Shown here: one piece after another, positions 1 to 64,000 of the stretch
How the letters are laid out: the number at the start of each line of letters is the position of its first letter
Position numbering within the stretch: the stretch's first letter is position 1
Position numbers and translations under genes: made by a program
Notes under the pieces: generated by a model
The model's database searches: none
What the model was told of the DNA's origin: nothing
Seen by the model: the letters and a program-made list of their open reading frames with translations, nothing else
Assembly (NCBI RefSeq): GCF_900698945.1
Contig: NZ_LR217717.1
Location: forward strand, 124,001 to 188,000
Origin: Buchnera aphidicola (Cinara laricifoliae)
GTDB lineage: Bacteria; Pseudomonadota; Gammaproteobacteria; Enterobacterales; Enterobacteriaceae
Length of the DNA stretch: 64,000 nucleotides
Reading direction: 5' to 3'

Positions 1-384
1 TTTATTATTTTTTTTATAGCATGTATTGCAGTTTGTCATAGACATCCTTTTGATCAACCAGAATCTGAACAAGAATTAGCTGATGGATATCATATTGAAT
101 ATTCTGGTATGAAATTTGGAATGTTTTTTATCGGCGAATATATTTCTATTATGACTGTTTCTGCATTGATAGTTTGTTTATTTTTTGGAGGTTGGCTTGG
201 TCCTTGGTTTCCATCAATAATTTGGTTTTTATTAAAGTTTTTTTTATTTATTTTTTTATTTATTTTAATAAGAGCATCTTTACCTAGACCAAGATATGAT
301 CATGTTATGTTTTTTGCATGGAAATTTTTTTTTCCATTATCGTTATTAAATTTAATTTATACATCTTTAAAAATTTTATTATAA
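1..384 (+). CDS. nuoH: NADH-quinone oxidoreductase subunit H (partial, 5' end outside window)
   Basis: This is the C-terminal part of the membrane subunit NuoH of complex I, which forms much of the quinone-binding chamber and couples quinone reduction to proton pumping. The frame is open from base 1 and reads [19 protein letters not shown], followed by GEYISI and [10 protein letters not shown], all hallmarks of NuoH. Several hydrophobic helices follow. An internal ATG at 109 is not the true start, because the conserved sequence continues in frame upstream of it. It is followed after 19 bases by nuoI, in normal nuo operon order. Identification is very secure; only the start is missing. Confidence 0.97.
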
Positions 385-403
385 TTGTGAGGTTTTATAA
401 TGT

Positions 404-949
404 ATGAATATAAAAAATATTATTTTTAGTATTTTTAGCTATATACGTAGTATATTTTTAATATTTAGTAATATTTTTGCATCACGTGAAACACGATTAT
501 ATCCAGAACAACCATTAAATTTATCATTACGATATAGAGGTCGTATTATTTTAACTCGGGATCCTAATGGTTTAGAAAGATGTGTTGCTTGTAATTTATG
601 TTCTGCTGTATGTCCTGTTAATTGTATTTCGTTAAAAAAATCGGAAAATTCAGATGGTCGTTGGTATGCTAAATTTTTTAGAATAAATTTATCACGTTGT
701 ATTTTTTGTGGTTTATGCGAAGAAGCTTGCCCTACTGCAGCGATTCAATTAATTCCGGATATAGAATTAAGTGAATTTAAACGAAAAAAATTAATTTATG
801 AAAAAAAAGATTTACTAATTTCGGGACCTGGAAAGTTTCCAGAATATAATTTTTATTCTGTTTCAGGTGTGAAAAATAATATTGAATCACATGATATTGA
901 TTCAAAAAAGATATTAAATTGTGTTGATGTGACGTCTTTATTGCCGTAG
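404..949 (+). CDS. nuoI: NADH-quinone oxidoreductase subunit I
   Basis: NuoI is the ferredoxin-like subunit of complex I that carries clusters N6a and N6b and passes electrons towards the quinone site. Two complete 4Fe-4S motifs are present: cysteines 60, 63, 66 and 70 with Cys74, and cysteines 99, 102, 105 and 109. The 181 residues match the family length (E. coli 180), and the C-terminus ends in the conserved SLLP. The ATG at 404 follows a TGAGG ribosome site at 388-392. An ATG at 400 is in another frame and stops within ten codons. It lies between nuoH and nuoJ in the nuo operon. Confidence 0.98.
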
Positions 950-959
950 GGATAATTTT

Positions 960-1445
960 ATGGTTTTTTTATTTTATTTATTTAGTTTTTTATCTGTTTT
1001 TTTTTCTTTATTAATCGTAATAAGTAGTAATCCAATTTATTCTTTGCTTTATTTAATTTTTTTAATATGTTCTATTTCTGGTATTTTTTTTACTTTAGGA
1101 GTAGTTTTTATAGGAGCATTAGAAGTAATTATTTATGCTGGGGCTATTATGGTTTTATTTGTTTTTGTGGTAATGTTAATAAATAATAATTTATTAAAAA
1201 AATGTAATAGATTAAATCGATCGATAAATTTTTATGAAATTTTATCTTTTATATGTTTGATTATTATTTTATTAATTTTATCGATTCAATTTATTAGAGA
1301 AAAAAATAAAATTTTAATTTTTAATGATATTGCAATGAAACAAGTTAGTATTTGTTTATTTAATAAATATGGATTTTTGGTAGAATTTACTTCTTTATTG
1401 CTGTTATCTGCATTGCTTGTAATATGTATAGTTTTTAAAAAATAG
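960..1445 (+). CDS. nuoJ: NADH-quinone oxidoreductase subunit J
   Basis: NuoJ is a small membrane subunit of complex I with about five helices that helps link the quinone site to the antiporter arm. The conserved segment GALEVIIYAGAIMVLFVFVVM (split here as GALEVIIYAGA and IMVLFVFVVM) is clearly readable. At 161 residues it is shorter than E. coli NuoJ (184); the difference lies mainly in the loop and C-terminal region. It starts 10 bases after nuoI and is followed by nuoK. Function is inferred from family and operon position, both unambiguous. Confidence 0.96.
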   Translation: MVFLFYLFSFLSVFFSLLIVISSNPIYSLLYLIFLICSISGIFFTLGVVFIGALEVIIYAGAIMVLFVFVVMLINNNLLKKCNRLNRSINFYEILSFICLIIILLILSIQFIREKNKILIFNDIAMKQVSICLFNKYGFLVEFTSLLLLSALLVICIVFKK

Positions 1446-1485
1446 AGTTTATTTTTTTATTTTTATAAGGATAATATACAAGATT

Positions 1486-1788
1486 ATGTTGTCATTAAAT
1501 CACGGAATTATTGTATCGATACTAATTTTTATGATTGGTCTAATTTCTTTATTCAAACATAAAAATCTAATATTTATATTAATTAGTTTAGAATTACTTA
1601 CTAATGCAATTGCTTTAGCAATGGTATTGGTGGGATATTACTGGAATCAAACAGATGGTCAAATTATGTATGTATTCATTATTACTACAGCAGCAGCAGA
1701 AGTTAGTGTAATGTTAGCATTTTTTTTAAAAATATATCAGCAGTATAATACATTAGATATATTTAAGTTGAGCGAGATTTATAAATGA
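1486..1788 (+). CDS. nuoK: NADH-quinone oxidoreductase subunit K
   Basis: NuoK is the MrpC-like three-helix subunit of complex I. Its length of 100 residues is the same as in E. coli. The two membrane glutamates needed for proton transfer are visible in ISLELLTNA and AAAEVSV, and YYWNQTDGQIMY matches the family loop. An AAGG site lies at 1467-1470, rather far from the ATG. The stop codon overlaps the start of nuoL by four bases (ATGA at 1785), suggesting translational coupling. Confidence 0.98.
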   Translation: MLSLNHGIIVSILIFMIGLISLFKHKNLIFILISLELLTNAIALAMVLVGYYWNQTDGQIMYVFIITTAAAEVSVMLAFFLKIYQQYNTLDIFKLSEIYK

Positions 1789-3644
1789 ATTTAATTTATT
1801 ATGTAGTTATATTTCCTTTATTAAGTTGTTTTTTATTAATATTACTGCAACAGTTTTTGTCAAAAAAATATGTTGCGTTGATTAGTATTTCTTCAATTTT
1901 TATTTCTTTATTATTTTTTTTATATGTGGTATATGATTATTATAAAAAAATAAATATATCAAAAATTTTTTTTATACCATTATTACATTGGATAACTGTA
2001 AATAATTACAGTATTGAATGGAATTTCTTGATAGATTTTTTTTCTCTATCTATGCTGGGAATGATTTTATTGATTAGTATATGTGTATACTTATTTTCTT
2101 TTTGGTATATGCAAGATTCATCTGTATATATAAAATATTTTATATATATGAATTTATTTATTTCATGTATGATGATTTTTACATTAACAAGTAATTTAAT
2201 AACTATGTTTTGTGTTTGGGAATTAGTAGGAGTTTGTTCATATTTATTAATTGGTTTTTATTTTAATCGTGAACGAAATGGATATGCTGCTATTAAATCA
2301 TTTTTAATGACTCGATTTAGTGATGTATTTTTTTTAATTGCTATTTTTTTAATTTTTTTAAAACTTAATACAATAGATTTTATAACATTAAAATATTCTG
2401 TTAATGAAATTATTTTTTTAAACAATCATACAAATTATTTGTCTTTAATAACTTTTTTATTAATTATTGCAGCTATAGGAAAATCAGCGCAAGTACCTTT
2501 ACATACATGGTTAATAGGAGCGATGGTTGGTCCGACACCATCTTCTGCTTTGATTCATGCAGCTACTATGGTCACTATGGGTATTTATTTAATATTACGT
2601 ACATATACGTTATTTTTATATAGTACTTATGCAATGAATTTTTTAGTTATAATTGGTTGTATAACGATTATAATATCTAGTATTTCTGCTATTATTGAAA
2701 ATAATATTAAACGTATTTTAGCTTATTCTACTATGAGTCAAATTGGCTATATGTTTATAGCTCTTGGATCTAATAATATTAAAGGCGCATTTATTCACTT
2801 AATTTGTCATGCTTTCTTTAAATCTTTATTATTTTTATCAGCTGGATCTATCATAAAATGTGTTAATAATGAGCAAAATATTATGAATATGGGTGGTTTA
2901 TATAAAAAAATTCCTTTTGTATATATAACTTTTTTAATGGGAATTTTTTCGTTGATATCATTACCATTTATTACTTCTAGTTTTTATAGTAAAAGTCATA
3001 TAATATTTAATATTTTGTATCATAAAAATAGTTTTTTATTATTATGTAGTTTAACAGGAATATTTTTAACTTCAATATATTCATTTCGAATGGTATTTTT
3101 AATATTTCATGGTTCAAATAAATCTAATTTTATTTTTATTAAAAAAAATTTTTTTCATAATATATCTTTATTTGTTTTATGTATTGGTTGTACTCCAATT
3201 ACATGGAATTTTATGTCATATATATGGACTAAATTATATTTTAAATCTATTAATATATTGCCAAATTCTATTTATATAGAATATCTATCTTGTATTCTGT
3301 TAATATTTGGTTTTTTTATAGCTTATTTTTCTTATATAAGAAAAAATTTTTTATTAAAAAACTTTTATTTTAATAAAATATTTAATACATTTTATGTATT
3401 AGTTGTTAATTATTGGTTTTTTGATTTTTTTTATTTTTATGTATTTATACAAGCATATTATAATTTATCAAATTATTTAAATAATAATTTTTATTACGTA
3501 GAAAGGATTTTTTTGAATAAAATTTATTTTTTTATTAAACGGTTATCTAACTTAAATTCAACAAATATTATTAATCATATTAGATGGTATATTTTTTGTT
3601 TAATGTTAGTTTTATTGTTTATCTTTTTTGTTGATTATTATTAA
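1785..3644 (+). CDS. nuoL: NADH-quinone oxidoreductase subunit L
   Basis: NuoL is the distal antiporter-like subunit of complex I, with about 14 transmembrane helices followed by the long lateral helix and a C-terminal anchor. The proton-path motifs are present: the glutamate in WELVGVCSYLLIGF, the lysine in AAIGKSAQVPLHTWL and the AYSTMSQIGYM segment. The 619 residues compare with 613 in E. coli. Its ATG overlaps the nuoK stop. The C-terminal third is rich in Phe, Tyr, Asn and Ile and diverges most, as expected under strong A+T pressure. Nothing is truncated. Confidence 0.98.
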   Translation: MNLIYYVVIFPLLSCFLLILLQQFLSKKYVALISISSIFISLLFFLYVVYDYYKKINISKIFFIPLLHWITVNNYSIEWNFLIDFFSLSMLGMILLISICVYLFSFWYMQDSSVYIKYFIYMNLFISCMMIFTLTSNLITMFCVWELVGVCSYLLIGFYFNRERNGYAAIKSFLMTRFSDVFFLIAIFLIFLKLNTIDFITLKYSVNEIIFLNNHTNYLSLITFLLIIAAIGKSAQVPLHTWLIGAMVGPTPSSALIHAATMVTMGIYLILRTYTLFLYSTYAMNFLVIIGCITIIISSISAIIENNIKRILAYSTMSQIGYMFIALGSNNIKGAFIHLICHAFFKSLLFLSAGSIIKCVNNEQNIMNMGGLYKKIPFVYITFLMGIFSLISLPFITSSFYSKSHIIFNILYHKNSFLLLCSLTGIFLTSIYSFRMVFLIFHGSNKSNFIFIKKNFFHNISLFVLCIGCTPITWNFMSYIWTKLYFKSINILPNSIYIEYLSCILLIFGFFIAYFSYIRKNFLLKNFYFNKIFNTFYVLVVNYWFFDFFYFYVFIQAYYNLSNYLNNNFYYVERIFLNKIYFFIKRLSNLNSTNIINHIRWYIFCLMLVLLFIFFVDYY

Positions 3645-3714
3645 ATATATTTAATAAAATTAAAATGAATTTATATATATTATATAATAATATATAGCAA
3701 GGATAATATATTAT

Positions 3715-5175
3715 ATGATACTTTTAGTTTTTATATTAGTACCTTTATTAGGGGCTATATTATCAATATTTACGGGATTTTTAAATGAAAGAATTCCTCG
3801 TTATATAGCTGCTTTTTCTATGATAATTTGTTTATTAGTTTCATTATTTATTTTTTTTTATAGTAATAGGTTTTTTCAGGCAAATATTACTATGCATACG
3901 TTATTAATTGCGTTTCATAAAACGTGGTTTTCAGAGTATGGTATTTCTATTTATTTTGGTTTAGATAATTTATCACTATTAATGATTTTATTAACTTCGT
4001 TAATTGGATTATGTTCTATATATTGTGAATGGCATACGCTAAATGATAAAATAGGAATATTTTATTTTTTTTTATTGTGTATTGCGTTAGGAATGTTTGG
4101 TATTTTTCTATCTTTTGATATGTTTTTATTTTTTTTATTTTGGGAATTAATATTGATTCCTATGTATTTTTTGATTATTTTTTGGGGTAATAGCAAAAAA
4201 AATCGTCATGATGTTATTTATGTTGCTCGTAAATTTTTCATTTATTCTCAAATATCTGGATTTTTTTTATTATTTTTTATACTAAATATAGTATGTATAT
4301 ACTATAGTAATTTTGGAATTTGGACATTTAATTATTTTTTTTTAAAGAATATAAAGATATCTTTATATACTGAATTTTTTTTGATGTTTAGTTTATTATT
4401 ATCTCTTATCATAAAAATTCCATTATTTCCATTTCATAGTTGGTTACCTGATTTTCAAGAATCTATTTCTTCTTCAGGATCAGTAGATTTAATAGGACTT
4501 TTATTAAAACCAGCTATATATGGATTATTGCGTTTTTATTTGATATTTTGTCCTCGTACTTCTCATATTTTATCTTTATTTTTTATATCTATTGGTTTAT
4601 TGTCAATGTTTTATGGTTCTATAATGGCTTTTTCTCAGAAAAATATAAAAAGATTGTTAGCGTATTCTACTATTTCTAGTATGGGTATTATTTTTGCTGC
4701 AATACATAGTGAAAATATAGTGGCTTATCAAGGTGTTTTATTATATATAGTATCATCTGTTATTTCTACAGCAGCATTATTAATATTGATTGGAAGAATT
4801 TTTATTCAAATTAATACTCAAAATATTTTATATATGAGTGGATTATGGTCTTGTATGAATTTTATTCCATCATTTTTTTTATTTTTTTCTTTATCGATGT
4901 TAAATATACCTATGACAGGAAATTTTAGTGGTGAATTTATGATGTTATTTGGTATCTTTATGCATTGTCCGATTTTAGGTTGTTTTTTTGTTTTTGGTTT
5001 GTTTTTATCTTCTATTTATCTTCTAATAATGATACAAAAGGTATGTTATGGTTCTAATCGATTATCTGTTATAAAAAATGAATTAAGTTTTTTTGATTTT
5101 GTAATATTAATTTTCTTTGTATTTTTTATATGTTTATTGGGATTATACCCTAAATTTATTTTAAAATTTTTATAG
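3715..5175 (+). CDS. nuoM: NADH-quinone oxidoreductase subunit M
   Basis: NuoM is the middle antiporter-like proton-pumping subunit of complex I. The essential glutamate lies in FWELILIPMYFLI, the essential lysine in IIKIPLFPFHSWLPD, and the next helix reads SGSVDLIGLLLKPAIYGLLRF (given here as the diagnostic segment GSVDLIGLLLKPAIYG). At 486 residues it is slightly shorter than E. coli NuoM (509). An AAGGATAATATATT leader precedes the ATG. The gap of 70 bases after nuoL has no gene. Confidence 0.97.
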   Translation: MILLVFILVPLLGAILSIFTGFLNERIPRYIAAFSMIICLLVSLFIFFYSNRFFQANITMHTLLIAFHKTWFSEYGISIYFGLDNLSLLMILLTSLIGLCSIYCEWHTLNDKIGIFYFFLLCIALGMFGIFLSFDMFLFFLFWELILIPMYFLIIFWGNSKKNRHDVIYVARKFFIYSQISGFFLLFFILNIVCIYYSNFGIWTFNYFFLKNIKISLYTEFFLMFSLLLSLIIKIPLFPFHSWLPDFQESISSSGSVDLIGLLLKPAIYGLLRFYLIFCPRTSHILSLFFISIGLLSMFYGSIMAFSQKNIKRLLAYSTISSMGIIFAAIHSENIVAYQGVLLYIVSSVISTAALLILIGRIFIQINTQNILYMSGLWSCMNFIPSFFLFFSLSMLNIPMTGNFSGEFMMLFGIFMHCPILGCFFVFGLFLSSIYLLIMIQKVCYGSNRLSVIKNELSFFDFVILIFFVFFICLLGLYPKFILKFL

Positions 5176-5234
5176 ATATATAAAATTATATGTATCATGA
5201 CGATATATATAGTAAATAATTAGGTAATAAAATT

Positions 5235-6695
5235 ATGATTAAATTATTTGATAGTATTATTCCAATAATACCAATTTTATCATTAATTTTTTCAGTTATA
5301 ATAATTTTTTATATTTCTTTTTATAAAAAAAATGTATATCTGGAAAGTATAGTTATTACATTTGGTTTATTGTTTAGCATAATAATGATTTTATATTCAA
5401 AGATATTTATGTTAGAATATATTTCTGTATTAATAAAAATAGATCAATATTCTTATTTTTATATTTTTATGTTACTTTTATCTAGTTTATATACGTGTAT
5501 ATTTGCATATCCTTGGTTACTATACAATAGTATGTATTCAACAGAATTTCATTTATTTGTATTGTTATCTACTATTGGTGGAATTTTAGTATCTGTTGCA
5601 TTTCATTTTTCTACTTTATTTATAGGAATAGAATTATTATTTTTTCCTATACTAGGCATTTTAATATTATTTCCAAAATATATATTTCATTGGTCTTCTA
5701 TATTAATATATTTAATTATGTCAGTTTTTTCATCTGCTTTATTATTATTAGGTTGTTCTTTTATTTATTTTGTTTCAGGTCGGTTGTGTTTTTCTTTTTT
5801 TACATATATTTTTATGTATTATCCTTCTATTATGTATGGTAATATTACTTTTTTTGGTATTATTTTAGTTTTATTTTCACTTTTTTTGAAATTATCACTG
5901 TTTCCATTACATACATGGGCTCCTGGTATATATCAGTATACTAATTCTTGTGCATTAATATACTTTTCAACAGTTACTAAGATTTCTATTTTATCTATTT
6001 TAATGCGATTTTTTTATTATATTCCTTATTTAAACAAGATAACTTTATTATATGTTATATTATATAGTATTGCGATATTTTCTATTTTATTTGGTAATTT
6101 GATAGCAGTTATTCAAGTTAAGATTCACAGATTAATGGGATATTTATCTATTTCTAATCTTGGTTTGTTATTGATTTTATTACTGATATATTCTCAAAAT
6201 AAATATTTACTTATAACTAAATATATATATATCTATTTGTTTGGTTATTTGATAGGTTTACTTGGTTTTTTTGGTATTAAAAGTATTGTTGATTTTAATA
6301 TTTTTACTAAAAATATTGATAATATAAAAAATAATTCATTAACTGGATTATTTTGGTATGATCCTGTTTTAGGAATTATGATGACTATAATTTTATTGTC
6401 TCTATCTGGATTTCCTTTAACAATAGGATTTTGGGGAAAATTTTTTATTCTAAAATATTTAATTCATAAAAATTTTATTATTACAACAGTATGCATTATG
6501 ATCAGTAGTATTTTAGGAACATATAGTTATTTTAATATTATTCATAGTTTGTATTGCAATCCTGTTAAATTAGATGAAAAAAATTTATTTCGTCATTTTA
6601 ATATCACGATATTGCAAAAATATCTAATTATAAGTATTGGTATTATTATAATAGTATTGGGTTTCTTGCCAAAAATTTTATATAGTTTATTTTAA
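5235..6695 (+). CDS. nuoN: NADH-quinone oxidoreductase subunit N
   Basis: NuoN is the proximal antiporter-like subunit of complex I and the last gene of the nuo operon. The antiporter core reads FLKLSLFPLHTWAPGIYQ, followed by STVTKISIL, which match the lysine-bearing helices of the family. The 486 residues equal the usual length. Sequence conservation is lower than for NuoL and NuoM, but the order and core motifs leave little doubt. A strong hairpin 184 bases downstream probably ends the operon. Confidence 0.96.
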   Translation: MIKLFDSIIPIIPILSLIFSVIIIFYISFYKKNVYLESIVITFGLLFSIIMILYSKIFMLEYISVLIKIDQYSYFYIFMLLLSSLYTCIFAYPWLLYNSMYSTEFHLFVLLSTIGGILVSVAFHFSTLFIGIELLFFPILGILILFPKYIFHWSSILIYLIMSVFSSALLLLGCSFIYFVSGRLCFSFFTYIFMYYPSIMYGNITFFGIILVLFSLFLKLSLFPLHTWAPGIYQYTNSCALIYFSTVTKISILSILMRFFYYIPYLNKITLLYVILYSIAIFSILFGNLIAVIQVKIHRLMGYLSISNLGLLLILLLIYSQNKYLLITKYIYIYLFGYLIGLLGFFGIKSIVDFNIFTKNIDNIKNNSLTGLFWYDPVLGIMMTIILLSLSGFPLTIGFWGKFFILKYLIHKNFIITTVCIMISSILGTYSYFNIIHSLYCNPVKLDEKNLFRHFNITILQKYLIISIGIIIIVLGFLPKILYSLF

Positions 6696-7043
6696 TTCGA
6701 TGTACATGGATTTTAATATATATATTTTTATTAAAAATTTATAAATACTTAAATTAAACATAGTAAAATTTTAATTTTGATTTTGTTTTGTATAAATATT
6801 TAATGTATTTTTTAAAAATTATTTTTAAATTTTAATTAATATTTTAAATGTATAAATTTATAGCTTATAAAATAATATAATGTTGGAATTTTTCCAACAT
6901 TTTATTATTATATTGTAAATATTAGTTTAATTATATATTTATATATTAGTTGATCATGTAGTAATAAATACTAATTATATTTAATATGAATGTTATAAAT
7001 ATTTATTTTTTATTATGTATTAAAATATGTAAAATTTTTATTT
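6696..7043. other. Gene-free region between convergent nuoN and prs
   Basis: This A+T-rich spacer between two convergent genes holds the hairpin listed at 6879-6901. No other coding or RNA signal was seen. Confidence 0.6.
6879..6901. terminator. Hairpin terminator between nuoN and prs
   Basis: AATGTTGGAA and TTCCAACATT form a perfect 10-bp stem around a TTT loop, followed on the + strand by a T-rich stretch. It lies between the convergent 3' ends of nuoN and prs and could stop transcription from either side. Confidence 0.75.
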
Positions 7044-7985
7044 TTAAAACATTTCAGAAATTGATTCTTCTTGATTAATTCTTCGAATTGCTTCTGCTAA
7101 CATAGTAGAGACTGTTAATATGTGTATGTTTTTTAAACATTTTATTTTTTTAGATAATGGAATTGTATCACATATTATAATTTCATCTATATTTGATTTT
7201 TTGATGTTTGTGTTAGCTATACCTGAAAAAATAGCGTGTGTAGCATATGCATAAATACAGCGTGCTCCTTTTTTTTTTAGAGCAGTTGCAGCTTTACATA
7301 AGGTAATTCCAGTATCTATAATATCATCTATTAAAATACAGTCTCTATTTTTTACTTGTCCAATAATATTCATTACTTCTGAAGCATTTATACTGGGTCT
7401 ACGTTTATCAATAATTGCCATTTCAGAATCATATAATAATTTTGCAATAGTTCGTGTTCTGATAATCCCACCAATATCTGGTGACACAAATATAGGATTA
7501 AAAAAGTTAATTTTTAATAATTTTTTTAATAGTATTCTACTGCTAGAAATATTATCTATTGGAATATCAAAAAAACCTTGAATTTGTTCAGCATGTAAAT
7601 CAATAGTAAGGATACGATCAACACCAACATTTGATAAAAAATCGGCAATTACTTTTGCTGTAATAGGTACTCTAGATGATTGAATTTTTCTATCTTGTCG
7701 AGCATATCCAAAATAAGGAATAACAGCAGTAATACGTCCAGCTGAAGCTCTTCTAAGAGCATCTATCATAATTATCAATTCCATAAAATTATCGTTAGTA
7801 GGTGAACACGTTGATTGTATTAAAAAAACATCAGATCCTCTTATATTTTCATTAATTTGAATGCTAATTTCTCCATCACTAAATTTACTAACTGTAGCTT
7901 TTCCTAATGTAGTATTTAGTTGATTGGCTATTTTTTGAGCTAAATTTGGAACAGAATTTCCCGAAAATAATTTAATTTTCTTCAT
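7044..7985 (-). CDS. prs: Ribose-phosphate pyrophosphokinase
   Basis: Prs makes phosphoribosyl pyrophosphate from ribose 5-phosphate and ATP, feeding nucleotide, histidine and tryptophan synthesis. The 313 residues match the E. coli enzyme (315). The catalytic flexible loop reads [11 protein letters not shown] and the PRPP-binding loop reads [24 protein letters not shown] is the typical N-terminus. It stands alone on the minus strand between the nuo operon and prfA. The ispE, lolB and hemA genes that lie between prs and prfA in E. coli are absent. Confidence 0.98.
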
Positions 7986-8207
7986 ACTAATCTCTTTGAT
8001 ATTTTATATGTATGTATTTTTAGTGAATAATTTTATATTATATATATAATATATTTTTAAAAATATTTTTATTATTATGAATTAAAATAATTAATTATAT
8101 AAATGCATGATTTTATCATATATGTTTATTTATATAATACTATGAGTTATTATATATAATAAATAATATAATTTTTTTATTTTTAGTTTTAGTTAATAGG
8201 TATTTTT

Positions 8208-9281
8208 ATGAAAAAATCAATAATTATAAAATTACAAAATTTAATAAAAAGATATGCAGAATTAGAATTTTTATTATCAAATAGTTATAAAAAATTTAAT
8301 AAAATAGAATTTTTAAAATTATCTAAAGAAAAATCTGAATTATCTGAATTAAATGAATCGTTTGTTTTGTGGTTATCGTTAAAATCAGAAATAAAAAATA
8401 TTAAGTTATTATTACGAGATTCAGTTATTAGAGAATTAGCTGAAGAAGAATTGTATATTTTATGTAAAAAAAAAAAAGAAATTGAAAAAAAAATAGAAAT
8501 TTTATTAATTCCAACTGATCCATATGATAAAAATAGTTGTTTTATCGAAATTAGAGCTGCAACAGGAGGATTAGAAGCTGCAATTTTTTCTGGGGAGTTA
8601 TGCAAAATGTATATGAGATATGCTGATTTGAAATCTTGGAAAGTTAATATTATTAATATGCATGAAGGAGATCAAGGAGGTTATAAAGAAGTTATTTTAA
8701 AAGTTGTAGGGGCTGGAGCCTGTAAGCGATTAAAATTTGAATCTGGAGGTCATAGAGTACAACGTGTTCCGCAAACAGAATCTCAAGGTCGTATACATAC
8801 TTCAACATGTACAGTAGCAATAATGCCTGAAGCACCTAAATCAGAAAAAATTATTTTAAATACTATTGATTTAAAAATTGATACGTTTCGTTCTTCAGGA
8901 GCTGGTGGACAGCATGTTAACACGACTGATTCTGCAGTTCGTATTACACATATTCCTACAGGTAATGTAGTTGAATGTCAAGATGAACGATCACAACATA
9001 AAAATAAGGAAAAAGCATTATCAGTATTATCTGCTAAAATTTATGCAGAAAAGAATGCTAAAAAAGCATCAGAAAATTCATTGATTAGAAAAAATTTATT
9101 AGGTACAGGATCACGATCAGATAGAAATAGAACATATAATTTTCCTCAAAATCGAGTAACTGATCATCGTATTAATTTAACTTTATATCGGTTAAATGAA
9201 ATTTTATCTGGTAAATTAGATTTATTTATTGAGCCATTATTACAAGAATATCAAGCAGATTTGTTGTTAATGACAGAATAG
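8208..9281 (+). CDS. prfA: Peptide chain release factor 1
   Basis: RF1 ends translation at UAA and UAG codons. The peptidyl-hydrolysis motif GGQ falls at residues 233-235, and the codon-recognition tripeptide is PQT (family PxT) in [14 protein letters not shown]. The length of 357 residues is close to E. coli (360). Codons 87-90 contain an A12 run at 8466-8477 that stays in frame (four lysines), unlike the disrupted tracts in ung and fabZ. The gene for its methylase, prmC, follows directly. Confidence 0.98.
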
Positions 9282-9303
9282 AATTAAATTGGTGTATATA
9301 ATA

Positions 9304-10134
9304 ATGAAAGTTGTAGAGTGGTTATTTTATGCTAAAAATAGATTGTTTAATAGTTTGACGGCGCAATTAGATGTAGAGTTATTAATTTGTTATGTATTGA
9401 AATTTTCAAAAAAGGAATTATTTTTTAATGATATACAAAAAATTAAAAAAAATGATTTATTGATTTTAAATAGGCTATTAAATAGACGAATATTAGGAGA
9501 ACCGATTGCATATATTATACATAAAAAAGAATTTTGGTCTCTTTCTTTATTTGTATCTTCTTACGTGTTAATCCCTAGACCAGATACAGAAATTTTAGTT
9601 GAACAAATTTTGTTAAAAATTTCTTTAAATGTTAGTTTGGTTCTTGATTTAGGAACTGGTAGTGGTGCGATTGCATTGGCAATAGCTACAGAATGTCCTC
9701 AATGTAAAGTTATTGGTATAGATAATAGTTTAAATGCATTATCAATAGCACGATATAATGCTATAAAATTAAATATCAAGAATGTTTTTTTTATTTATAG
9801 TGATTGGTTTTCACATATTTATTCGATGAAATTTCATATAATTGTTTGTAATCCACCGTATTTGTCTAATAATGATTTTATAAATTCTGGTAAAAGTCTT
9901 TTTTTTGAACCTTATAATGCATTAGTTGCAGGTACAAATGGAATAGAATATATACAGTATATTATAGAAAATGCTCGTTTTCATCTTTTTACTATGGGAT
10001 GGTTATATATTGAGCATTGTTATAAACAAACAAGTATAGTTAAAAAGATATTTGAGATTAATTTTTTCACAAAAATATCTTCAATAAAAGATTATTCTGG
10101 TCGTAGTAGAATTACGTATGGTTGTTTAAAATAA
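9304..10134 (+). CDS. prmC: Peptide chain release factor N5-glutamine methyltransferase
   Basis: PrmC (HemK) methylates the glutamine of the GGQ motif in release factors, and it sits directly behind prfA as in E. coli. The SAM-binding motif reads DLGTGSGAIALA, the catalytic motif is NPPY, and the N-terminal domain carries EFWSLSLFVSSYVLIPRPDTE. I chose the ATG at 9304, which gives 276 residues and aligns with the E. coli start. A TTG at 9289 would add five residues and leave only seven bases after prfA. Both starts have weak ribosome sites, so the exact start is less sure than the gene. Confidence 0.95.
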   Translation: MKVVEWLFYAKNRLFNSLTAQLDVELLICYVLKFSKKELFFNDIQKIKKNDLLILNRLLNRRILGEPIAYIIHKKEFWSLSLFVSSYVLIPRPDTEILVEQILLKISLNVSLVLDLGTGSGAIALAIATECPQCKVIGIDNSLNALSIARYNAIKLNIKNVFFIYSDWFSHIYSMKFHIIVCNPPYLSNNDFINSGKSLFFEPYNALVAGTNGIEYIQYIIENARFHLFTMGWLYIEHCYKQTSIVKKIFEINFFTKISSIKDYSGRSRITYGCLK

Positions 10135-10199
10135 AAAAGATTTTTTATAAAAATTTTTATATATATATAAATATTATTGATAATTATTTAGGATAATAT

Positions 10200-11009
10200 A
10201 TGATAGATTTAAATGACATTAATTTTTCCAATATGTCTTTATTTGAAATTATGATTAAAATTATAGTAAACATTCGTCATGATGTTTCTGAATTAAAAAT
10301 TATGAATATGTGTACAACAAAAATACACGAAGCTTCTTTATTTATTGCAGATCAATTATTAGAAATAAAAAAATTAAAAAAATTATTATTTTTATTTTAT
10401 AAAAATTGGAATTTTGGTTGTTCTACAACAAAATATAAATTATCTAATATGATTTGGTTGGATAAAGTGATTGTATCTAATAAAGGCAATTCATTTTCTC
10501 TAGGAATTATTTTAATATATATAGCTAGTCAGCTAAAATTAACTATAATGCCTATAATTTTCCCAACACAATTGATTTTAAAATTTCAAAGTCTAGAAAA
10601 AAAAATTTTTTATATTAATCCTATTAATGGAGAGATACTTAGTAAACATACTTTGAAGTTTTGGTTAAAAGGTAATATTAGTCCTTCTACTGAATTACAA
10701 GATAGTTATTTACAAGAATCTACTTCATTAATTGTAATACAAAAAATTTTAGATATGTTGAAAATAGCATTAATTGAAGAACGGAATATTGAGTTAGCTT
10801 TAAATGTAAGTAATATATTATTAAAATTTAAACCTAAAGATCCATATGAAATTAGGGATAGAGGATTAATTTTTTCTCAATTACAGTGTTATCATGTAGC
10901 TGTTTCAGATTTATTATATTTTGTTGAACAATGTCCCGAAGATCCAGTTAGTGATATTATAAAAATGCAAATTAACTCTATTGAACAAAAAAAAATTATT
11001 TTGCATTAA
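10200..11009 (+). CDS. sirB1: SirB1 family protein (YchA), transglutaminase-like and TPR domains
   Basis: This 269-residue protein matches E. coli SirB1/YchA along its length. The diagnostic segments are LPIIFPTQLILKF-like (here MPIIFPTQLILKF), FWLKGNISPS and the very conserved C-terminal part with DPYEIRDRGLIFSQL and YFVEQCPEDP. The N-terminal half is a transglutaminase-like fold and the C-terminal half resembles tetratricopeptide repeats. Its biochemical function is not established. Its place after prfA-prmC is as in enterobacteria and suggests a housekeeping role. Confidence 0.93.
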   Translation: MIDLNDINFSNMSLFEIMIKIIVNIRHDVSELKIMNMCTTKIHEASLFIADQLLEIKKLKKLLFLFYKNWNFGCSTTKYKLSNMIWLDKVIVSNKGNSFSLGIILIYIASQLKLTIMPIIFPTQLILKFQSLEKKIFYINPINGEILSKHTLKFWLKGNISPSTELQDSYLQESTSLIVIQKILDMLKIALIEERNIELALNVSNILLKFKPKDPYEIRDRGLIFSQLQCYHVAVSDLLYFVEQCPEDPVSDIIKMQINSIEQKKIILH

Positions 11010-11136
11010 AAATAATTTTATTAATAAATGTTTACTGATTAATAAATTTTTATTATTAATTTTTTATTAAAATAATTTATTAATTTACAATATAATTGTT
11101 ATTTTTAAAATATATTTATTTTAAAAAGAGATTTTT

Positions 11137-12339
11137 ATGAAAAAAAAATTGATTTTAGTATTAAATTGTGGTAGTTCTTCTATTAAATTTTCTATTATTG
11201 ATCCGGTTAAATGTATTGCATATATTGATGGAATTGTAGAGTTAATACAATCTACTACGTCTTTAATGGTTTATGATCATATTACAGATAAAAAATTATT
11301 AAATAAATTTAATGAAGTAGGATCATATAAAAAGTTAATTATATTAATTTTTGATATATTATCTTCTAAGTATAAAAATTATTTAGATTTTGTAATTGGT
11401 ATTGGGCATCGTGTAGTTCACGGTGGACAGTATTTAAAAAAACCAATGATTATTAATGATGATGTTTTGTTGAAAGTTCAAGAATCATCTATTTTTGCTC
11501 CATTACATAATCCTTTTCATTTAATAGCTATTACGGTATCTTTACAAAAGATGCTAAAATTAAAAAATAATAATGTAGCGGTATTTGATACTGCTTTTCA
11601 TCATACAATACCCAAAGAATCATTTTTATATGCAATTCCTTATCGATTTTATAAAAACCATTCTATTCGTCGATATGGTGCTCATGGTATAAATCATTTA
11701 TATGTAACTCAGCAATGTTCTTTACTTTTAAAAAAACCTATTAATCAATTAAATATAATTAGTTGTCATTTAGGTAGTGGATCATCTATTACAGCAATAG
11801 TAAATGGTAAATCAGTAGATACATCTATGGGTTTAACTCCATTAGAAGGTCTTGTAATGGGAACTCGATGCGGAGATATTGATCCGTATATAATTTTTTA
11901 TATGATTCAGCAATTAAAAATGTCTGTTACTGATGTACAAAAATTGTTAACAAAAGAATCAGGTGTATTAGGTATTAGTTCTATAACTAGTGATTTTAGA
12001 GAATTAGAAAATAGATATTATGTAGATAAAAGAGCAAAGTTATCTATTAATATGTTTTGTCGTCGTGTATCTAAATATATTAGCGGATATTCATCGTTAA
12101 TGTGTGGAAAATTAGATGCAATTATATTTACTGGAGGAATTGGAGAAAATTCTAGTTTTATACGTAAAAAAATTGTAAAAAAATTATCTTTGTTAAATTT
12201 TTTTATTGATATTAAAAAAAATATAAAAAATAATAAAACAAATTTTTTTATAAATACTATAGATAGTAGATCGATATTTGTTATACGTGCTAATGAAAAT
12301 CAAGTTATTGCTCAAGAAACGTATAGTTGCCTACAATAA
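11137..12339 (+). CDS. ackA: Acetate kinase
   Basis: AckA interconverts acetyl phosphate plus ADP with acetate plus ATP. The 400 residues equal the E. coli length. The phosphate-binding N-terminus NCGSSSIKFS, the RVVHGG arginine motif, DTAFHHT, RRYGAHG, and FTGGIGENS are all present. The loop CHLGSGSS has Ser where E. coli has Asn (CHLGNGGS), a mild change. An AAAGAG site precedes the ATG. It is followed by pta, so the acetyl-CoA to acetate route is complete in this window. Confidence 0.98.
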   Translation: MKKKLILVLNCGSSSIKFSIIDPVKCIAYIDGIVELIQSTTSLMVYDHITDKKLLNKFNEVGSYKKLIILIFDILSSKYKNYLDFVIGIGHRVVHGGQYLKKPMIINDDVLLKVQESSIFAPLHNPFHLIAITVSLQKMLKLKNNNVAVFDTAFHHTIPKESFLYAIPYRFYKNHSIRRYGAHGINHLYVTQQCSLLLKKPINQLNIISCHLGSGSSITAIVNGKSVDTSMGLTPLEGLVMGTRCGDIDPYIIFYMIQQLKMSVTDVQKLLTKESGVLGISSITSDFRELENRYYVDKRAKLSINMFCRRVSKYISGYSSLMCGKLDAIIFTGGIGENSSFIRKKIVKKLSLLNFFIDIKKNIKNNKTNFFINTIDSRSIFVIRANENQVIAQETYSCLQ

Positions 12340-12454
12340 ATTATTTATTATTGATAATATATATATTTATTAAAAAATATTTTTATATTATATATTAATA
12401 TTTTATTTGTATTAAATATTTTTTTAATTTTATTAACGATGTTAATCCATATAT

Positions 12455-13441
12455 ATGAAAAATTTTATAGAAAAATTTAAATTATTTTTACAAAAAAAAT
12501 CTAGTTCATTAGTTAAAACTATTGTTTTTCCTGAAGGAAATAATGTTAAAATCATTGAATCTGCATTTATATGTAGTCAATTAAATATATCAAGATGTAT
12601 TTTATTAGGAGATAAACAGCATATTCACAGTATTGCTACTAAAAAAAAAATTGTTATAGATAAAAATATTATAATTATTAATCCAGATAATATTCGTGAT
12701 CGTTATGCACAAAATTTATTTTATATGAGAAAAGATAAAGATATTAAAAGTTATCAAGAAGCTTTGAATTTGTTAGATAATAATGTAATATTATCTCTTA
12801 TGATGTTAAATCAAAATGATGTAGATGGTGTTGTAGCGGGAATTGAACATACTACAGCAGATATTATACGTCCGACATTTAAATTAATACAAAATAATTG
12901 TGTTAATTCTTTTGTGTCTTCAGTTTTTTTAATGTTATTTTCAGATCAAGTATTAATATATGGTGATTGTGCAATTAATCAATATCCAGATTCTAAGACG
13001 CTTGCTCAAATTGCAATACAATCAGCTAAAACAGCTCACTCTATTGGAATATTACCTAAAATAGCAATGTTATCGTATTCTACTGGTGATTCAGGTTCAG
13101 GAGATTCTGTATGTAAAGTTAGGGAAGCAGTAAATATAGTAAAAAATACCCAATCAGATTTATTAATTGATGGTCCAATGCAATATGATGCTGCTGTTTC
13201 ATTACAAGTAGCACGTATTAAATTACCAAATTCTCAGGTAGCTGGTCAAGCTACAGTATTAATTTTTCCGGATTTAAATTCTGGAAATATTACATATAAA
13301 GCTGTTCAGCGTTCTTCAAATATTATATCTATTGGACCTATTTTACAAGGTTTACGAAAACCTGTTAATGATTTATCACGTGGTGCGACTATAGAGGATA
13401 TAGTTTATACTACTGCTATGACAGTGATTCAATCACTTTAG
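12455..13441 (+). CDS. pta: Phosphate acetyltransferase, short catalytic form
   Basis: Pta converts acetyl-CoA and phosphate to acetyl phosphate. This copy has only 328 residues, matching the catalytic PTA/PTB domain alone, as in Bacillus Pta. E. coli Pta has 714 residues with large N-terminal regulatory domains (P-loop/BioD-like and DRTGG), and no trace of these is seen in the 115 bases upstream. The core is intact: TIVFPEG, TTADIIRP, DCAINQYPDS, AMLSYSTGDSGSG and ILQGLRKPVNDLSRGA. The short form probably retains activity but lacks N-terminal allosteric control. Confidence 0.96.
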   Translation: MKNFIEKFKLFLQKKSSSLVKTIVFPEGNNVKIIESAFICSQLNISRCILLGDKQHIHSIATKKKIVIDKNIIIINPDNIRDRYAQNLFYMRKDKDIKSYQEALNLLDNNVILSLMMLNQNDVDGVVAGIEHTTADIIRPTFKLIQNNCVNSFVSSVFLMLFSDQVLIYGDCAINQYPDSKTLAQIAIQSAKTAHSIGILPKIAMLSYSTGDSGSGDSVCKVREAVNIVKNTQSDLLIDGPMQYDAAVSLQVARIKLPNSQVAGQATVLIFPDLNSGNITYKAVQRSSNIISIGPILQGLRKPVNDLSRGATIEDIVYTTAMTVIQSL

Positions 13442-13537
13442 TAAAAATTTTATTATATAAATTTAATTATTTTTCAAGATAGTTTTATTCGTAAAATTAC
13501 TATAATAAATGTTATTTTTAAAATAGTAATTTTATGA

Positions 13538-16030
13538 TTACAAAGGATTAAGTGAGAGTTTTTGTAAACCAACAACTTTTTCTTTTTTTGTGGTTCGAAT
13601 CAAAATAACTCCTTGAGTATTTCTTTTTAAAATAGCAATTTCAGATACTCGAGTTCTAACAAGAGTTCCTGCATTTGTAATTATCATTATTTGATTATCA
13701 TGATGTACTTGTATAGCACCAATAACAACTCCATTCTTAGGTGTGACTCTAATAGAAATTACGCCTTTAGTTGCGCGTGATTTAATAGGAAATTGGTTTA
13801 TTTTAGTTCTTTTACCATATCCATTTTCAGTAACTATAAGAATATCATCTTTTTTATTGGGTATGAGTAGAGACACTAATTGATCGTTATCAAGAATTTT
13901 TATCCCTTTAATTCCAGAAGCAGTGCGTCCCATATTTCTTATTTCATTTTCACAAAATTGAACTACTTTTCCTTTAGAAGTAAACATTAAAATATTATTA
14001 TTTCCATTAGTTAATGCTGCACCGATTAATTCATCGTTTTTTCGTAAATTAATAGCAATTATTCCTGCATTTCGTGGTTTTTTAAATTGACTTAATGGTG
14101 TTTTTTTTATAAATCCTAAGGTAGTAGCCATAACAATATTGATTGAGGATTTATATTTAGATATAGGTAAAATTGTTGTTATTCTTTCTTTTTGGGTTAA
14201 AGGTAGTAAGTTAATTATAGGTCGTCCGCGAGCATGACGACTGGTTTCTGGTAATTGATATACTTTCATCCAGTAAAGTATACCTCTGCTTGAAAAACAG
14301 AGAATTGTATCATGGGAATTAGCAACTAATAAATTTTCTATATGGTCTTCTTCTTTAGTTTTAGCGGCTGATTTTCCTTTTCCTCCTCTTTTTTGTGCGT
14401 TATAATCAGAAATTGGTTGATATTTTACGTATCCAGAATGTGATAATGTTACTACTACACTTTCTTTTACTATAACGTCTTCCATATTTATTTCAGATGT
14501 TTTGCTAATAATTGTAGTTCTTCGTACATCAGAAAATTGTTTTTTTATTTTTAATAATTCATTATTTATAATTTTTTTTAATTTATGAGGATTTGATAAT
14601 ATATTTTTTAATTTGATTTTTTTTTTACTTAAATCTTGATATTCATTAAAAATATTATTTTTTTCTAATTTAGTTAGTTTGTTTAATTTAATATCTAAAA
14701 TTGCATGTACTTGTTTTTTACTAAAATTAAAATTCGATAGATTCTTATGAAGTTCATTATTATAATTAATAGTTATTTTATTGGTCCAAATAATTTTTTT
14801 TAATTTTTTTCTAGCATTTTTATTATTATTTGCAGATTTTATTGCTTCAATGATTTTATTAATATTATTTAATGCAACATAAAATCCTTTTAGGATATGT
14901 ATCCTTTTTGTATATTTTTTTATTTTAAATAAGTACTTTCGAGTAATAATTTTTTTTCTATGTTCAATGAATTCTTTTAAAATATTTTTTAAACTCATTT
15001 GTTTTGGTTGTCCTGATGAAAGTGCAACCATATTGATTCCAAAAGAGGTTTGTAATGAAGTCATTGTGTATAATTGATTAAGAATTATTTTGGTTATAAA
15101 ATCTTTTTTTATTTCTATTACAATTCTCATACCATCTTTATCTGATTCATCGCGAATAGCAGAAATACCGAGAATTTTTTTTTCTTTTATTAACAAAGCA
15201 ATCTTTTCAATTAATTTAGATTTATTAACTTGATATGGTAATTCGTGAATTATTAATGATTCTTTTTTGTTTTTATTATTAATTTCAATAGAATATTTAG
15301 ATCTAATGGATATTTTTCCCTTACCAGTACGATAAGCATCTTCAATTCCGTTTTTTCCGTAAATTATACCTGCTGTTGGAAAATCAGGTCCCGGAATATT
15401 CATCATTAATTTTTTTAATGTAATTGATGGATTATTATGATATGCAATACATCCGTTAATAACTTCTTTTAAATTATGAGGAGGGATATTAGTAGCCATA
15501 CCAACTGCAATTCCAGATGATCCGTTAATAAGTAAATTAGGAATTTTAGCAGGTAAAATTTCAGGTATTTTTTCAGTACCATCATAATTTAAAACAAAAT
15601 TAACTGTATTTTTCTTTAAATCGCTTAACATTTCGTTTGTAATTTTAGACATACGTATTTCTGTATATCTCATTGCAGCAGCGGAGTCTCCATCAATAGA
15701 CCCAAAATTTCCTTGTCCATCAATTAATGTGTATCTCAATGAAAATGGTTGTGCCATTCGTACAATAGCATCGTATACTGCAGAATCTCCATGAGGATGG
15801 TATTTACCAATGACATCACCTACAATACGTGCAGATTTTTTATATGGTTTATTCCATTCATTTTTTAATACATTCATAGCAAATAATATTCTACGATGTA
15901 CAGGTTTTAGTCCGTCTCGTACATCAGGTAATGCACGACCAATGATTACAGACATAGCATAATCAAGGTAAGATCTTTTTAGTTCATCTTCAATATTGAC
16001 CTGTTTGATTTCTTGAGCAATGTCTTTCAT
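13538..16030 (-). CDS. gyrA: DNA gyrase subunit A
   Basis: GyrA is the breakage-reunion subunit of DNA gyrase, which introduces negative supercoils. The catalytic tyrosine is Tyr122 in [10 protein letters not shown]. The quinolone-resistance region keeps Ser83 and Asp87 (GDSAVYD). The C-terminal pinwheel domain has the GyrA-box-like sequence QKRGGKG and several repeated blades. The length of 830 residues is a little below E. coli (875), with the difference at the acidic C-terminal tail. It is a single gene on the minus strand. Confidence 0.98.
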
Positions 16031-16167
16031 TTATTTCTTATCTCTTTAAATAATTTATATTTATAATTTATTAATTAATTTATAATAAAATTATAAATTA
16101 ATTAGTTTTTAAAATAAAATTGTAATATAAATACTTGATTTTTTATTATATATATTTACATAATAAA

Positions 16168-16770
16168 TTATATTTTTTTAAAATTTTTAGATAAATATTT
16201 TTTTATTCCATCTGGTGTTGCAATAATTGCTTCTTTTCCTGGACTCCAATTAGCTGGACAAACTTCACCAAACTCTGTATAAAATTTAAGCGCATCAATT
16301 ATTCTTAATATATCTGGTATATTACGACCAATTGGAAGATCATTAATAGATTGATGTCGAACGATATTGTCATGATCTATTACAAAAGAAGCTCGTAATG
16401 CAATTTTTAATTCTTTATGTTCAATTCCATAAGATTTTTGTATTTTTTTAGTGATATCGGATATCATTGGAAATTGTATGGTTCCAATACCTCCTTCATT
16501 TGGTGAAGTATTACGCCATGCATTATGTGTATATACTGAATCAACAGAGACACCGATAATATTAATGTCCCTATCTTTAAATTTATGATATAAATTATTG
16601 AATGCTATTAATTCTGATGGACATACAAATGTAAAATCCATTGGCCAAAAAAATAATACTGTTATTTTTCCATTTTTATATTTATAAAAATTAAAATTAT
16701 TTATTATTTTTCCATCAGATAAGATAGCTGGTGCAGTAAAATCGGGAGCTTGTTTTGATACTAAAATCAT
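16168..16770 (-). CDS. tsaA: Typical 2-Cys peroxiredoxin
   Basis: This enzyme reduces hydrogen peroxide and organic peroxides. The peroxidatic cysteine is Cys50 in DFTFVCPSE, and the resolving cysteine is Cys171 in GEVCPANW, so it is a typical 2-Cys form. The 200 residues match the AhpC/Prx family. The Buchnera orthologue in this position, next to ung, is usually called tsaA or ahpC. No ahpF-like reductase gene is beside it. It is transcribed divergently from ung, with a short palindrome in between. Confidence 0.95.
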   Translation of the reverse strand: MILVSKQAPDFTAPAILSDGKIINNFNFYKYKNGKITVLFFWPMDFTFVCPSELIAFNNLYHKFKDRDINIIGVSVDSVYTHNAWRNTSPNEGGIGTIQFPMISDITKKIQKSYGIEHKELKIALRASFVIDHDNIVRHQSINDLPIGRNIPDILRIIDALKFYTEFGEVCPANWSPGKEAIIATPDGIKKYLSKNFKKI

Positions 16771-16830
16771 GTTAATTACCTATATGTTATAGTTAACTGG
16801 TTTAGTTGATAATATATAATTTTGTTATGA

Positions 16831-16849
16831 TATGATATACTATATCATA
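16831..16849. repeat. Inverted repeat between tsaA and ung
   Basis: TATGATATA and TATATCATA form 9-bp arms around a single C. It lies 61 bases upstream of the tsaA start, in the divergent gap to ung. It might be a binding site or hairpin, but the sequence is simple and A+T-rich, so chance is possible. Confidence 0.35.
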
Positions 16850-16999
16850 ATTTTAATTATTACGTATTTATTTTAAAAAATATTTTATAAATATATATTT
16901 ATTTAAATATATATCATAATAACGTTAATTATTAATTAGTATTTATAAAATTTATTTTGATTTTTTAATAAAATAAATTTTATGTTTATATAGGATTAA

Positions 17000-17685
17000 A
17001 TGAGTATGATTCATTCTATTCAATCATGGGCCGATCTTTTTGATTTAGAAAAAAAAAAAAATATTTTATTAACTTATGGAATACATTAAAATATATACGT
17101 CAAGATACAATAATATATCCGCCAAAAAAAGATATTTTTAATGCTTTTTTATTAACACCCTTGTTAAATATTAAAGTAGTAATTTTAGGTCAAGATCCAT
17201 ATTGTCGTTTTGGACAAGCGCACGGTTTATCATTCTCTGTTCCTGATTCAATGACAATACCTCCTTCTTTAAGAAATATATTTATAGAGTTAAAAAATAA
17301 TTTTTTAGTTTCTAATATTAATATGAAAGGATGTTTAGAATCATGGGCGCGACAAGGTGTATTATTATTAAATTCAATATTAACTGTTTCACATGGATAT
17401 CCATGCTCACATCAAGGATTAGGTTGGGAAATTTTCACTGATCAAGTAATTAAATTTATTAGTTATGCTCGAACTGGAATAATATTTATATTATGGGGTT
17501 CTTATGCAATTCAAAAACATAAGTTAATCAATAAAAATATACATTTTATTTTAAAATCGTCGCATCCATCACCATTATCTTGTTATCGAGGTTTTTTTGG
17601 ATGCAGACATTTTTTAAAAACAAATATGATATTAAGATATCAAAATAAACAATTAATTAATTGGTTTAAAGGTATTCAATATTAA
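17000..17685 (+). pseudogene. ung: Uracil-DNA glycosylase, one-base frameshift at an A13 tract
   Basis: Ung removes uracil from DNA. The ATG at 17000 opens a frame reading MSMIHSIQSWADLFDLEKKK. It meets a run of 13 A (17049-17061), then shifts and stops at 17087. One more A restores EKKKKYFINLWNTL, then YPPKKDIFNAF, ILGQDPY, SWARQGVLLLN and HPSPLS up to 17685. The restored protein aligns with E. coli Ung over its full length, with Asp and His active residues in GQDPY and HPSPLS. The family motif GQDPYHG reads GQDPYCR here, another sign of relaxed constraint. Function could survive through polymerase slippage at the A tract, or the frameshift may be an assembly error. Confidence 0.88.
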
Positions 17686-17740
17686 AATACGATACTAGAA
17701 TAGTATTGGTACGTTATATTGATTCATAAAGATTTATTAA

Positions 17741-18280
17741 TTATATAGTGACTATAGCTTTTTGAATTACTTCTTTTTTAAATATATATCCATTTTTTTT
17801 TATTTTTTTAACTATTTTATTGTTGGTACTATCAGTTATTTGGTTATTTTTAGCGAGTATATGTATTTCTGGATTAAACGGTATATTGGTTTTATTAATT
17901 CGTGATATATTCCATGTTTTTAGATTTTTTTCAAATAAATTAAAGGTTAATTGTATACCTTCTATAATTGTATTTTGTATGGAATTTGAATTTATTGATA
18001 TTTTTACTAGATAGTCAATTTTATCAATAATAGGTGTTATAGATTTTAAAAAATTTTTAAATTTATCATTTTGAATTAATTTTATTTCTTTTTCATTTTG
18101 TTTGATAAAATTATCAATGTCAGCATAATATCTTAACTTTATATTTTTTTTTTCCTTGATTAATTTAATTATTTTTTTTTTTGTTTTATCAATATTACTT
18201 ATTATTTTTTTTTGTTCACTATCTGTAGATAGTGTTTTATTTATAATATTTTTTTTTTCTGTTTTTATTTTTTTTTGCAT
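17741..18280 (-). CDS. grpE: Nucleotide exchange factor GrpE
   Basis: GrpE releases ADP from the chaperone DnaK. The 179-residue protein has a lysine-rich coiled-coil N-terminal half and the GrpE core with IDNFIKQN, FKNFLKSITPIIDKIDYL and the beta-domain with FNPEIHILAKN. E. coli GrpE has 197 residues. The sequence is divergent and very rich in Lys and Ile, but the order of elements and its place between ung and ssrA fit the Buchnera copy next to ung. Buchnera is known to carry a second grpE elsewhere. Confidence 0.88.
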   Translation of the reverse strand: MQKKIKTEKKNIINKTLSTDSEQKKIISNIDKTKKKIIKLIKEKKNIKLRYYADIDNFIKQNEKEIKLIQNDKFKNFLKSITPIIDKIDYLVKISINSNSIQNTIIEGIQLTFNLFEKNLKTWNISRINKTNIPFNPEIHILAKNNQITDSTNNKIVKKIKKNGYIFKKEVIQKAIVTI

Positions 18281-18503
18281 ATTTTTCTTTAAAATAGAGT
18301 TTTGATTTGAAAATTATTTAATTTTTATTTTAAATAGTATTTACAAAAGTATTTAAATAATTAGAATAATTTTTTATTGGCATTATATTTTTATGAATAT
18401 AAAGATATTTTTATATATTTATTTATATTAATAATATTTTTGAGATTTATTTTAAATATTAAATATGTATTTTACATATTTTTGAGTAATTTTTATTAAT
18501 TTG

Positions 18504-18877
18504 TGGAGCTGGCGGGATTCGAACCCGCGTCCAAAATTACTTAAATTATTGATCTACATGTTTAGTTTATCTTATAATAAATAAGAATAATACTCAATAA
18601 ACTAAGTATTATGATTTATCTTGATAAAATATAACTTTATTTGTTTCAAGATTAACTTTATAAAGTTATCTCTTTTTTTATGTAACCTTTCTAAATATAA
18701 CTATTTTATTTAAGAGAAAAAATAAAATAGTGGGAAAGGGCTTTATCTAGTTTTTTAAGCTGCTAAAGCGTAATTTGTTTTGTTTGCATTTAATTAAATT
18801 GGTTTTTTAACGAGGCAAACCAATCCTCGACATGCAACAATAATTTTTATATATTTTGTCAAATCCATAACAGCCCC
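18504..18877 (-). ncRNA. ssrA: Transfer-messenger RNA (tmRNA)
   Basis: tmRNA rescues stalled ribosomes and tags the unfinished protein. On the minus strand the 5' end GGGGCTGTTATGGATTTGAC pairs with the 3' end CAGCTCC. The T arm reads GCGGGTTCGAATCCCGC. The conserved GCATGTCGAG and TTGCCTCGT blocks of the first pseudoknot are present. The tag reading frame (18755-18787 on the minus strand) encodes ANKTNYALAA then stop, where E. coli has ANDENYALAA. After the discriminator A the DNA reads CAA, so the 3' CCA is not encoded and must be added enzymatically. The gene is a single piece, not permuted. Confidence 0.95.
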
Positions 18878-18891
18878 ATTCATAAAATAAT

Positions 18892-18920
18892 AGTATAATA
18901 GATCTATTTAATTTAGACAA
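18892..18920 (-). promoter_or_regulatory. Probable sigma70 promoter of ssrA
   Basis: On the minus strand TTGTCT (18915-18920) and TATACT (18892-18897) are separated by exactly 17 bases. The -10 box ends 14 bases before the mature tmRNA 5' end, which allows a short leader for RNase P to remove. Spacing and match to consensus make this one of the few promoters that can be picked out in this A+T-rich DNA. Confidence 0.6.
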
Positions 18921-19089
18921 TATAATATATATAAATTATTTAATTTATTTTAATATTTTTTAAATTATCTTTATATATTATATCATTTATAATATGATGA
19001 TATTTAAATTTTATTATATTAAATATATTTTTATTTAATTTTAAAATTAAACATTTTTATTTTTATTATTTTATTTTTTGATTACATTA

Positions 19090-19437
19090 ATGAGTGATTG
19101 TGATATGAAAGACGTTTTTAAAAAAATAGATCAACAATTAAGTGATAATAATATTATTCTATATATGAAAGGGTCTCCAGAACATCCTAGTTGTGGATTT
19201 TCTGCTAGAGCAGTTCAAATATTATCTTCGTATACTTCAAATTTTATTTATATTGATGTATTACAACATAACGATATCCGTTTATCTTTACCTAAGTATG
19301 CTAATTGGCCGACTTTTCCGCAATTATGGATTAATAAGAAATTAATAGGAGGATGTGATATAATTTTAGAATTATCAAAAAGTGGTGAATTATTACGTTT
19401 AATACAGAGCTGTAAAAAAAATATTAATAAAAATTAA
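19090..19437 (+). CDS. grxD: Monothiol glutaredoxin 4
   Basis: Grx4 is a monothiol glutaredoxin that binds glutathione and a bridging 2Fe-2S cluster and takes part in iron-sulphur assembly. The single-cysteine motif is CGFS in YMKGSPEHPSCGFSARAVQ (active segment), and WPTFPQLWI and GGCDI are present. I chose ATG 19090. ATG 19105 (MKDVFKKI) would align exactly with the E. coli start (MSTTIEKI) and is an equally possible start, while the TTG at 19078 is unlikely. It stands alone between ssrA and rnt. Confidence 0.95.
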   Translation: MSDCDMKDVFKKIDQQLSDNNIILYMKGSPEHPSCGFSARAVQILSSYTSNFIYIDVLQHNDIRLSLPKYANWPTFPQLWINKKLIGGCDIILELSKSGELLRLIQSCKKNINKN

Positions 19438-19463
19438 TGATTATTTAATAGTATTAAATATAT

Positions 19464-20129
19464 TTATATCTCATCGGTTTTTTGACGGTGAGATATGTTT
19501 GGAGGCCATCCATCTAATCGTTTCCATCGATTAACTAATTCACAAAAAAGATATGCAGTTTGCATTGCATCATATAATGCAGAGTGTGCTTGTGTAGTAT
19601 CGAAAGGTATTCCAGCTATTTGGCATGCTTTTGCTAATACTGTTTGACCAAATATTAATCCACTAAGTGCAGCTGTATCAAAAGTAGTAAAGAGATGAAA
19701 TGGATTTTTAATAATTTTGACTCTTTTAGTTGCTGCCATTAAAAATTGATGGTCAAAATTTGCGTTGTGAGCTACTAATATTCCTTTTTTACAATTATTA
19801 ATATTAATTTTTTTTTTAACTAGTTTAAAGATACTTTTTAGAGCATCTTTTTCGCTAACAGCTCCTCTAAGGGGATTAAAAGGATCAATTTTATTGAACG
19901 CTACGGATTCTGCTTTTATAGTAGATCCTTTAAAAGGTATAATATGAAAATGTAGAGTATCATCTATAGTTAACCACCCCAATTTATTCATTTTCAATGT
20001 TATAATGGCAATTTCTAATAAAGCATCTGTTTTAGGTTGAAATCCTGCACTTTCTATATCTATAACAACTGGATAAAATCCTCTAAATCGATTTTTTATA
20101 GTGAATCGTGATTTTTTTTTTATATACAT
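19464..20129 (-). CDS. rnt: Ribonuclease T
   Basis: RNase T is a DEDDh 3'-5' exonuclease that trims tRNA, 5S and 23S rRNA ends. The first exonuclease motif reads [10 protein letters not shown], the second is [10 protein letters not shown], and the third is [10 protein letters not shown], so all four acidic residues and the general-base histidine are in place. The 221 residues match E. coli (215). The N-terminus has extra lysines before RFRGFYPV. It converges with grxD across a 26-base gap. Confidence 0.97.
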
Positions 20130-20677
20130 TAATATCTCAATTTCAGTATTTAGTATTATTTTTTAATATATAATATTATTATATTAATTATAATAAAATT
20201 GTAATTAATTTATTTTAAATAATTTAATATATTAAGGTAAAAATAATGATTGTATATATATTATACACTGAATTAAGTTTATAAACTTATGTTTATAGTT
20301 GATATGTTTAATACTGTTTTAATGTATTTGAATTACAATTAAATCTTTTGTTATAAATATTAATATTTATTGAAAATTAATATTAATTATAATTTTTTTA
20401 ATATAAATTATTTTTTATTAAATTATATATTCATAATATGAAATAATTTTTTAATCAATAAAAGGATTTATTTTTTATAAAAAACATCATTATTATAAAA
20501 ATTTTGTATATATTTTATTAATAAAAATTAAATGAACATAATTAAGTATTAATAATAGCTATTTTTTATATATATAATCTTAATATATGTATATTAATAC
20601 TATTTATATATATTTTATTTTAATATATCTTTCAAGATATATTATTTTTAACAGTATAATTTTTACGAGAAGATATT
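20130..20677. other. Gene-free region between divergent rnt and pth
   Basis: These 548 bases are extremely A+T-rich and show no open frame with recognisable protein similarity and no tRNA-like fold. They must contain the promoters of rnt and pth, but no single promoter stands out from the background. They may be the remains of lost genes. Confidence 0.5.
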
Positions 20678-21259
20678 TTGAGTACAATAAAAATGATTGT
20701 AGGTCTTGGTAATTTTTCGGATCAGTATAATCATACAAGACATAATGTAGGATATTGGTTTATTGATATGTTATCTGATTTTTATAAAATTTCATTTAAT
20801 TTTAAAAAAAAATTTTTAGGATATATTTCTAATATTATATTAAATAATCATAAAATTTATTTTTTAAAACCATATCTTTTTATGAATTTAAACGGTCATT
20901 CTGTGCATGCTTTATCACATTTTTATAAAATTAACTTATCTGATATTTTAATTGTACGAGATGAATTAGATTTATTTCCTGGAGTTTTAAAAATAAAATT
21001 TGGTACAAGTCATAACGGTCATAATGGTGTTAAAAGTATTGTAAACTGTTTTGTAAATAAAAATAATTTTATGCAATTATGTATTGGTATTGGTCGTCCT
21101 AAACAAAAAAAAAATGTATCAAAATTTGTATTAAGTATTCCAGATGTAATAGAAATGAATATGATTAAAAAAGCAATATTTAAATTTATTTTATTAACTA
21201 AAAATAAAATTTATAAAAAAAATTTTTTGATAAATAAAATGATTACTACAACTGCATAA
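20678..21259 (+). CDS. pth: Peptidyl-tRNA hydrolase
   Basis: Pth recycles tRNA from prematurely released peptidyl-tRNA. The conserved segments are MIVGLGN, TRHNVGYWF with the catalytic histidine, FMNLNG, VRDELDL with the acidic partner, and SHNGHNGVKS. The start is a TTG at 20678, preceded by GAGAAG, and gives MSTIKMIVGLG, which lines up with E. coli MTIKLIVGLA. The usual GLGNPG reads GLGNFS, an odd substitution at a conserved proline. The 193 residues match the family. It is followed by ychF, as in E. coli. Confidence 0.96.
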   Translation: MSTIKMIVGLGNFSDQYNHTRHNVGYWFIDMLSDFYKISFNFKKKFLGYISNIILNNHKIYFLKPYLFMNLNGHSVHALSHFYKINLSDILIVRDELDLFPGVLKIKFGTSHNGHNGVKSIVNCFVNKNNFMQLCIGIGRPKQKKNVSKFVLSIPDVIEMNMIKKAIFKFILLTKNKIYKKNFLINKMITTTA

Positions 21260-21322
21260 TAGTTGTTTGTATCGATATTTGTATTTAAATTTTATTATTA
21301 ATTTTTATGGGTATAAATTATT

Positions 21323-22411
21323 GTGGTGTATAAATTTGGTCTTATTGGTTTACCTAATGTAGGAAAATCAGCATTATTTAATAAAATAACAAAATTAAAT
21401 ATTCCCTCAAAAAATTTTCCTTTTTGTACAATTGAACCAAATATTGGGGTAGTATCAGTTTTTGATAGTCGATTAAAAAAACTTGCTGACTGTGTTTCGG
21501 CTATAAATATAGTTTATAGTACTGTTGTTTTAATTGATATCGCGGGATTAGTTCAAGGAGCTTCTACAGGAGAAGGGTTAGGAAATAAATTTTTAGAAAA
21601 AATTAAAGAATGTCATGCCCTTATACAAGTTGTTCGTTTATTTGATAATAATGATATTATTCATGTATATGGTAATGTTAATCCATCACGTGATATTGAT
21701 ATTATCAATACAGAATTATTATTATCTGATCTTGATTTATGTGAAAAAATTGTTCAGCGATATATTACTTCAGGAAAAAATAAAGAATTTGATAATAATT
21801 TTATTATTAATTTGGTGCGACGTTGTATATGCAAGTTACAATCTGGAATTTCTTTAAGAAATGTTATCTTTACAACAGAAGAATTAAATATATTAAAAAA
21901 ATATCAATTTTTAACTTTAAAACCGATGATTTATGTTTTAAATATGATGAATCATATAGATTCAAGTATTTACATAGATAAATTTTGTAAAGATAATCAC
22001 ATTGATGTATCTACTGTATTTCCTATTTCATTATATAATGAAAACAAAATTATGTTAAATAATATTAATAATAAATCATCTAATAAAAATAATTTTCATT
22101 GTAATAGTTTAGATAATAATAAATTCATTAAAAAGTTATGTGATTTTTTATATTTAAAAACTTTTTTTACTGCAGGACCAAAAGAAGCAAGATCATGGAT
22201 ATTTCAGGCAGAAAAAACAGCTATTCAAATAGCTGATTTGATTCATAGTGATTTTTCTAAAGGGTTTATCAGGGCTCAAGTTATTTCATATAATGATTTT
22301 ATAAATCATCGTAATATTAATGAAATTAAAAGATTAGGAAAAATACGTAGCGAAGGAAAAAAATATGTTATTCAAGATGGTGATATTATAAATTTTTTAT
22401 TTAATGTATAA
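21323..22411 (+). CDS. ychF: Redox-regulated ATPase YchF (OLA1 family)
   Basis: YchF is a ribosome-associated P-loop NTPase of the Obg class that prefers ATP. The G1 motif reads GLPNVGKS, switch regions FCTIEPN and DIAGLVQGASTGEGLGN are intact, and the TGS domain ends with DGDIINFLFNV, the normal C-terminus. The 362 residues match E. coli (363). It starts with GTG (21323; a second GTG follows at 21326) and lies 63 bases after pth, as part of the usual pth-ychF pair. The NKxE-like base-specificity loop is replaced by NMMN, as expected for an ATP-preferring YchF. Confidence 0.97.
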   Translation: MVYKFGLIGLPNVGKSALFNKITKLNIPSKNFPFCTIEPNIGVVSVFDSRLKKLADCVSAINIVYSTVVLIDIAGLVQGASTGEGLGNKFLEKIKECHALIQVVRLFDNNDIIHVYGNVNPSRDIDIINTELLLSDLDLCEKIVQRYITSGKNKEFDNNFIINLVRRCICKLQSGISLRNVIFTTEELNILKKYQFLTLKPMIYVLNMMNHIDSSIYIDKFCKDNHIDVSTVFPISLYNENKIMLNNINNKSSNKNNFHCNSLDNNKFIKKLCDFLYLKTFFTAGPKEARSWIFQAEKTAIQIADLIHSDFSKGFIRAQVISYNDFINHRNINEIKRLGKIRSEGKKYVIQDGDIINFLFNV

Positions 22412-22451
22412 AAATATTATTTATATTTATAAGTATAAATAATACATAAAT

Positions 22452-22492
22452 AACAATTTAGAGAGGATGTAGATAGACCCCTCTAAATTGTT
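22452..22492. terminator. Hairpin terminator between ychF and thrC
   Basis: AACAATTTAGAG (22452-22463) pairs perfectly with CTCTAAATTGTT (22481-22492), and the stem is extended by two G-C pairs after one mismatch. A T-rich stretch follows on the + strand. It lies between convergent ychF and thrC and probably serves both. Confidence 0.8.
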
Positions 22493-22499
22493 AAATTTT

Positions 22500-23792
22500 T
22501 TAAATTTGGGTAAGCAAAAAATTTTTTAATATTAAGAAATTTGGTTTCATTGGATGTGAAAAATTTTTTAAATTGACTCTTGATTGTAGAGAATCAGGCA
22601 ATTGTAGTTTAATTTTTAAAATTTTTTCTACTGTATCTTGAAATTTTGAAGGATGGGCGGTTCCTAAAAATAATCCAAAATCTGTTTTTTTTATATTTTT
22701 TTTTAATGCTCTATATGCTATAGCGGCATGTGGTTCAGATATATATCCAATTTTATATAACTCTTGAAGTGTTTTTTTGGTTTTATGATCAGATATACTT
22801 TTAGATTTTAAGTTTTGTAAATTCCATTTTTTTCGTTTGAATAGTTCTTCTACTCTTGGCCAGTTATTAGGTTGGCTAATATCCATAGCATTTGAAATAG
22901 TAGAAACAGTATTGTGTGGATTCCAAACTCCATTTTTTAAAAATCGCGGTACTGTATCATTTGCATTAGTAGCTGCAATGAAAGATTTTATAGGTAATCC
23001 TAATGATTTTGCAATTAATCCCGCGGTTAAATTTCCAAAATTACCACAGGGTACAGATATAACTATATCATTATGATATTTATCAGGTATTAATGCAAAT
23101 GCTTCAAAATAATAACAAATTTGAGCTAATAATCGACTAATATTAATTGAATTAGCAGAATTTAAACCAATTTTATTTTTTAATTTTTTGTCATTAAATG
23201 ATTGTTTAACTAAATATTGACAATCATCAAAACTACCGTCAATCGCAATTGTATGTATATTTTTTCCTAAAGTACAGAATAATTTTTCTTGTAATGTACT
23301 AATTCTTCCTTTAGGATATAATATTACAACACGAATGTTATGCATACGATAAAATGCATGAGCAACAGCAGCACCGGTATCACCTGATGTAGCAGTTAAT
23401 ATTGTCATAGTAGAATTTTCATTTTTCCAATATGAGAGCATAGTAGCCATAAATCTTGCTCCAAAATCCTTAAATGCTAGTGTTGGTCCATGAAATAATT
23501 CTAAACATGATATATTTTTAGTAACTGGTATAATAATTGGTTTAGTAAAGGAAAATGCAGATTTGATTTGATTCTTAAGATCAGTTAATGATATTTCATC
23601 AGATATAAAATGTGAAAGTATATGGGTACTACGAGTAATGAAATCCATATTTATTAATTTTTTTAAATCATGAGAATTAAATTTTGGTAAATATTTTGGA
23701 AAAAATAATCCTTGTTTTTTTCCTAAACCACATTGAATAGCATTTAAAAAATTTACTTCTTCGTTATTGTCTTTTAGATTATATAATTTCAT
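22500..23792 (-). CDS. thrC: Threonine synthase
   Basis: ThrC converts O-phosphohomoserine to threonine using pyridoxal phosphate. The PLP lysine lies in PTLAFKDFGARFM, the phosphate-binding loop reads ATSGDTGAAVAHAF, and VSVPCGNFGN is present. The 430 residues match E. coli (428). It is the last gene of a thrA-thrB-thrC operon on the minus strand, only two bases after thrB, so co-translation is likely. Threonine is an essential amino acid that Buchnera supplies to the aphid. Confidence 0.98.
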   Translation of the reverse strand: MKLYNLKDNNEEVNFLNAIQCGLGKKQGLFFPKYLPKFNSHDLKKLINMDFITRSTHILSHFISDEISLTDLKNQIKSAFSFTKPIIIPVTKNISCLELFHGPTLAFKDFGARFMATMLSYWKNENSTMTILTATSGDTGAAVAHAFYRMHNIRVVILYPKGRISTLQEKLFCTLGKNIHTIAIDGSFDDCQYLVKQSFNDKKLKNKIGLNSANSINISRLLAQICYYFEAFALIPDKYHNDIVISVPCGNFGNLTAGLIAKSLGLPIKSFIAATNANDTVPRFLKNGVWNPHNTVSTISNAMDISQPNNWPRVEELFKRKKWNLQNLKSKSISDHKTKKTLQELYKIGYISEPHAAIAYRALKKNIKKTDFGLFLGTAHPSKFQDTVEKILKIKLQLPDSLQSRVNLKNFSHPMKPNFLILKNFLLTQI

Positions 23793-23794
23793 TA

Positions 23795-24727
23795 TTATAT
23801 CCTTATTTTTCTAGCACCTAATTGATCAATTTTGCAGATATGAACGAATCCTTGATTGTTTTTAATATAATTTTTTTCTAGCCAATTTTTCACTTTATTT
23901 GCAATAGAAATATTTAAACATATTGAAAATAATGTAGGACCGGAACCTGAAATATTACATGTTAATGCTCCTAATTTTTTTATAGTTTTTTTTATATATA
24001 AAAATTTTTTTATTAATAATATTCGATATGGTTCGGCAATAGTATCTTTCATAAATCGAATAGCTAATTCGGATTTTTGTGTATATAATGCATGTATAAA
24101 AGTTGATAAATTTCGACTGTTTTGAACGCATTCTTCTTGACTATAATGTAGTGGTAGAATATTTCTAGCAGAAGAAGTAGATACTGTAATTCCAGGCCAT
24201 GCAATAATCCATAACCAATTCTTAAATACAGGAAGTTTTTGTATGGGATATTGGATATCATTTGTAATTAATTGTAATCCTCCTAAATAACATGGAGCTA
24301 CATTATCATAATGAATACCTCCAGAAATACTACCTTCTAATGTACCCATTAATTTTATTAATTCAATTGTTGTCAGTTTAGTTTTATAAAAGTAATTAAA
24401 TGCTAGAACACTAGCAACAATAGATGACGCGCTAGATCCTAATCCAGATCCAATAGGCATATTTTTTTCTAATGTAATTGATATTGGTTTTTTTTTATTA
24501 GTTTTTTTATTAAACCAATTCCATGCTTTCCAGGTGATATGTTTTGTTATATCACTAGGTAAATGAGTAGAGAAATTTCCATAACAGTTTAATTGAAAGG
24601 TATTTGATGATTTTATTGATACACAATCACCTAATAAAGTACCATCTATTGGCGTAATAGCTGCTCCTAAAATATCAAAACCAACACCAACATTTCCAAT
24701 GGAAGCAGGAGCATAAATTTTTATCAT
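23795..24727 (-). CDS. thrB: Homoserine kinase
   Basis: ThrB phosphorylates homoserine for threonine synthesis. It is a GHMP kinase with the ATP-binding motif [12 protein letters not shown], the N-terminal [13 protein letters not shown] and the third motif [10 protein letters not shown]. The 310 residues equal the E. coli length. It lies between thrA (18 bases) and thrC (2 bases), in the standard operon order. Confidence 0.98.
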
Positions 24728-24745
24728 TTTTTTAAACTCGTAATA

Positions 24746-27199
24746 TTATAGTATAATACGTAATAAATCAGAAAAAATACCTGATGCTGTTACTTTATTT
24801 CCGGCTCCGTAACCACGTAGTATTAAAGGAATTGGTTGATAGTATTTTGTATAAAACACAAATATATTTTCTCCATTTTTAATGTGGTATAATGGGTTGT
24901 TGTTATTGACTGATTTTATTTTTACACTACATAATCCACTATTTTCGATAGTACCCACAAATCGTAATACTTTATTTTTACGTGCCGCATGATTAACTTT
25001 TTGAATAAATTGATTATTTAGATGTTTTAGTTGCGATAAAAATATTTTTTTATTATCAATAGTTTCAAAAGATTTTGGTAAAATTTGTTCGATTGTAATA
25101 TCTGATAGTTCTATTGAATATCCAAATTCTCTTGCTAAAATTAACAATTTTCTTGCTACATCTATTCCAGAAAGATCGTCTTTTGGATTAGGTTCAGTAA
25201 ATCCTAATTTTTTTGCTTTTTTGGTTGCTTCTGATATGGTTGTACCGTTATCTAATTGTCCAAATATATATGACATAGAACCCGATAGAATGCCTTGAAA
25301 TTTAATTAAACGATCGCCAGATTTTATTAGATTTTTTAGATTATTAATAACTGGTAATCCAGCTCCAACATGTGTTTCGTAAAAAAATTTTTTATTATAT
25401 TTATTAGCTGTTTTGCGAATAGATACATAATTAGATAATAAATCTGAATTAGATTTTTTATTGGCAGTAATAATATGAAAACCAGATTTTATAATTTTAT
25501 TATATTTATTTGCAATATATTTACTAGCTGTACAATCTATTAATATTGGATATAAATATCCGTATTTTTTTGCTAGTATTAAAATTTTTTCTAAATTAAA
25601 AATTTTATCGGATATGGTGAATTCATTTTTCCATTCATTTAAATTGACTTCTTGTTTATTTATAATATATTTTTTTGAATTAGCAATCACATTAATTTTT
25701 AATTGAATAAATTTTTTTTTTAACTGTTTTTGTTGTTTTAAAATTATTTTTAAGAGTTCTGATCCTACTCCACCGATACCAATTAAAAAAATATTTATAG
25801 ATATAGTTTTATTAAGTATAAAATCATGAATGTTTTTTACTATATTAATTATATTTATAGAATTTAATACAATTGATAATGATATGTTTGATGTATTGTA
25901 TGATACTTCGAGTATTTTATTATTGAATTTTTCAAGAGATAAGCAAATTTTTTTTATAATATTGATGTTATACTTTTTAATGTTATTACCAATTATGGAA
26001 ATAATGCTTAAATTTTTAATTTGAATAATTGGTTCTAATAATTTTTTCTGTATTTCTTTGTTAAATATTTTTTCTAATTTTTTTTTAATATTTAATAAAT
26101 GATTTTCTTGTACATAAAAACTAATCGTATTAATTGATAAGGACTGGTTTAATAAATATATAGAAATATTATTATTATATAAATATTTAAATATTTTATG
26201 TGAAATTTTTTCTATATTAAAATTTTTAGTACTATATATTTTTATTAAAATAATATTATTTAAATACGTAATCCCTTTGATTATATCGTTATTATTTTTG
26301 TTATTATTATTTATTAATGTTCCTGGATGGTTAGGATTATTGGTATTTTTTATAATACACGGAATATTATGGTATTGTAATGGTTTTATTGAAGATGGAT
26401 GAATTACTTTAGCGCCGAAATAAGATAATTCTAGTGCTTCTTGATATGTAATTTCTGATAATGATTGTGCTGTTGATATAATATTAGGATCACTAGTATA
26501 TATTCCGTTTACATCTGTCCAAATCTCACATGTATGAGAGTTTGTGCATATAGATAATATAGTAGCTGAATAATCTGATCCGTTTCGACCTAGTACAACT
26601 AATTCATTAGATTCATTTCCAGCGATAAAACCAGGCATAAGAATAATATTTTTTTTACAAATATTTAATTTTTGAAAACGTTTTTTAGATTTATCTATAT
26701 CAACTGTAGCATTAATATAGTTAGAATTAGCTAATATTAACTTAATAGGATTTAATACAGTAACATTATATCCTAATGTTACTAGAAGTGCTTTCATTAT
26801 ATGAATAGATAAGATTTCTCCGACGCAAATTATTTCAGCATATATTTTGTCTGGACATTTATCTAACGATTGTATTTGATACAATAGATGATTTATTTTT
26901 TTGTACTGTATTGTTATTTTTTCTGTTATTTTTTCTTTAGGATATTGATTATTTAAAATATATATATTTTTTATTAATTTTAAAAAAAATTTTTTAATAG
27001 TGATTAAAATTTTGGTGGGAATGCTATGTTTAAATATACATTTTTTAATAATATTTTCCAATTGATTAGTTATATTAGCTGGAGCAGATAATACAACAGC
27101 TATTTGGTCATTTTTTACTTTATTAATAATAATTGAAGATACTTGTATAAATTTTTTTGCATTTGCAAGCGATGTACCTCCAAATTTTAACGTTTTCAT
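24746..27199 (-). CDS. thrA: Bifunctional aspartokinase I / homoserine dehydrogenase I
   Basis: ThrA catalyses the first and third steps from aspartate to threonine. The N-terminal kinase domain begins KFGGTSLANA and contains VLGRNGSDYSATI. A central ACT region follows, then the dehydrogenase domain with the NAD(P) motif GIGGVGSELL and catalytic region GAGLPVINNLKNLIKSGD, ending in RGYGAGNKVTASGIFSDLLR (catalytic and cofactor segments). The fusion of 817 residues is the same as in E. coli (820). The central regulatory part is rich in Asn and Ile and the least conserved, so feedback control by threonine may be altered. No leader peptide with runs of Thr and Ile codons was found upstream. Confidence 0.97.
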   Translation of the reverse strand: MKTLKFGGTSLANAKKFIQVSSIIINKVKNDQIAVVLSAPANITNQLENIIKKCIFKHSIPTKILITIKKFFLKLIKNIYILNNQYPKEKITEKITIQYKKINHLLYQIQSLDKCPDKIYAEIICVGEILSIHIMKALLVTLGYNVTVLNPIKLILANSNYINATVDIDKSKKRFQKLNICKKNIILMPGFIAGNESNELVVLGRNGSDYSATILSICTNSHTCEIWTDVNGIYTSDPNIISTAQSLSEITYQEALELSYFGAKVIHPSSIKPLQYHNIPCIIKNTNNPNHPGTLINNNNKNNNDIIKGITYLNNIILIKIYSTKNFNIEKISHKIFKYLYNNNISIYLLNQSLSINTISFYVQENHLLNIKKKLEKIFNKEIQKKLLEPIIQIKNLSIISIIGNNIKKYNINIIKKICLSLEKFNNKILEVSYNTSNISLSIVLNSINIINIVKNIHDFILNKTISINIFLIGIGGVGSELLKIILKQQKQLKKKFIQLKINVIANSKKYIINKQEVNLNEWKNEFTISDKIFNLEKILILAKKYGYLYPILIDCTASKYIANKYNKIIKSGFHIITANKKSNSDLLSNYVSIRKTANKYNKKFFYETHVGAGLPVINNLKNLIKSGDRLIKFQGILSGSMSYIFGQLDNGTTISEATKKAKKLGFTEPNPKDDLSGIDVARKLLILAREFGYSIELSDITIEQILPKSFETIDNKKIFLSQLKHLNNQFIQKVNHAARKNKVLRFVGTIENSGLCSVKIKSVNNNNPLYHIKNGENIFVFYTKYYQPIPLILRGYGAGNKVTASGIFSDLLRIIL

Positions 27200-27698
27200 A
27201 AATATAATCTCGTTTAAAAATCATTATTTGGATTTAATTTATCAGTAATGGTATTTTTTACTGTATATAAATTATTTTAATAGCAAATATTTTTAGAATA
27301 TTAATTGTATTTGATTGTATGATTATGAATGATGTGAAAAATGTTTAAAATATAATGTTTTTATTTATATAAATAATTTTATTTTTAAAATAAAGTATAT
27401 TTTGAGGTCAATTAATAAATTGTAACATATTTTTTATTTTTTTTCTTTTTTTTAAATTATTTTATTATAAAATAATAAAAATAAAATAATCTTGTATGTT
27501 GAACATTTGAATTATTTATTTTGAAATACTAATTTAGTATAAAAATATTATTTTTGACACTATAATATAGTGTAGGTGATGCAATGCTTTTGAATATATT
27601 TTATATATTAATATGTATATTTTAATACTAAATATTGATATTTTATGGATTTATCAAAACTAACTGATAGTAAATATTAACAAACATTTAACTCATAT
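27200..27698. other. Gene-free region between pcnB and thrA
   Basis: This 499-base stretch upstream of the thr operon shows no leader peptide, attenuator or gene. It contains a small inverted repeat, ACACTATA-A-TATAGTGT, at 27557-27573, of unknown meaning. The thr promoter must lie here but cannot be picked out with confidence. Confidence 0.5.
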
Positions 27699-28925
27699 TT
27701 ATTTTTTTTTAAAAAAAATGTTTTGTTTGTTCCAAAAAAATAAGATTTTTTTTAATTCATTTTTATTTTCTATTTTAGAGCGTAATGAAATAAGTTCTAA
27801 AGCTTGAATAAAATTATTGTGTTGAATAATTATTTTGGTTTCACTTTTTTTTTTATTTTCTATATCTTTTTGTAAATTCCATATTTTTTCAATGTTTAAT
27901 AAAATATTTCTAGGTATTCCTAATAAAATTGAATATTTTTTTAAAATATAATGAACAGATATAGAGTATGCTTTTAAATATTTTAATTTTTTATGAGTTA
28001 ACAATTTTTGTATTTTTTCTATTAATGGATACCATAATAGTGATGCAAATAAAAATTCAGGACATCTTATTTTTTTTTTAGAAGTATAAGAATCTACTTT
28101 TTTTAAACAATAAATAATTATGTTTTTAAAAAAAATAGTATTTTTTTCACTAAATTTATTTGATACAAAAGGTAGTAAAGGATATATTAAAGAATATTTT
28201 TTTAATCGTATATAGGTTAAATAACCATACCCAAAACAAAATAGTTTTATAGATTCAGTAAATAATCGAGCTGGAGGAATATTATTTAATAATTTTGATA
28301 ATTTATTAATAGGTGCTTCAGTTTTTTTATCTATATACATATGTAATCGTACTGAAAACCGAACGACTCGTAACATACGTACAGGATCTTCTCGATATCG
28401 AATTTCAGCATTACCAATTAATCTGATAATTTTTTGTTTTATATCTTTAATACCTCCTACATAGTCTCGAATTCCTGAATCTTTAATGCTATAATATAAC
28501 GCATTAATTGTTAAATCGCGTCTATGGGCATCTTCTTCGACTTTTCCAAAATTGTTATCGCATAACAACATTCCGTTATTTGATTTTTTTATACGAGAAG
28601 AATATAATTGATGATTTTTGAGATTATTGTTTTTTGCTCGAAATGTTGATACTTCAATAATTTCATTTTTAAATATTAAGTGTGCAATAATAAAACGTCG
28701 TCCTATTAATCTACAATTTTTGAATAGTTTTCTAATTTCATTTGGTTTTGCGTTAGTAGCGATATCAAAATCTTTAGGTTTTTTTCCTAATAATAAATCT
28801 CTAACCCCACCACCTACTAAATATGCTTCATAACCTGATTTATTTAATCTATATAATACTTTCATAGAATTTTTACTAATTTTTTTTTGAGATATATTAT
28901 GATTTTTTTTTATAATTAGATTCAT
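27699..28925 (-). CDS. pcnB: Poly(A) polymerase I
   Basis: PcnB adds poly(A) tails to RNA 3' ends and so marks them for decay. It is a class II nucleotidyltransferase with the active-site block VGGGVRDLLLGKKPKDFDIAT, followed by RRFIIAHLIF, RRDLTINALYYS and YREDPVRMLR. The segments GMLLCDNNFG and NIPPARLF are specific to PcnB and distinguish it from the related CCA-adding enzyme. The 408 residues lack the basic, arginine-rich C-terminal tail of E. coli PcnB (about 465). Confidence 0.95.
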   Translation of the reverse strand: MNLIIKKNHNISQKKISKNSMKVLYRLNKSGYEAYLVGGGVRDLLLGKKPKDFDIATNAKPNEIRKLFKNCRLIGRRFIIAHLIFKNEIIEVSTFRAKNNNLKNHQLYSSRIKKSNNGMLLCDNNFGKVEEDAHRRDLTINALYYSIKDSGIRDYVGGIKDIKQKIIRLIGNAEIRYREDPVRMLRVVRFSVRLHMYIDKKTEAPINKLSKLLNNIPPARLFTESIKLFCFGYGYLTYIRLKKYSLIYPLLPFVSNKFSEKNTIFFKNIIIYCLKKVDSYTSKKKIRCPEFLFASLLWYPLIEKIQKLLTHKKLKYLKAYSISVHYILKKYSILLGIPRNILLNIEKIWNLQKDIENKKKSETKIIIQHNNFIQALELISLRSKIENKNELKKILFFWNKQNIFFKKK

Positions 28926-29937
28926 ATGGTAATATCGACACTATTTTTATGTTTATATATAGTTTTTTAAATTAATAGTTTTATGTTACATAAAAATTTA
29001 TGATATTTTTGATATATTGTATATTTTGTTAAATAATTAATACTTAATATTTTATTTTTATGAAATTATAAATATTTAATATATTTGTTGATAAATTAAA
29101 TATTTATACGATATTTTATTAAATATTAGTTCAATTAAATAAATAAATATTATATATATAATTAGTACTATATTAACATATAGTATATTTATATAGATAA
29201 TATTTGGTAAGTTATTAATTTAATAGAATATTTATTCATTAAATTATTATTAGAATAATTTTATTTATAGTGTAATAAATAATTTGCATATATTAAAAAT
29301 AAAAAATATTTTATAAATAGAATTATTATATTTCAAATAAATCAGTTATTTTTTTAATTTTTGAAATTATATAGTTTATTATGTAAATAATTATTCTATA
29401 TGTATTTTGAGTAATATTTTTAATAATTGTTAAAATATATTTAAAACTTTATTTAATATTTTATTTTTTGTAACAATATAAATTTTATTTAAAAATTATA
29501 TAATTTAATTTTATTGAAGTTATTTTTATCAAGTATATTAATTTTATTTTTATAAACTAAATAATAATAATTATTATTATATAATTTAATATAAATATAG
29601 TTCGTAACATACATATATCATTTTATGATATATGTAATTACTTACTAAGTAATTATAGGTATAGATAAAAACATACATTTTGATATTATTGTTGAATATT
29701 TTATACAAATATACTTATTAATAAATCTGATTTTATTTATTGATATTATTGTTAATGTAATATTTTTATTATATATATTTTATATAGAAAATTACATAAA
29801 TGAGTATCTAATGTCAAGCAACATTGTATAATATAGATATATTTATATTGATATTAATTATTTTTAGTAATTATTTTATATAATTAATAATTTAATATCT
29901 TATTAATAATGTTATAAATAATAATTAGGAATAATAA
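28926..29937. other. Long gene-free region between divergent pcnB and truA
   Basis: This 1,012-base stretch is the longest without a gene in the window. No open frame with recognisable similarity and no tRNA or rRNA was seen. It holds two abutting hairpins, listed separately. It may be the eroded remains of one or more genes, and it must include promoters for pcnB and truA. Confidence 0.6.
29610..29655. repeat. Two abutting hairpins in the pcnB-truA gap
   Basis: TACATATATCA (29610-29620) pairs with TGATATATGTA (29626-29636) over 11 bp. Directly next to it, TAATTACTTA (29635-29644) and TAAGTAATTA (29646-29655) form a second 10-bp inverted repeat. They share two bases, so both stems cannot form fully at once. 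Role unknown. Confidence 0.5.
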
Positions 29938-30726
29938 ATGAAGTTTGTTTTTGGTTTGGAATATGACGGGAGTATGTATTTTGGTTGGCAAAGACAAAAA
30001 TCAATTTTAACAATACAAGGATGTTTGGAGTGGGCTTTATCTAAAATAGCTAATTATAAAGTAGATATAGTTTGTGCGGGTCGTACTGATAGAGGTGTAC
30101 ATGCGATTATGCAAATCGCTCATTTTAGTACTCATATTGTGCGTAGTCCTACAGTATGGTTGAACGGTATGAATGCGTTATTACCAAATAATATAACGGT
30201 ATTATGGTTAAAAGAAATTTCATCTGATTTTAATGCAAGATTTTCAGCATTATCACGATCATATCGTTATATAATTTTAAATCGAAAGACACGATCTAGT
30301 TTTTTAACAAAATATTGTTTACATGTAAAAAATACATTAGATATTAAAAAGATGCAAATTGGTTCTAAATGGATAGTTGGTCAACATGATTTTACTTCGT
30401 TTAGAAGTAGTGGTTGTCAATCTTTTTCTCCTAATAGGACTGTAATTTCGTTAATAGTATATCGTGTATATAATTTTATTATTATTGATATTACAGCTAA
30501 TTCTTTTTTATATCACATGGTAAGAAATATTGTAGGATGTTTAATCGTTGTAGGATTATCAAAACACAATACTTTATGGATAAAACAGGTATTATCTAGT
30601 AAAGATATTAAAAAAAATTATTCTACTGTACCGTCACAAGGATTATATTTTTTATCTGTTACATATCATAAAGATTATTGTATACCTACAACATCTAATT
30701 TATTTAAATATATGGATTTATTTTAA
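29938..30726 (+). CDS. truA: tRNA pseudouridine synthase A
   Basis: TruA makes pseudouridine at positions 38-40 of tRNA anticodon stems. The catalytic aspartate lies in CAGRTDRGVHA, and the fold is confirmed by LEYDGSMYFGWQRQ, DFTSFRSSGCQS and HMVRNIVG. The 262 residues are close to E. coli (270). The ATG at 29938 follows AGGAATAATA. It stands alone between two gene-free regions. Confidence 0.97.
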   Translation: MKFVFGLEYDGSMYFGWQRQKSILTIQGCLEWALSKIANYKVDIVCAGRTDRGVHAIMQIAHFSTHIVRSPTVWLNGMNALLPNNITVLWLKEISSDFNARFSALSRSYRYIILNRKTRSSFLTKYCLHVKNTLDIKKMQIGSKWIVGQHDFTSFRSSGCQSFSPNRTVISLIVYRVYNFIIIDITANSFLYHMVRNIVGCLIVVGLSKHNTLWIKQVLSSKDIKKNYSTVPSQGLYFLSVTYHKDYCIPTTSNLFKYMDLF

Positions 30727-31186
30727 TTATCTTTTATTTAAATAAATATATTTATATTGATTATATATTCATATAAAGTGTAAAATTAATTTTTTTAATG
30801 ATTAAATATGTGATTATTTTGTATATATTTTTTACTTTAATTACATAGACTATAATAAATATATTTATATTAAAAATTTTTAATTATGTTTTATTTATAT
30901 ATTGAAGAGATATGATATTATAAAAAATACTATAACTTACATTTTATTTTTAATACACTTTATATATATTAAATTTATTACTGTAATTAGTCTAATTAAT
31001 ATAGATATATTAAATATTTATATATATTATTAAATTTTTATTATTTAATGTTGTATTAATATAAATAATTATATGTTTTTTTAAATTTTTAGATATTTTT
31101 ATATAAATATTATTTATTTTTTAAAAAAATTTCTTTTTATTATACAAATGATTTTATTTGTAGAGTTAGCAAATATGAGATCTAGT
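30727..31186. other. Gene-free region between truA and secA
   Basis: No gene, RNA or repeat could be recognised in these 460 bases. No penicillin-binding protein gene remains here. Confidence 0.5.
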
Positions 31187-33781
31187 ATGTTAGGTAAAAT
31201 AATTAATAAATTTTTTATGAGCCGTAATGAACGTATTTTGCAAAATTTAAATGATCTTGTAATTAAAATTAATTTATTAGAAAAAAATCTGTTAAAATTA
31301 TCAGATAACGAACTAAAAAAAAAAACAAATGAATTTAAATTACGATTAAAATATGGTGATACGATTGATTCATTACTTCCAGAAGCTTTTTCTGTGGTTC
31401 GTGAAGCTAGTAAAAGAGTTTTTGGTATGCGTCATTTTGATGTACAAATTTTAGGAGGAATTATTTTACATCGACAATGTATTGCCGAAATGCGTACTGG
31501 TGAAGGAAAAACATTGACAGCTACGTTACCAGCATATTTAAATGCATTACTTGGTAATGGTGTTCATATCGTGACTATGAATGATTATCTTGCTAAAAGA
31601 GATGCTAATAAAAATCGTATTTTATTTGAATTTTTAGGTTTAAGTGTTGGGATAAATATTGCTGGTATTTCTCAAGAAGATAAAAAAATAGCATATTTAG
31701 CAGATATTACATATGGTACTAATCATGAATATGGTTTTGATTATTTACGAGATAATATGGTTTTTTGTCGAACTCAAAAAGTACAAAGAAAATTATATTT
31801 CGCTTTGATTGATGAAGTTGATTCTATTTTAATCGATGAAGCTCGAACACCCTTGGTAGTTTCAGGATCTATAGAAAATAGTAATACTTTATATCAAAAA
31901 ATAAATTCTTTAGTTTCTTTTTTAATTCCAAAAAATAAAAAAAATAGTAATAAAATATCTCAATTAGGTGATTTTTATATTGATTATAAACAACGTCAAA
32001 TTCACTTAACTGAAACAGGATTGATAAAAATAGAAAAATTATTAGTAAAATACAATTTTTTATTAAAAAAAGAATCATTATATTTATCTAAAAATATTTT
32101 TTTCGTTCATCATATGCTTTTAGCGTTGAAAGCACATTATATTTTTTTGAAAAATATAGATTATATTATACAAAATAGAAAAATAATTATTGTTGATGAA
32201 CATACCGGAAGAGTTATGTCTGGAAGAAGGTGGTCAGATGGATTACATCAAGCTATAGAAGCTAAAGAAGGTCTTTGTATACAAAATGATAATCAAACCT
32301 TAGCAGCTATCACTTTACAAAATTATTTTCGTTTGTATACTAAATTATCGGGTATGACAGGTACAGCTGCAACAGAAGCGTTTGAATTTAATTCTATTTA
32401 TAATTTAGATACAGTTGTTATTCCGACTAATCAACCTATGATTCGTAGTGATATGCCTGATTTAATATATTTATCTGAAATTGATAAGATCAATGCTGTT
32501 ATATCAGATATACGAGATTGTGTAATTCGTAAACAACCGGTATTAGTTGGGACAGTTTCTATTGAAAAATCTGAACAAATTTCTAGACTTTTAAAAAAAA
32601 TAAATATTCCACATAATGTCTTAAATGCTAAAAAGCATGCTCAAGAAGCTGAAATTATATCTCAAGCAGGAGAACCATCGGCCGTTACTATCGCAACTAA
32701 TATGGCAGGTAGAGGTACAGATATTGTTTTAGGAGGTATTAATGATCGATCTAAAAATAATAAAAAATATAATTTTAAAAAAAATAGTTTGTTTGTAAAA
32801 TCTTGGGATGAAAAAAACAAATTAGTAGTTAAATCAGGTGGTTTGCATATTATTGGTACAGAAAGACATGAATCACGTAGAATTGATAATCAGTTACGCG
32901 GAAGATCTGGTCGGCAAGGAGATCCTGGTTCATCTAGATTTTATTTGTCATTAGATGATTCGTTAATACGTCTTTTTGCTTCAGATAATATTATTAATTT
33001 TATAAGAACTATTGGAATAAAACCAGGTCAATCAATTAAGCATCCTTGGTTAAGTATAGCTATTGAAAGTGCTCAAAAAAAAATAGAAAACCAAAATTTT
33101 GATACAAGAAAACAATTATTAGAATATGATAATATTGTTAACGAACAGCGTGCAGTCATATATAATGAACGAGATAAATTAATTAATCAATCTAATATTC
33201 ATGATCATGTTTTATCTATTTTAAAAGATCGTATTTATTTTTGCATTAAACAGTATGTGTCAGGAGGCAAGATAAGCATAGATAGTTTTTTGGCTTTAGA
33301 AAAAGAGTTAAAAAATAATTTTTATTATATAAAACCAAAAAATAAATTTTTAGCACATGATACTAGTTTATATAAAAATGTAGATAAATTGATTGAGTTA
33401 ATTGTTGCTACAATACAATTTAATTATAATAAACAGATTACATCAATTGCACATAAATATTCTTATATGATTGAAAAATCGGTAGTATTACAAATACTAG
33501 ATATTTTTTGGATAGAACATTTAAATTCGGTAGATTTTTTACGACATAGTATTCATTTAAGAGGTTATGCGCAACAAGATCCGCAACAAGAATATAAACG
33601 AGAATCATTTTTTATGTTTCAAACAATGTTAGAGGGAATAAAAAATAATGTAATTAAAAATTTAATAAATATTTTTTATATAGATTTTGAACGAAAAAAA
33701 AATACATATATTAATTTAATTGATCAAAAAGATTATAATTCATTTCATATTTTTATTATGAAATCTATTGATATTAAATAA
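31187..33781 (+). CDS. secA: Protein translocase ATPase SecA
   Basis: SecA drives proteins through SecYEG by ATP hydrolysis. Walker A reads [10 protein letters not shown], Walker B region [16 protein letters not shown], and motif VI region [21 protein letters not shown] is intact. I chose ATG 31187 ([15 protein letters not shown]), which aligns with E. coli MLIKLLTKVFGSRND; an ATG at 31148 would add 13 residues with no ribosome site. The protein ends about 864 residues in, without the zinc-binding C-terminal tail (CxCxSGxxxxxCHG) that binds SecB and lipids in E. coli (901 residues). Confidence 0.97.
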
Positions 33782-34224
33782 TTATCAACATACATAACAA
33801 TAATTATTGTTTTAAATGAACTAAAAAATCTTATTTTTTAAATAATATATATTTTGTATTTATTTTGATGTGTATATCAATATATTTTATAATTTTTATT
33901 AAATATGATGTATACAAGAAATATATTATTAATAATAAAAATTATTTTTTAATAAATAATTAATTTTAATTAATTAAAAAAAATATATATAGTAAATGTA
34001 TTATTTATAATGATTATATCTATATATAAAATATATATTAATGATAACGTTATTTTTATAAATATAATTAATTATTGATAATATATATATGTATATTTAT
34101 GACTATAATACTACATATTATATTATTATTTTTAATATAACAATATAAATATATAGAAAAAATTATTAAAGTGATTCAATTATTTTAATTTTTAACATGT
34201 AGTTATTTGAAAGGTCTATCGAGT
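33782..34224. other. Gene-free region between secA and aceE
   Basis: No gene or RNA was recognised. The pdhR regulator gene that precedes aceE in E. coli is absent, so the pyruvate dehydrogenase operon seems to have lost its dedicated repressor. No promoter could be singled out. Confidence 0.5.
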
Positions 34225-36885
34225 ATGTCAAAAAATATTTTTCAAGATATTGATCCAATTGAAACATCTGAATGGATAGATTCTATTGCTGCAGTAATCA
34301 AAAGATATGGTTCAAAAAGAGCTCATTTTTTAATAGATAAAATATTAAATTCAAATTTATTACGAAATAATTATATACATAAAAATGATATTTCAAATTT
34401 TATCAATACCATTCATGTTAGTGATGAACCTCAATATCCCGGAAATATTAAGTTGGAAAAAAAAATTTGTTCAGTAGTTCAATGGAATGCTATTATGATG
34501 GTTTTACGGGCTTCCAGAAAAAATTTAGATTTAGGGGGGCATATTTCTTCATTTCAATCTTCTGCTATGATTTATGAAGTTTGTTTTAATCATTTTTTTC
34601 GTGCTTCTAATAAAGATGATGGTGGTGATTTGGTTTATTTTCAAGGACATATATCTCCTGGTATTTACTCTAGAGCTTTTTTGGAAAATCGTTTAACAGA
34701 AGAACAAATGGATAATTTTAGACAAGAAACTAATGGAATAGGATTATCCTCATATCCTCATCCAAAATTAATGCCTAATTTTTGGCAGTTTCCTACAGTA
34801 TCTATGGGTTTAAGTGCTATTTCAGCAATTTATCAAGCAAAATTTTTAAAATATTTGAATAATAGGGGTTTAAAGGATACTTCTCAACAAAATGTATATG
34901 TTTTTTTAGGTGACGGTGAAATGGATGAACCTGAATCAAAAGGTGCTATTACAATAGCAGCGCGAGAAAAATTAGATAATTTAATATTTGTTGTTAATTG
35001 TAACTTACAAAGATTAGATGGGCCTGTAAATGGTAATGGAAAAATCATTAATGAATTAAATAATTTTTTTTTAGGAGCTGGGTGGCATGTAATTAAAGTT
35101 ATTTGGGGTAGTTCTTGGGATGATTTATTAGAAAAAGATATTTCAGGATATTTACAAAAATTAATGAATGAAACTATAGATGGTGATTATCAAACATTTA
35201 GATCACAAGATGGTGCTTATATTCGAAAACATTTTTTTAATAAGTATACAGAAACAAAAAAGTTAGTAGAAAATATGACTGATGATGATATATGGAGATT
35301 AAGACGAGGAGGACATGATTTTAAAAAATTATATTCTGCTTTTTATTCTGCCAAATTGGTTAAAGATAAACCGGTAGTTATATTAATTCATACAGTTAAA
35401 GGTTATGGATTAGGAAAGATTGCTGAAGGTAAAAATATTGCTCATCAGGTTAAAAATTTAGAAATAAAAGATATTCAATATTTACAAAATCAGTTAAAAA
35501 TAAAATTAGATATGGATTCTTTACAAAAACTATCTTATATAAAATTTTCTCCTGATTCTTTAGAATTTAAGTATATGCATCATCAAAGGAAAAAATTAAA
35601 AGGTTACATACCTACACGTTTAATGAATTTTTCTGAAATATTAAAAATTCCTACTTTAAAAGATTTTCAGTCTTTATTAGATAAACAAATTAGACCTATT
35701 TCTACGACTATAGCTTTTGTACGGATTTTAAATTTATTGTTAAAAAATATTTATTTAAAGGATAGAATTGTACCAATCGTAGCTGATGAAGCACGTACGT
35801 TTGGAATGGAAGGTTTATTTCGTAAAATAGGTATTTATAACCATAAAGGACAACAATACACTCCAGCGGATAGAGATCAAATATTTTATTATAAGGAAGA
35901 TTGTAAAGGTCAAATTTTACAAGAAGGTATAAATGAATTAGGCGCTGGTTCTTCTTGGTTAGCAGCAGCAACGTCTTATAGTACAAATAATTTCCCAATG
36001 ATACCATTTTATATTTATTATTCTATGTTTGGTTTTCAAAGAATAGGAGATTTATTATGGTCTTGTGGAGATCAACAAGCAAGAGGATTTTTGATTGGCG
36101 CTACATCAGGAAGAAGTACCTTAAATGGAGAAGGTTTACAACATGCTGATGGACATAGTCATGTTTTATCTTCAACTATACCAAATTGTATTTCTTATGA
36201 TCCTACGTATAGTTATGAATTAGCAGTAATTATACAATCTGGTTTAGAACGTATGTATGGAAATAAACAAGAGAATGTTTTTTTTTATATAACAACTTTG
36301 AATGAAAGTTATAAAATGCCAAATATGTCTAATAATATGATAGAAGGTATTTGTAAAGGTATATATAAATTAAATACATATCATGGTAATCAAGGACATG
36401 TTCAATTACTAGGATCAGGTTCTATTTTATGTTGCGTCAAAAAAGCAGCTAAATTTTTATTATCTGAATACCAAATTGGTTCTGATATTTATAGTGTTAC
36501 ATCTTTTACAGAATTAGCTCGTAATGGTCAAGATTGTATGCGATGGAATATGTTAAATCCAATGAAAAAAAAGAAACAACCATATATTACTTCTGTTATG
36601 AATAAATCGCCTGTTGTAGCGGCTACTGATTATATGAAAATTTTTGCAGAACAGATTCGAGCATATATACCATCTAATATATTTCGTGTTTTAGGTTCAG
36701 ATGGTTATGGAAGATCAGATAGTCGTGAAAAATTACGTAATTTTTTTGAAATAAATACATCTTATATTGTTAGTGCGGCTTTAGATGCATTAATTGAACA
36801 AGGACAAATAAATGCCAGTGTACTTGTTAATGCTTTAAAAAAATTAAATATTATTTCCAATAAACCGAATCCGCGTTTAGCATAA
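34225..36885 (+). CDS. aceE: Pyruvate dehydrogenase E1 component
   Basis: AceE is the homodimeric, thiamine diphosphate-dependent E1 of the pyruvate dehydrogenase complex. The ThDP/Mg motif reads GDGEMDEPESKGA, then NCNLQRLDGPV, and the C-terminal half has DEARTFGMEGLFR and GEGLQHADGHSH. I chose ATG 34225 (MSKNIFQDIDPIET), with AAAGG ten bases upstream, giving 886 residues versus 887 in E. coli. A TTG at 34207 would add six residues. It is the first gene of aceE-aceF-lpd and is very well conserved. Confidence 0.98.
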   Translation: MSKNIFQDIDPIETSEWIDSIAAVIKRYGSKRAHFLIDKILNSNLLRNNYIHKNDISNFINTIHVSDEPQYPGNIKLEKKICSVVQWNAIMMVLRASRKNLDLGGHISSFQSSAMIYEVCFNHFFRASNKDDGGDLVYFQGHISPGIYSRAFLENRLTEEQMDNFRQETNGIGLSSYPHPKLMPNFWQFPTVSMGLSAISAIYQAKFLKYLNNRGLKDTSQQNVYVFLGDGEMDEPESKGAITIAAREKLDNLIFVVNCNLQRLDGPVNGNGKIINELNNFFLGAGWHVIKVIWGSSWDDLLEKDISGYLQKLMNETIDGDYQTFRSQDGAYIRKHFFNKYTETKKLVENMTDDDIWRLRRGGHDFKKLYSAFYSAKLVKDKPVVILIHTVKGYGLGKIAEGKNIAHQVKNLEIKDIQYLQNQLKIKLDMDSLQKLSYIKFSPDSLEFKYMHHQRKKLKGYIPTRLMNFSEILKIPTLKDFQSLLDKQIRPISTTIAFVRILNLLLKNIYLKDRIVPIVADEARTFGMEGLFRKIGIYNHKGQQYTPADRDQIFYYKEDCKGQILQEGINELGAGSSWLAAATSYSTNNFPMIPFYIYYSMFGFQRIGDLLWSCGDQQARGFLIGATSGRSTLNGEGLQHADGHSHVLSSTIPNCISYDPTYSYELAVIIQSGLERMYGNKQENVFFYITTLNESYKMPNMSNNMIEGICKGIYKLNTYHGNQGHVQLLGSGSILCCVKKAAKFLLSEYQIGSDIYSVTSFTELARNGQDCMRWNMLNPMKKKKQPYITSVMNKSPVVAATDYMKIFAEQIRAYIPSNIFRVLGSDGYGRSDSREKLRNFFEINTSYIVSAALDALIEQGQINASVLVNALKKLNIISNKPNPRLA

Positions 36886-36896
36886 GAGGTGATATA

Positions 36897-38144
36897 GTGA
36901 ACGTAGAAGTTTTTATGCCAGATATTGGGGTAGAAAGTGTAGAGATAATTGAAATTTTAGTACAAATAGGAGATGAAATAAAAAAAGAAGATAGTCTTAT
37001 TTCGGTAGAAAGTCATAAATCTGTATTAGAAATACCTTCTCCGATTTCTGGAATTGTTAAAAAAATTTGTATTAAAGTAGGAGATAAATTATCGGTTAAT
37101 ACATTAATTATGGTTTTAAAAAATATTGATCAAAATAAATATTCCAAAAAAAATAATATAAATAATCATTATGTAAATTCTTCAGATCAATTAAATGTTA
37201 CGAATGTATTGGATGATAAAGATAATAACATTAGTGTTATTGAGGATATTTATGCATCTCCTAAAGTACGACGTATTGCTAGACTATTAAAGATAAATTT
37301 ATCAAAATTAACAGGAAGTGGTCCTAAAGGTCGAATTACTTGTGAAGATGTGAAAAAGTATAGTATTCAAGTATCTAATAATTCATATTTACATCATAAT
37401 AAGAACAGTAATTTTAAAAATGATCATATAACGCATATTAATGATGATGAAGAACATCAATTATTAACTAATATTCAATGTATCTCCGGTAATCGATTAT
37501 TGAATAATTGGAAAAATATTCCACATGTTACTCAGTTTGATGAGGCAGATATTACTGACTTAGAAGATTTTCGAAAATTATATAATTCTCGTAATTTAAA
37601 TAATAAAAGCGTTCAAAAAATTTCGATGTTATCATTTTTAGTTAAATCAGTTGTACATGCTTTATTGCAATATCCACGATTTAATAGTATTTTACATTCT
37701 AGTAAAAACAGTATTGTTTTAAAAAAAAATATTAATATTGGAATTGCTGTAGATACTAAAGAAGGATTACTAGTACCTGTTTTAAAAAATTTGAAAGATA
37801 AGAATATTAGTGAAATTTCATATGAAATTTTTAACTTAGTTCAAAAAGCAAAAAATAATCAATTAAATATTTCTGATATGAATAATGGAAGTTTTACTAT
37901 TTCTAGTCTAGGAGGGATCGGTGGAACTGGTTTTACACCTATAATTAATGCCCCTGAAGCTTGTATATTAGGAGTGTCAAAAGCTACAATAAAACCTATT
38001 TGGAATATAAAAAAGTTTTATCCTCGTTTAATTCTTCCATTTTCTTTATCGTATGATCATCGTATAATTGATGGTGCTGATGGAGTACGTTTCACGAATT
38101 TTTTAGGTCAGTTATTATCTGATATTAGAACTTTATTGGTATAA
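36897..38144 (+). CDS. aceF: Dihydrolipoyl acetyltransferase (E2), single lipoyl domain
   Basis: AceF is the core of the pyruvate dehydrogenase complex. Starting from GTG 36897 (ribosome site AAGAGGTG), it has one lipoyl domain (residues 1-80), a linker rich in Asn, the peripheral subunit-binding domain YASPKVRRIARLL, and the catalytic domain ending SYDHRIIDGADG. E. coli AceF has three lipoyl domains and 630 residues; this one has 415. The lipoyl lysine is Lys41 in ESHKSVLEIPSP, where the usual DKA is changed to HKS. It follows aceE by 11 bases. Confidence 0.97.
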   Translation: MNVEVFMPDIGVESVEIIEILVQIGDEIKKEDSLISVESHKSVLEIPSPISGIVKKICIKVGDKLSVNTLIMVLKNIDQNKYSKKNNINNHYVNSSDQLNVTNVLDDKDNNISVIEDIYASPKVRRIARLLKINLSKLTGSGPKGRITCEDVKKYSIQVSNNSYLHHNKNSNFKNDHITHINDDEEHQLLTNIQCISGNRLLNNWKNIPHVTQFDEADITDLEDFRKLYNSRNLNNKSVQKISMLSFLVKSVVHALLQYPRFNSILHSSKNSIVLKKNINIGIAVDTKEGLLVPVLKNLKDKNISEISYEIFNLVQKAKNNQLNISDMNNGSFTISSLGGIGGTGFTPIINAPEACILGVSKATIKPIWNIKKFYPRLILPFSLSYDHRIIDGADGVRFTNFLGQLLSDIRTLLV

Positions 38145-38241
38145 TTTTTTTTTAAAAATATATAATAATTTTTTAATTGCTCATTAAATGATTTTAATTG
38201 AAATAAATTTTATTTATTTCTGTTAACAAAAAGAGTTTTTT

Positions 38242-39663
38242 ATGAAAAAACATATTAATGTCAATGTAGTAGTAATTGGTGGTGGACCAGCAGGGTATTC
38301 TGCAGCTTTTAGATGTTCTGATTTAGGATTATCTGCTTTAATTGTAGAAAAATATGGTGTTTTAGGCGGTACTTGTTTAAATGTTGGTTGTATTCCATCA
38401 AAATCATTATTATATTTAACCAATTTAATTAAAGAAATAAAAGAATTTTCTAAGTATAATATTAATATCGGTAATTCTAATCAGTTAGATATGTCTCAGA
38501 TTATGAATTGGAAAAATAATATTATTTGTAAATTAAATCGTGGATTAAGTGATATAGCTAAATATAGAAAAGTAGATATATTACAAGGAACGGCTATATT
38601 TCTAAATCAAAACTTATTAGAGGTTACATACAAAGATATTGTTTATAACATTCATTTTGATAATGCTATTATTGCTACTGGATCTGTACCAGTATCATTA
38701 CCAGATGCATTATCTGATCAAGATAGCCGTATTTGGAGTTCCACCGATGCATTAAATTGTACTGTAATTCCTAAAAATTTATTAATCATCGGTGCTGGTA
38801 TTATTGGATTGGAAATGGCTACTATATATAGTTCTTTAGGTTCTCAAGTAGATATTATAGATAGTTCTACTAGATTTTTTCCATCCATTGATAAGGATAT
38901 TAGTGATATGTTTATTCAGTATACAAAAAATGATTTTAGTGTTTATTTAAATACATCGGTAGTTAATTTGATACCTGATCTTAATGGAATAATTTTAAAA
39001 ACACAAAACGATAGTGATTTTTTAAAAAATAAATTATATGATAATGTGTTGATTTCTATTGGTAGAACCGCTAATACGAATGGTTTAAATTTATCTTCTA
39101 TTGGAGTCGAATTAAATTCTTTGGGTTTTATTAAAGTTAATAGTCAAATGTGTACTAATATATCAAATATTTTTGCTGTTGGTGATGTAGTAGGTGTACC
39201 GATGTTAGCTCATAAAGGAATACATGAAGCACATATAGCGGCTGAAGTTATTTCTGGTAAAAATCATTTTTTTGAACCTAAAGTAATTCCATGTGTTGCA
39301 TATTGTGATCCGGAAATTGCCTGGACTGGTATTATGGAAGAACATGCTAAATTAAAAGGAATTAATTATCGATCAGTAATTATGCCCTGGAAATTTTCTG
39401 GTAAAGCAATAAGTTCTAATTGTTCAGAAAACGGTATTACTAAATTAATTGTTGATACTGATAACAATAGAATTATTGGTGGTATTATTGTCGGGAGACA
39501 TGCAGGAGAATTATTATCAGAAATTAATTTATCTATTGAAATGGGATGTGATATAGAAGATATAGCATTAACCGTTCATTCCCATCCTTCTTTATCTGAA
39601 TCAATAAATATATCAGCTCAGTTATTTAACGGTACTGCTACAGACATAATAAATAAGATATAA
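38242..39663 (+). CDS. lpd: Dihydrolipoyl dehydrogenase
   Basis: Lpd is the FAD enzyme E3 that reoxidises the lipoyl groups of pyruvate and 2-oxoglutarate dehydrogenases. The FAD motif reads VIGGGPAGYSAA, the redox disulphide GGTCLNVGCIPSK, the NAD motif GAGIIGLEMA, and the active-site histidine-glutamate pair HSHPSLSES. The 473 residues match E. coli (474). An AAGAG site precedes the ATG. It closes the aceEF-lpd operon. Confidence 0.98.
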   Translation: MKKHINVNVVVIGGGPAGYSAAFRCSDLGLSALIVEKYGVLGGTCLNVGCIPSKSLLYLTNLIKEIKEFSKYNINIGNSNQLDMSQIMNWKNNIICKLNRGLSDIAKYRKVDILQGTAIFLNQNLLEVTYKDIVYNIHFDNAIIATGSVPVSLPDALSDQDSRIWSSTDALNCTVIPKNLLIIGAGIIGLEMATIYSSLGSQVDIIDSSTRFFPSIDKDISDMFIQYTKNDFSVYLNTSVVNLIPDLNGIILKTQNDSDFLKNKLYDNVLISIGRTANTNGLNLSSIGVELNSLGFIKVNSQMCTNISNIFAVGDVVGVPMLAHKGIHEAHIAAEVISGKNHFFEPKVIPCVAYCDPEIAWTGIMEEHAKLKGINYRSVIMPWKFSGKAISSNCSENGITKLIVDTDNNRIIGGIIVGRHAGELLSEINLSIEMGCDIEDIALTVHSHPSLSESINISAQLFNGTATDIINKI

Positions 39664-40020
39664 TTTGATATTACATTAATTTTATTAATATTTGTTAAAT
39701 ATATTAATTTTTTAAAAATTTTATATTTTAATTTTAACTAAAAAATGAATTTTTAATCAAATAAATATATTGTTATATAATATAAATATATAGAATTTTT
39801 TTAATAAAAATCTAATTAATTATTAAATTTTTATTTATTGTTTATCAACTTATTAATTTTTTAAAATTATTAATAATTATAAATATAATTTTTACAGAGC
39901 AGGTTATTTTCCTGCTCTAAAAAATTTTTAATATTACTACTTAAAAGTAGTACATATGAGATAACATATTCTTGTCATATATATTTATGTAAATTATATA
40001 ATATACTATCATTTAGTATA
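39664..40020. other. Gene-free region between convergent lpd and erpA
   Basis: This 357-base spacer holds the hairpin at 39896-39918. The speE and speD genes, which stand near lpd in E. coli, are absent. Confidence 0.55.
39896..39918. terminator. Hairpin terminator between lpd and erpA
   Basis: AGAGCAGG and CCTGCTCT form an 8-bp G+C-containing stem around TTATTTT, followed on the + strand by AAAAAATTTTT. It is the strongest G+C patch in this spacer and sits between convergent genes. Confidence 0.75.
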
Positions 40021-40362
40021 TTATATGCTAAATGATAATCCGCAGCCACATGTTGTTTGAGCATTTGGATTAATTACTATAAATTTAGAACCTTCTAAAT
40101 TTTCTTTGTAATCTATTTTTCCTCCTATTAAATATTGAGAACTAATTGGATCAATAATAATTTCAATACCAGATTGTTGAATATAAATATCGTCTTTATT
40201 GATATATTTTTCTAATTTAAAACCATATTGAAAACCTCCGCACCCGCCTCCTGTTATATATATACGTAATTTTAATTGTAAATTTTTTTTTTTAATTACG
40301 AGTTGTTTGATTTTATCAATTGCATTAATGGTAACATTAAATGGAAATACTGATATATTCAT
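40021..40362 (-). CDS. erpA: Iron-sulphur cluster insertion protein ErpA
   Basis: ErpA is an A-type carrier that delivers iron-sulphur clusters to target enzymes. The three ligand cysteines are Cys41 in [12 protein letters not shown] and Cys105 and Cys107 in [11 protein letters not shown]. The 113 residues match E. coli (114). With complex I and other iron-sulphur enzymes in the genome, its retention makes sense. It stands alone upstream of lpd on the other strand. Confidence 0.97.
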
Positions 40363-40461
40363 ATAAACTCTATTTTTTAAAAGTTAAAATAATTTTTATT
40401 ATTTAAATAATTTATAATATTTATAAAATATATTTTGTAAATATATTTTCTGTAAAATAAT

Positions 40462-41616
40462 TTATTTTTTTCTTCTTAAAAAAGCTGGAATATCTAAAAA
40501 ATTTTTTTCATATTTTTTTGTTTGTGTGAGTGTATTATGTGTATCTTTTTGTATATTTTTAGTATTGTTTATGATTTTATGTCCTCGTAATGTTTGACTT
40601 CTATAATCTGATAATAATCTGTTAGATGATTTATTTCTCATAAAAGAATTTTCAGGTCTTTGTTCCATACCAATTCCTGTTGCAACTACAGTTACTCTTA
40701 ATGAATGATCCATTTGTGGATCTAATGATGTACCAATTACAACTGTGGCATTATCAGAAGAAAATGCACGTATAGTATTTCCGACGGTCTCAAATTCATC
40801 TAATCTTAAATCAAAACCAGCAGTAATATTTACTAAGACTCCTCGAGCTCCGGATAAATCAATATCTTCTAGTAATGGACTAGAAATCGCAATTTCAGAT
40901 GCTTCTTCAGCTCTATTTTCACCTGATGCTGATCCTGTTCCCATCATAGCATACCCCATTTCTGACATTACAGTTCTTACGTCTGCAAAATCTACATTCA
41001 TTAATCCTGGTCGTGTAATTAGTTCTGCGATTCCTTGTACCGCACCTTTTAAAACATCATTAGCTGCTCCAAATGCATCTAATAATGATATACCGCGCGT
41101 TAATACTTTTAGTAATTTATCATTAGGAATAGTGATTAATGAATCAACGTATTTAGATAATTCATTCAATCCTTGTTCTGCAAAATTCATTCGTTTTTTT
41201 CCTTCAAAACTAAAAGGCTTGGTAACTACTGCAACAGTTAGAATCCCTAATTCTTTAGCAACTTCTGCAACTACTGGTGCTGCTCCAGTACCTGTTCCGC
41301 CTCCCATTCCTGCGGCTATAAAGACCATATCAGCTCCATATAATGCTGATTTTAACGTTTCTTTATCTTCTTCAGCGGAATCTTTTCCTACATCAGGATT
41401 GGCTCCAGCGCCTAGTCCTTTAGTTATAGTATTACCGATTTGTATTGTTTGCCCAACAGCTATTTTTCTTAATGCTTGTGCATCTGTATTAATAGCAAAA
41501 AATTCAACTCCTTCTATTTTTTCACGAACCATATGTTCAACAGCATTACTACCTCCTCCGCCAACACCAATAACTTTAATAACTGCATCATTGCTTAATT
41601 CAGACGGTTCAAACAT
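40462..41616 (-). CDS. ftsZ: Cell division protein FtsZ
   Basis: FtsZ is the tubulin-like GTPase that forms the division ring. The tubulin signature [10 protein letters not shown] is intact, as are [14 protein letters not shown] and [11 protein letters not shown]. The C-terminal peptide [10 protein letters not shown], which binds FtsA and ZipA, is conserved. I chose the ATG at 41616 ([12 protein letters not shown]), preceded by GGAG at good spacing; a GTG at 41625 would add three residues. The 384 residues match E. coli (383). It is one of the best-conserved proteins here. Confidence 0.98.
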
Positions 41617-41674
41617 AAAATACACTCCATAATATTGAAATGTTTAAAAATAATTAAATATTTTGAATATTTAA

Positions 41675-42925
41675 TTATTTATTTAACCAGTATTTTATTT
41701 GGTTAAATAAATATTTTAAAAATCTCGGAGATTTGTTTTTTTTCCGAGAATATTTTTGATGATTTTTTCCATACTGTAACAACCCAACAATGGTTGCATA
41801 TTCAGGTTTATTAATATATTCGGGTATTTCGGGTACATTACAGGGTTTTTTTATTATAATTTTTGTATTAAATATTTTATTAGCACATGTTAACAAATGC
41901 TTTATTCTGGATGATCCTCCAGTTAATACAATATTAGAGATTTTTTTATATTTATTTTTTTTAATATTATATGTTGTATATAGTTTTAAAATTTCGTTTT
42001 TTACTAGATTTAATAGTTCTGTATATCTTGGTTCGATAACTTCTGTTAATGATTGATAATGGCAGTTATCTATTTTGCTACCATTTTTATTTAAAATATC
42101 TATATTTTTACATGTCATTGATAAATCTGCTACGGCATATCCATATTTTTTTTTTATAAATTCTGCATCTGAATAAGATAAAGAAAATGCATAAGCAATA
42201 TCACGTGTAACAGAATTACCTGCATAAGGTATTACAGCATTATGGTATAAGGATCCTTTTATATGAACACTAACATTCATAGTTTCGCCTCCCATATCTA
42301 TTAAACAAACTCCTGAATTTTTTTCTTCTTCAGTTAAAACTGATAAGCTAGATGCTAATCCAGTAAATATTATTTTTTTAACATGAATGCCGCATTTTTG
42401 AATAGCGTTAATAATATTTTTTTTTATATTTTTATTGCCAGTAATTAAATGTACGTTAGCTTGCATTCGTATACCAGATAATCCAATAGGATTTTTAATA
42501 CCTGATTGGTGATCTATACAGAATTCTTGTGGAATAATATGTAAAATATTGTGATTATTTTTTATTTTAACAGATTTAGCAATTTTTATAACTGTTTTTA
42601 TGTCTTTTTTTGTGATTTCTGTATTTTTTATAGGGGTAATACCAATTTCGTTTTGACAATTTATTTCGTTGTGTGATATTGATAAATATACAGAATATAT
42701 CTTACATTTTGCCATTTCTTCTGCGTCATGAATAGATGTATTAATACAGTTTATTAATAATTCTAAATTATTAATGTTACCTTTTTCTATACCTTGAGTT
42801 GGATGTTTGCTAAAACCAATAATATTAATACTACCGCATTCAAGAATTTCTCCTATTAAAACAATTATTTTGGTTGTTCCTATTTCTAATCCGACAATGA
42901 TATTTTTTTTTGTTGAAAGGTTCAT
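41675..42925 (-). CDS. ftsA: Cell division protein FtsA
   Basis: FtsA is the actin-like protein that ties FtsZ to the membrane. The phosphate-binding loops read GLEIGTTKI and CLIDMGGETMN, and the adenosine motif reads LTGGSSRIKHL. The C-terminal amphipathic helix RFLKYLFNQIKYWLNK fits the membrane-targeting sequence. The 416 residues match E. coli (420). It precedes ftsZ in the transcript. ftsQ, ddlB and murC, which lie upstream in E. coli, are not present. Confidence 0.97.
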   Translation of the reverse strand: MNLSTKKNIIVGLEIGTTKIIVLIGEILECGSINIIGFSKHPTQGIEKGNINNLELLINCINTSIHDAEEMAKCKIYSVYLSISHNEINCQNEIGITPIKNTEITKKDIKTVIKIAKSVKIKNNHNILHIIPQEFCIDHQSGIKNPIGLSGIRMQANVHLITGNKNIKKNIINAIQKCGIHVKKIIFTGLASSLSVLTEEEKNSGVCLIDMGGETMNVSVHIKGSLYHNAVIPYAGNSVTRDIAYAFSLSYSDAEFIKKKYGYAVADLSMTCKNIDILNKNGSKIDNCHYQSLTEVIEPRYTELLNLVKNEILKLYTTYNIKKNKYKKISNIVLTGGSSRIKHLLTCANKIFNTKIIIKKPCNVPEIPEYINKPEYATIVGLLQYGKNHQKYSRKKNKSPRFLKYLFNQIKYWLNK

Positions 42926-43322
42926 ATAATTTAATTAAACTAGATTTTTGTTTTAATGTTGTTAACAGTTATAGTGTATGGTATATAACTTTTATTTTAT
43001 GTATATATACATATACTATATAATTTTTGTATATATAAAATATTTTAATAATGATAATATATAGCGTAAATATAAATATATTATAATTGTAAATTTTATA
43101 TGATTATTTTTAATTAAATTTATTAATATTTTATATTAAAATTAATATTTACAATTATTTTTATAAAAATAAATATTTTTAGATATATTTATGTTTTTAA
43201 AATAAAAATATTTTTATTCATTTTATTAAATAAAATTATTGAAACTTATAAAAATTTGTATTTAGCTGTAAAATAAAATGAATACATTTTGAATCGATAT
43301 AATTATTTTATTTATTATAATA
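42926..43322. other. Gene-free region between ftsA and the murE-like gene
   Basis: In E. coli this interval holds murF, mraY, murD, ftsW, murG, murC, ddlB and ftsQ. Here only 397 very A+T-rich bases remain, with no recognisable remnant. Confidence 0.6.
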
Positions 43323-44810
43323 TCATTGTGTGTATGTAGTAATAATATTTTTTTTTGATAATATTTTTATGTATTTAATAATTTTTTTTACTTTTTTTTC
43401 TTGTTCTGATACTAGTATTATATCATATTTGTTAGCTTCATATAAAATAAATTGTATAGCTTTTTTTATTTTATAAAATATAAAAAATTTATTTTGTTTA
43501 TAGCGATCTATTAATATATCATTAATGATTGATATATCTTTTTTATTTTTTGGATTATTGCTAATAAATACAATAAAATTAGAAAACTTTTCTATAATGC
43601 TTCCTATTATCTTTCTTTCACTAATATTATGTATTTTTTCATACCCCAAGATACACCAAATTTTGTTATATTGATAACTTCTTAATGAGTATAGTGTTCG
43701 ATATAATATTTGTGGTAGATATTTATTATTAATAATAAATAAAGGACTGTTATTTACTTGAATTTTTTCCATTTTTCGATGTATAGGTCGTAAAAATTTA
43801 CTACTCGGAATTAGTATGTTTAAAGAATACTTTAACAAAAGCATGGCCGCCATCGCTAAAGTAATATTAGTAATGTTAAAATCACCGATTAATGAACTGT
43901 ATAAACATCCAGATCCCCATGTCGAATTAAAAAAAATTTTTGTACGTGTAGTGCTATAAATTATTTTTATTGTATTAATCCAATATTTTATGTTAAAGAT
44001 ATTATCTTTTTTTAGTACTGTTACAGATATAATTTTTTTATTTTTAATTTTTTTTATCCAATTATTTGTAATATTTTCATTTCCATTTAAAATAATATTT
44101 TTTATTTTATTTATGTTTAAAAAAGAAAATTTTATCTTTTCTTTTTCAAACATTGTTTTTTGACCGTCTGTACTACTATTAGTTAAGTTTGTACATATTA
44201 TTGATTCAAATCTTAAATAAGATATTTGTTTTTGCATTAGTACGGTATACGGCATTTCTATTACAGTAATATCTATTTTTTTTTTTACTAATCGATATAG
44301 TATTTTTTGAATAGAATTATCGTAACGTATATCATGACGTATGGTAGATTGAAATATTTTCTTTTTATTTTCTAGATTTTTTATTACACTAATTTTTTTG
44401 TTAATTAATTGTTCCCATTGTGCAATTAAATTAGTTACAGTAGTTTTTCCATAAGTTCCTATTATTCCAATTAGTTTAATTTTTTTTTGCGGATAATTAA
44501 AGAATCTTTCATATATTATGTGAATATAATTACTTAATTTTTTAAAATAAATGATAAGTGTATTGTATCGTATAGATATACATAATCCATGTTTATTTTT
44601 TTTTGTTTCATATAAAATAACATTTGCTTTATTTTTGATAGCATTAATAATAGAATTTTTATGTATATTTCTTTTTTTTTCTAATGATATAAACAAATCA
44701 CCAATTTTAATTTTTTGATTACATTGCGTAATATTGCAAATTTTTTTTTGAGGGATATTGTTAATCCAAGGATTTAATAGTACTTGTATATTATTTATTT
44801 TTTTTATCAT
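43323..44810 (-). CDS. murE: MurE-like Mur ligase with eroded active site
   Basis: MurE adds meso-diaminopimelate to UDP-MurNAc-dipeptide. This full-length frame (495 residues, E. coli 495) aligns with MurE throughout: GDLFISLEKK, the P-loop GTYGKTT (118-124) followed by LIAQWEQL, and GDFNITNITLA. Most catalytic signatures are gone. EVSSHG has become EMPYTV (185-190), DHLDYHG is replaced by SSTDGQK, the HTPD region reads KYLPQIL, and the substrate-binding DNPRTEE reads NNPKNKK (418-424). GKGHEDYQ is lost. The other mur genes around it are absent. It is either a decaying gene that is still open or a protein kept for another purpose; as a MurE enzyme it is probably inactive. Confidence 0.85.
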   Translation of the reverse strand: MIKKINNIQVLLNPWINNIPQKKICNITQCNQKIKIGDLFISLEKKRNIHKNSIINAIKNKANVILYETKKNKHGLCISIRYNTLIIYFKKLSNYIHIIYERFFNYPQKKIKLIGIIGTYGKTTVTNLIAQWEQLINKKISVIKNLENKKKIFQSTIRHDIRYDNSIQKILYRLVKKKIDITVIEMPYTVLMQKQISYLRFESIICTNLTNSSTDGQKTMFEKEKIKFSFLNINKIKNIILNGNENITNNWIKKIKNKKIISVTVLKKDNIFNIKYWINTIKIIYSTTRTKIFFNSTWGSGCLYSSLIGDFNITNITLAMAAMLLLKYSLNILIPSSKFLRPIHRKMEKIQVNNSPLFIINNKYLPQILYRTLYSLRSYQYNKIWCILGYEKIHNISERKIIGSIIEKFSNFIVFISNNPKNKKDISIINDILIDRYKQNKFFIFYKIKKAIQFILYEANKYDIILVSEQEKKVKKIIKYIKILSKKNIITTYTQ

Positions 44811-45110
44811 AGCGTAATGTTATTTAATTATTTAAATATGTGTGCTTTAATATTGTATATATTAATATATATAAATTAATAATTTTTATTATATATATAT
44901 TGTGATTTATTAATTATTTTGTATATGAATATTGATTATATTTGTCATGATAGTCGTATATTTATATATTTAAAATATATAAATTTTTGATAATTTTATT
45001 ATTTTTAATAAAATTATTAAATATAAATATTTTTAAGTTTATTTAATTCTTGTAATAATTATATAAGACATATATATATCAATAATTTTTTATTTATAAA
45101 ATTATTTAAT
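44811..45110. other. Gene-free region between murE-like gene and rsmH
   Basis: ftsI and ftsL occupy this place in E. coli and in larger Buchnera genomes. Only 300 A+T-rich bases remain, without a readable remnant. Confidence 0.6.
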
Positions 45111-46031
45111 TTATAGTATTTCTGCAATCCTTAATATTGCACTGCGTGCGCGAGGATTTTTTTTAATTTCTTTGTTACTGGGTTTAATTTTTTTAATTAT
45201 TTTTAGTTTTTTTGTTGTGTATTGTGTTATTTGATCATTATTTATAGGTAATCCTTTAGGAATAATTATATGTCCACTATTTTTTTTAAAAAAATTTTTT
45301 ATAATTCTTCCTTCGATAGAATGAAAACTAATAATAGCCAATCTTGCGTTTTTTTTTAATATTTTTGTTGAAATATTTAATATTTTTTTTAATGATTCTA
45401 TTTCACAGTTAATATAAATACGTATTGCTTGAAAAGTACGTGTAGCAGGATGCTTATATTTATTTTTTTTTGGTATTATTTTTTTAATAATTTTTACTAA
45501 ATCAAGCGTATACATAATAAGTTTTTTTTTATTTTCTTCAAAAATAGCATAAGAAATTTTTTTTGCATACCGCTCTTCTCCGAAATTTTTTAAAACAAAT
45601 TCTATTTTCTTTTGACTTGCTTTTTGTAACCATTTCCATGCTGGTATTCCTGATTGATTATTCATACGCATGTCTAAAGGTCCGTTTCTCATAAATGAAA
45701 AACCTCTATTTGCTGTATCTATTTGTATTGATGAAATTCCTAAATCTAATAAAATTCCATTAACATGTTTATTATTATGATAATATAAATTCTCAATGAC
45801 ATGAGAAAAATTTCCATGTTTAATAAAAAATCTTTTATCTTTTATTTTTTTTCCTATATTAATGGAGTATGGATCCTGGTCAATAGCATATAAAAATCCT
45901 TTTGGTCCAATATTTTTTAGTATTTCTAATGAATGTCCGCCTGATCCAAATGTTGCATCAATATATGTACCTGCTGGTTTGATTTTTAAAGCATTAATCG
46001 ATTCTTTTAATAGTACTGGTATATGTAACAT
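45111..46031 (-). CDS. rsmH: 16S rRNA (cytosine1402-N4)-methyltransferase
   Basis: RsmH (MraW) methylates C1402 of 16S rRNA in the ribosomal P site. The SAM motif reads DATFGSGGHSLEIL, followed by GILLDLGISSIQID and RGFSFMRNGPLDMRM, and the C-terminus has ISFHSIEGRIIKNFF. The 306 residues match E. coli (313). It is the first gene of what was the dcw cluster; it survives because its role is in translation rather than cell-wall synthesis. The ATG at 46031 gives MLHIPVLLKESI, the family N-terminus. Confidence 0.97.
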   Translation of the reverse strand: MLHIPVLLKESINALKIKPAGTYIDATFGSGGHSLEILKNIGPKGFLYAIDQDPYSINIGKKIKDKRFFIKHGNFSHVIENLYYHNNKHVNGILLDLGISSIQIDTANRGFSFMRNGPLDMRMNNQSGIPAWKWLQKASQKKIEFVLKNFGEERYAKKISYAIFEENKKKLIMYTLDLVKIIKKIIPKKNKYKHPATRTFQAIRIYINCEIESLKKILNISTKILKKNARLAIISFHSIEGRIIKNFFKKNSGHIIIPKGLPINNDQITQYTTKKLKIIKKIKPSNKEIKKNPRARSAILRIAEIL

Positions 46032-46190
46032 AATTTTTTAATTAAATTGAAATTTATACATTCTCTAAAACATTATTTTTTAAAAAATAAAAAATTTTTA
46101 TATATTTAATAGAAAATGTATAAATAGTTATAATAGATGTTGTTAAATTAATTAATAAGATTAACTAATTGTTAATATTTTTACATTTTA

Positions 46191-46670
46191 TTAATAAGAA
46201 TTAATACTAATTACACCGGATCTAGATGATTCTATAATTGTAAAAGATTTTTTAGCAATTCTCAAAAATGAATCAATTATATGGTTAGTACCTGTAATTT
46301 GGACAATGTATCGTTCTAAAGAATAATCAATGAGAATACCATGATAAATTTCTATTAATTTATTAATTTTATGTAAACTTTTAAAATCTTTTGTTTTAAT
46401 TTTTATTAATAAAATTTCTCTTTCTATATAATTTTTATTGGTAATTTCTATTACCTGATAAACATCAATTAATTTTTGTAATTGTTTTTCAATTTGTTCA
46501 ATAGTTTTTTTATTGCCAAAAGTTTGTATTGTTAATCGAGATATTTTATTATCTCCGGTTGGAGCTACTGTGAGACTATCTATATTGTATCCACGTTGTG
46601 AAAATAAACCTATTACACGAGATAATGCTCCTGATTCATTTTCTAATAAAATTGATAAAATTCGGCGCAT
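46191..46670 (-). CDS. ilvH: Acetolactate synthase III small subunit
   Basis: IlvH is the regulatory subunit of acetolactate synthase, which starts isoleucine and valine synthesis. The N-terminal ACT domain reads RILSILLENESGALSRVIGLFSQRGYNIDSL (diagnostic core ENESGALSRVIGLF), and residues for valine binding appear kept (GALSRV). The 159 residues match E. coli (163). It follows ilvI by nine bases in one operon. Confidence 0.97.
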   Translation of the reverse strand: MRRILSILLENESGALSRVIGLFSQRGYNIDSLTVAPTGDNKISRLTIQTFGNKKTIEQIEKQLQKLIDVYQVIEITNKNYIEREILLIKIKTKDFKSLHKINKLIEIYHGILIDYSLERYIVQITGTNHIIDSFLRIAKKSFTIIESSRSGVISINSY

Positions 46671-46679
46671 AATTTAAAT

Positions 46680-48404
46680 TTATCCTGTTTTTTGTAATAA
46701 CATGTCGTTCATACCACCATTTTTAATTTGCATAGGATAAATATGTTCATGAGGATCTATTTGTACATCTACAAATACTAATGATCCTAGTTGAACTTTT
46801 CTTATAGCTTTTTTAAGTTTTTTAATAATTTCGTTTGGTGTTGTAATTTGTAATCCTATGTGTCCGTATGATTCAGCTAGTGCTATAAAATTAGGTAATG
46901 ATTGCATATATGAGTGAGAATGTCTGCCTGAGTATATTATATCTTGCCATTGTTTAACCATTCCTAGGGATTTATTATTTAAATTAATAATTAGTATTGC
47001 TAAATTGTATTGTTTAGCTGTAGATAATTCTTGTATATTCATTTGTATACTTCCATCTCCAGTAATACAAATAACAAGTTCTTTAGGAAATGCTATTTTA
47101 ACACCTAATGCTGCCGGTAAACCAAATCCCATAGTTCCTAATCCTCCAGAATTAATCCAATAACGAGGTTTATCAAAAGGATAATGTAACGCGGTAAACA
47201 TTTGATGTTGTCCGACATCTGATGTTATATAGGCTTTACCTTGGGTTAAATGGTATAATATATCAAGAAAATATTGTGGTTTAATTGTATTTTTATAATT
47301 TTTAAGAGTAACAGTTTTTATTTTTTTCCATTGATTAATTTTTTTCCACCATTTATGTAAATAAGAATCTGGTCTATTAAGTATATTTATATTGATAATT
47401 TTTAACATTTTTTTTAATATTTTTTTTGCATCTCCAATAATCGGAATGTCTGCTGTAATAGTTTTTGAAATAGAAGTTGGATCAATATCAATATGTATAA
47501 TTTGAGCATGAGGGCAATATTTTTCTACATTATTAGTAGTCCTATCATCGAATCTTACTCCAATTGCTAATATAACATCAGAATAATGCATGGCCATATT
47601 TGCTGCATACTTTCCATGCATTCCTAACATTGACAGACATTGTGGATGATTACCAGGAAAAGATCCTAATGACATAAGGGACATAGTAACCGGAATATTA
47701 AGAGTAGTTGCTAATGAATATAATTCGACATGACTGTTTGAACTGATAACACCACCACCAGCATAAATAATTGGTTTTTTAGAATTTAATAATATGTTTA
47801 TTGCATTTTGTATGTTTTTTTTGTGATTTTTTTTTTCAGGTTGATAAGATCTGATACAGACAGAATTAGGCCAAGTATAATTTTTTTTTATTGTTTGATC
47901 TAATATATTTTTTGGTAAATCGATAACAATTGGTCCAGGTCTTCCACTAGAAGCTAGTAAATACGATTTTTTAAAAATTAATGGAATATCTTCAGTTTTT
48001 TTTACTAAAAAGCTATGTTTAACAATAGGTCTAGAAATACCCATCATGTCGCATTCTTGAAATGCATCAAGTCCAATTAAATTAGAGGATACTTGTCCTG
48101 AAATTACAATCATTGGTATAGAATCCATATAAGCTGTTGCAATACCAGTGATTGCATTAGTTGCTCCTGGACCAGAAGTTACTAAAACTACTCCAGTTTT
48201 TCCAGTACATCTAGCATACCCATCGGCCATATGTGTAGCACCCTGTTCATGTCGTACTAATATATGTTTTATTTTTTTATGACCAATGGTGTATATTGCG
48301 TCATATATATCCAGTACAGCTCCGCCAGGATAACCAAATATTGTATCTATTTTTAAATCTATTAATGACTGTATGACCATTTCAGCGCCTGATAATAATG
48401 TCAT
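46680..48404 (-). CDS. ilvI: Acetolactate synthase III large subunit
   Basis: IlvI is the catalytic, thiamine diphosphate-dependent subunit. It joins two pyruvates, or pyruvate and 2-oxobutyrate, on the way to valine, leucine and isoleucine. The catalytic glutamate lies in [17 protein letters not shown], and the ThDP/Mg motif reads [27 protein letters not shown] and [17 protein letters not shown] are intact. The 574 residues equal E. coli. Both supply essential branched-chain amino acids to the host. Confidence 0.98.
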
Positions 48405-48536
48405 TGGTAATAAATCCTTGTATATAGCAGTATTTTAAGTGTGCAAATAAAATATATAGAAATGATCATGATAATGAGCATATAGTATATATTACATTTT
48501 ATAAATTTATTAATAATTAATGTATTAAAATAATAC

Positions 48537-48552
48537 CCGCCTTATTAGGCGG
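48537..48552 (-). terminator. Hairpin after dapD
   Basis: On the minus strand CCGCC-TAATAA-GGCGG forms a 5-bp all-G+C stem, followed by GTATTATTTTAATA. It lies 36 bases past the dapD stop and ahead of ilvI, so it most likely ends the dapD transcript. Confidence 0.65.
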
Positions 48553-48587
48553 ATACAAAGTAACGATAAAATTATTTTTAATTATAT

Positions 48588-49421
48588 TTAATTAATTTTT
48601 ATGTCTCGAAGTAAGTTATTTAATTCGGTTTTTTTTAATGTATTTTTATCAACTTTTTTAACGATTACTGCGCAGTATAAGTGTACGTTATTATCTTTGT
48701 TAGAAGGTAATGTTCCTGATATTACAACTGATCCAGAAGGAACTCGCCCATATAATATTTTTCCTGTTTCTCGATCGTAAATTTTAGTACTTTGACCAAT
48801 ATATACTCCCATAGAAATGACTGAATTTTTTTCTATAATCACGCCTTCTACTATTTCAGATCTTGCTCCAATAAAACAATTATCTTCTATGATGGTTGGA
48901 TTATTTTGTAAGGGTTCTAAAACTCCTCCTATACCTACACCTCCGGATATGTGTACATTACAGCCAATTTGTGCACACGATCCAATTGTTGCCCAAGCAT
49001 CTATCATAGTATTTTTTCCTATATAGGCTCCAATATTTACAAAACTAGGCATTAGGACGACATTTTTACCAATAAATGCACCAAATCGAACTATTGAATT
49101 AGGAACTATTCGTACAGAGTCTTCAATAAAATTTAATTCATTATAATTTTCATATTTTAGGGGTATTTTATCATAAAAAACATTATGTGATGTTTTTATA
49201 ATTTTATTACTTTTAGAATATATATATAGTAATACGCATTTTTTTATCCATTGGTGTGTGATCCAAGTACCATGAATTTTTTCTGCAATTCTAATAATTC
49301 CGGAATTTAATTTTGAGATTATATTATTAATATAGTATTTTTCTTTTTTTTTAATTTGATAGTTGTGATCTTTAATTTTTTTTTCAAAAATTTCTTCTAT
49401 ATAATCTTGTGTTCTTGTCAT
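48588..49421 (-). CDS. dapD: 2,3,4,5-tetrahydropyridine-2,6-dicarboxylate N-succinyltransferase
   Basis: DapD succinylates tetrahydrodipicolinate in the diaminopimelate-lysine pathway. It is a left-handed beta-helix transferase, with hexapeptide repeats visible from residue about 105 ([21 protein letters not shown], core [17 protein letters not shown]), then [13 protein letters not shown] and the C-terminal [12 protein letters not shown]. The 277 residues match E. coli (274). Its retention next to loss of the murein genes fits a role in lysine supply to the aphid rather than in the cell wall. Confidence 0.97.
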
Positions 49422-49578
49422 GTGTATTATTAACCTATTATAGTTGTATAATTATTGTATTATTCTAATATAATGTGGTAATGAAATTATTAAATAAATT
49501 TTTAAAATATTATTTTTGAAAAATTTAAGATTTTTATATTTATTAAAAATATTTTTTTTAAATACTTATATATATAGT

Positions 49579-50370
49579 TTATGTATTAATAAAAATTTTT
49601 GGAATTTTTTCGTTTTTTTGATGTGTTATTATTTCACATCCGGTACTAGTAACTACAATTGTGTGTTCATATTGTGAGGATAAACCGCCATCTTGCGTTT
49701 TTACTGTCCATCCATCTTTCATGCATTTTATGCTTGATGATTTTTCATTTACCATAGGTTCTATAGTAAAAACCATTCCTTTTTGCATTATTGTATGATC
49801 ATTTTTATTATAAAAATGTAAAATATATGGTAATTCGTGAAAATTTTTTCCTATTCCATGTCCACAGTATTCTTTGACTACTGAAAATTTATTTTTTTCT
49901 ACATATTTTTGAATAATTTGTCCAATTTTATTTATTTTAGCTCCGTGTTTTATACATTTTAATGATAAATAAAGACTATTTCGAGTAATTTGACATAATA
50001 ATTTATTTTTTTTATTCACTGAACCTACTAAAAACATTTTAGATGCATCAGTATAATAGTTGTTCTTAATTACTGACACGTCTATATTTACGATATCTCC
50101 GTTTTTTAGGAATAACTTTTTATTTGGAATTCCATGACAAACGACATCATTAACAGATATACATATAGATTTGGGAAAATTATTATATCCTAAACATGCC
50201 GGTATAGCTTTTTTAACATTAATTATATAGTTATGACAAATATCATCTATATCTTTAGTTGATATATCAGGTATTATATATGGTTTAATCATTTCAAGTA
50301 CGTTAGCTGTAATTTTTCCAGATATTCGTATTTGTTGGAGATCGTATTCATTTTTTAATATATTTTTCAT
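49579..50370 (-). CDS. map: Methionine aminopeptidase
   Basis: Map removes the initiator methionine from new proteins. The five metal ligands of the type I enzyme are in place: Asp in NIDVSV, Asp in YTDASKMF, His in YCGHGIGKNFHE, Glu in FTIEPMV and Glu in QYEHT. The 263 residues equal the E. coli length (264). It is divergent from rpsB, as in E. coli. Confidence 0.98.
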   Translation of the reverse strand: MKNILKNEYDLQQIRISGKITANVLEMIKPYIIPDISTKDIDDICHNYIINVKKAIPACLGYNNFPKSICISVNDVVCHGIPNKKLFLKNGDIVNIDVSVIKNNYYTDASKMFLVGSVNKKNKLLCQITRNSLYLSLKCIKHGAKINKIGQIIQKYVEKNKFSVVKEYCGHGIGKNFHELPYILHFYNKNDHTIMQKGMVFTIEPMVNEKSSSIKCMKDGWTVKTQDGGLSSQYEHTIVVTSTGCEIITHQKNEKIPKIFINT

Positions 50371-50721
50371 ATTGATAGATTAATTTATTTTTATTATTTG
50401 GTTTATAAATAATTTATATCGAAAATAATCATCTATTTTATAAATAAACATGAAATAAAATTTATAGTATGTATTAATTAAAATGTAAAAAACGATATAA
50501 ATAATATTATTATATTATGATATAATATATTTTATATAAAAATACGCGGGATAGAATTTTATTATTTAATAAATTAAATAATATTATTTATAATAATGTT
50601 ACAATAATATAATTTCATTGCTAAATAAATGTTAATCAAAAAAAATTTTATTTTCATATAAATTTGTATTTTATTATATTAACATATTTTTTTTTATTTT
50701 AAAAATTATAGGAGAATAGTT
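50371..50721. other. Gene-free region between divergent map and rpsB
   Basis: It must hold the promoters of map and of the rpsB-tsf operon, but several TATAAT-like sequences occur and none is clearly better. A clear AGGAG ribosome site for rpsB sits at 50711-50715. Confidence 0.55.
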
Positions 50722-51438
50722 ATGAATATTCCTTTAATGAAGAGTATGATTCAAGCTGGCGTTCATTTTGGACATCAAACACGATACTGGAATCCAAAAA
50801 TGAAGCCTTTTATTTTTGGTATTAAAAATAAAGTACATATTATTAATTTAGAAAAAACTTTACCTCTGTTTCAGTTAGCTATTGTAGAGCTTCAAAAAAT
50901 CATTAAACGTAATGGAAGAATATTATTTGTAGGAACTAAACGATCCGCTAGTGCTGGAATTAAATTTATTGCGTTATCATGTCATCAATTTTATGTAAAT
51001 CATCGTTGGTTAGGTGGTATGTTAACTAATTGGAAAACAGTAAGACAATCCATTAATAAATTAAAAGACTTAGAAAAACAATCTACTGATGGTACTTTTG
51101 ATAAATTAACAAAAAAGGAAGCTTTATTACGAACACGGTCTTTAAATAAATTAGAAAATAGTTTAGGTGGTATTAAAAATATGGGAGGTCTACCAGATGC
51201 AGTTTTTATTATTGATACTACGCATGAGCATATTGCGATTCAAGAAGCTAACCACTTAGGAATACCTGTATTTGCTATAGTAGATACTAATTCTAGTCCT
51301 GAACATATTGATTATATCATTCCTGGCAATGATGATTCGATTAAATCAATTAATTTATATTTGAGTATTTTATCTAATTCTTTATCTAAATGTTATAAAG
51401 TAAAAACAGAATCACTTATTTTAAAGAAAAGATTATAA
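50722..51438 (+). CDS. rpsB: 30S ribosomal protein S2
   Basis: S2 binds the 30S head-body junction and is needed for S1 binding. [19 protein letters not shown] (start of the core), [22 protein letters not shown] and [14 protein letters not shown] are family hallmarks. The 238 residues compare with 241 in E. coli. AGGAG precedes the ATG at good distance. It leads the rpsB-tsf pair. Confidence 0.98.
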
Positions 51439-51503
51439 GAGTTATAATTTAGAATATTCCAAAATAACATAACAATAATTTTAATATTTGGATGATAAAT
51501 ATT

Positions 51504-52316
51504 ATGGAAATTTCAAAAAAATTAATACAAGAATTACGTATTAAAACAGGATCTGGTTTTATAGATTGTAAAACTGCTTTACAAAAATCTAATGGAAATA
51601 TTGATAACGCTATTGATTATTTAAGAACGTTAGGTTCGTGTATAGCGGAGAGAAAATTATCACGTAAAACAGAATTTGGTCGAATATTTTTATATCACGA
51701 TAAATGTGTTGGCGTGTTGTTAGAATTAAATTCAGAAACTGATTTTGTAGCAAATAATCATGAGTTTAAAACTTTTGGACAAATTGTTGTTGATTATGCT
51801 GGTACAAATAAAATATTTACTTTAAATAATTTAAATAATATTTTTAATTCACAAAGGATTTCTTTAATTTCTAGAGTTCGTGAAAATATTATAATTCGTA
51901 GAATGAAATATATTACGGGAAATACTATTAGCGCATATATTCATTCAAATAAAATAGGTGTATTAGTAAAAGGATCAATATGTTCGTCAGTTAAAGAAAA
52001 TAAGGACCAAAATTTTAAACATATTGCTATGCATATTGCAGCTTCTCATCCATTATTTTTATCAGAAAAAGATATTCCGAAAGATGTAATTGAACGAGAA
52101 ATGTATATTCAAAAGAATATCGCTGATCAGACTGGAAAAAATGATTATGTAATTAAATCTATAGTACAAGGTCGCGTCAATAAATTTATTAATGATGTGA
52201 CTTTAATTCATCAAAAATTCATTATGGATCCTAAAATAACGATTAATGATTATTTAAAAAGAAATTCTATTTCTATATATTCTTTTGTACGGATTCAAGT
52301 TGGAGAGAATATATAA
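51504..52316 (+). CDS. tsf: Elongation factor Ts
   Basis: EF-Ts exchanges GDP for GTP on EF-Tu. The conserved N-terminal UBA-like domain reads LIQELRIKTGSGFIDCKTAL, and the critical TDFVAN segment contacting EF-Tu is present, with HIAMHIAASHPLFL in the C-terminal core. I chose ATG 51504 (MEISKKLIQELR), which aligns with E. coli; ATG 51492 would add four residues and has no better ribosome site. The 270 residues compare with 283. The coiled-coil region is partly shortened. Confidence 0.95.
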   Translation: MEISKKLIQELRIKTGSGFIDCKTALQKSNGNIDNAIDYLRTLGSCIAERKLSRKTEFGRIFLYHDKCVGVLLELNSETDFVANNHEFKTFGQIVVDYAGTNKIFTLNNLNNIFNSQRISLISRVRENIIIRRMKYITGNTISAYIHSNKIGVLVKGSICSSVKENKDQNFKHIAMHIAASHPLFLSEKDIPKDVIEREMYIQKNIADQTGKNDYVIKSIVQGRVNKFINDVTLIHQKFIMDPKITINDYLKRNSISIYSFVRIQVGENI

Positions 52317-52421
52317 ATATATTTTATATATATAAAAAATTATAGATTTTAGAGTCTTTGATGAGATAGTATTAATTGATGTTTATTAAAAATGTAAAAA
52401 TATAGATCTTGGATATTTATT

Positions 52422-53144
52422 ATGAAAAATAAAAGTAAATATAATCGAATTTTACTGAAAATTAGTGGAGAATTTTTAAAAGAAAATTCAAAAGGAAATC
52501 TTAATACTTCTTTTATGGAAGATTTAGTAAAACAAATAAATTTATTATTACAATATGGTGTTCAAATTGGTTTAGTTATAGGAGGGGGAAATTTATTTAG
52601 GGGTTCTGATTTAGAAAAATTAGGTATGCGACGAACTACATCAGATCATGTTGGAATGTTATCAACAGTTATTAATGGTTTATTAATTTATGAATTTATG
52701 AAAAAATGTAAAATTAAAGTCAGGATATTTTCATCAATTCGTTTAGACGGAATTTGTGAACGATATCGATTAGATAAAGTAAACGATGCATTAGATAATG
52801 GGTATATTACTATTTTTTGTTTTGGTTTAGGTATACCGTTTTTTACAACAGATTCAGCTGCATGTCTATATGGAATTGAAATACAAGCCGATATTTTATT
52901 AAAAGGAACTAAAGTAGATGGAGTGTACTCATCTGATCCATTAGTAAATCCATCTGCTACATTATATCAGAAATTAAAATATAAAGAAGCTTTAAGTGAA
53001 CAGCTAAAATTTATGGATTATACGTCATTAGTGTTAGCTGATGAACATAACTTACCTATTTTAGTATTTGATATGCATGATCCAAAAATTTTATATGATA
53101 TTGTTATTCAATCTAGACCTATTGGTACTTTAATTTATAAATAA
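52422..53144 (+). CDS. pyrH: Uridylate kinase
   Basis: PyrH phosphorylates UMP to UDP. It belongs to the amino acid kinase family, with RILLKISGEFL, GLVIGGGNLFRG and DHVGMLSTVINGL near the N-terminus and TTDSAACLYGIEIQADILLKGT-type nucleotide and UMP-binding segments (core TTDSAACLYGIEIQAD). The 240 residues equal E. coli (241). It lies between tsf and frr, the standard order. Confidence 0.98.
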   Translation: MKNKSKYNRILLKISGEFLKENSKGNLNTSFMEDLVKQINLLLQYGVQIGLVIGGGNLFRGSDLEKLGMRRTTSDHVGMLSTVINGLLIYEFMKKCKIKVRIFSSIRLDGICERYRLDKVNDALDNGYITIFCFGLGIPFFTTDSAACLYGIEIQADILLKGTKVDGVYSSDPLVNPSATLYQKLKYKEALSEQLKFMDYTSLVLADEHNLPILVFDMHDPKILYDIVIQSRPIGTLIYK

Positions 53145-53195
53145 ATTATTAATTTATAAATTTTATGATATTAATTTTCTTAAGAGAAAAAAAAT

Positions 53196-53753
53196 ATGTT
53201 AATTACTTTAAAAGAACGAGTTTATGTTCAAATGAATAAATGTTTTTTATTATTTAATAAAGATTTACATAAAGTTCGTACAAATCGTGTTTCTCCAGAT
53301 TTATTAAATGATATATACATTGATTATTATGGTACTTCAACAGCATTAACTCAATTATCTAATATTATTTTAGAAAACAATAATATGTTAAAAATTACTT
53401 TATTTGATATTTCTATAAAAAATTTTGTAGAAAAAGCAATTATCAATTCTAATTTAGGTTTAAATCCTATTTCTACTAATTCATGTATACGTATTCCGAT
53501 ACCTGCTTTGACAGAATCTAGGAGAAAAGAATTTATTAAAATTATTAAAAACGAAGCAGAAAATGCACGCGTATCTATACGAAATATTCGAAGAGAAGCA
53601 AATGATAGAATAAAGAATTTATTAAAAATTAAAGAAATTAATCAAGATATGGCGCAAGAATTAAAACAAAACATTCAACAAAATACTAATTTATTTATAA
53701 AAAAAATAAATGATATTACTATGATAAAAGAAAAAGAATTATTGACAATTTAG
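53196..53753 (+). CDS. frr: Ribosome recycling factor
   Basis: RRF splits the post-termination ribosome together with EF-G. The tRNA-like two-domain protein has [26 protein letters not shown] and [18 protein letters not shown]. The helical arms carry [18 protein letters not shown]. The 185 residues equal E. coli. AAGAG precedes the ATG. dxr, uppS, cdsA and rseP, which follow frr in E. coli, are absent; bamA comes next. Confidence 0.98.
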
Positions 53754-53884
53754 TTTTAGATATTTTTATCTCTATTATTAAAAATAATATATATTTTAAT
53801 TATAATAATTAAAATTAATTCAAATTTTATTTTGTTAAAATTATTATAATTCATACTAAAATGATTTAATATTGTAGATTTTAT

Positions 53885-56332
53885 ATGGGAATTTTAAATA
53901 ATATGTTATTGAAAAAAATTTTTTTTATATGTTGTTTGTGTTTTTCTATGTCTGTATCTGCTGCAAATATAAAAAGTATTAAACATATTTCTATACATGG
54001 AGTTCAAAATGAATCTTCGAATAATATATTGCGGACTGTGCAACATAATTTATTAAAAGATAATAAAGTTATTAATGTTTCTAAAACAATTGAATTATTA
54101 TTGTGTACTGATCATTTTATTAAAATAAATACTTCTAGATTGAATGATACTTTAATATTTTCTGTAAAAGAATTTCCTTTTGTTACTGATATTTGTATAT
54201 CAGGTGTTAATCGTAAAAAATGTATATATTTTAATAAATTACTTAAAAATTTTAGTATTAAAAAAAATGAATTTTTTAATATATTTAATTTTAATAAGTT
54301 TTTTTTACATTTGAAGAAAATGTATGAATTACAAGGATATTTTAGCATTAATTGTATATTAAAAATTATTCGATGTCCTAATAATACTATTCAATTAAAA
54401 ATAATTTTGAATGAAAATCCAATATCATTTGTATCAAAAATTGTTATTGATGGTAATAAAAATTTTTCTAAAAAAAAAATATTACAAGATTTGTTTCAAC
54501 ATGATAATGATTTATTATGGAATTTTTTTGAATTTAAAAAATGTGATTATGTTGTATTTAAGAAATCATTACATGCTTTACATGATTTTTATATACGTCA
54601 TGGATATTTAGATATTAAAATTAATACAGTCCAACAAAATTGTTCACGAGATAAAAAATATATTAATATAAAAATTAATATTAATGAAGGACCACGATAT
54701 TATATTAAAAAATTTTTTACAAATGAGTGTAAAGGATTATGTAGTAATGAATTTATGAATAATATTCAAAAATATGTTTTAAATACCCCTTATAGTAAGT
54801 CTACTATTGATCATATAACAACAGACTTTAAGAATATTTTTTTAAAAAAAGGTTTATCAAATGTTCGTGTTTTACTGCATTCGGAATTAGATAAAAATAA
54901 TCATACAATATTTTTACATGTTTTATTAGATTTACAAAAACAATATTTTATTAATGATATATTTTTTTTAGGTAATTCTCTTGCAGAACATAAATTTTTA
55001 CATGATTATATATATAATCATAAAAATGGCTTTTTTGACATAAATTTAATTAAACAATCTTGTAATGATTTATTTGATACTAGTTTATTTAGTAATATAA
55101 AAGTATATGCAAAAAAAAATTTACACAATAATAATAAAGTTGATATTTATTATGATTTTAAAGAACATCATGACACTAGAGATATAAGCGCATCAACTAG
55201 TTATGAAAATGGGAGAGGTGTTTTATTACAATTACAATTATTAGAAAAAAATTTTATTAACACTGGAAATGAGTTATATATTAAGATTTTAAAGAATATT
55301 CACGATACTAATTTAAAAATTCATTTATCAAAACCATTCAGTTTATTAAAAAATTTTTTTTTAAAATCTAATGCTTTCGTTAATGTTATGAAAGAACGTT
55401 GTGTTTTTCCTAATACTTGCGTTAATAAATTGTTTGGATTTAATACTTCTTTATATACCTCGAGAATAAAAAATAAAAAATTTTCTATAGTATGTGGATA
55501 TGAAAAAATAAAAATTTTATTAACATCTCCTCATATTACATTATTAAAATATTTATCATTATTTCCGAAAAAATTTTTTTTAAATTCAAAAAAAGATAAT
55601 CTTACTGTGAATGATTTTTTTGTTAAGTATATATTTGATTTCAATAATATAAAAGAAAAAAATTTTTTTAAAATAGGTACACATATAAAATTTTTAGGTA
55701 AATTCACATTACCTTGTTCAGATAATTTTTATCATAAAATTTTTTTTAGTCTTAATCAGTATTTTCCATTAGAACATATATATGATATTACTATACATAA
55801 TTTTTTAGAATTTGGATCAGGATTAACTTTAGGTAATCATATTTTTCCTTTTTATGAAAATTATAAGTTTTATCATAAAAATACAAAAAGTGGATTTAAA
55901 GATAATTCTGTTGGCCCTATAGCTATATATTATAAGAATAGTCGCAATAATTCAACTAATTCTAAAAAACGCATTGTATCAAATTTTTATCCTTCTACAG
56001 ATTGTATAGGTGGAAATATGATGGTTCATGCTAATACAGAATTATTTCTTCCGAATATTGAAATATTAAAAAAAATCTTTCAAATATTTCAAGCAGGTGT
56101 ATTTGTAGACGCTATCAATATCTGGGATACTAATTGGAAAAATAATATTTCACTATATTCTATTCGTAAAGCTCTAACTATTGGACAACCTAATTATACA
56201 TATTTATCTGTTGGTGCTTTTATACGTTGGTATTCTATATTTGGTCCTATTACTTTTACATTTGCATCTCCATTACATCCACGTAATACATCTAATTACT
56301 TTTTAAATAGATTTAATATAACTTTTTCATAA
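53885..56332 (+). CDS. bamA: Outer membrane protein assembly factor BamA, divergent
   Basis: BamA folds beta-barrel proteins into the outer membrane. A signal peptide reads MLLKKIFFICCLCFSMSVSAA if translation starts at ATG 53903; ATG 53885 adds six residues. About five POTRA-like repeats (residues 25-430) lead to a barrel domain ending NRFNITFS with terminal Ser rather than aromatic residue. The L6 loop aligns as FYENYKFYHKNTKSGF, where E. coli has FYENFYAGGSSTVRGF. The nearly invariant VRGF is thus KSGF, with Ser at the arginine. The 815 residues match E. coli (810). The sequence is poorly conserved outside the barrel core, yet complete. Confidence 0.93.
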   Translation: MGILNNMLLKKIFFICCLCFSMSVSAANIKSIKHISIHGVQNESSNNILRTVQHNLLKDNKVINVSKTIELLLCTDHFIKINTSRLNDTLIFSVKEFPFVTDICISGVNRKKCIYFNKLLKNFSIKKNEFFNIFNFNKFFLHLKKMYELQGYFSINCILKIIRCPNNTIQLKIILNENPISFVSKIVIDGNKNFSKKKILQDLFQHDNDLLWNFFEFKKCDYVVFKKSLHALHDFYIRHGYLDIKINTVQQNCSRDKKYINIKININEGPRYYIKKFFTNECKGLCSNEFMNNIQKYVLNTPYSKSTIDHITTDFKNIFLKKGLSNVRVLLHSELDKNNHTIFLHVLLDLQKQYFINDIFFLGNSLAEHKFLHDYIYNHKNGFFDINLIKQSCNDLFDTSLFSNIKVYAKKNLHNNNKVDIYYDFKEHHDTRDISASTSYENGRGVLLQLQLLEKNFINTGNELYIKILKNIHDTNLKIHLSKPFSLLKNFFLKSNAFVNVMKERCVFPNTCVNKLFGFNTSLYTSRIKNKKFSIVCGYEKIKILLTSPHITLLKYLSLFPKKFFLNSKKDNLTVNDFFVKYIFDFNNIKEKNFFKIGTHIKFLGKFTLPCSDNFYHKIFFSLNQYFPLEHIYDITIHNFLEFGSGLTLGNHIFPFYENYKFYHKNTKSGFKDNSVGPIAIYYKNSRNNSTNSKKRIVSNFYPSTDCIGGNMMVHANTELFLPNIEILKKIFQIFQAGVFVDAINIWDTNWKNNISLYSIRKALTIGQPNYTYLSVGAFIRWYSIFGPITFTFASPLHPRNTSNYFLNRFNITFS

Positions 56333-56411
56333 TAATTTTTTATATTTTATTAAAATTATTACAAAAATAATATATAAAAAAATTATTATTTTTAAGGTAA
56401 GAGACATAATA

Positions 56412-56869
56412 ATGAATAATCTAAAAGATAGTAAATATAATTTTAGTATAAATGATATTTTACGAATTTTACCGCATCGATTTCCATTTTTATTAATTGA
56501 CAGAATACTGGATTTTAAAAAAGATCTTTATATATGTGCATTAAAAAATATCACTATGAATGATTTTTTTTTTTTGGTCATTTTCCTAAAAAATTAATTT
56601 TCCCGGGTGTATTGATAATAGAGTCAATTGCTCAATCAGGTGGTTTGTTGCTTTTTCATCATAAACAAAATGATTGTATTAATAAAAAAATTTGTTGTTT
56701 AACTGGAATATATAATACACGTTTTATTCGTCCGGTATATCCTGGTGATCAAATGATTATAAAAATATATTTTAAAAAACAATTATGCGGCATTTATTTA
56801 TTTAAAGGAAAAGTAACAGTTCAAGAAACTATTGTGTGTCAATCTACCATATCATTATCATTTTTATAA
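56412..56869 (+). pseudogene. fabZ: 3-hydroxyacyl-ACP dehydratase FabZ, one-base frameshift at a T12 tract
   Basis: FabZ dehydrates 3-hydroxyacyl-ACP in fatty acid synthesis. The first frame (56412-56597) reads INDILRILPHRFPFLLIDRI, typical of the N-terminus, then reaches 12 T (56564-56575) and shifts. Adding one T gives NDFFFFGHFPKK and joins the second frame, with the catalytic histidine in GHFP, FPGVLIIESIAQSGG with the catalytic glutamate, and RPVYPGDQMIIKI up to 56869. Apart from this one base, the whole protein of about 152 residues is preserved. Slippage by RNA polymerase could yield active protein. lpxD and lpxA, its E. coli neighbours, are gone. Confidence 0.88.
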
Positions 56870-57040
56870 TATATTTTTTTAACTGTGTATTGTAATATTG
56901 CTTTATATTATAAAGTAATATTAATTCTTATTAATGAATTAAATAAAATTTATTAGTTTCAATATAAATATTTATTTATGTCAAATTTTTAGTAAAAAAT
57001 TTTTATTTTTAATACATTTATATAATAAATTAGGTTAAGT

Positions 57041-60000
57041 ATGTGTGTAAATAATTTTGTACATCTGCGGATACATAGTGATTATTCTATGATTGATGGT
57101 ATGATAAAATTAGAAAAGTTAATTAAGCATGCAAAAAAAATGGATATGATTTCATTAGGTATCACTGATGTAAATAATTTACATGGTGTTATTAAATTTT
57201 ATTCATTATCTTGTAAAGTTGGTATTAAACCTATTATCGGTGTTGATATTGTTGTAAAATCGGATATTATTGATGGTATTATATGTAATTTAACTTTATT
57301 GGCTGCTAATAATTATGGTTATAACAATATAATAAAATTATTATCTGAATCATATAAATTAGGATATGATGATAATTCTGGATTAATAATAGATATAAAT
57401 AATTTATTACGATTTAAGCGCGGTTTATTAGTTTTATCAGGAGGAATAAAAGGTGATATTGGCCAATGTATATTTAAAAACGATGTAGAGTCGTTAAATC
57501 GTTGTATTTTTTTTTATAAAAAACATTTTCCAAATAAATATTATTTAGAAGTTTCTCGTATAGGAGCTTCAAGAGAAGAAGAGTATATTAAATATATTAA
57601 ATATATTTCTTATACATACTCATTACCAATAGTTGCTACCAATGAAGTATTATTTTTAAAAAAAAGTGATTCATATATTCATAAAGTTAAAGTTGCTATT
57701 TATAAAAAAAAAACTATTACTGATTCAAAATTTATTTATGAATATACTAAAAATCAATATTTAAAAAATCAAAAAAAAATTATTCATATTTTCCGCGATT
57801 GTCCCGAATCAATAATTAATAGTATAGAGATTGTAAAGCGTTGTAATGTTATTATTCCTTCTGGTTCTTATTTTTTACCTATATTTCCTACTGGTTTAAT
57901 TGATTCTTATCAATTTTTTATAGAAAAAGCAAGTAAAGGTTTAGAATTACGTTTAACAAAGATGTTTCCTGATATAATAGAAAGAACAACAAAAAAAGAA
58001 ATATACTTTTCTAGATTGCACTATGAATTGTCAATTATAAAAAAAATGGGATTTGTTAGTTATTTTCTTATTGTAATGGAATTTATTCAATGGGCTAAAT
58101 ATAGTCATATACCAGTAGGTCCAGGTAGAGGATCTGGTGCTGGATCTTTAGTATCATTTGCTTTAAATATAACGGAAATAGATCCTTTACAGTTTGATTT
58201 ATTATTTGAGCGATTTTTAAATCCTAATCGTGTTTCTTTACCAGATTTTGATATTGATTTTTGTATGGATAAAAGAGATTTAGTAATTGATCATGTTATG
58301 GAAAAATATGGTCATGATTCAGTTTCGCAAATTATTACGTTTGGTACTATGGCTGCTAAGGCGGTGATTAGAGATGTTGGTCGGGTATTAGGTTATCCAT
58401 ATGGTTTAACAAATAAAATTTCTAAATTAATACCATTAGATCCTAAAATGACTTTAAAAAAAGCATTCTCTATAAATAAAGAATTAGCAGAGTTATATAA
58501 TTATAATTATGATGTTAAAAAATTAATTAATATAGCTAAAAAATTAGAAGGAGTGATTCGTAATATAGGTAAACATGCTGGAGGAGTAGTTATTTCTCCT
58601 ACTAAAATTTCTGATTTTGTTCCTATATTTTGTGATTCACAAGGAGACAATCAAGTTACACAATTTGATAAAGATGACATTGAGTTTGTAGGTTTAGTGA
58701 AATTTGATTTTTTAGGATTAAAAACTTTAACTATGATTGATATGATTGTCAATATGATTAATATTAGAAACATACATCATAAAAAAAAAAAATTTTCTAT
58801 TTATCAAATTGATTTAAAAGATAAAAAAAGTTTTTTATTATTAAATAAGTCTGAAACAACTTCTGTTTTTCAATTAGAATCATTAGGTATGAAAAATTTA
58901 ATTAAACGTTTAAAACCTGATTCTTTTGAAGATATTGTTGCATTAGTAGCTCTTTATCGACCTGGACCGTTACAATCAGGAATGGTAGATAATTTTATTA
59001 ATCGTAAACATGGTAAAGAAATTATTTCTTACCCTGATCGTAGATGGCAACATAAGTGGTTACAACCTATCTTAAAGTCAACATATGGAATTATCTTATA
59101 TCAAGAGCAGGTGATGCAAATTTCTCAAGTTTTATCAAATTTCACTCCTAGTGAAGCTGATATTTTAAGAAGAGCTATGGCAAAAAAAAAACCGAAAGAG
59201 ATGATTCAACAAAGAAAATTATTTCAATTAGGCGCTTTAAAAAATTCTATTTGTTTGCAGCTATCAAATAAAATTTTTGATTTATTAGAAAAATTTTCTG
59301 CGTATGGTTTCAATAAATCGCATTCAGTAACGTACGCTTTGTTAGCGTTTCAAACATTATGGTTAAAAGCAAATTATTCTGCTGAATTTATGGCATCTGC
59401 TATGACTTTAGATATGATGCGTACTAATAAGGTAGTTAATCTTATTTATGATGCGCGTCGTATGCGCTTAACAATTAAACCGCCTCATATAAATTTTAGT
59501 AATTATTCTTTTTCTGTTAATAAAAATGGAGAAATAATTTATGGTTTAGGCGCTATAAAAGGATTAGGTAAATCGTCTATTGATATAATATTAGCTGAAA
59601 GAGATCAGAAAGATAGTTTTTTTATAAATTTTTTAGATTTGTGTATTCGTTTAATTTTAAAAAAAGTAACACGTCATATTTTTGAAATATTAGTTATGTC
59701 GGGTACATGTGATTGTTTTAATATATGTCGTCTTCAATTATTTAATAGTATTGAAAATACAATAAAGATTGCTAAACAAAAAATTTTATCCATACAAACG
59801 CAACAGTATGATTTATTTTATTTTAATGATAGTAGTATACAAAAATTTTTGATAAAAAATAATGAAAATAATTTAAATACATTAAATGAAAAATTTTGTG
59901 ATATTAAATTAAAAATTTTAAAATGGGAGAGAAAAACATTAGGATTGTATATTACTGATCATCCTATTAAAAACTTTTTAAAAGAAATACAGTACTATAC

Positions 60001-60565
60001 TGATGGAGTTACTTTACATGATTGTTTATTAAAGAATACGGTTAATAGAATTATAATTTCAGGTATTATTTTTTCTATTAAATTGTCATTTACTAAAAAC
60101 AAAAATAAATTTTATATTATTACTTTAGATGATTCGTACAGTCGTTTAGATGTTATTTTTTTTAATGATTTTGATCATTCCATGGATAAACTGTCTTGTC
60201 ATAAAAATGTTATTGTAGTAGTTATAGGAAGGTTATTACATGATTCTTTTGCTAGTCGATCACGTATTTTAGTACATAAAATTTATAATATTGAAGAATA
60301 TCGCGCAAAGAAAATACGTAGTATAAAAATACATATTAAACATAATAATAATACAAATAAAAAAATTTTTAATAAAATATATCATTATTTATTACATAAA
60401 GTGTATTCTGGAAATGTTTTAATATATTTTATATTACCGAAACAATATCATATACAACATAAATTATTTGATAAAATTTATAAAATATATCTTGATAATA
60501 ATTTTTTGAATTATTTAAAAACATTTAAAAATAATTTAGTTATTAAATTAAATTTTTATAAATGA
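57041..60565 (+). CDS. dnaE: DNA polymerase III alpha subunit
   Basis: DnaE is the replicative polymerase. The PHP domain opens with FVHLRIHSDYSMIDGM, the palm carries GPGRGSGAGSLVSFAL and the catalytic aspartates in LPDFDIDFCMDKRD. VALYRPGPLQSGM and YQEQVMQISQ follow, then the helix-hairpin-helix and an OB-fold (LDVIFFND). The 1,174 residues compare with 1,160 in E. coli. The C-terminal tau-binding region is rich in Asn and Lys and diverged. It is a single gene after bamA-fabZ. Confidence 0.98.
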   Translation: MCVNNFVHLRIHSDYSMIDGMIKLEKLIKHAKKMDMISLGITDVNNLHGVIKFYSLSCKVGIKPIIGVDIVVKSDIIDGIICNLTLLAANNYGYNNIIKLLSESYKLGYDDNSGLIIDINNLLRFKRGLLVLSGGIKGDIGQCIFKNDVESLNRCIFFYKKHFPNKYYLEVSRIGASREEEYIKYIKYISYTYSLPIVATNEVLFLKKSDSYIHKVKVAIYKKKTITDSKFIYEYTKNQYLKNQKKIIHIFRDCPESIINSIEIVKRCNVIIPSGSYFLPIFPTGLIDSYQFFIEKASKGLELRLTKMFPDIIERTTKKEIYFSRLHYELSIIKKMGFVSYFLIVMEFIQWAKYSHIPVGPGRGSGAGSLVSFALNITEIDPLQFDLLFERFLNPNRVSLPDFDIDFCMDKRDLVIDHVMEKYGHDSVSQIITFGTMAAKAVIRDVGRVLGYPYGLTNKISKLIPLDPKMTLKKAFSINKELAELYNYNYDVKKLINIAKKLEGVIRNIGKHAGGVVISPTKISDFVPIFCDSQGDNQVTQFDKDDIEFVGLVKFDFLGLKTLTMIDMIVNMINIRNIHHKKKKFSIYQIDLKDKKSFLLLNKSETTSVFQLESLGMKNLIKRLKPDSFEDIVALVALYRPGPLQSGMVDNFINRKHGKEIISYPDRRWQHKWLQPILKSTYGIILYQEQVMQISQVLSNFTPSEADILRRAMAKKKPKEMIQQRKLFQLGALKNSICLQLSNKIFDLLEKFSAYGFNKSHSVTYALLAFQTLWLKANYSAEFMASAMTLDMMRTNKVVNLIYDARRMRLTIKPPHINFSNYSFSVNKNGEIIYGLGAIKGLGKSSIDIILAERDQKDSFFINFLDLCIRLILKKVTRHIFEILVMSGTCDCFNICRLQLFNSIENTIKIAKQKILSIQTQQYDLFYFNDSSIQKFLIKNNENNLNTLNEKFCDIKLKILKWERKTLGLYITDHPIKNFLKEIQYYTDGVTLHDCLLKNTVNRIIISGIIFSIKLSFTKNKNKFYIITLDDSYSRLDVIFFNDFDHSMDKLSCHKNVIVVVIGRLLHDSFASRSRILVHKIYNIEEYRAKKIRSIKIHIKHNNNTNKKIFNKIYHYLLHKVYSGNVLIYFILPKQYHIQHKLFDKIYKIYLDNNFLNYLKTFKNNLVIKLNFYK

Positions 60566-60640
60566 ATTATTATTATTGATATTTAAATTAATAAAATATT
60601 AATAGTTAATTTTATTTAATACGTTTATATATATAAGATA

Positions 60641-62257
60641 TTAAAAATTATATAATTTTTTAATAAACGGAATTATTTTAGAAATGAGAATTCTTGTTTT
60701 TGAATTTTTTTTTCTTGAATAAAATTCAATTTCTTTGCATTTAATTGTATTAGAACTAATAATAATTCCGTATGGAATTCCAATTAAGTTCATATCAGCA
60801 AACATTTTACCCACATTTTCTTTTCTATTATCAAACAAAACATCAATTTTTTTATTTATTAATTGGGTGTAGATTAACTTTGCTATTTTTTTTATCTCAG
60901 TATTTTTATGCATATTGATAGGGATAATAAATATTTGAAAAGGAGCAATACAATTCGGCCATATAATTCCATTATTATCATGATTTTGTTCTATAATAGA
61001 TGACATAATTCTATTGATTCCGATACCATAACAACCCATATGTAATATTTTTTTATTATGATTTTTATCATAGATTGAAAAATTTATATTTTTAGAATAT
61101 TTTTTTCCAATTTGAAAGATATGACCTATTTCAATACTATTTTTTGTTCTTAATTTCTCTTCATTCGTATCGTAATAAAATACGTGATCATAGTTTTTAA
61201 TGTTAATTATTTTATTAAATATTATTTTTTTATTCCATAAAATTGGGGTTAATTGTTTATTAAACCATTTATTTGTAATAATAAAATATGGCATATTAGT
61301 TATTTTAGAATCTGCCAAGATAAATATATCTTTATTAGCGTAGTATTTTTTATTAGCAGTTAATTGATACGACAAAATCATTTTTTTACATTTAATAAAT
61401 TTGATAGGATATTCAAGAATTTTAATATTTTTTAAATCTTCTACATTTAAAGGATCATATTTACGCATTAGTAAAGCTGCTATAGAATATTGAGATTGAT
61501 TTGATTTAGTTTTTATTAAATAAATTTTAATTTTATTTTTTTTTTTATTAAATTTATTAATATGTACAGCATTATGTGAATTTTTAGAAAAAATAATTTT
61601 ATCTTCTCCAATATTAGATAAAGCATGAAATTCATGAGATATAGATCCTCCCATAATTTTTGAATCCGCTTTAATGATTTTAAAATTAATTTTCAATTTT
61701 GTAAATATTTGTATGTAAATTTCTTTTATATTTTTGTATGTTTTTTGTAAGGAATGATTATTTATATGAAATGAATATGCATCTTTCATTAGAAATTCTA
61801 TAGATCGAATTACTCCAAATCTTGGTCTTGTTTCATCTCTAAATTTTTTTTGTATTTGATAAAAAACTATTGGTAATTGTTTATACGAGTGAATTTCTTG
61901 ATTAAATATATAGGTAATAGCTTCTTCATGTGTAGGACTTAATATATATTTTTTTTTTCTACGATCTATAATATTAATTAGTTCTTTTCCATATAATTGT
62001 GTTCGTCCGCTTTGATCCCATAATTTTTTCGGTTGTATGATAGGAGCACAAATTTCTAAATAACCGTATTGATTCATAATATTAGAAATAATTTTTATAA
62101 TTTTTTTTACTACTCTGTATCCTGTAGGTAACCATGTATATATTCCTGCAGATAACATTCGTATCATACCAGAACGTATCATTAATTGATGACTAATTGA
62201 TTCTGTATTTGCGGGTATTTCTTTTATAGTAGAAAGTAAATATTTAGTAGTATACAT
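60641..62257 (-). CDS. proS: Prolyl-tRNA synthetase, editing domain reduced
   Basis: ProS charges tRNA-Pro. Class II motifs are clear: TWLPTGYRV, motif 2 FRDETRPRFGVIRS and motif 3 MGCYGIGINRIMSS. I chose ATG 62257 (MYTTKYLLSTIKE), with AGGA nine bases upstream; it aligns with E. coli MRTSQYLLSTLKE, whereas an upstream ATG at 62326 adds 23 unrelated residues. The enzyme has 538 residues (E. coli 572). The missing part is in the insertion (editing) domain, where the segment holding TVKTLLVKA in E. coli, including the editing lysine, is not found. The aminoacylation core and anticodon-binding domain are complete. Confidence 0.95.
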   Translation of the reverse strand: MYTTKYLLSTIKEIPANTESISHQLMIRSGMIRMLSAGIYTWLPTGYRVVKKIIKIISNIMNQYGYLEICAPIIQPKKLWDQSGRTQLYGKELINIIDRRKKKYILSPTHEEAITYIFNQEIHSYKQLPIVFYQIQKKFRDETRPRFGVIRSIEFLMKDAYSFHINNHSLQKTYKNIKEIYIQIFTKLKINFKIIKADSKIMGGSISHEFHALSNIGEDKIIFSKNSHNAVHINKFNKKKNKIKIYLIKTKSNQSQYSIAALLMRKYDPLNVEDLKNIKILEYPIKFIKCKKMILSYQLTANKKYYANKDIFILADSKITNMPYFIITNKWFNKQLTPILWNKKIIFNKIINIKNYDHVFYYDTNEEKLRTKNSIEIGHIFQIGKKYSKNINFSIYDKNHNKKILHMGCYGIGINRIMSSIIEQNHDNNGIIWPNCIAPFQIFIIPINMHKNTEIKKIAKLIYTQLINKKIDVLFDNRKENVGKMFADMNLIGIPYGIIISSNTIKCKEIEFYSRKKNSKTRILISKIIPFIKKLYNF

Positions 62258-62739
62258 GGTATATATCCTGAATATAAATAGATCTATATGTAATATATAG
62301 ATGACTATAATTAATTTTACATACATAATTTTTTTAAAAATAATATTTTTACATTATTTTTATATTTATTTTATTTTTTTATATAAATTATTAATTTTAT
62401 TTATAAATATAGTTTTTAATTATAAGTATAATTTATAATTATAAATATAATTTTATCTTTAATAAAAAATAGTTTATTCGGGAATCGTAAAAATATATTA
62501 TATTTGTTTATAAGTATAGATATTAAAACATATATATAAATATATATAAATATATATATAAATATATATATTTATATATATATTTATATTTAAATAAAAA
62601 TAATTAGTTTAATAAAGCTACAATATCATTTTTAAGATAATAATATAATAAATATAGTTAAAAACAATAACTATTTATATTGTAACAATAGTTATTACTG
62701 TAGATACTACTTAAGTAATGTATATTAAGGTATAAATAT
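62258..62739. other. Gene-free region between divergent proS and flhB
   Basis: Apart from the 46-bp palindrome listed separately, this region shows only A+T-rich sequence. It should contain the promoters of proS and of the flhBA operon. Confidence 0.55.
62544..62589. repeat. Perfect 46-bp A+T palindrome
   Basis: Checked base by base, 62544-62566 is the exact reverse complement of 62567-62589, giving 23-bp arms without a loop. It is built from TATATA and AAA/TTT blocks. Copies of TATATATAAA just to the left suggest a small tandem repeat. It lies in the divergent proS-flhB gap and could form a cruciform or hairpin. Confidence 0.8.
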
Positions 62740-63855
62740 ATGAATTATAGCCTAAATGAAGATAAAACTGAAGCTGCAACTCCACATAAAATTAAACAAT
62801 TTAAAAAAAATGGATATGTACAACATTTATTTGATTTAAATTCATTTTTTATATTATTATTTTTTTTTTGTATTTTTTATATAAATAAAAAATTTATTTT
62901 TTTACATTTATTAAAATTATTTGTATTGAATTTAACATTTAATAAAAAATTTATTAATTATCCTCAATTATTTTTTGTACTTACATTACAACATATAAAA
63001 ATTTTTATTTTATGTTTTTTAATATTATTTTTAGGAATAACATGTATATTAATATTTTCACCTATTTTTATTCATGGGGAAATAGTTAGAATAAGATTTT
63101 TAAATATTAGTTTGAACTCTTTAAATATTATAAGTAATTTTAAAAAAAAAAATTTTTTTAATATAATAATTGATTTTTTATCCAGTTTATTAAAAATAAT
63201 AATAATTATTACTGTTTCTTTTTTATTTATATGGAATAATTATTTTAATGTCAATAATTTTTATTATAATTCATTATCAAATAATTTATATTTTGGATTT
63301 TATTTAATATATAAATATCTATTATTAATGATGGTAATTATAGGTATAATAGCTGTTATTGATACTATAATAAAGTATTTACAATATTTTAATAAACTTA
63401 AAATGACTGTTCAGGAAGTAAAAAATGAACAAAAAGAATTAGAAGGAAATCCGTTAATTAAACAAAGAATTCAATTTTTAATGCGAAAATCGTCGTATAA
63501 ATACTCTATATCCGAATTAACAAAGTCTGATGTAATTATTTTTAATTCCATAAATTGTGCTGTAGCTATACATTATAATTCAACTACAATGTCTTCTCCT
63601 AAAGTACTTTTTAAAGGATTAGAAAAGTTATCCATTTATATCGTAGAATTTGCACGAAAAAATAATATTCCAGTATTTATTTCTGATTCTTTAGCAATTT
63701 ATCTATATAACAATTCTTTTGTTGATAATCAGATTCCAGTTAATTTACATTCATCAATTGCTAAAATTTTAGCATGGGCTTGGCAAGTTAAACGTTGGAA
63801 AAAATATGGTGGTACATATCCCATGATACCAGTTATATTCTTTAATAAATCATAA
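62740..63855 (+). CDS. flhB: Flagellar export protein FlhB without the NPTH cleavage motif
   Basis: FlhB is an inner-membrane part of the flagellar type III export gate that switches substrate class. The N-terminal half has four membrane helices, then the linker KMTVQEVKNEQKELEGNP, which is well conserved. The cytosolic domain contains SDVIIFNSINCAVAI, where E. coli has ADVIVVNPTHYSVAL. The self-cleaving NPTH is therefore Asn269-Ser270-Ile271-Asn272, at the same residue number as in Salmonella. SSPKVLFKG and ILAWAWQVKRWKKYGG complete the domain. The 371 residues compare with 382. flhA follows after 26 bases. Confidence 0.97.
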   Translation: MNYSLNEDKTEAATPHKIKQFKKNGYVQHLFDLNSFFILLFFFCIFYINKKFIFLHLLKLFVLNLTFNKKFINYPQLFFVLTLQHIKIFILCFLILFLGITCILIFSPIFIHGEIVRIRFLNISLNSLNIISNFKKKNFFNIIIDFLSSLLKIIIIITVSFLFIWNNYFNVNNFYYNSLSNNLYFGFYLIYKYLLLMMVIIGIIAVIDTIIKYLQYFNKLKMTVQEVKNEQKELEGNPLIKQRIQFLMRKSSYKYSISELTKSDVIIFNSINCAVAIHYNSTTMSSPKVLFKGLEKLSIYIVEFARKNNIPVFISDSLAIYLYNNSFVDNQIPVNLHSSIAKILAWAWQVKRWKKYGGTYPMIPVIFFNKS

Positions 63856-63881
63856 ATTATATTTTAGGAGAATAATCATTG

Positions 63882-64000
63882 ATGCGAAGATTATCTATTT
63901 TATTAAATTTTATTAATAAGATTAATAATACGAGTTTATATTCTTTAGTTACTCCATCATTAATTTTAATGATTTTATGTATGCTTATTTTACCTTTACC
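63882..64000 (+). CDS. flhA: Flagellar export protein FlhA (partial, 3' end outside window)
   Basis: The first 39 codons read MRRLSILLNF and continue to SLVTPSLILMILCMLILPLP, which matches the N-terminal cytosolic stretch and first membrane helix of FlhA, the main export-gate component. AGGAG lies at 63866-63870. A TTG at 63879 in the same frame has slightly better spacing and could be the start. Position after flhB supports the call. The rest lies beyond the window. Confidence 0.9.
   Translation, partial: MRRLSILLNFINKINNTSLYSLVTPSLILMILCMLILPL

Follow-up and report, generated by a model that had tools for sequence, protein, structure and literature searches.

In the 64,000-nucleotide stretch of the Buchnera aphidicola (Cinara laricifoliae) genome analysed in this work (hereafter, the window), a gene of MurE descent, lying in the place expected for murE, encodes a protein whose substrate sites are altered and which is under purifying selection in a genome lacking the peptidoglycan genes that were searched for. 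The best overall explanation of these data, which we regard as likely, is that the product is a murE-derived pseudoenzyme with a Mur fold, probably nucleotide-binding, that would be kept for a role outside peptidoglycan synthesis. The altered substrate sites, the missing pathway, and the purifying selection are the strong parts of this explanation, the mechanism being the weak one. The features of the locus are listed in Table 1.

Table 1. Features of the MurE-like locus (window positions; copies are the eight full-length Buchnera proteins compared).
Feature	Position	Strand	Observation
MurE-derived pseudoenzyme gene (likely)	43323..44810	minus	495 codons + stop
P-loop, G118-T124 (GTYGKTT)	44439..44459	minus	Asn of GTNGKT changed to Tyr in 8/8 copies
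Glu185, E of EVSSH	44256..44258	minus	kept in 8/8 copies
Former DHLDYH loop, about residues 212-218	44157..44177	minus	presumed Mg-binding His lost
Lys227	44130..44132	minus	kept in 8/8 copies
FNxxN, residues 311-315	43866..43880	minus	kept in 8/8 copies
Former DNPR diaminopimelate motif, residues 418-421	43548..43559	minus	NNPK in the window's copy
Former GKGHE motif, residues 469-473	43392..43406	minus	now acidic/Lys-rich; an 11-column deletion follows
rsmH (name from sequence)	45111..46031	minus	upstream neighbour; 16/16 genus genomes
ftsA (name from sequence)	41675..42925	minus	downstream neighbour; 16/16 genus genomes
murE-ftsA spacer	42926..43322	no strand	less constrained control; gathers indels

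The open frame described in the initial annotation was confirmed, with the addition of its strand, which had not been given; the genome that holds it counts 445,591 bases in three contigs, and its leucine-type plasmid contig shows 81% identity to the one of Buchnera from Cinara pseudotaxifoliae, the top match among the records listed. The locus between rsmH and ftsA is the slot expected for murE, ftsZ (named from sequence) also lies downstream, and the murE-ftsA spacer is presumably the place of the other mur/fts genes in an intact cluster. In one genome (G001), the gene nearly adjoins rsmH, with a spacer of 27 bases (L014:5810-5836) compared to 213-374 in the other seven. A 295-codon frame antisense to ftsZ (40745-41632) most probably arises from the codon usage of ftsZ.

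The MurE homology from end to end that had been proposed was borne out by NCBIfam profiles and by the match to E. coli MurE in the PDB (E about 1e-53). Profile NF001123 (PRK00139.1-1) matched residues 7-470 with 274.5 bits, below its curated cut-off of 586, and TIGR01085 gave 193.1 bits, below its cut-off of 257.3. The structure prediction called for by the same annotation returned the Mur fold, the good model having been built with intact MurE in its alignment; the model from the eight Buchnera copies alone was useless (pLDDT 39.7). Residues 149-161 and 212-216 of the predicted model are below pLDDT 50. The window protein shares with MurE (TIGR01085, PRK00139; E. coli 1e8c and 7b53) the three-domain fold, the rsmH-ftsA slot, the P-loop, Glu185, Lys227, and FNxxN, whereas its UDP-MurNAc, Mg-His, and GKGHE sites are replaced, its DNPR is altered, the searched pathway genes are absent from its genome, and its scores lie under the family cut-offs.

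As part of the best explanation, the gene would be the vertically inherited murE of Cinara-associated Buchnera. The synteny of the locus speaks against a horizontal origin, as do the close relatives: the six other close matches (69-84% identity) comprise five entries under Buchnera and one under Janthinobacterium. The latter (P0004, 73% identical to the window protein), assigned to a metagenome bin of Janthinobacterium lividum, is probably a mislabelled Buchnera contig. In public records, some relatives are named MurE or "Mur ligase family protein". The possibility that the gene is a divergent copy accompanying a true murE was discarded, as nine genomes have one Mur-ligase-domain match each, and basic charge proved uninformative as a hint of nucleic-acid binding, some intact MurE proteins of AT-rich genomes being equally basic.

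Eight full-length Buchnera proteins, the window's copy included, were compared with a reference set of 15 motif-intact MurE proteins taken from 41 intact-MurE loci; a further sequence set comprised 21 of the 41 loci and 16 of 18 distant proteins. The pathway context of the MurE references was examined in three genomes (G032, G044, and G063), with five Mur-domain genes each. Out of 64 positions invariant in the 15 intact proteins, 18 are kept in the eight copies, 32 are replaced in all of them, and 14 are mixed. One new residue common to the eight copies occupies 17 of the 32 replaced positions, compared to 15.9 expected for random positions, and two more correspond to a shared deletion; the former active-site positions are neither more nor less conserved than the rest of the protein.

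The eight copies largely keep the P-loop/adenine side and have lost the UDP-MurNAc, second-Mg, and GKGHE sites. The P-loop Lys and Thr, Glu185, Lys227, Asn315, and Arg399 are present in all of them, and the GTYGKTT and GDFN segments, previously reported as kept, were both found. We take Glu185 to be a Mg ligand, Lys227 to stand where Mur ligases carry a carbamylated Lys, and the Asn of FNxxN to be an adenine-side residue; these and the other single-residue roles are those we assume from MurE and MurD structures. The view that the remaining motifs were all replaced held for DHLDYHG, whose presumably Mg-binding His has given way to S, N, or L in every copy, and for GKGH (GKGHE being replaced in 8/8), but not for the E of EVSSH. 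The His of HTPD is kept in 7/8 copies; only the window's own copy has lost it, with Tyr at residue 364 (43719-43721). As for DNPR, its loss is partial in the window's copy, where N and P persist and D and R have become N and K, respectively; in the other seven copies, the site is more degraded and differs in each subclade. Moreover, the Arg of GRM is Lys and the Asp of DYAH is Asn in 8/8 copies; given these two changes in what are presumably nucleotide-side residues, nucleotide binding may be weak or lost.

Selection on the gene was estimated from nine pairs of genomes, two of which use the partial frame of genome G015. Omega was 0.026-0.095 in all nine and omega = 1 was rejected (2dlnL 73-235), so that the dN/dS near 1 indicated in the initial annotation as the mark of plain decay was not observed. 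Since dS is saturated in distant pairs, the close pairs weigh most, with omega values of 0.040 (G006/G007), 0.095 (G002/G004), 0.086 (G002/G011), and 0.084 (G005/G006). The joint omega over two sets of three pairs was 0.062/0.077, the highest of seven genes, the others being rsmH (0.053/0.064), ftsA (0.054/0.045), ilvI (0.045/0.040), ilvH (0.042/0.050), dapD (0.042/0.051), and ftsZ (0.011/0.013); the constraint on the MurE-like protein is close to that on most neighbouring genes. Along the protein, joint omega was 0.067/0.092 in the N-terminal part, 0.058/0.065 in the central one, and 0.065/0.090 in the C-terminal one. The P-loop strip (residues 100-147) gave 0.035/0.029 and the former substrate strip (148-225) 0.123/0.120. 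The DNPR strip (36 codons) is not relaxed (0.034/0.075), which runs against a simple reading of a released site; given this and the NNPK of the window's copy, some contact at the site may persist.

Of the five pairs aligned, four show no gap columns in the open frame and one shows six, compared to 10-103 in the murE-ftsA spacer. The divergence of this spacer is lower than dS, and dN amounts to about 0.2-0.4 of it for the MurE-like gene and 0.2-0.3 for ftsA (hand calculation). Under neutrality, modelled with base frequencies and a kappa of our choice, the frame would gather about 15 stops for every 0.1 substitutions per site; thus, chance does not account for eight open frames among diverged genomes. 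Very recent release, one of the two options originally put forward, is rejected for the clade by the omega range together with the residues shared at 17 of the 32 replaced positions. These data and the mostly gap-free frame set against the gapped spacer led us to discard recent release or a pseudogene for the clade.

The TIGR01085 profile found the gene in 10 out of 16 genus genomes, eight of which harbor a full frame of 488-497 amino acids in the same place. In G015, the nearest relative, the copy (L022:4104-5563) changes frame at a run of 11 A near codon 43; the rest is open, and its dN is not clearly raised. Poly-A slippage occurs in Buchnera, and through it this copy might still yield a protein. 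In G003, the copy is a relic, and its matched part contains 11 in-frame stops. No profile match was retrieved from G008, G009, G010, G012, G013, and G014. In G009, protein-level traces of the C-terminal part were detected (E about 1e-4 to 0.01), and G012 showed a weak one (best E 0.02), the reversed controls being empty. We relied on these traces because the nucleotide BLAST search for relics was noisy in AT-rich spacers, its reversed control reaching 1e-7 among the matches listed, and the protein-level control was empty. The prospect of stops or indels in sister strains was borne out in G015 and G003, with traces in G009 and, weakly, in G012. The gene is therefore dispensable in some lineages, and several losses look independent, on a tree with supports of 35-43 at three backbone nodes. 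This dispensability in places (six of 16 genomes unmatched, one relic, one poly-A frameshift) counts against the best explanation. In a wider sample of the family, 110 out of 119 genomes gave a match, 104 of them over the cut-off.

Regarding the timing of the change, the identity of MurE is 0.328 (33%) between the clade and four references and 0.450 (45%) among the references. The corresponding values are 0.505/0.471 for rsmH (four references), 0.454/0.475 for ftsA, 0.725/0.718 for ftsZ, 0.697/0.696 for ilvI (partial genes), and 0.555/0.516 for ilvH (two references each); none of the five has a deficit comparable to that of MurE. Within the clade (the window's copy against the other two subclades), identity is 0.708 for MurE, 0.743 for rsmH, and 0.749 for ftsA. 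The extra divergence sits between the clade and intact MurE, not within the clade, a pattern suggesting that constraint changed before the clade radiated and then returned.

The Mur-ligase central domain gave one match in each of nine out of 16 genus genomes and none in seven, and the MurE-like gene has the only such domain found in its own genome. No match to the transpeptidase (penicillin-binding), MraY-type, or FtsW/RodA families was retrieved from any of the 16, and the murA model found one sub-cut-off match of AroA size per genome. With a single Mur-ligase domain and no MraY-type match, the complete mur pathway elsewhere considered in the initial annotation is not there; the peptidoglycan pathway seems to have been lost in this Buchnera, MurB, MurG, and Ddl being outside the families searched. 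FolC, which shares the Mur central domain, seems missing in the 16 genus genomes, and some reduced relatives keep a FolC-sized match. In 11 reduced genomes without MurE over the cut-off, four have a single Mur-domain match (frame of 402-473 amino acids) and seven have none; the four look FolC-like by length, and an orphan MurE in other reduced genomes was discarded. A link with MreB was also abandoned, as the matches are consistent in size and place with DnaK/HscA-type proteins and FtsA, none being MreB-like by length.

Since the active site has been rewritten and selection is nearly as tight as on the neighbours, the protein probably does a different job now, and the retained non-MurE role proposed earlier fits the low omega and the shared replacements. 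Other explanations were weighed. The gene might have lost its function with the pathway and simply not be erased yet, as the G003 relic, the G015 frameshift, the six unmatched genomes, and the traces in G009 and, weakly, G012 would suggest; omega values of 0.03-0.10 in nine pairs, a frame mostly free of gaps beside a spacer that gathers them, and the neutral expectation of stops make such slow decay improbable. That the protein acts on a new acceptor, as a ligase or ATPase working through the kept P-loop, Glu, and carbamylated Lys, is unlikely: the P-loop Lys and Thr, Glu185, Lys227, and Arg399 of the eight copies and the unrelaxed DNPR strip are in its favour, but the second Mg-binding His, the GRM Arg, the DYAH Asp, and GKGHE are lost, and the model is poor at the two segments below pLDDT 50.

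It can hardly be credited that UDP-MurNAc-tripeptide is still made for some use. Diaminopimelate should be made, because a dapD-like gene (named from sequence) lies nearby; however, there is no second Mur-ligase domain, so that neither MurC nor MurD is there to supply the substrate, and the UDP-MurNAc-side positions are replaced. Retention of the DNA or RNA rather than the protein, for example as the ftsA promoter region, would suit a gene that immediately precedes ftsA on the same strand, but the constraint falls on amino-acid changes, and genomes lacking the MurE-like gene still have ftsA and ftsZ; we consider it very unlikely.

Under the preferred explanation of a pseudoenzyme with a new role, the rest of the peptidoglycan pathway would have been lost first, after which the protein would have ceased to be a tripeptide ligase; it would have diverged fast before the clade radiated and been under purifying selection since. 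We infer nucleotide binding, absence of ligation, and a protein-protein role: the Mur-fold scaffold would bind a nucleotide via the kept P-loop, Glu185, Lys227, and FNxxN, open and close upon binding, and contact a partner protein. Two guesses for the process are division, given the neighbours FtsA/FtsZ, or gene expression, as for plastid PAP11. According to excerpts of PMC12681378, MurE homologues sit at the periphery of the plastid RNA polymerase as its subunit PAP11, which contacts beta' partly via the C-terminal domain, and a scaffold is weighed against a remaining catalytic role. PAP11 (8r6s, 8xzv, 9epc) and the window protein have the MurE fold in common; the PAP11 chains, however, have 768-774 residues with a long N-terminal extension, absent from the 495-residue window protein, and in the same excerpts most streptophytes keep DNPR or DNPK, versus NNPK or more degraded forms in the Buchnera copies. 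It is conceivable, although we hold it only tentatively and as rather doubtful, that MurE has a non-peptidoglycan partner in bacteria, visible only upon wall loss, and that Cinara-associated Buchnera repeat the PAP11 case independently, MurE alone being kept, its substrate sites being dismantled, and the protein serving a core machine, either RNA polymerase or the FtsA/FtsZ division apparatus, as the subunit that binds a nucleotide.

In the literature searched, mostly at listing level, we found no description of a catalytically degenerate yet conserved MurE in Buchnera. Among the genes lost by Lachninae Buchnera, excerpts of PMC11188193 list murA-murD, murF, murG, and murI, murE not being in that list; in Buchnera of Schizaphis graminum, a frameshift at a homopolymer has inactivated murE (excerpt of PMC3164680), and the gene serves only as a Hamiltonella marker in the excerpted text of PMC6908640. 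According to an excerpt of PMC9116674, all peptidoglycan pathway genes are missing from Buchnera of C. cedri. These losses (PMC9116674, PMC3164680) concern the same gene in the same kind of host, with homopolymer frameshifts; in those excerpts, murE decays or vanishes with or before the pathway genes, whereas here it outlives the searched ones. The present data also amend the picture, drawn from Cinara cedri in that part of PMC9116674, of Lachninae Buchnera without peptidoglycan pathway genes. Genomes of about 445 kb have shed most genes that they could do without, and an enzyme that stays conserved there although its pathway is missing and its active site has been rewritten points to a second function of MurE. 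Given the plastid precedent, Buchnera would be a second, independent case for finding what MurE binds.
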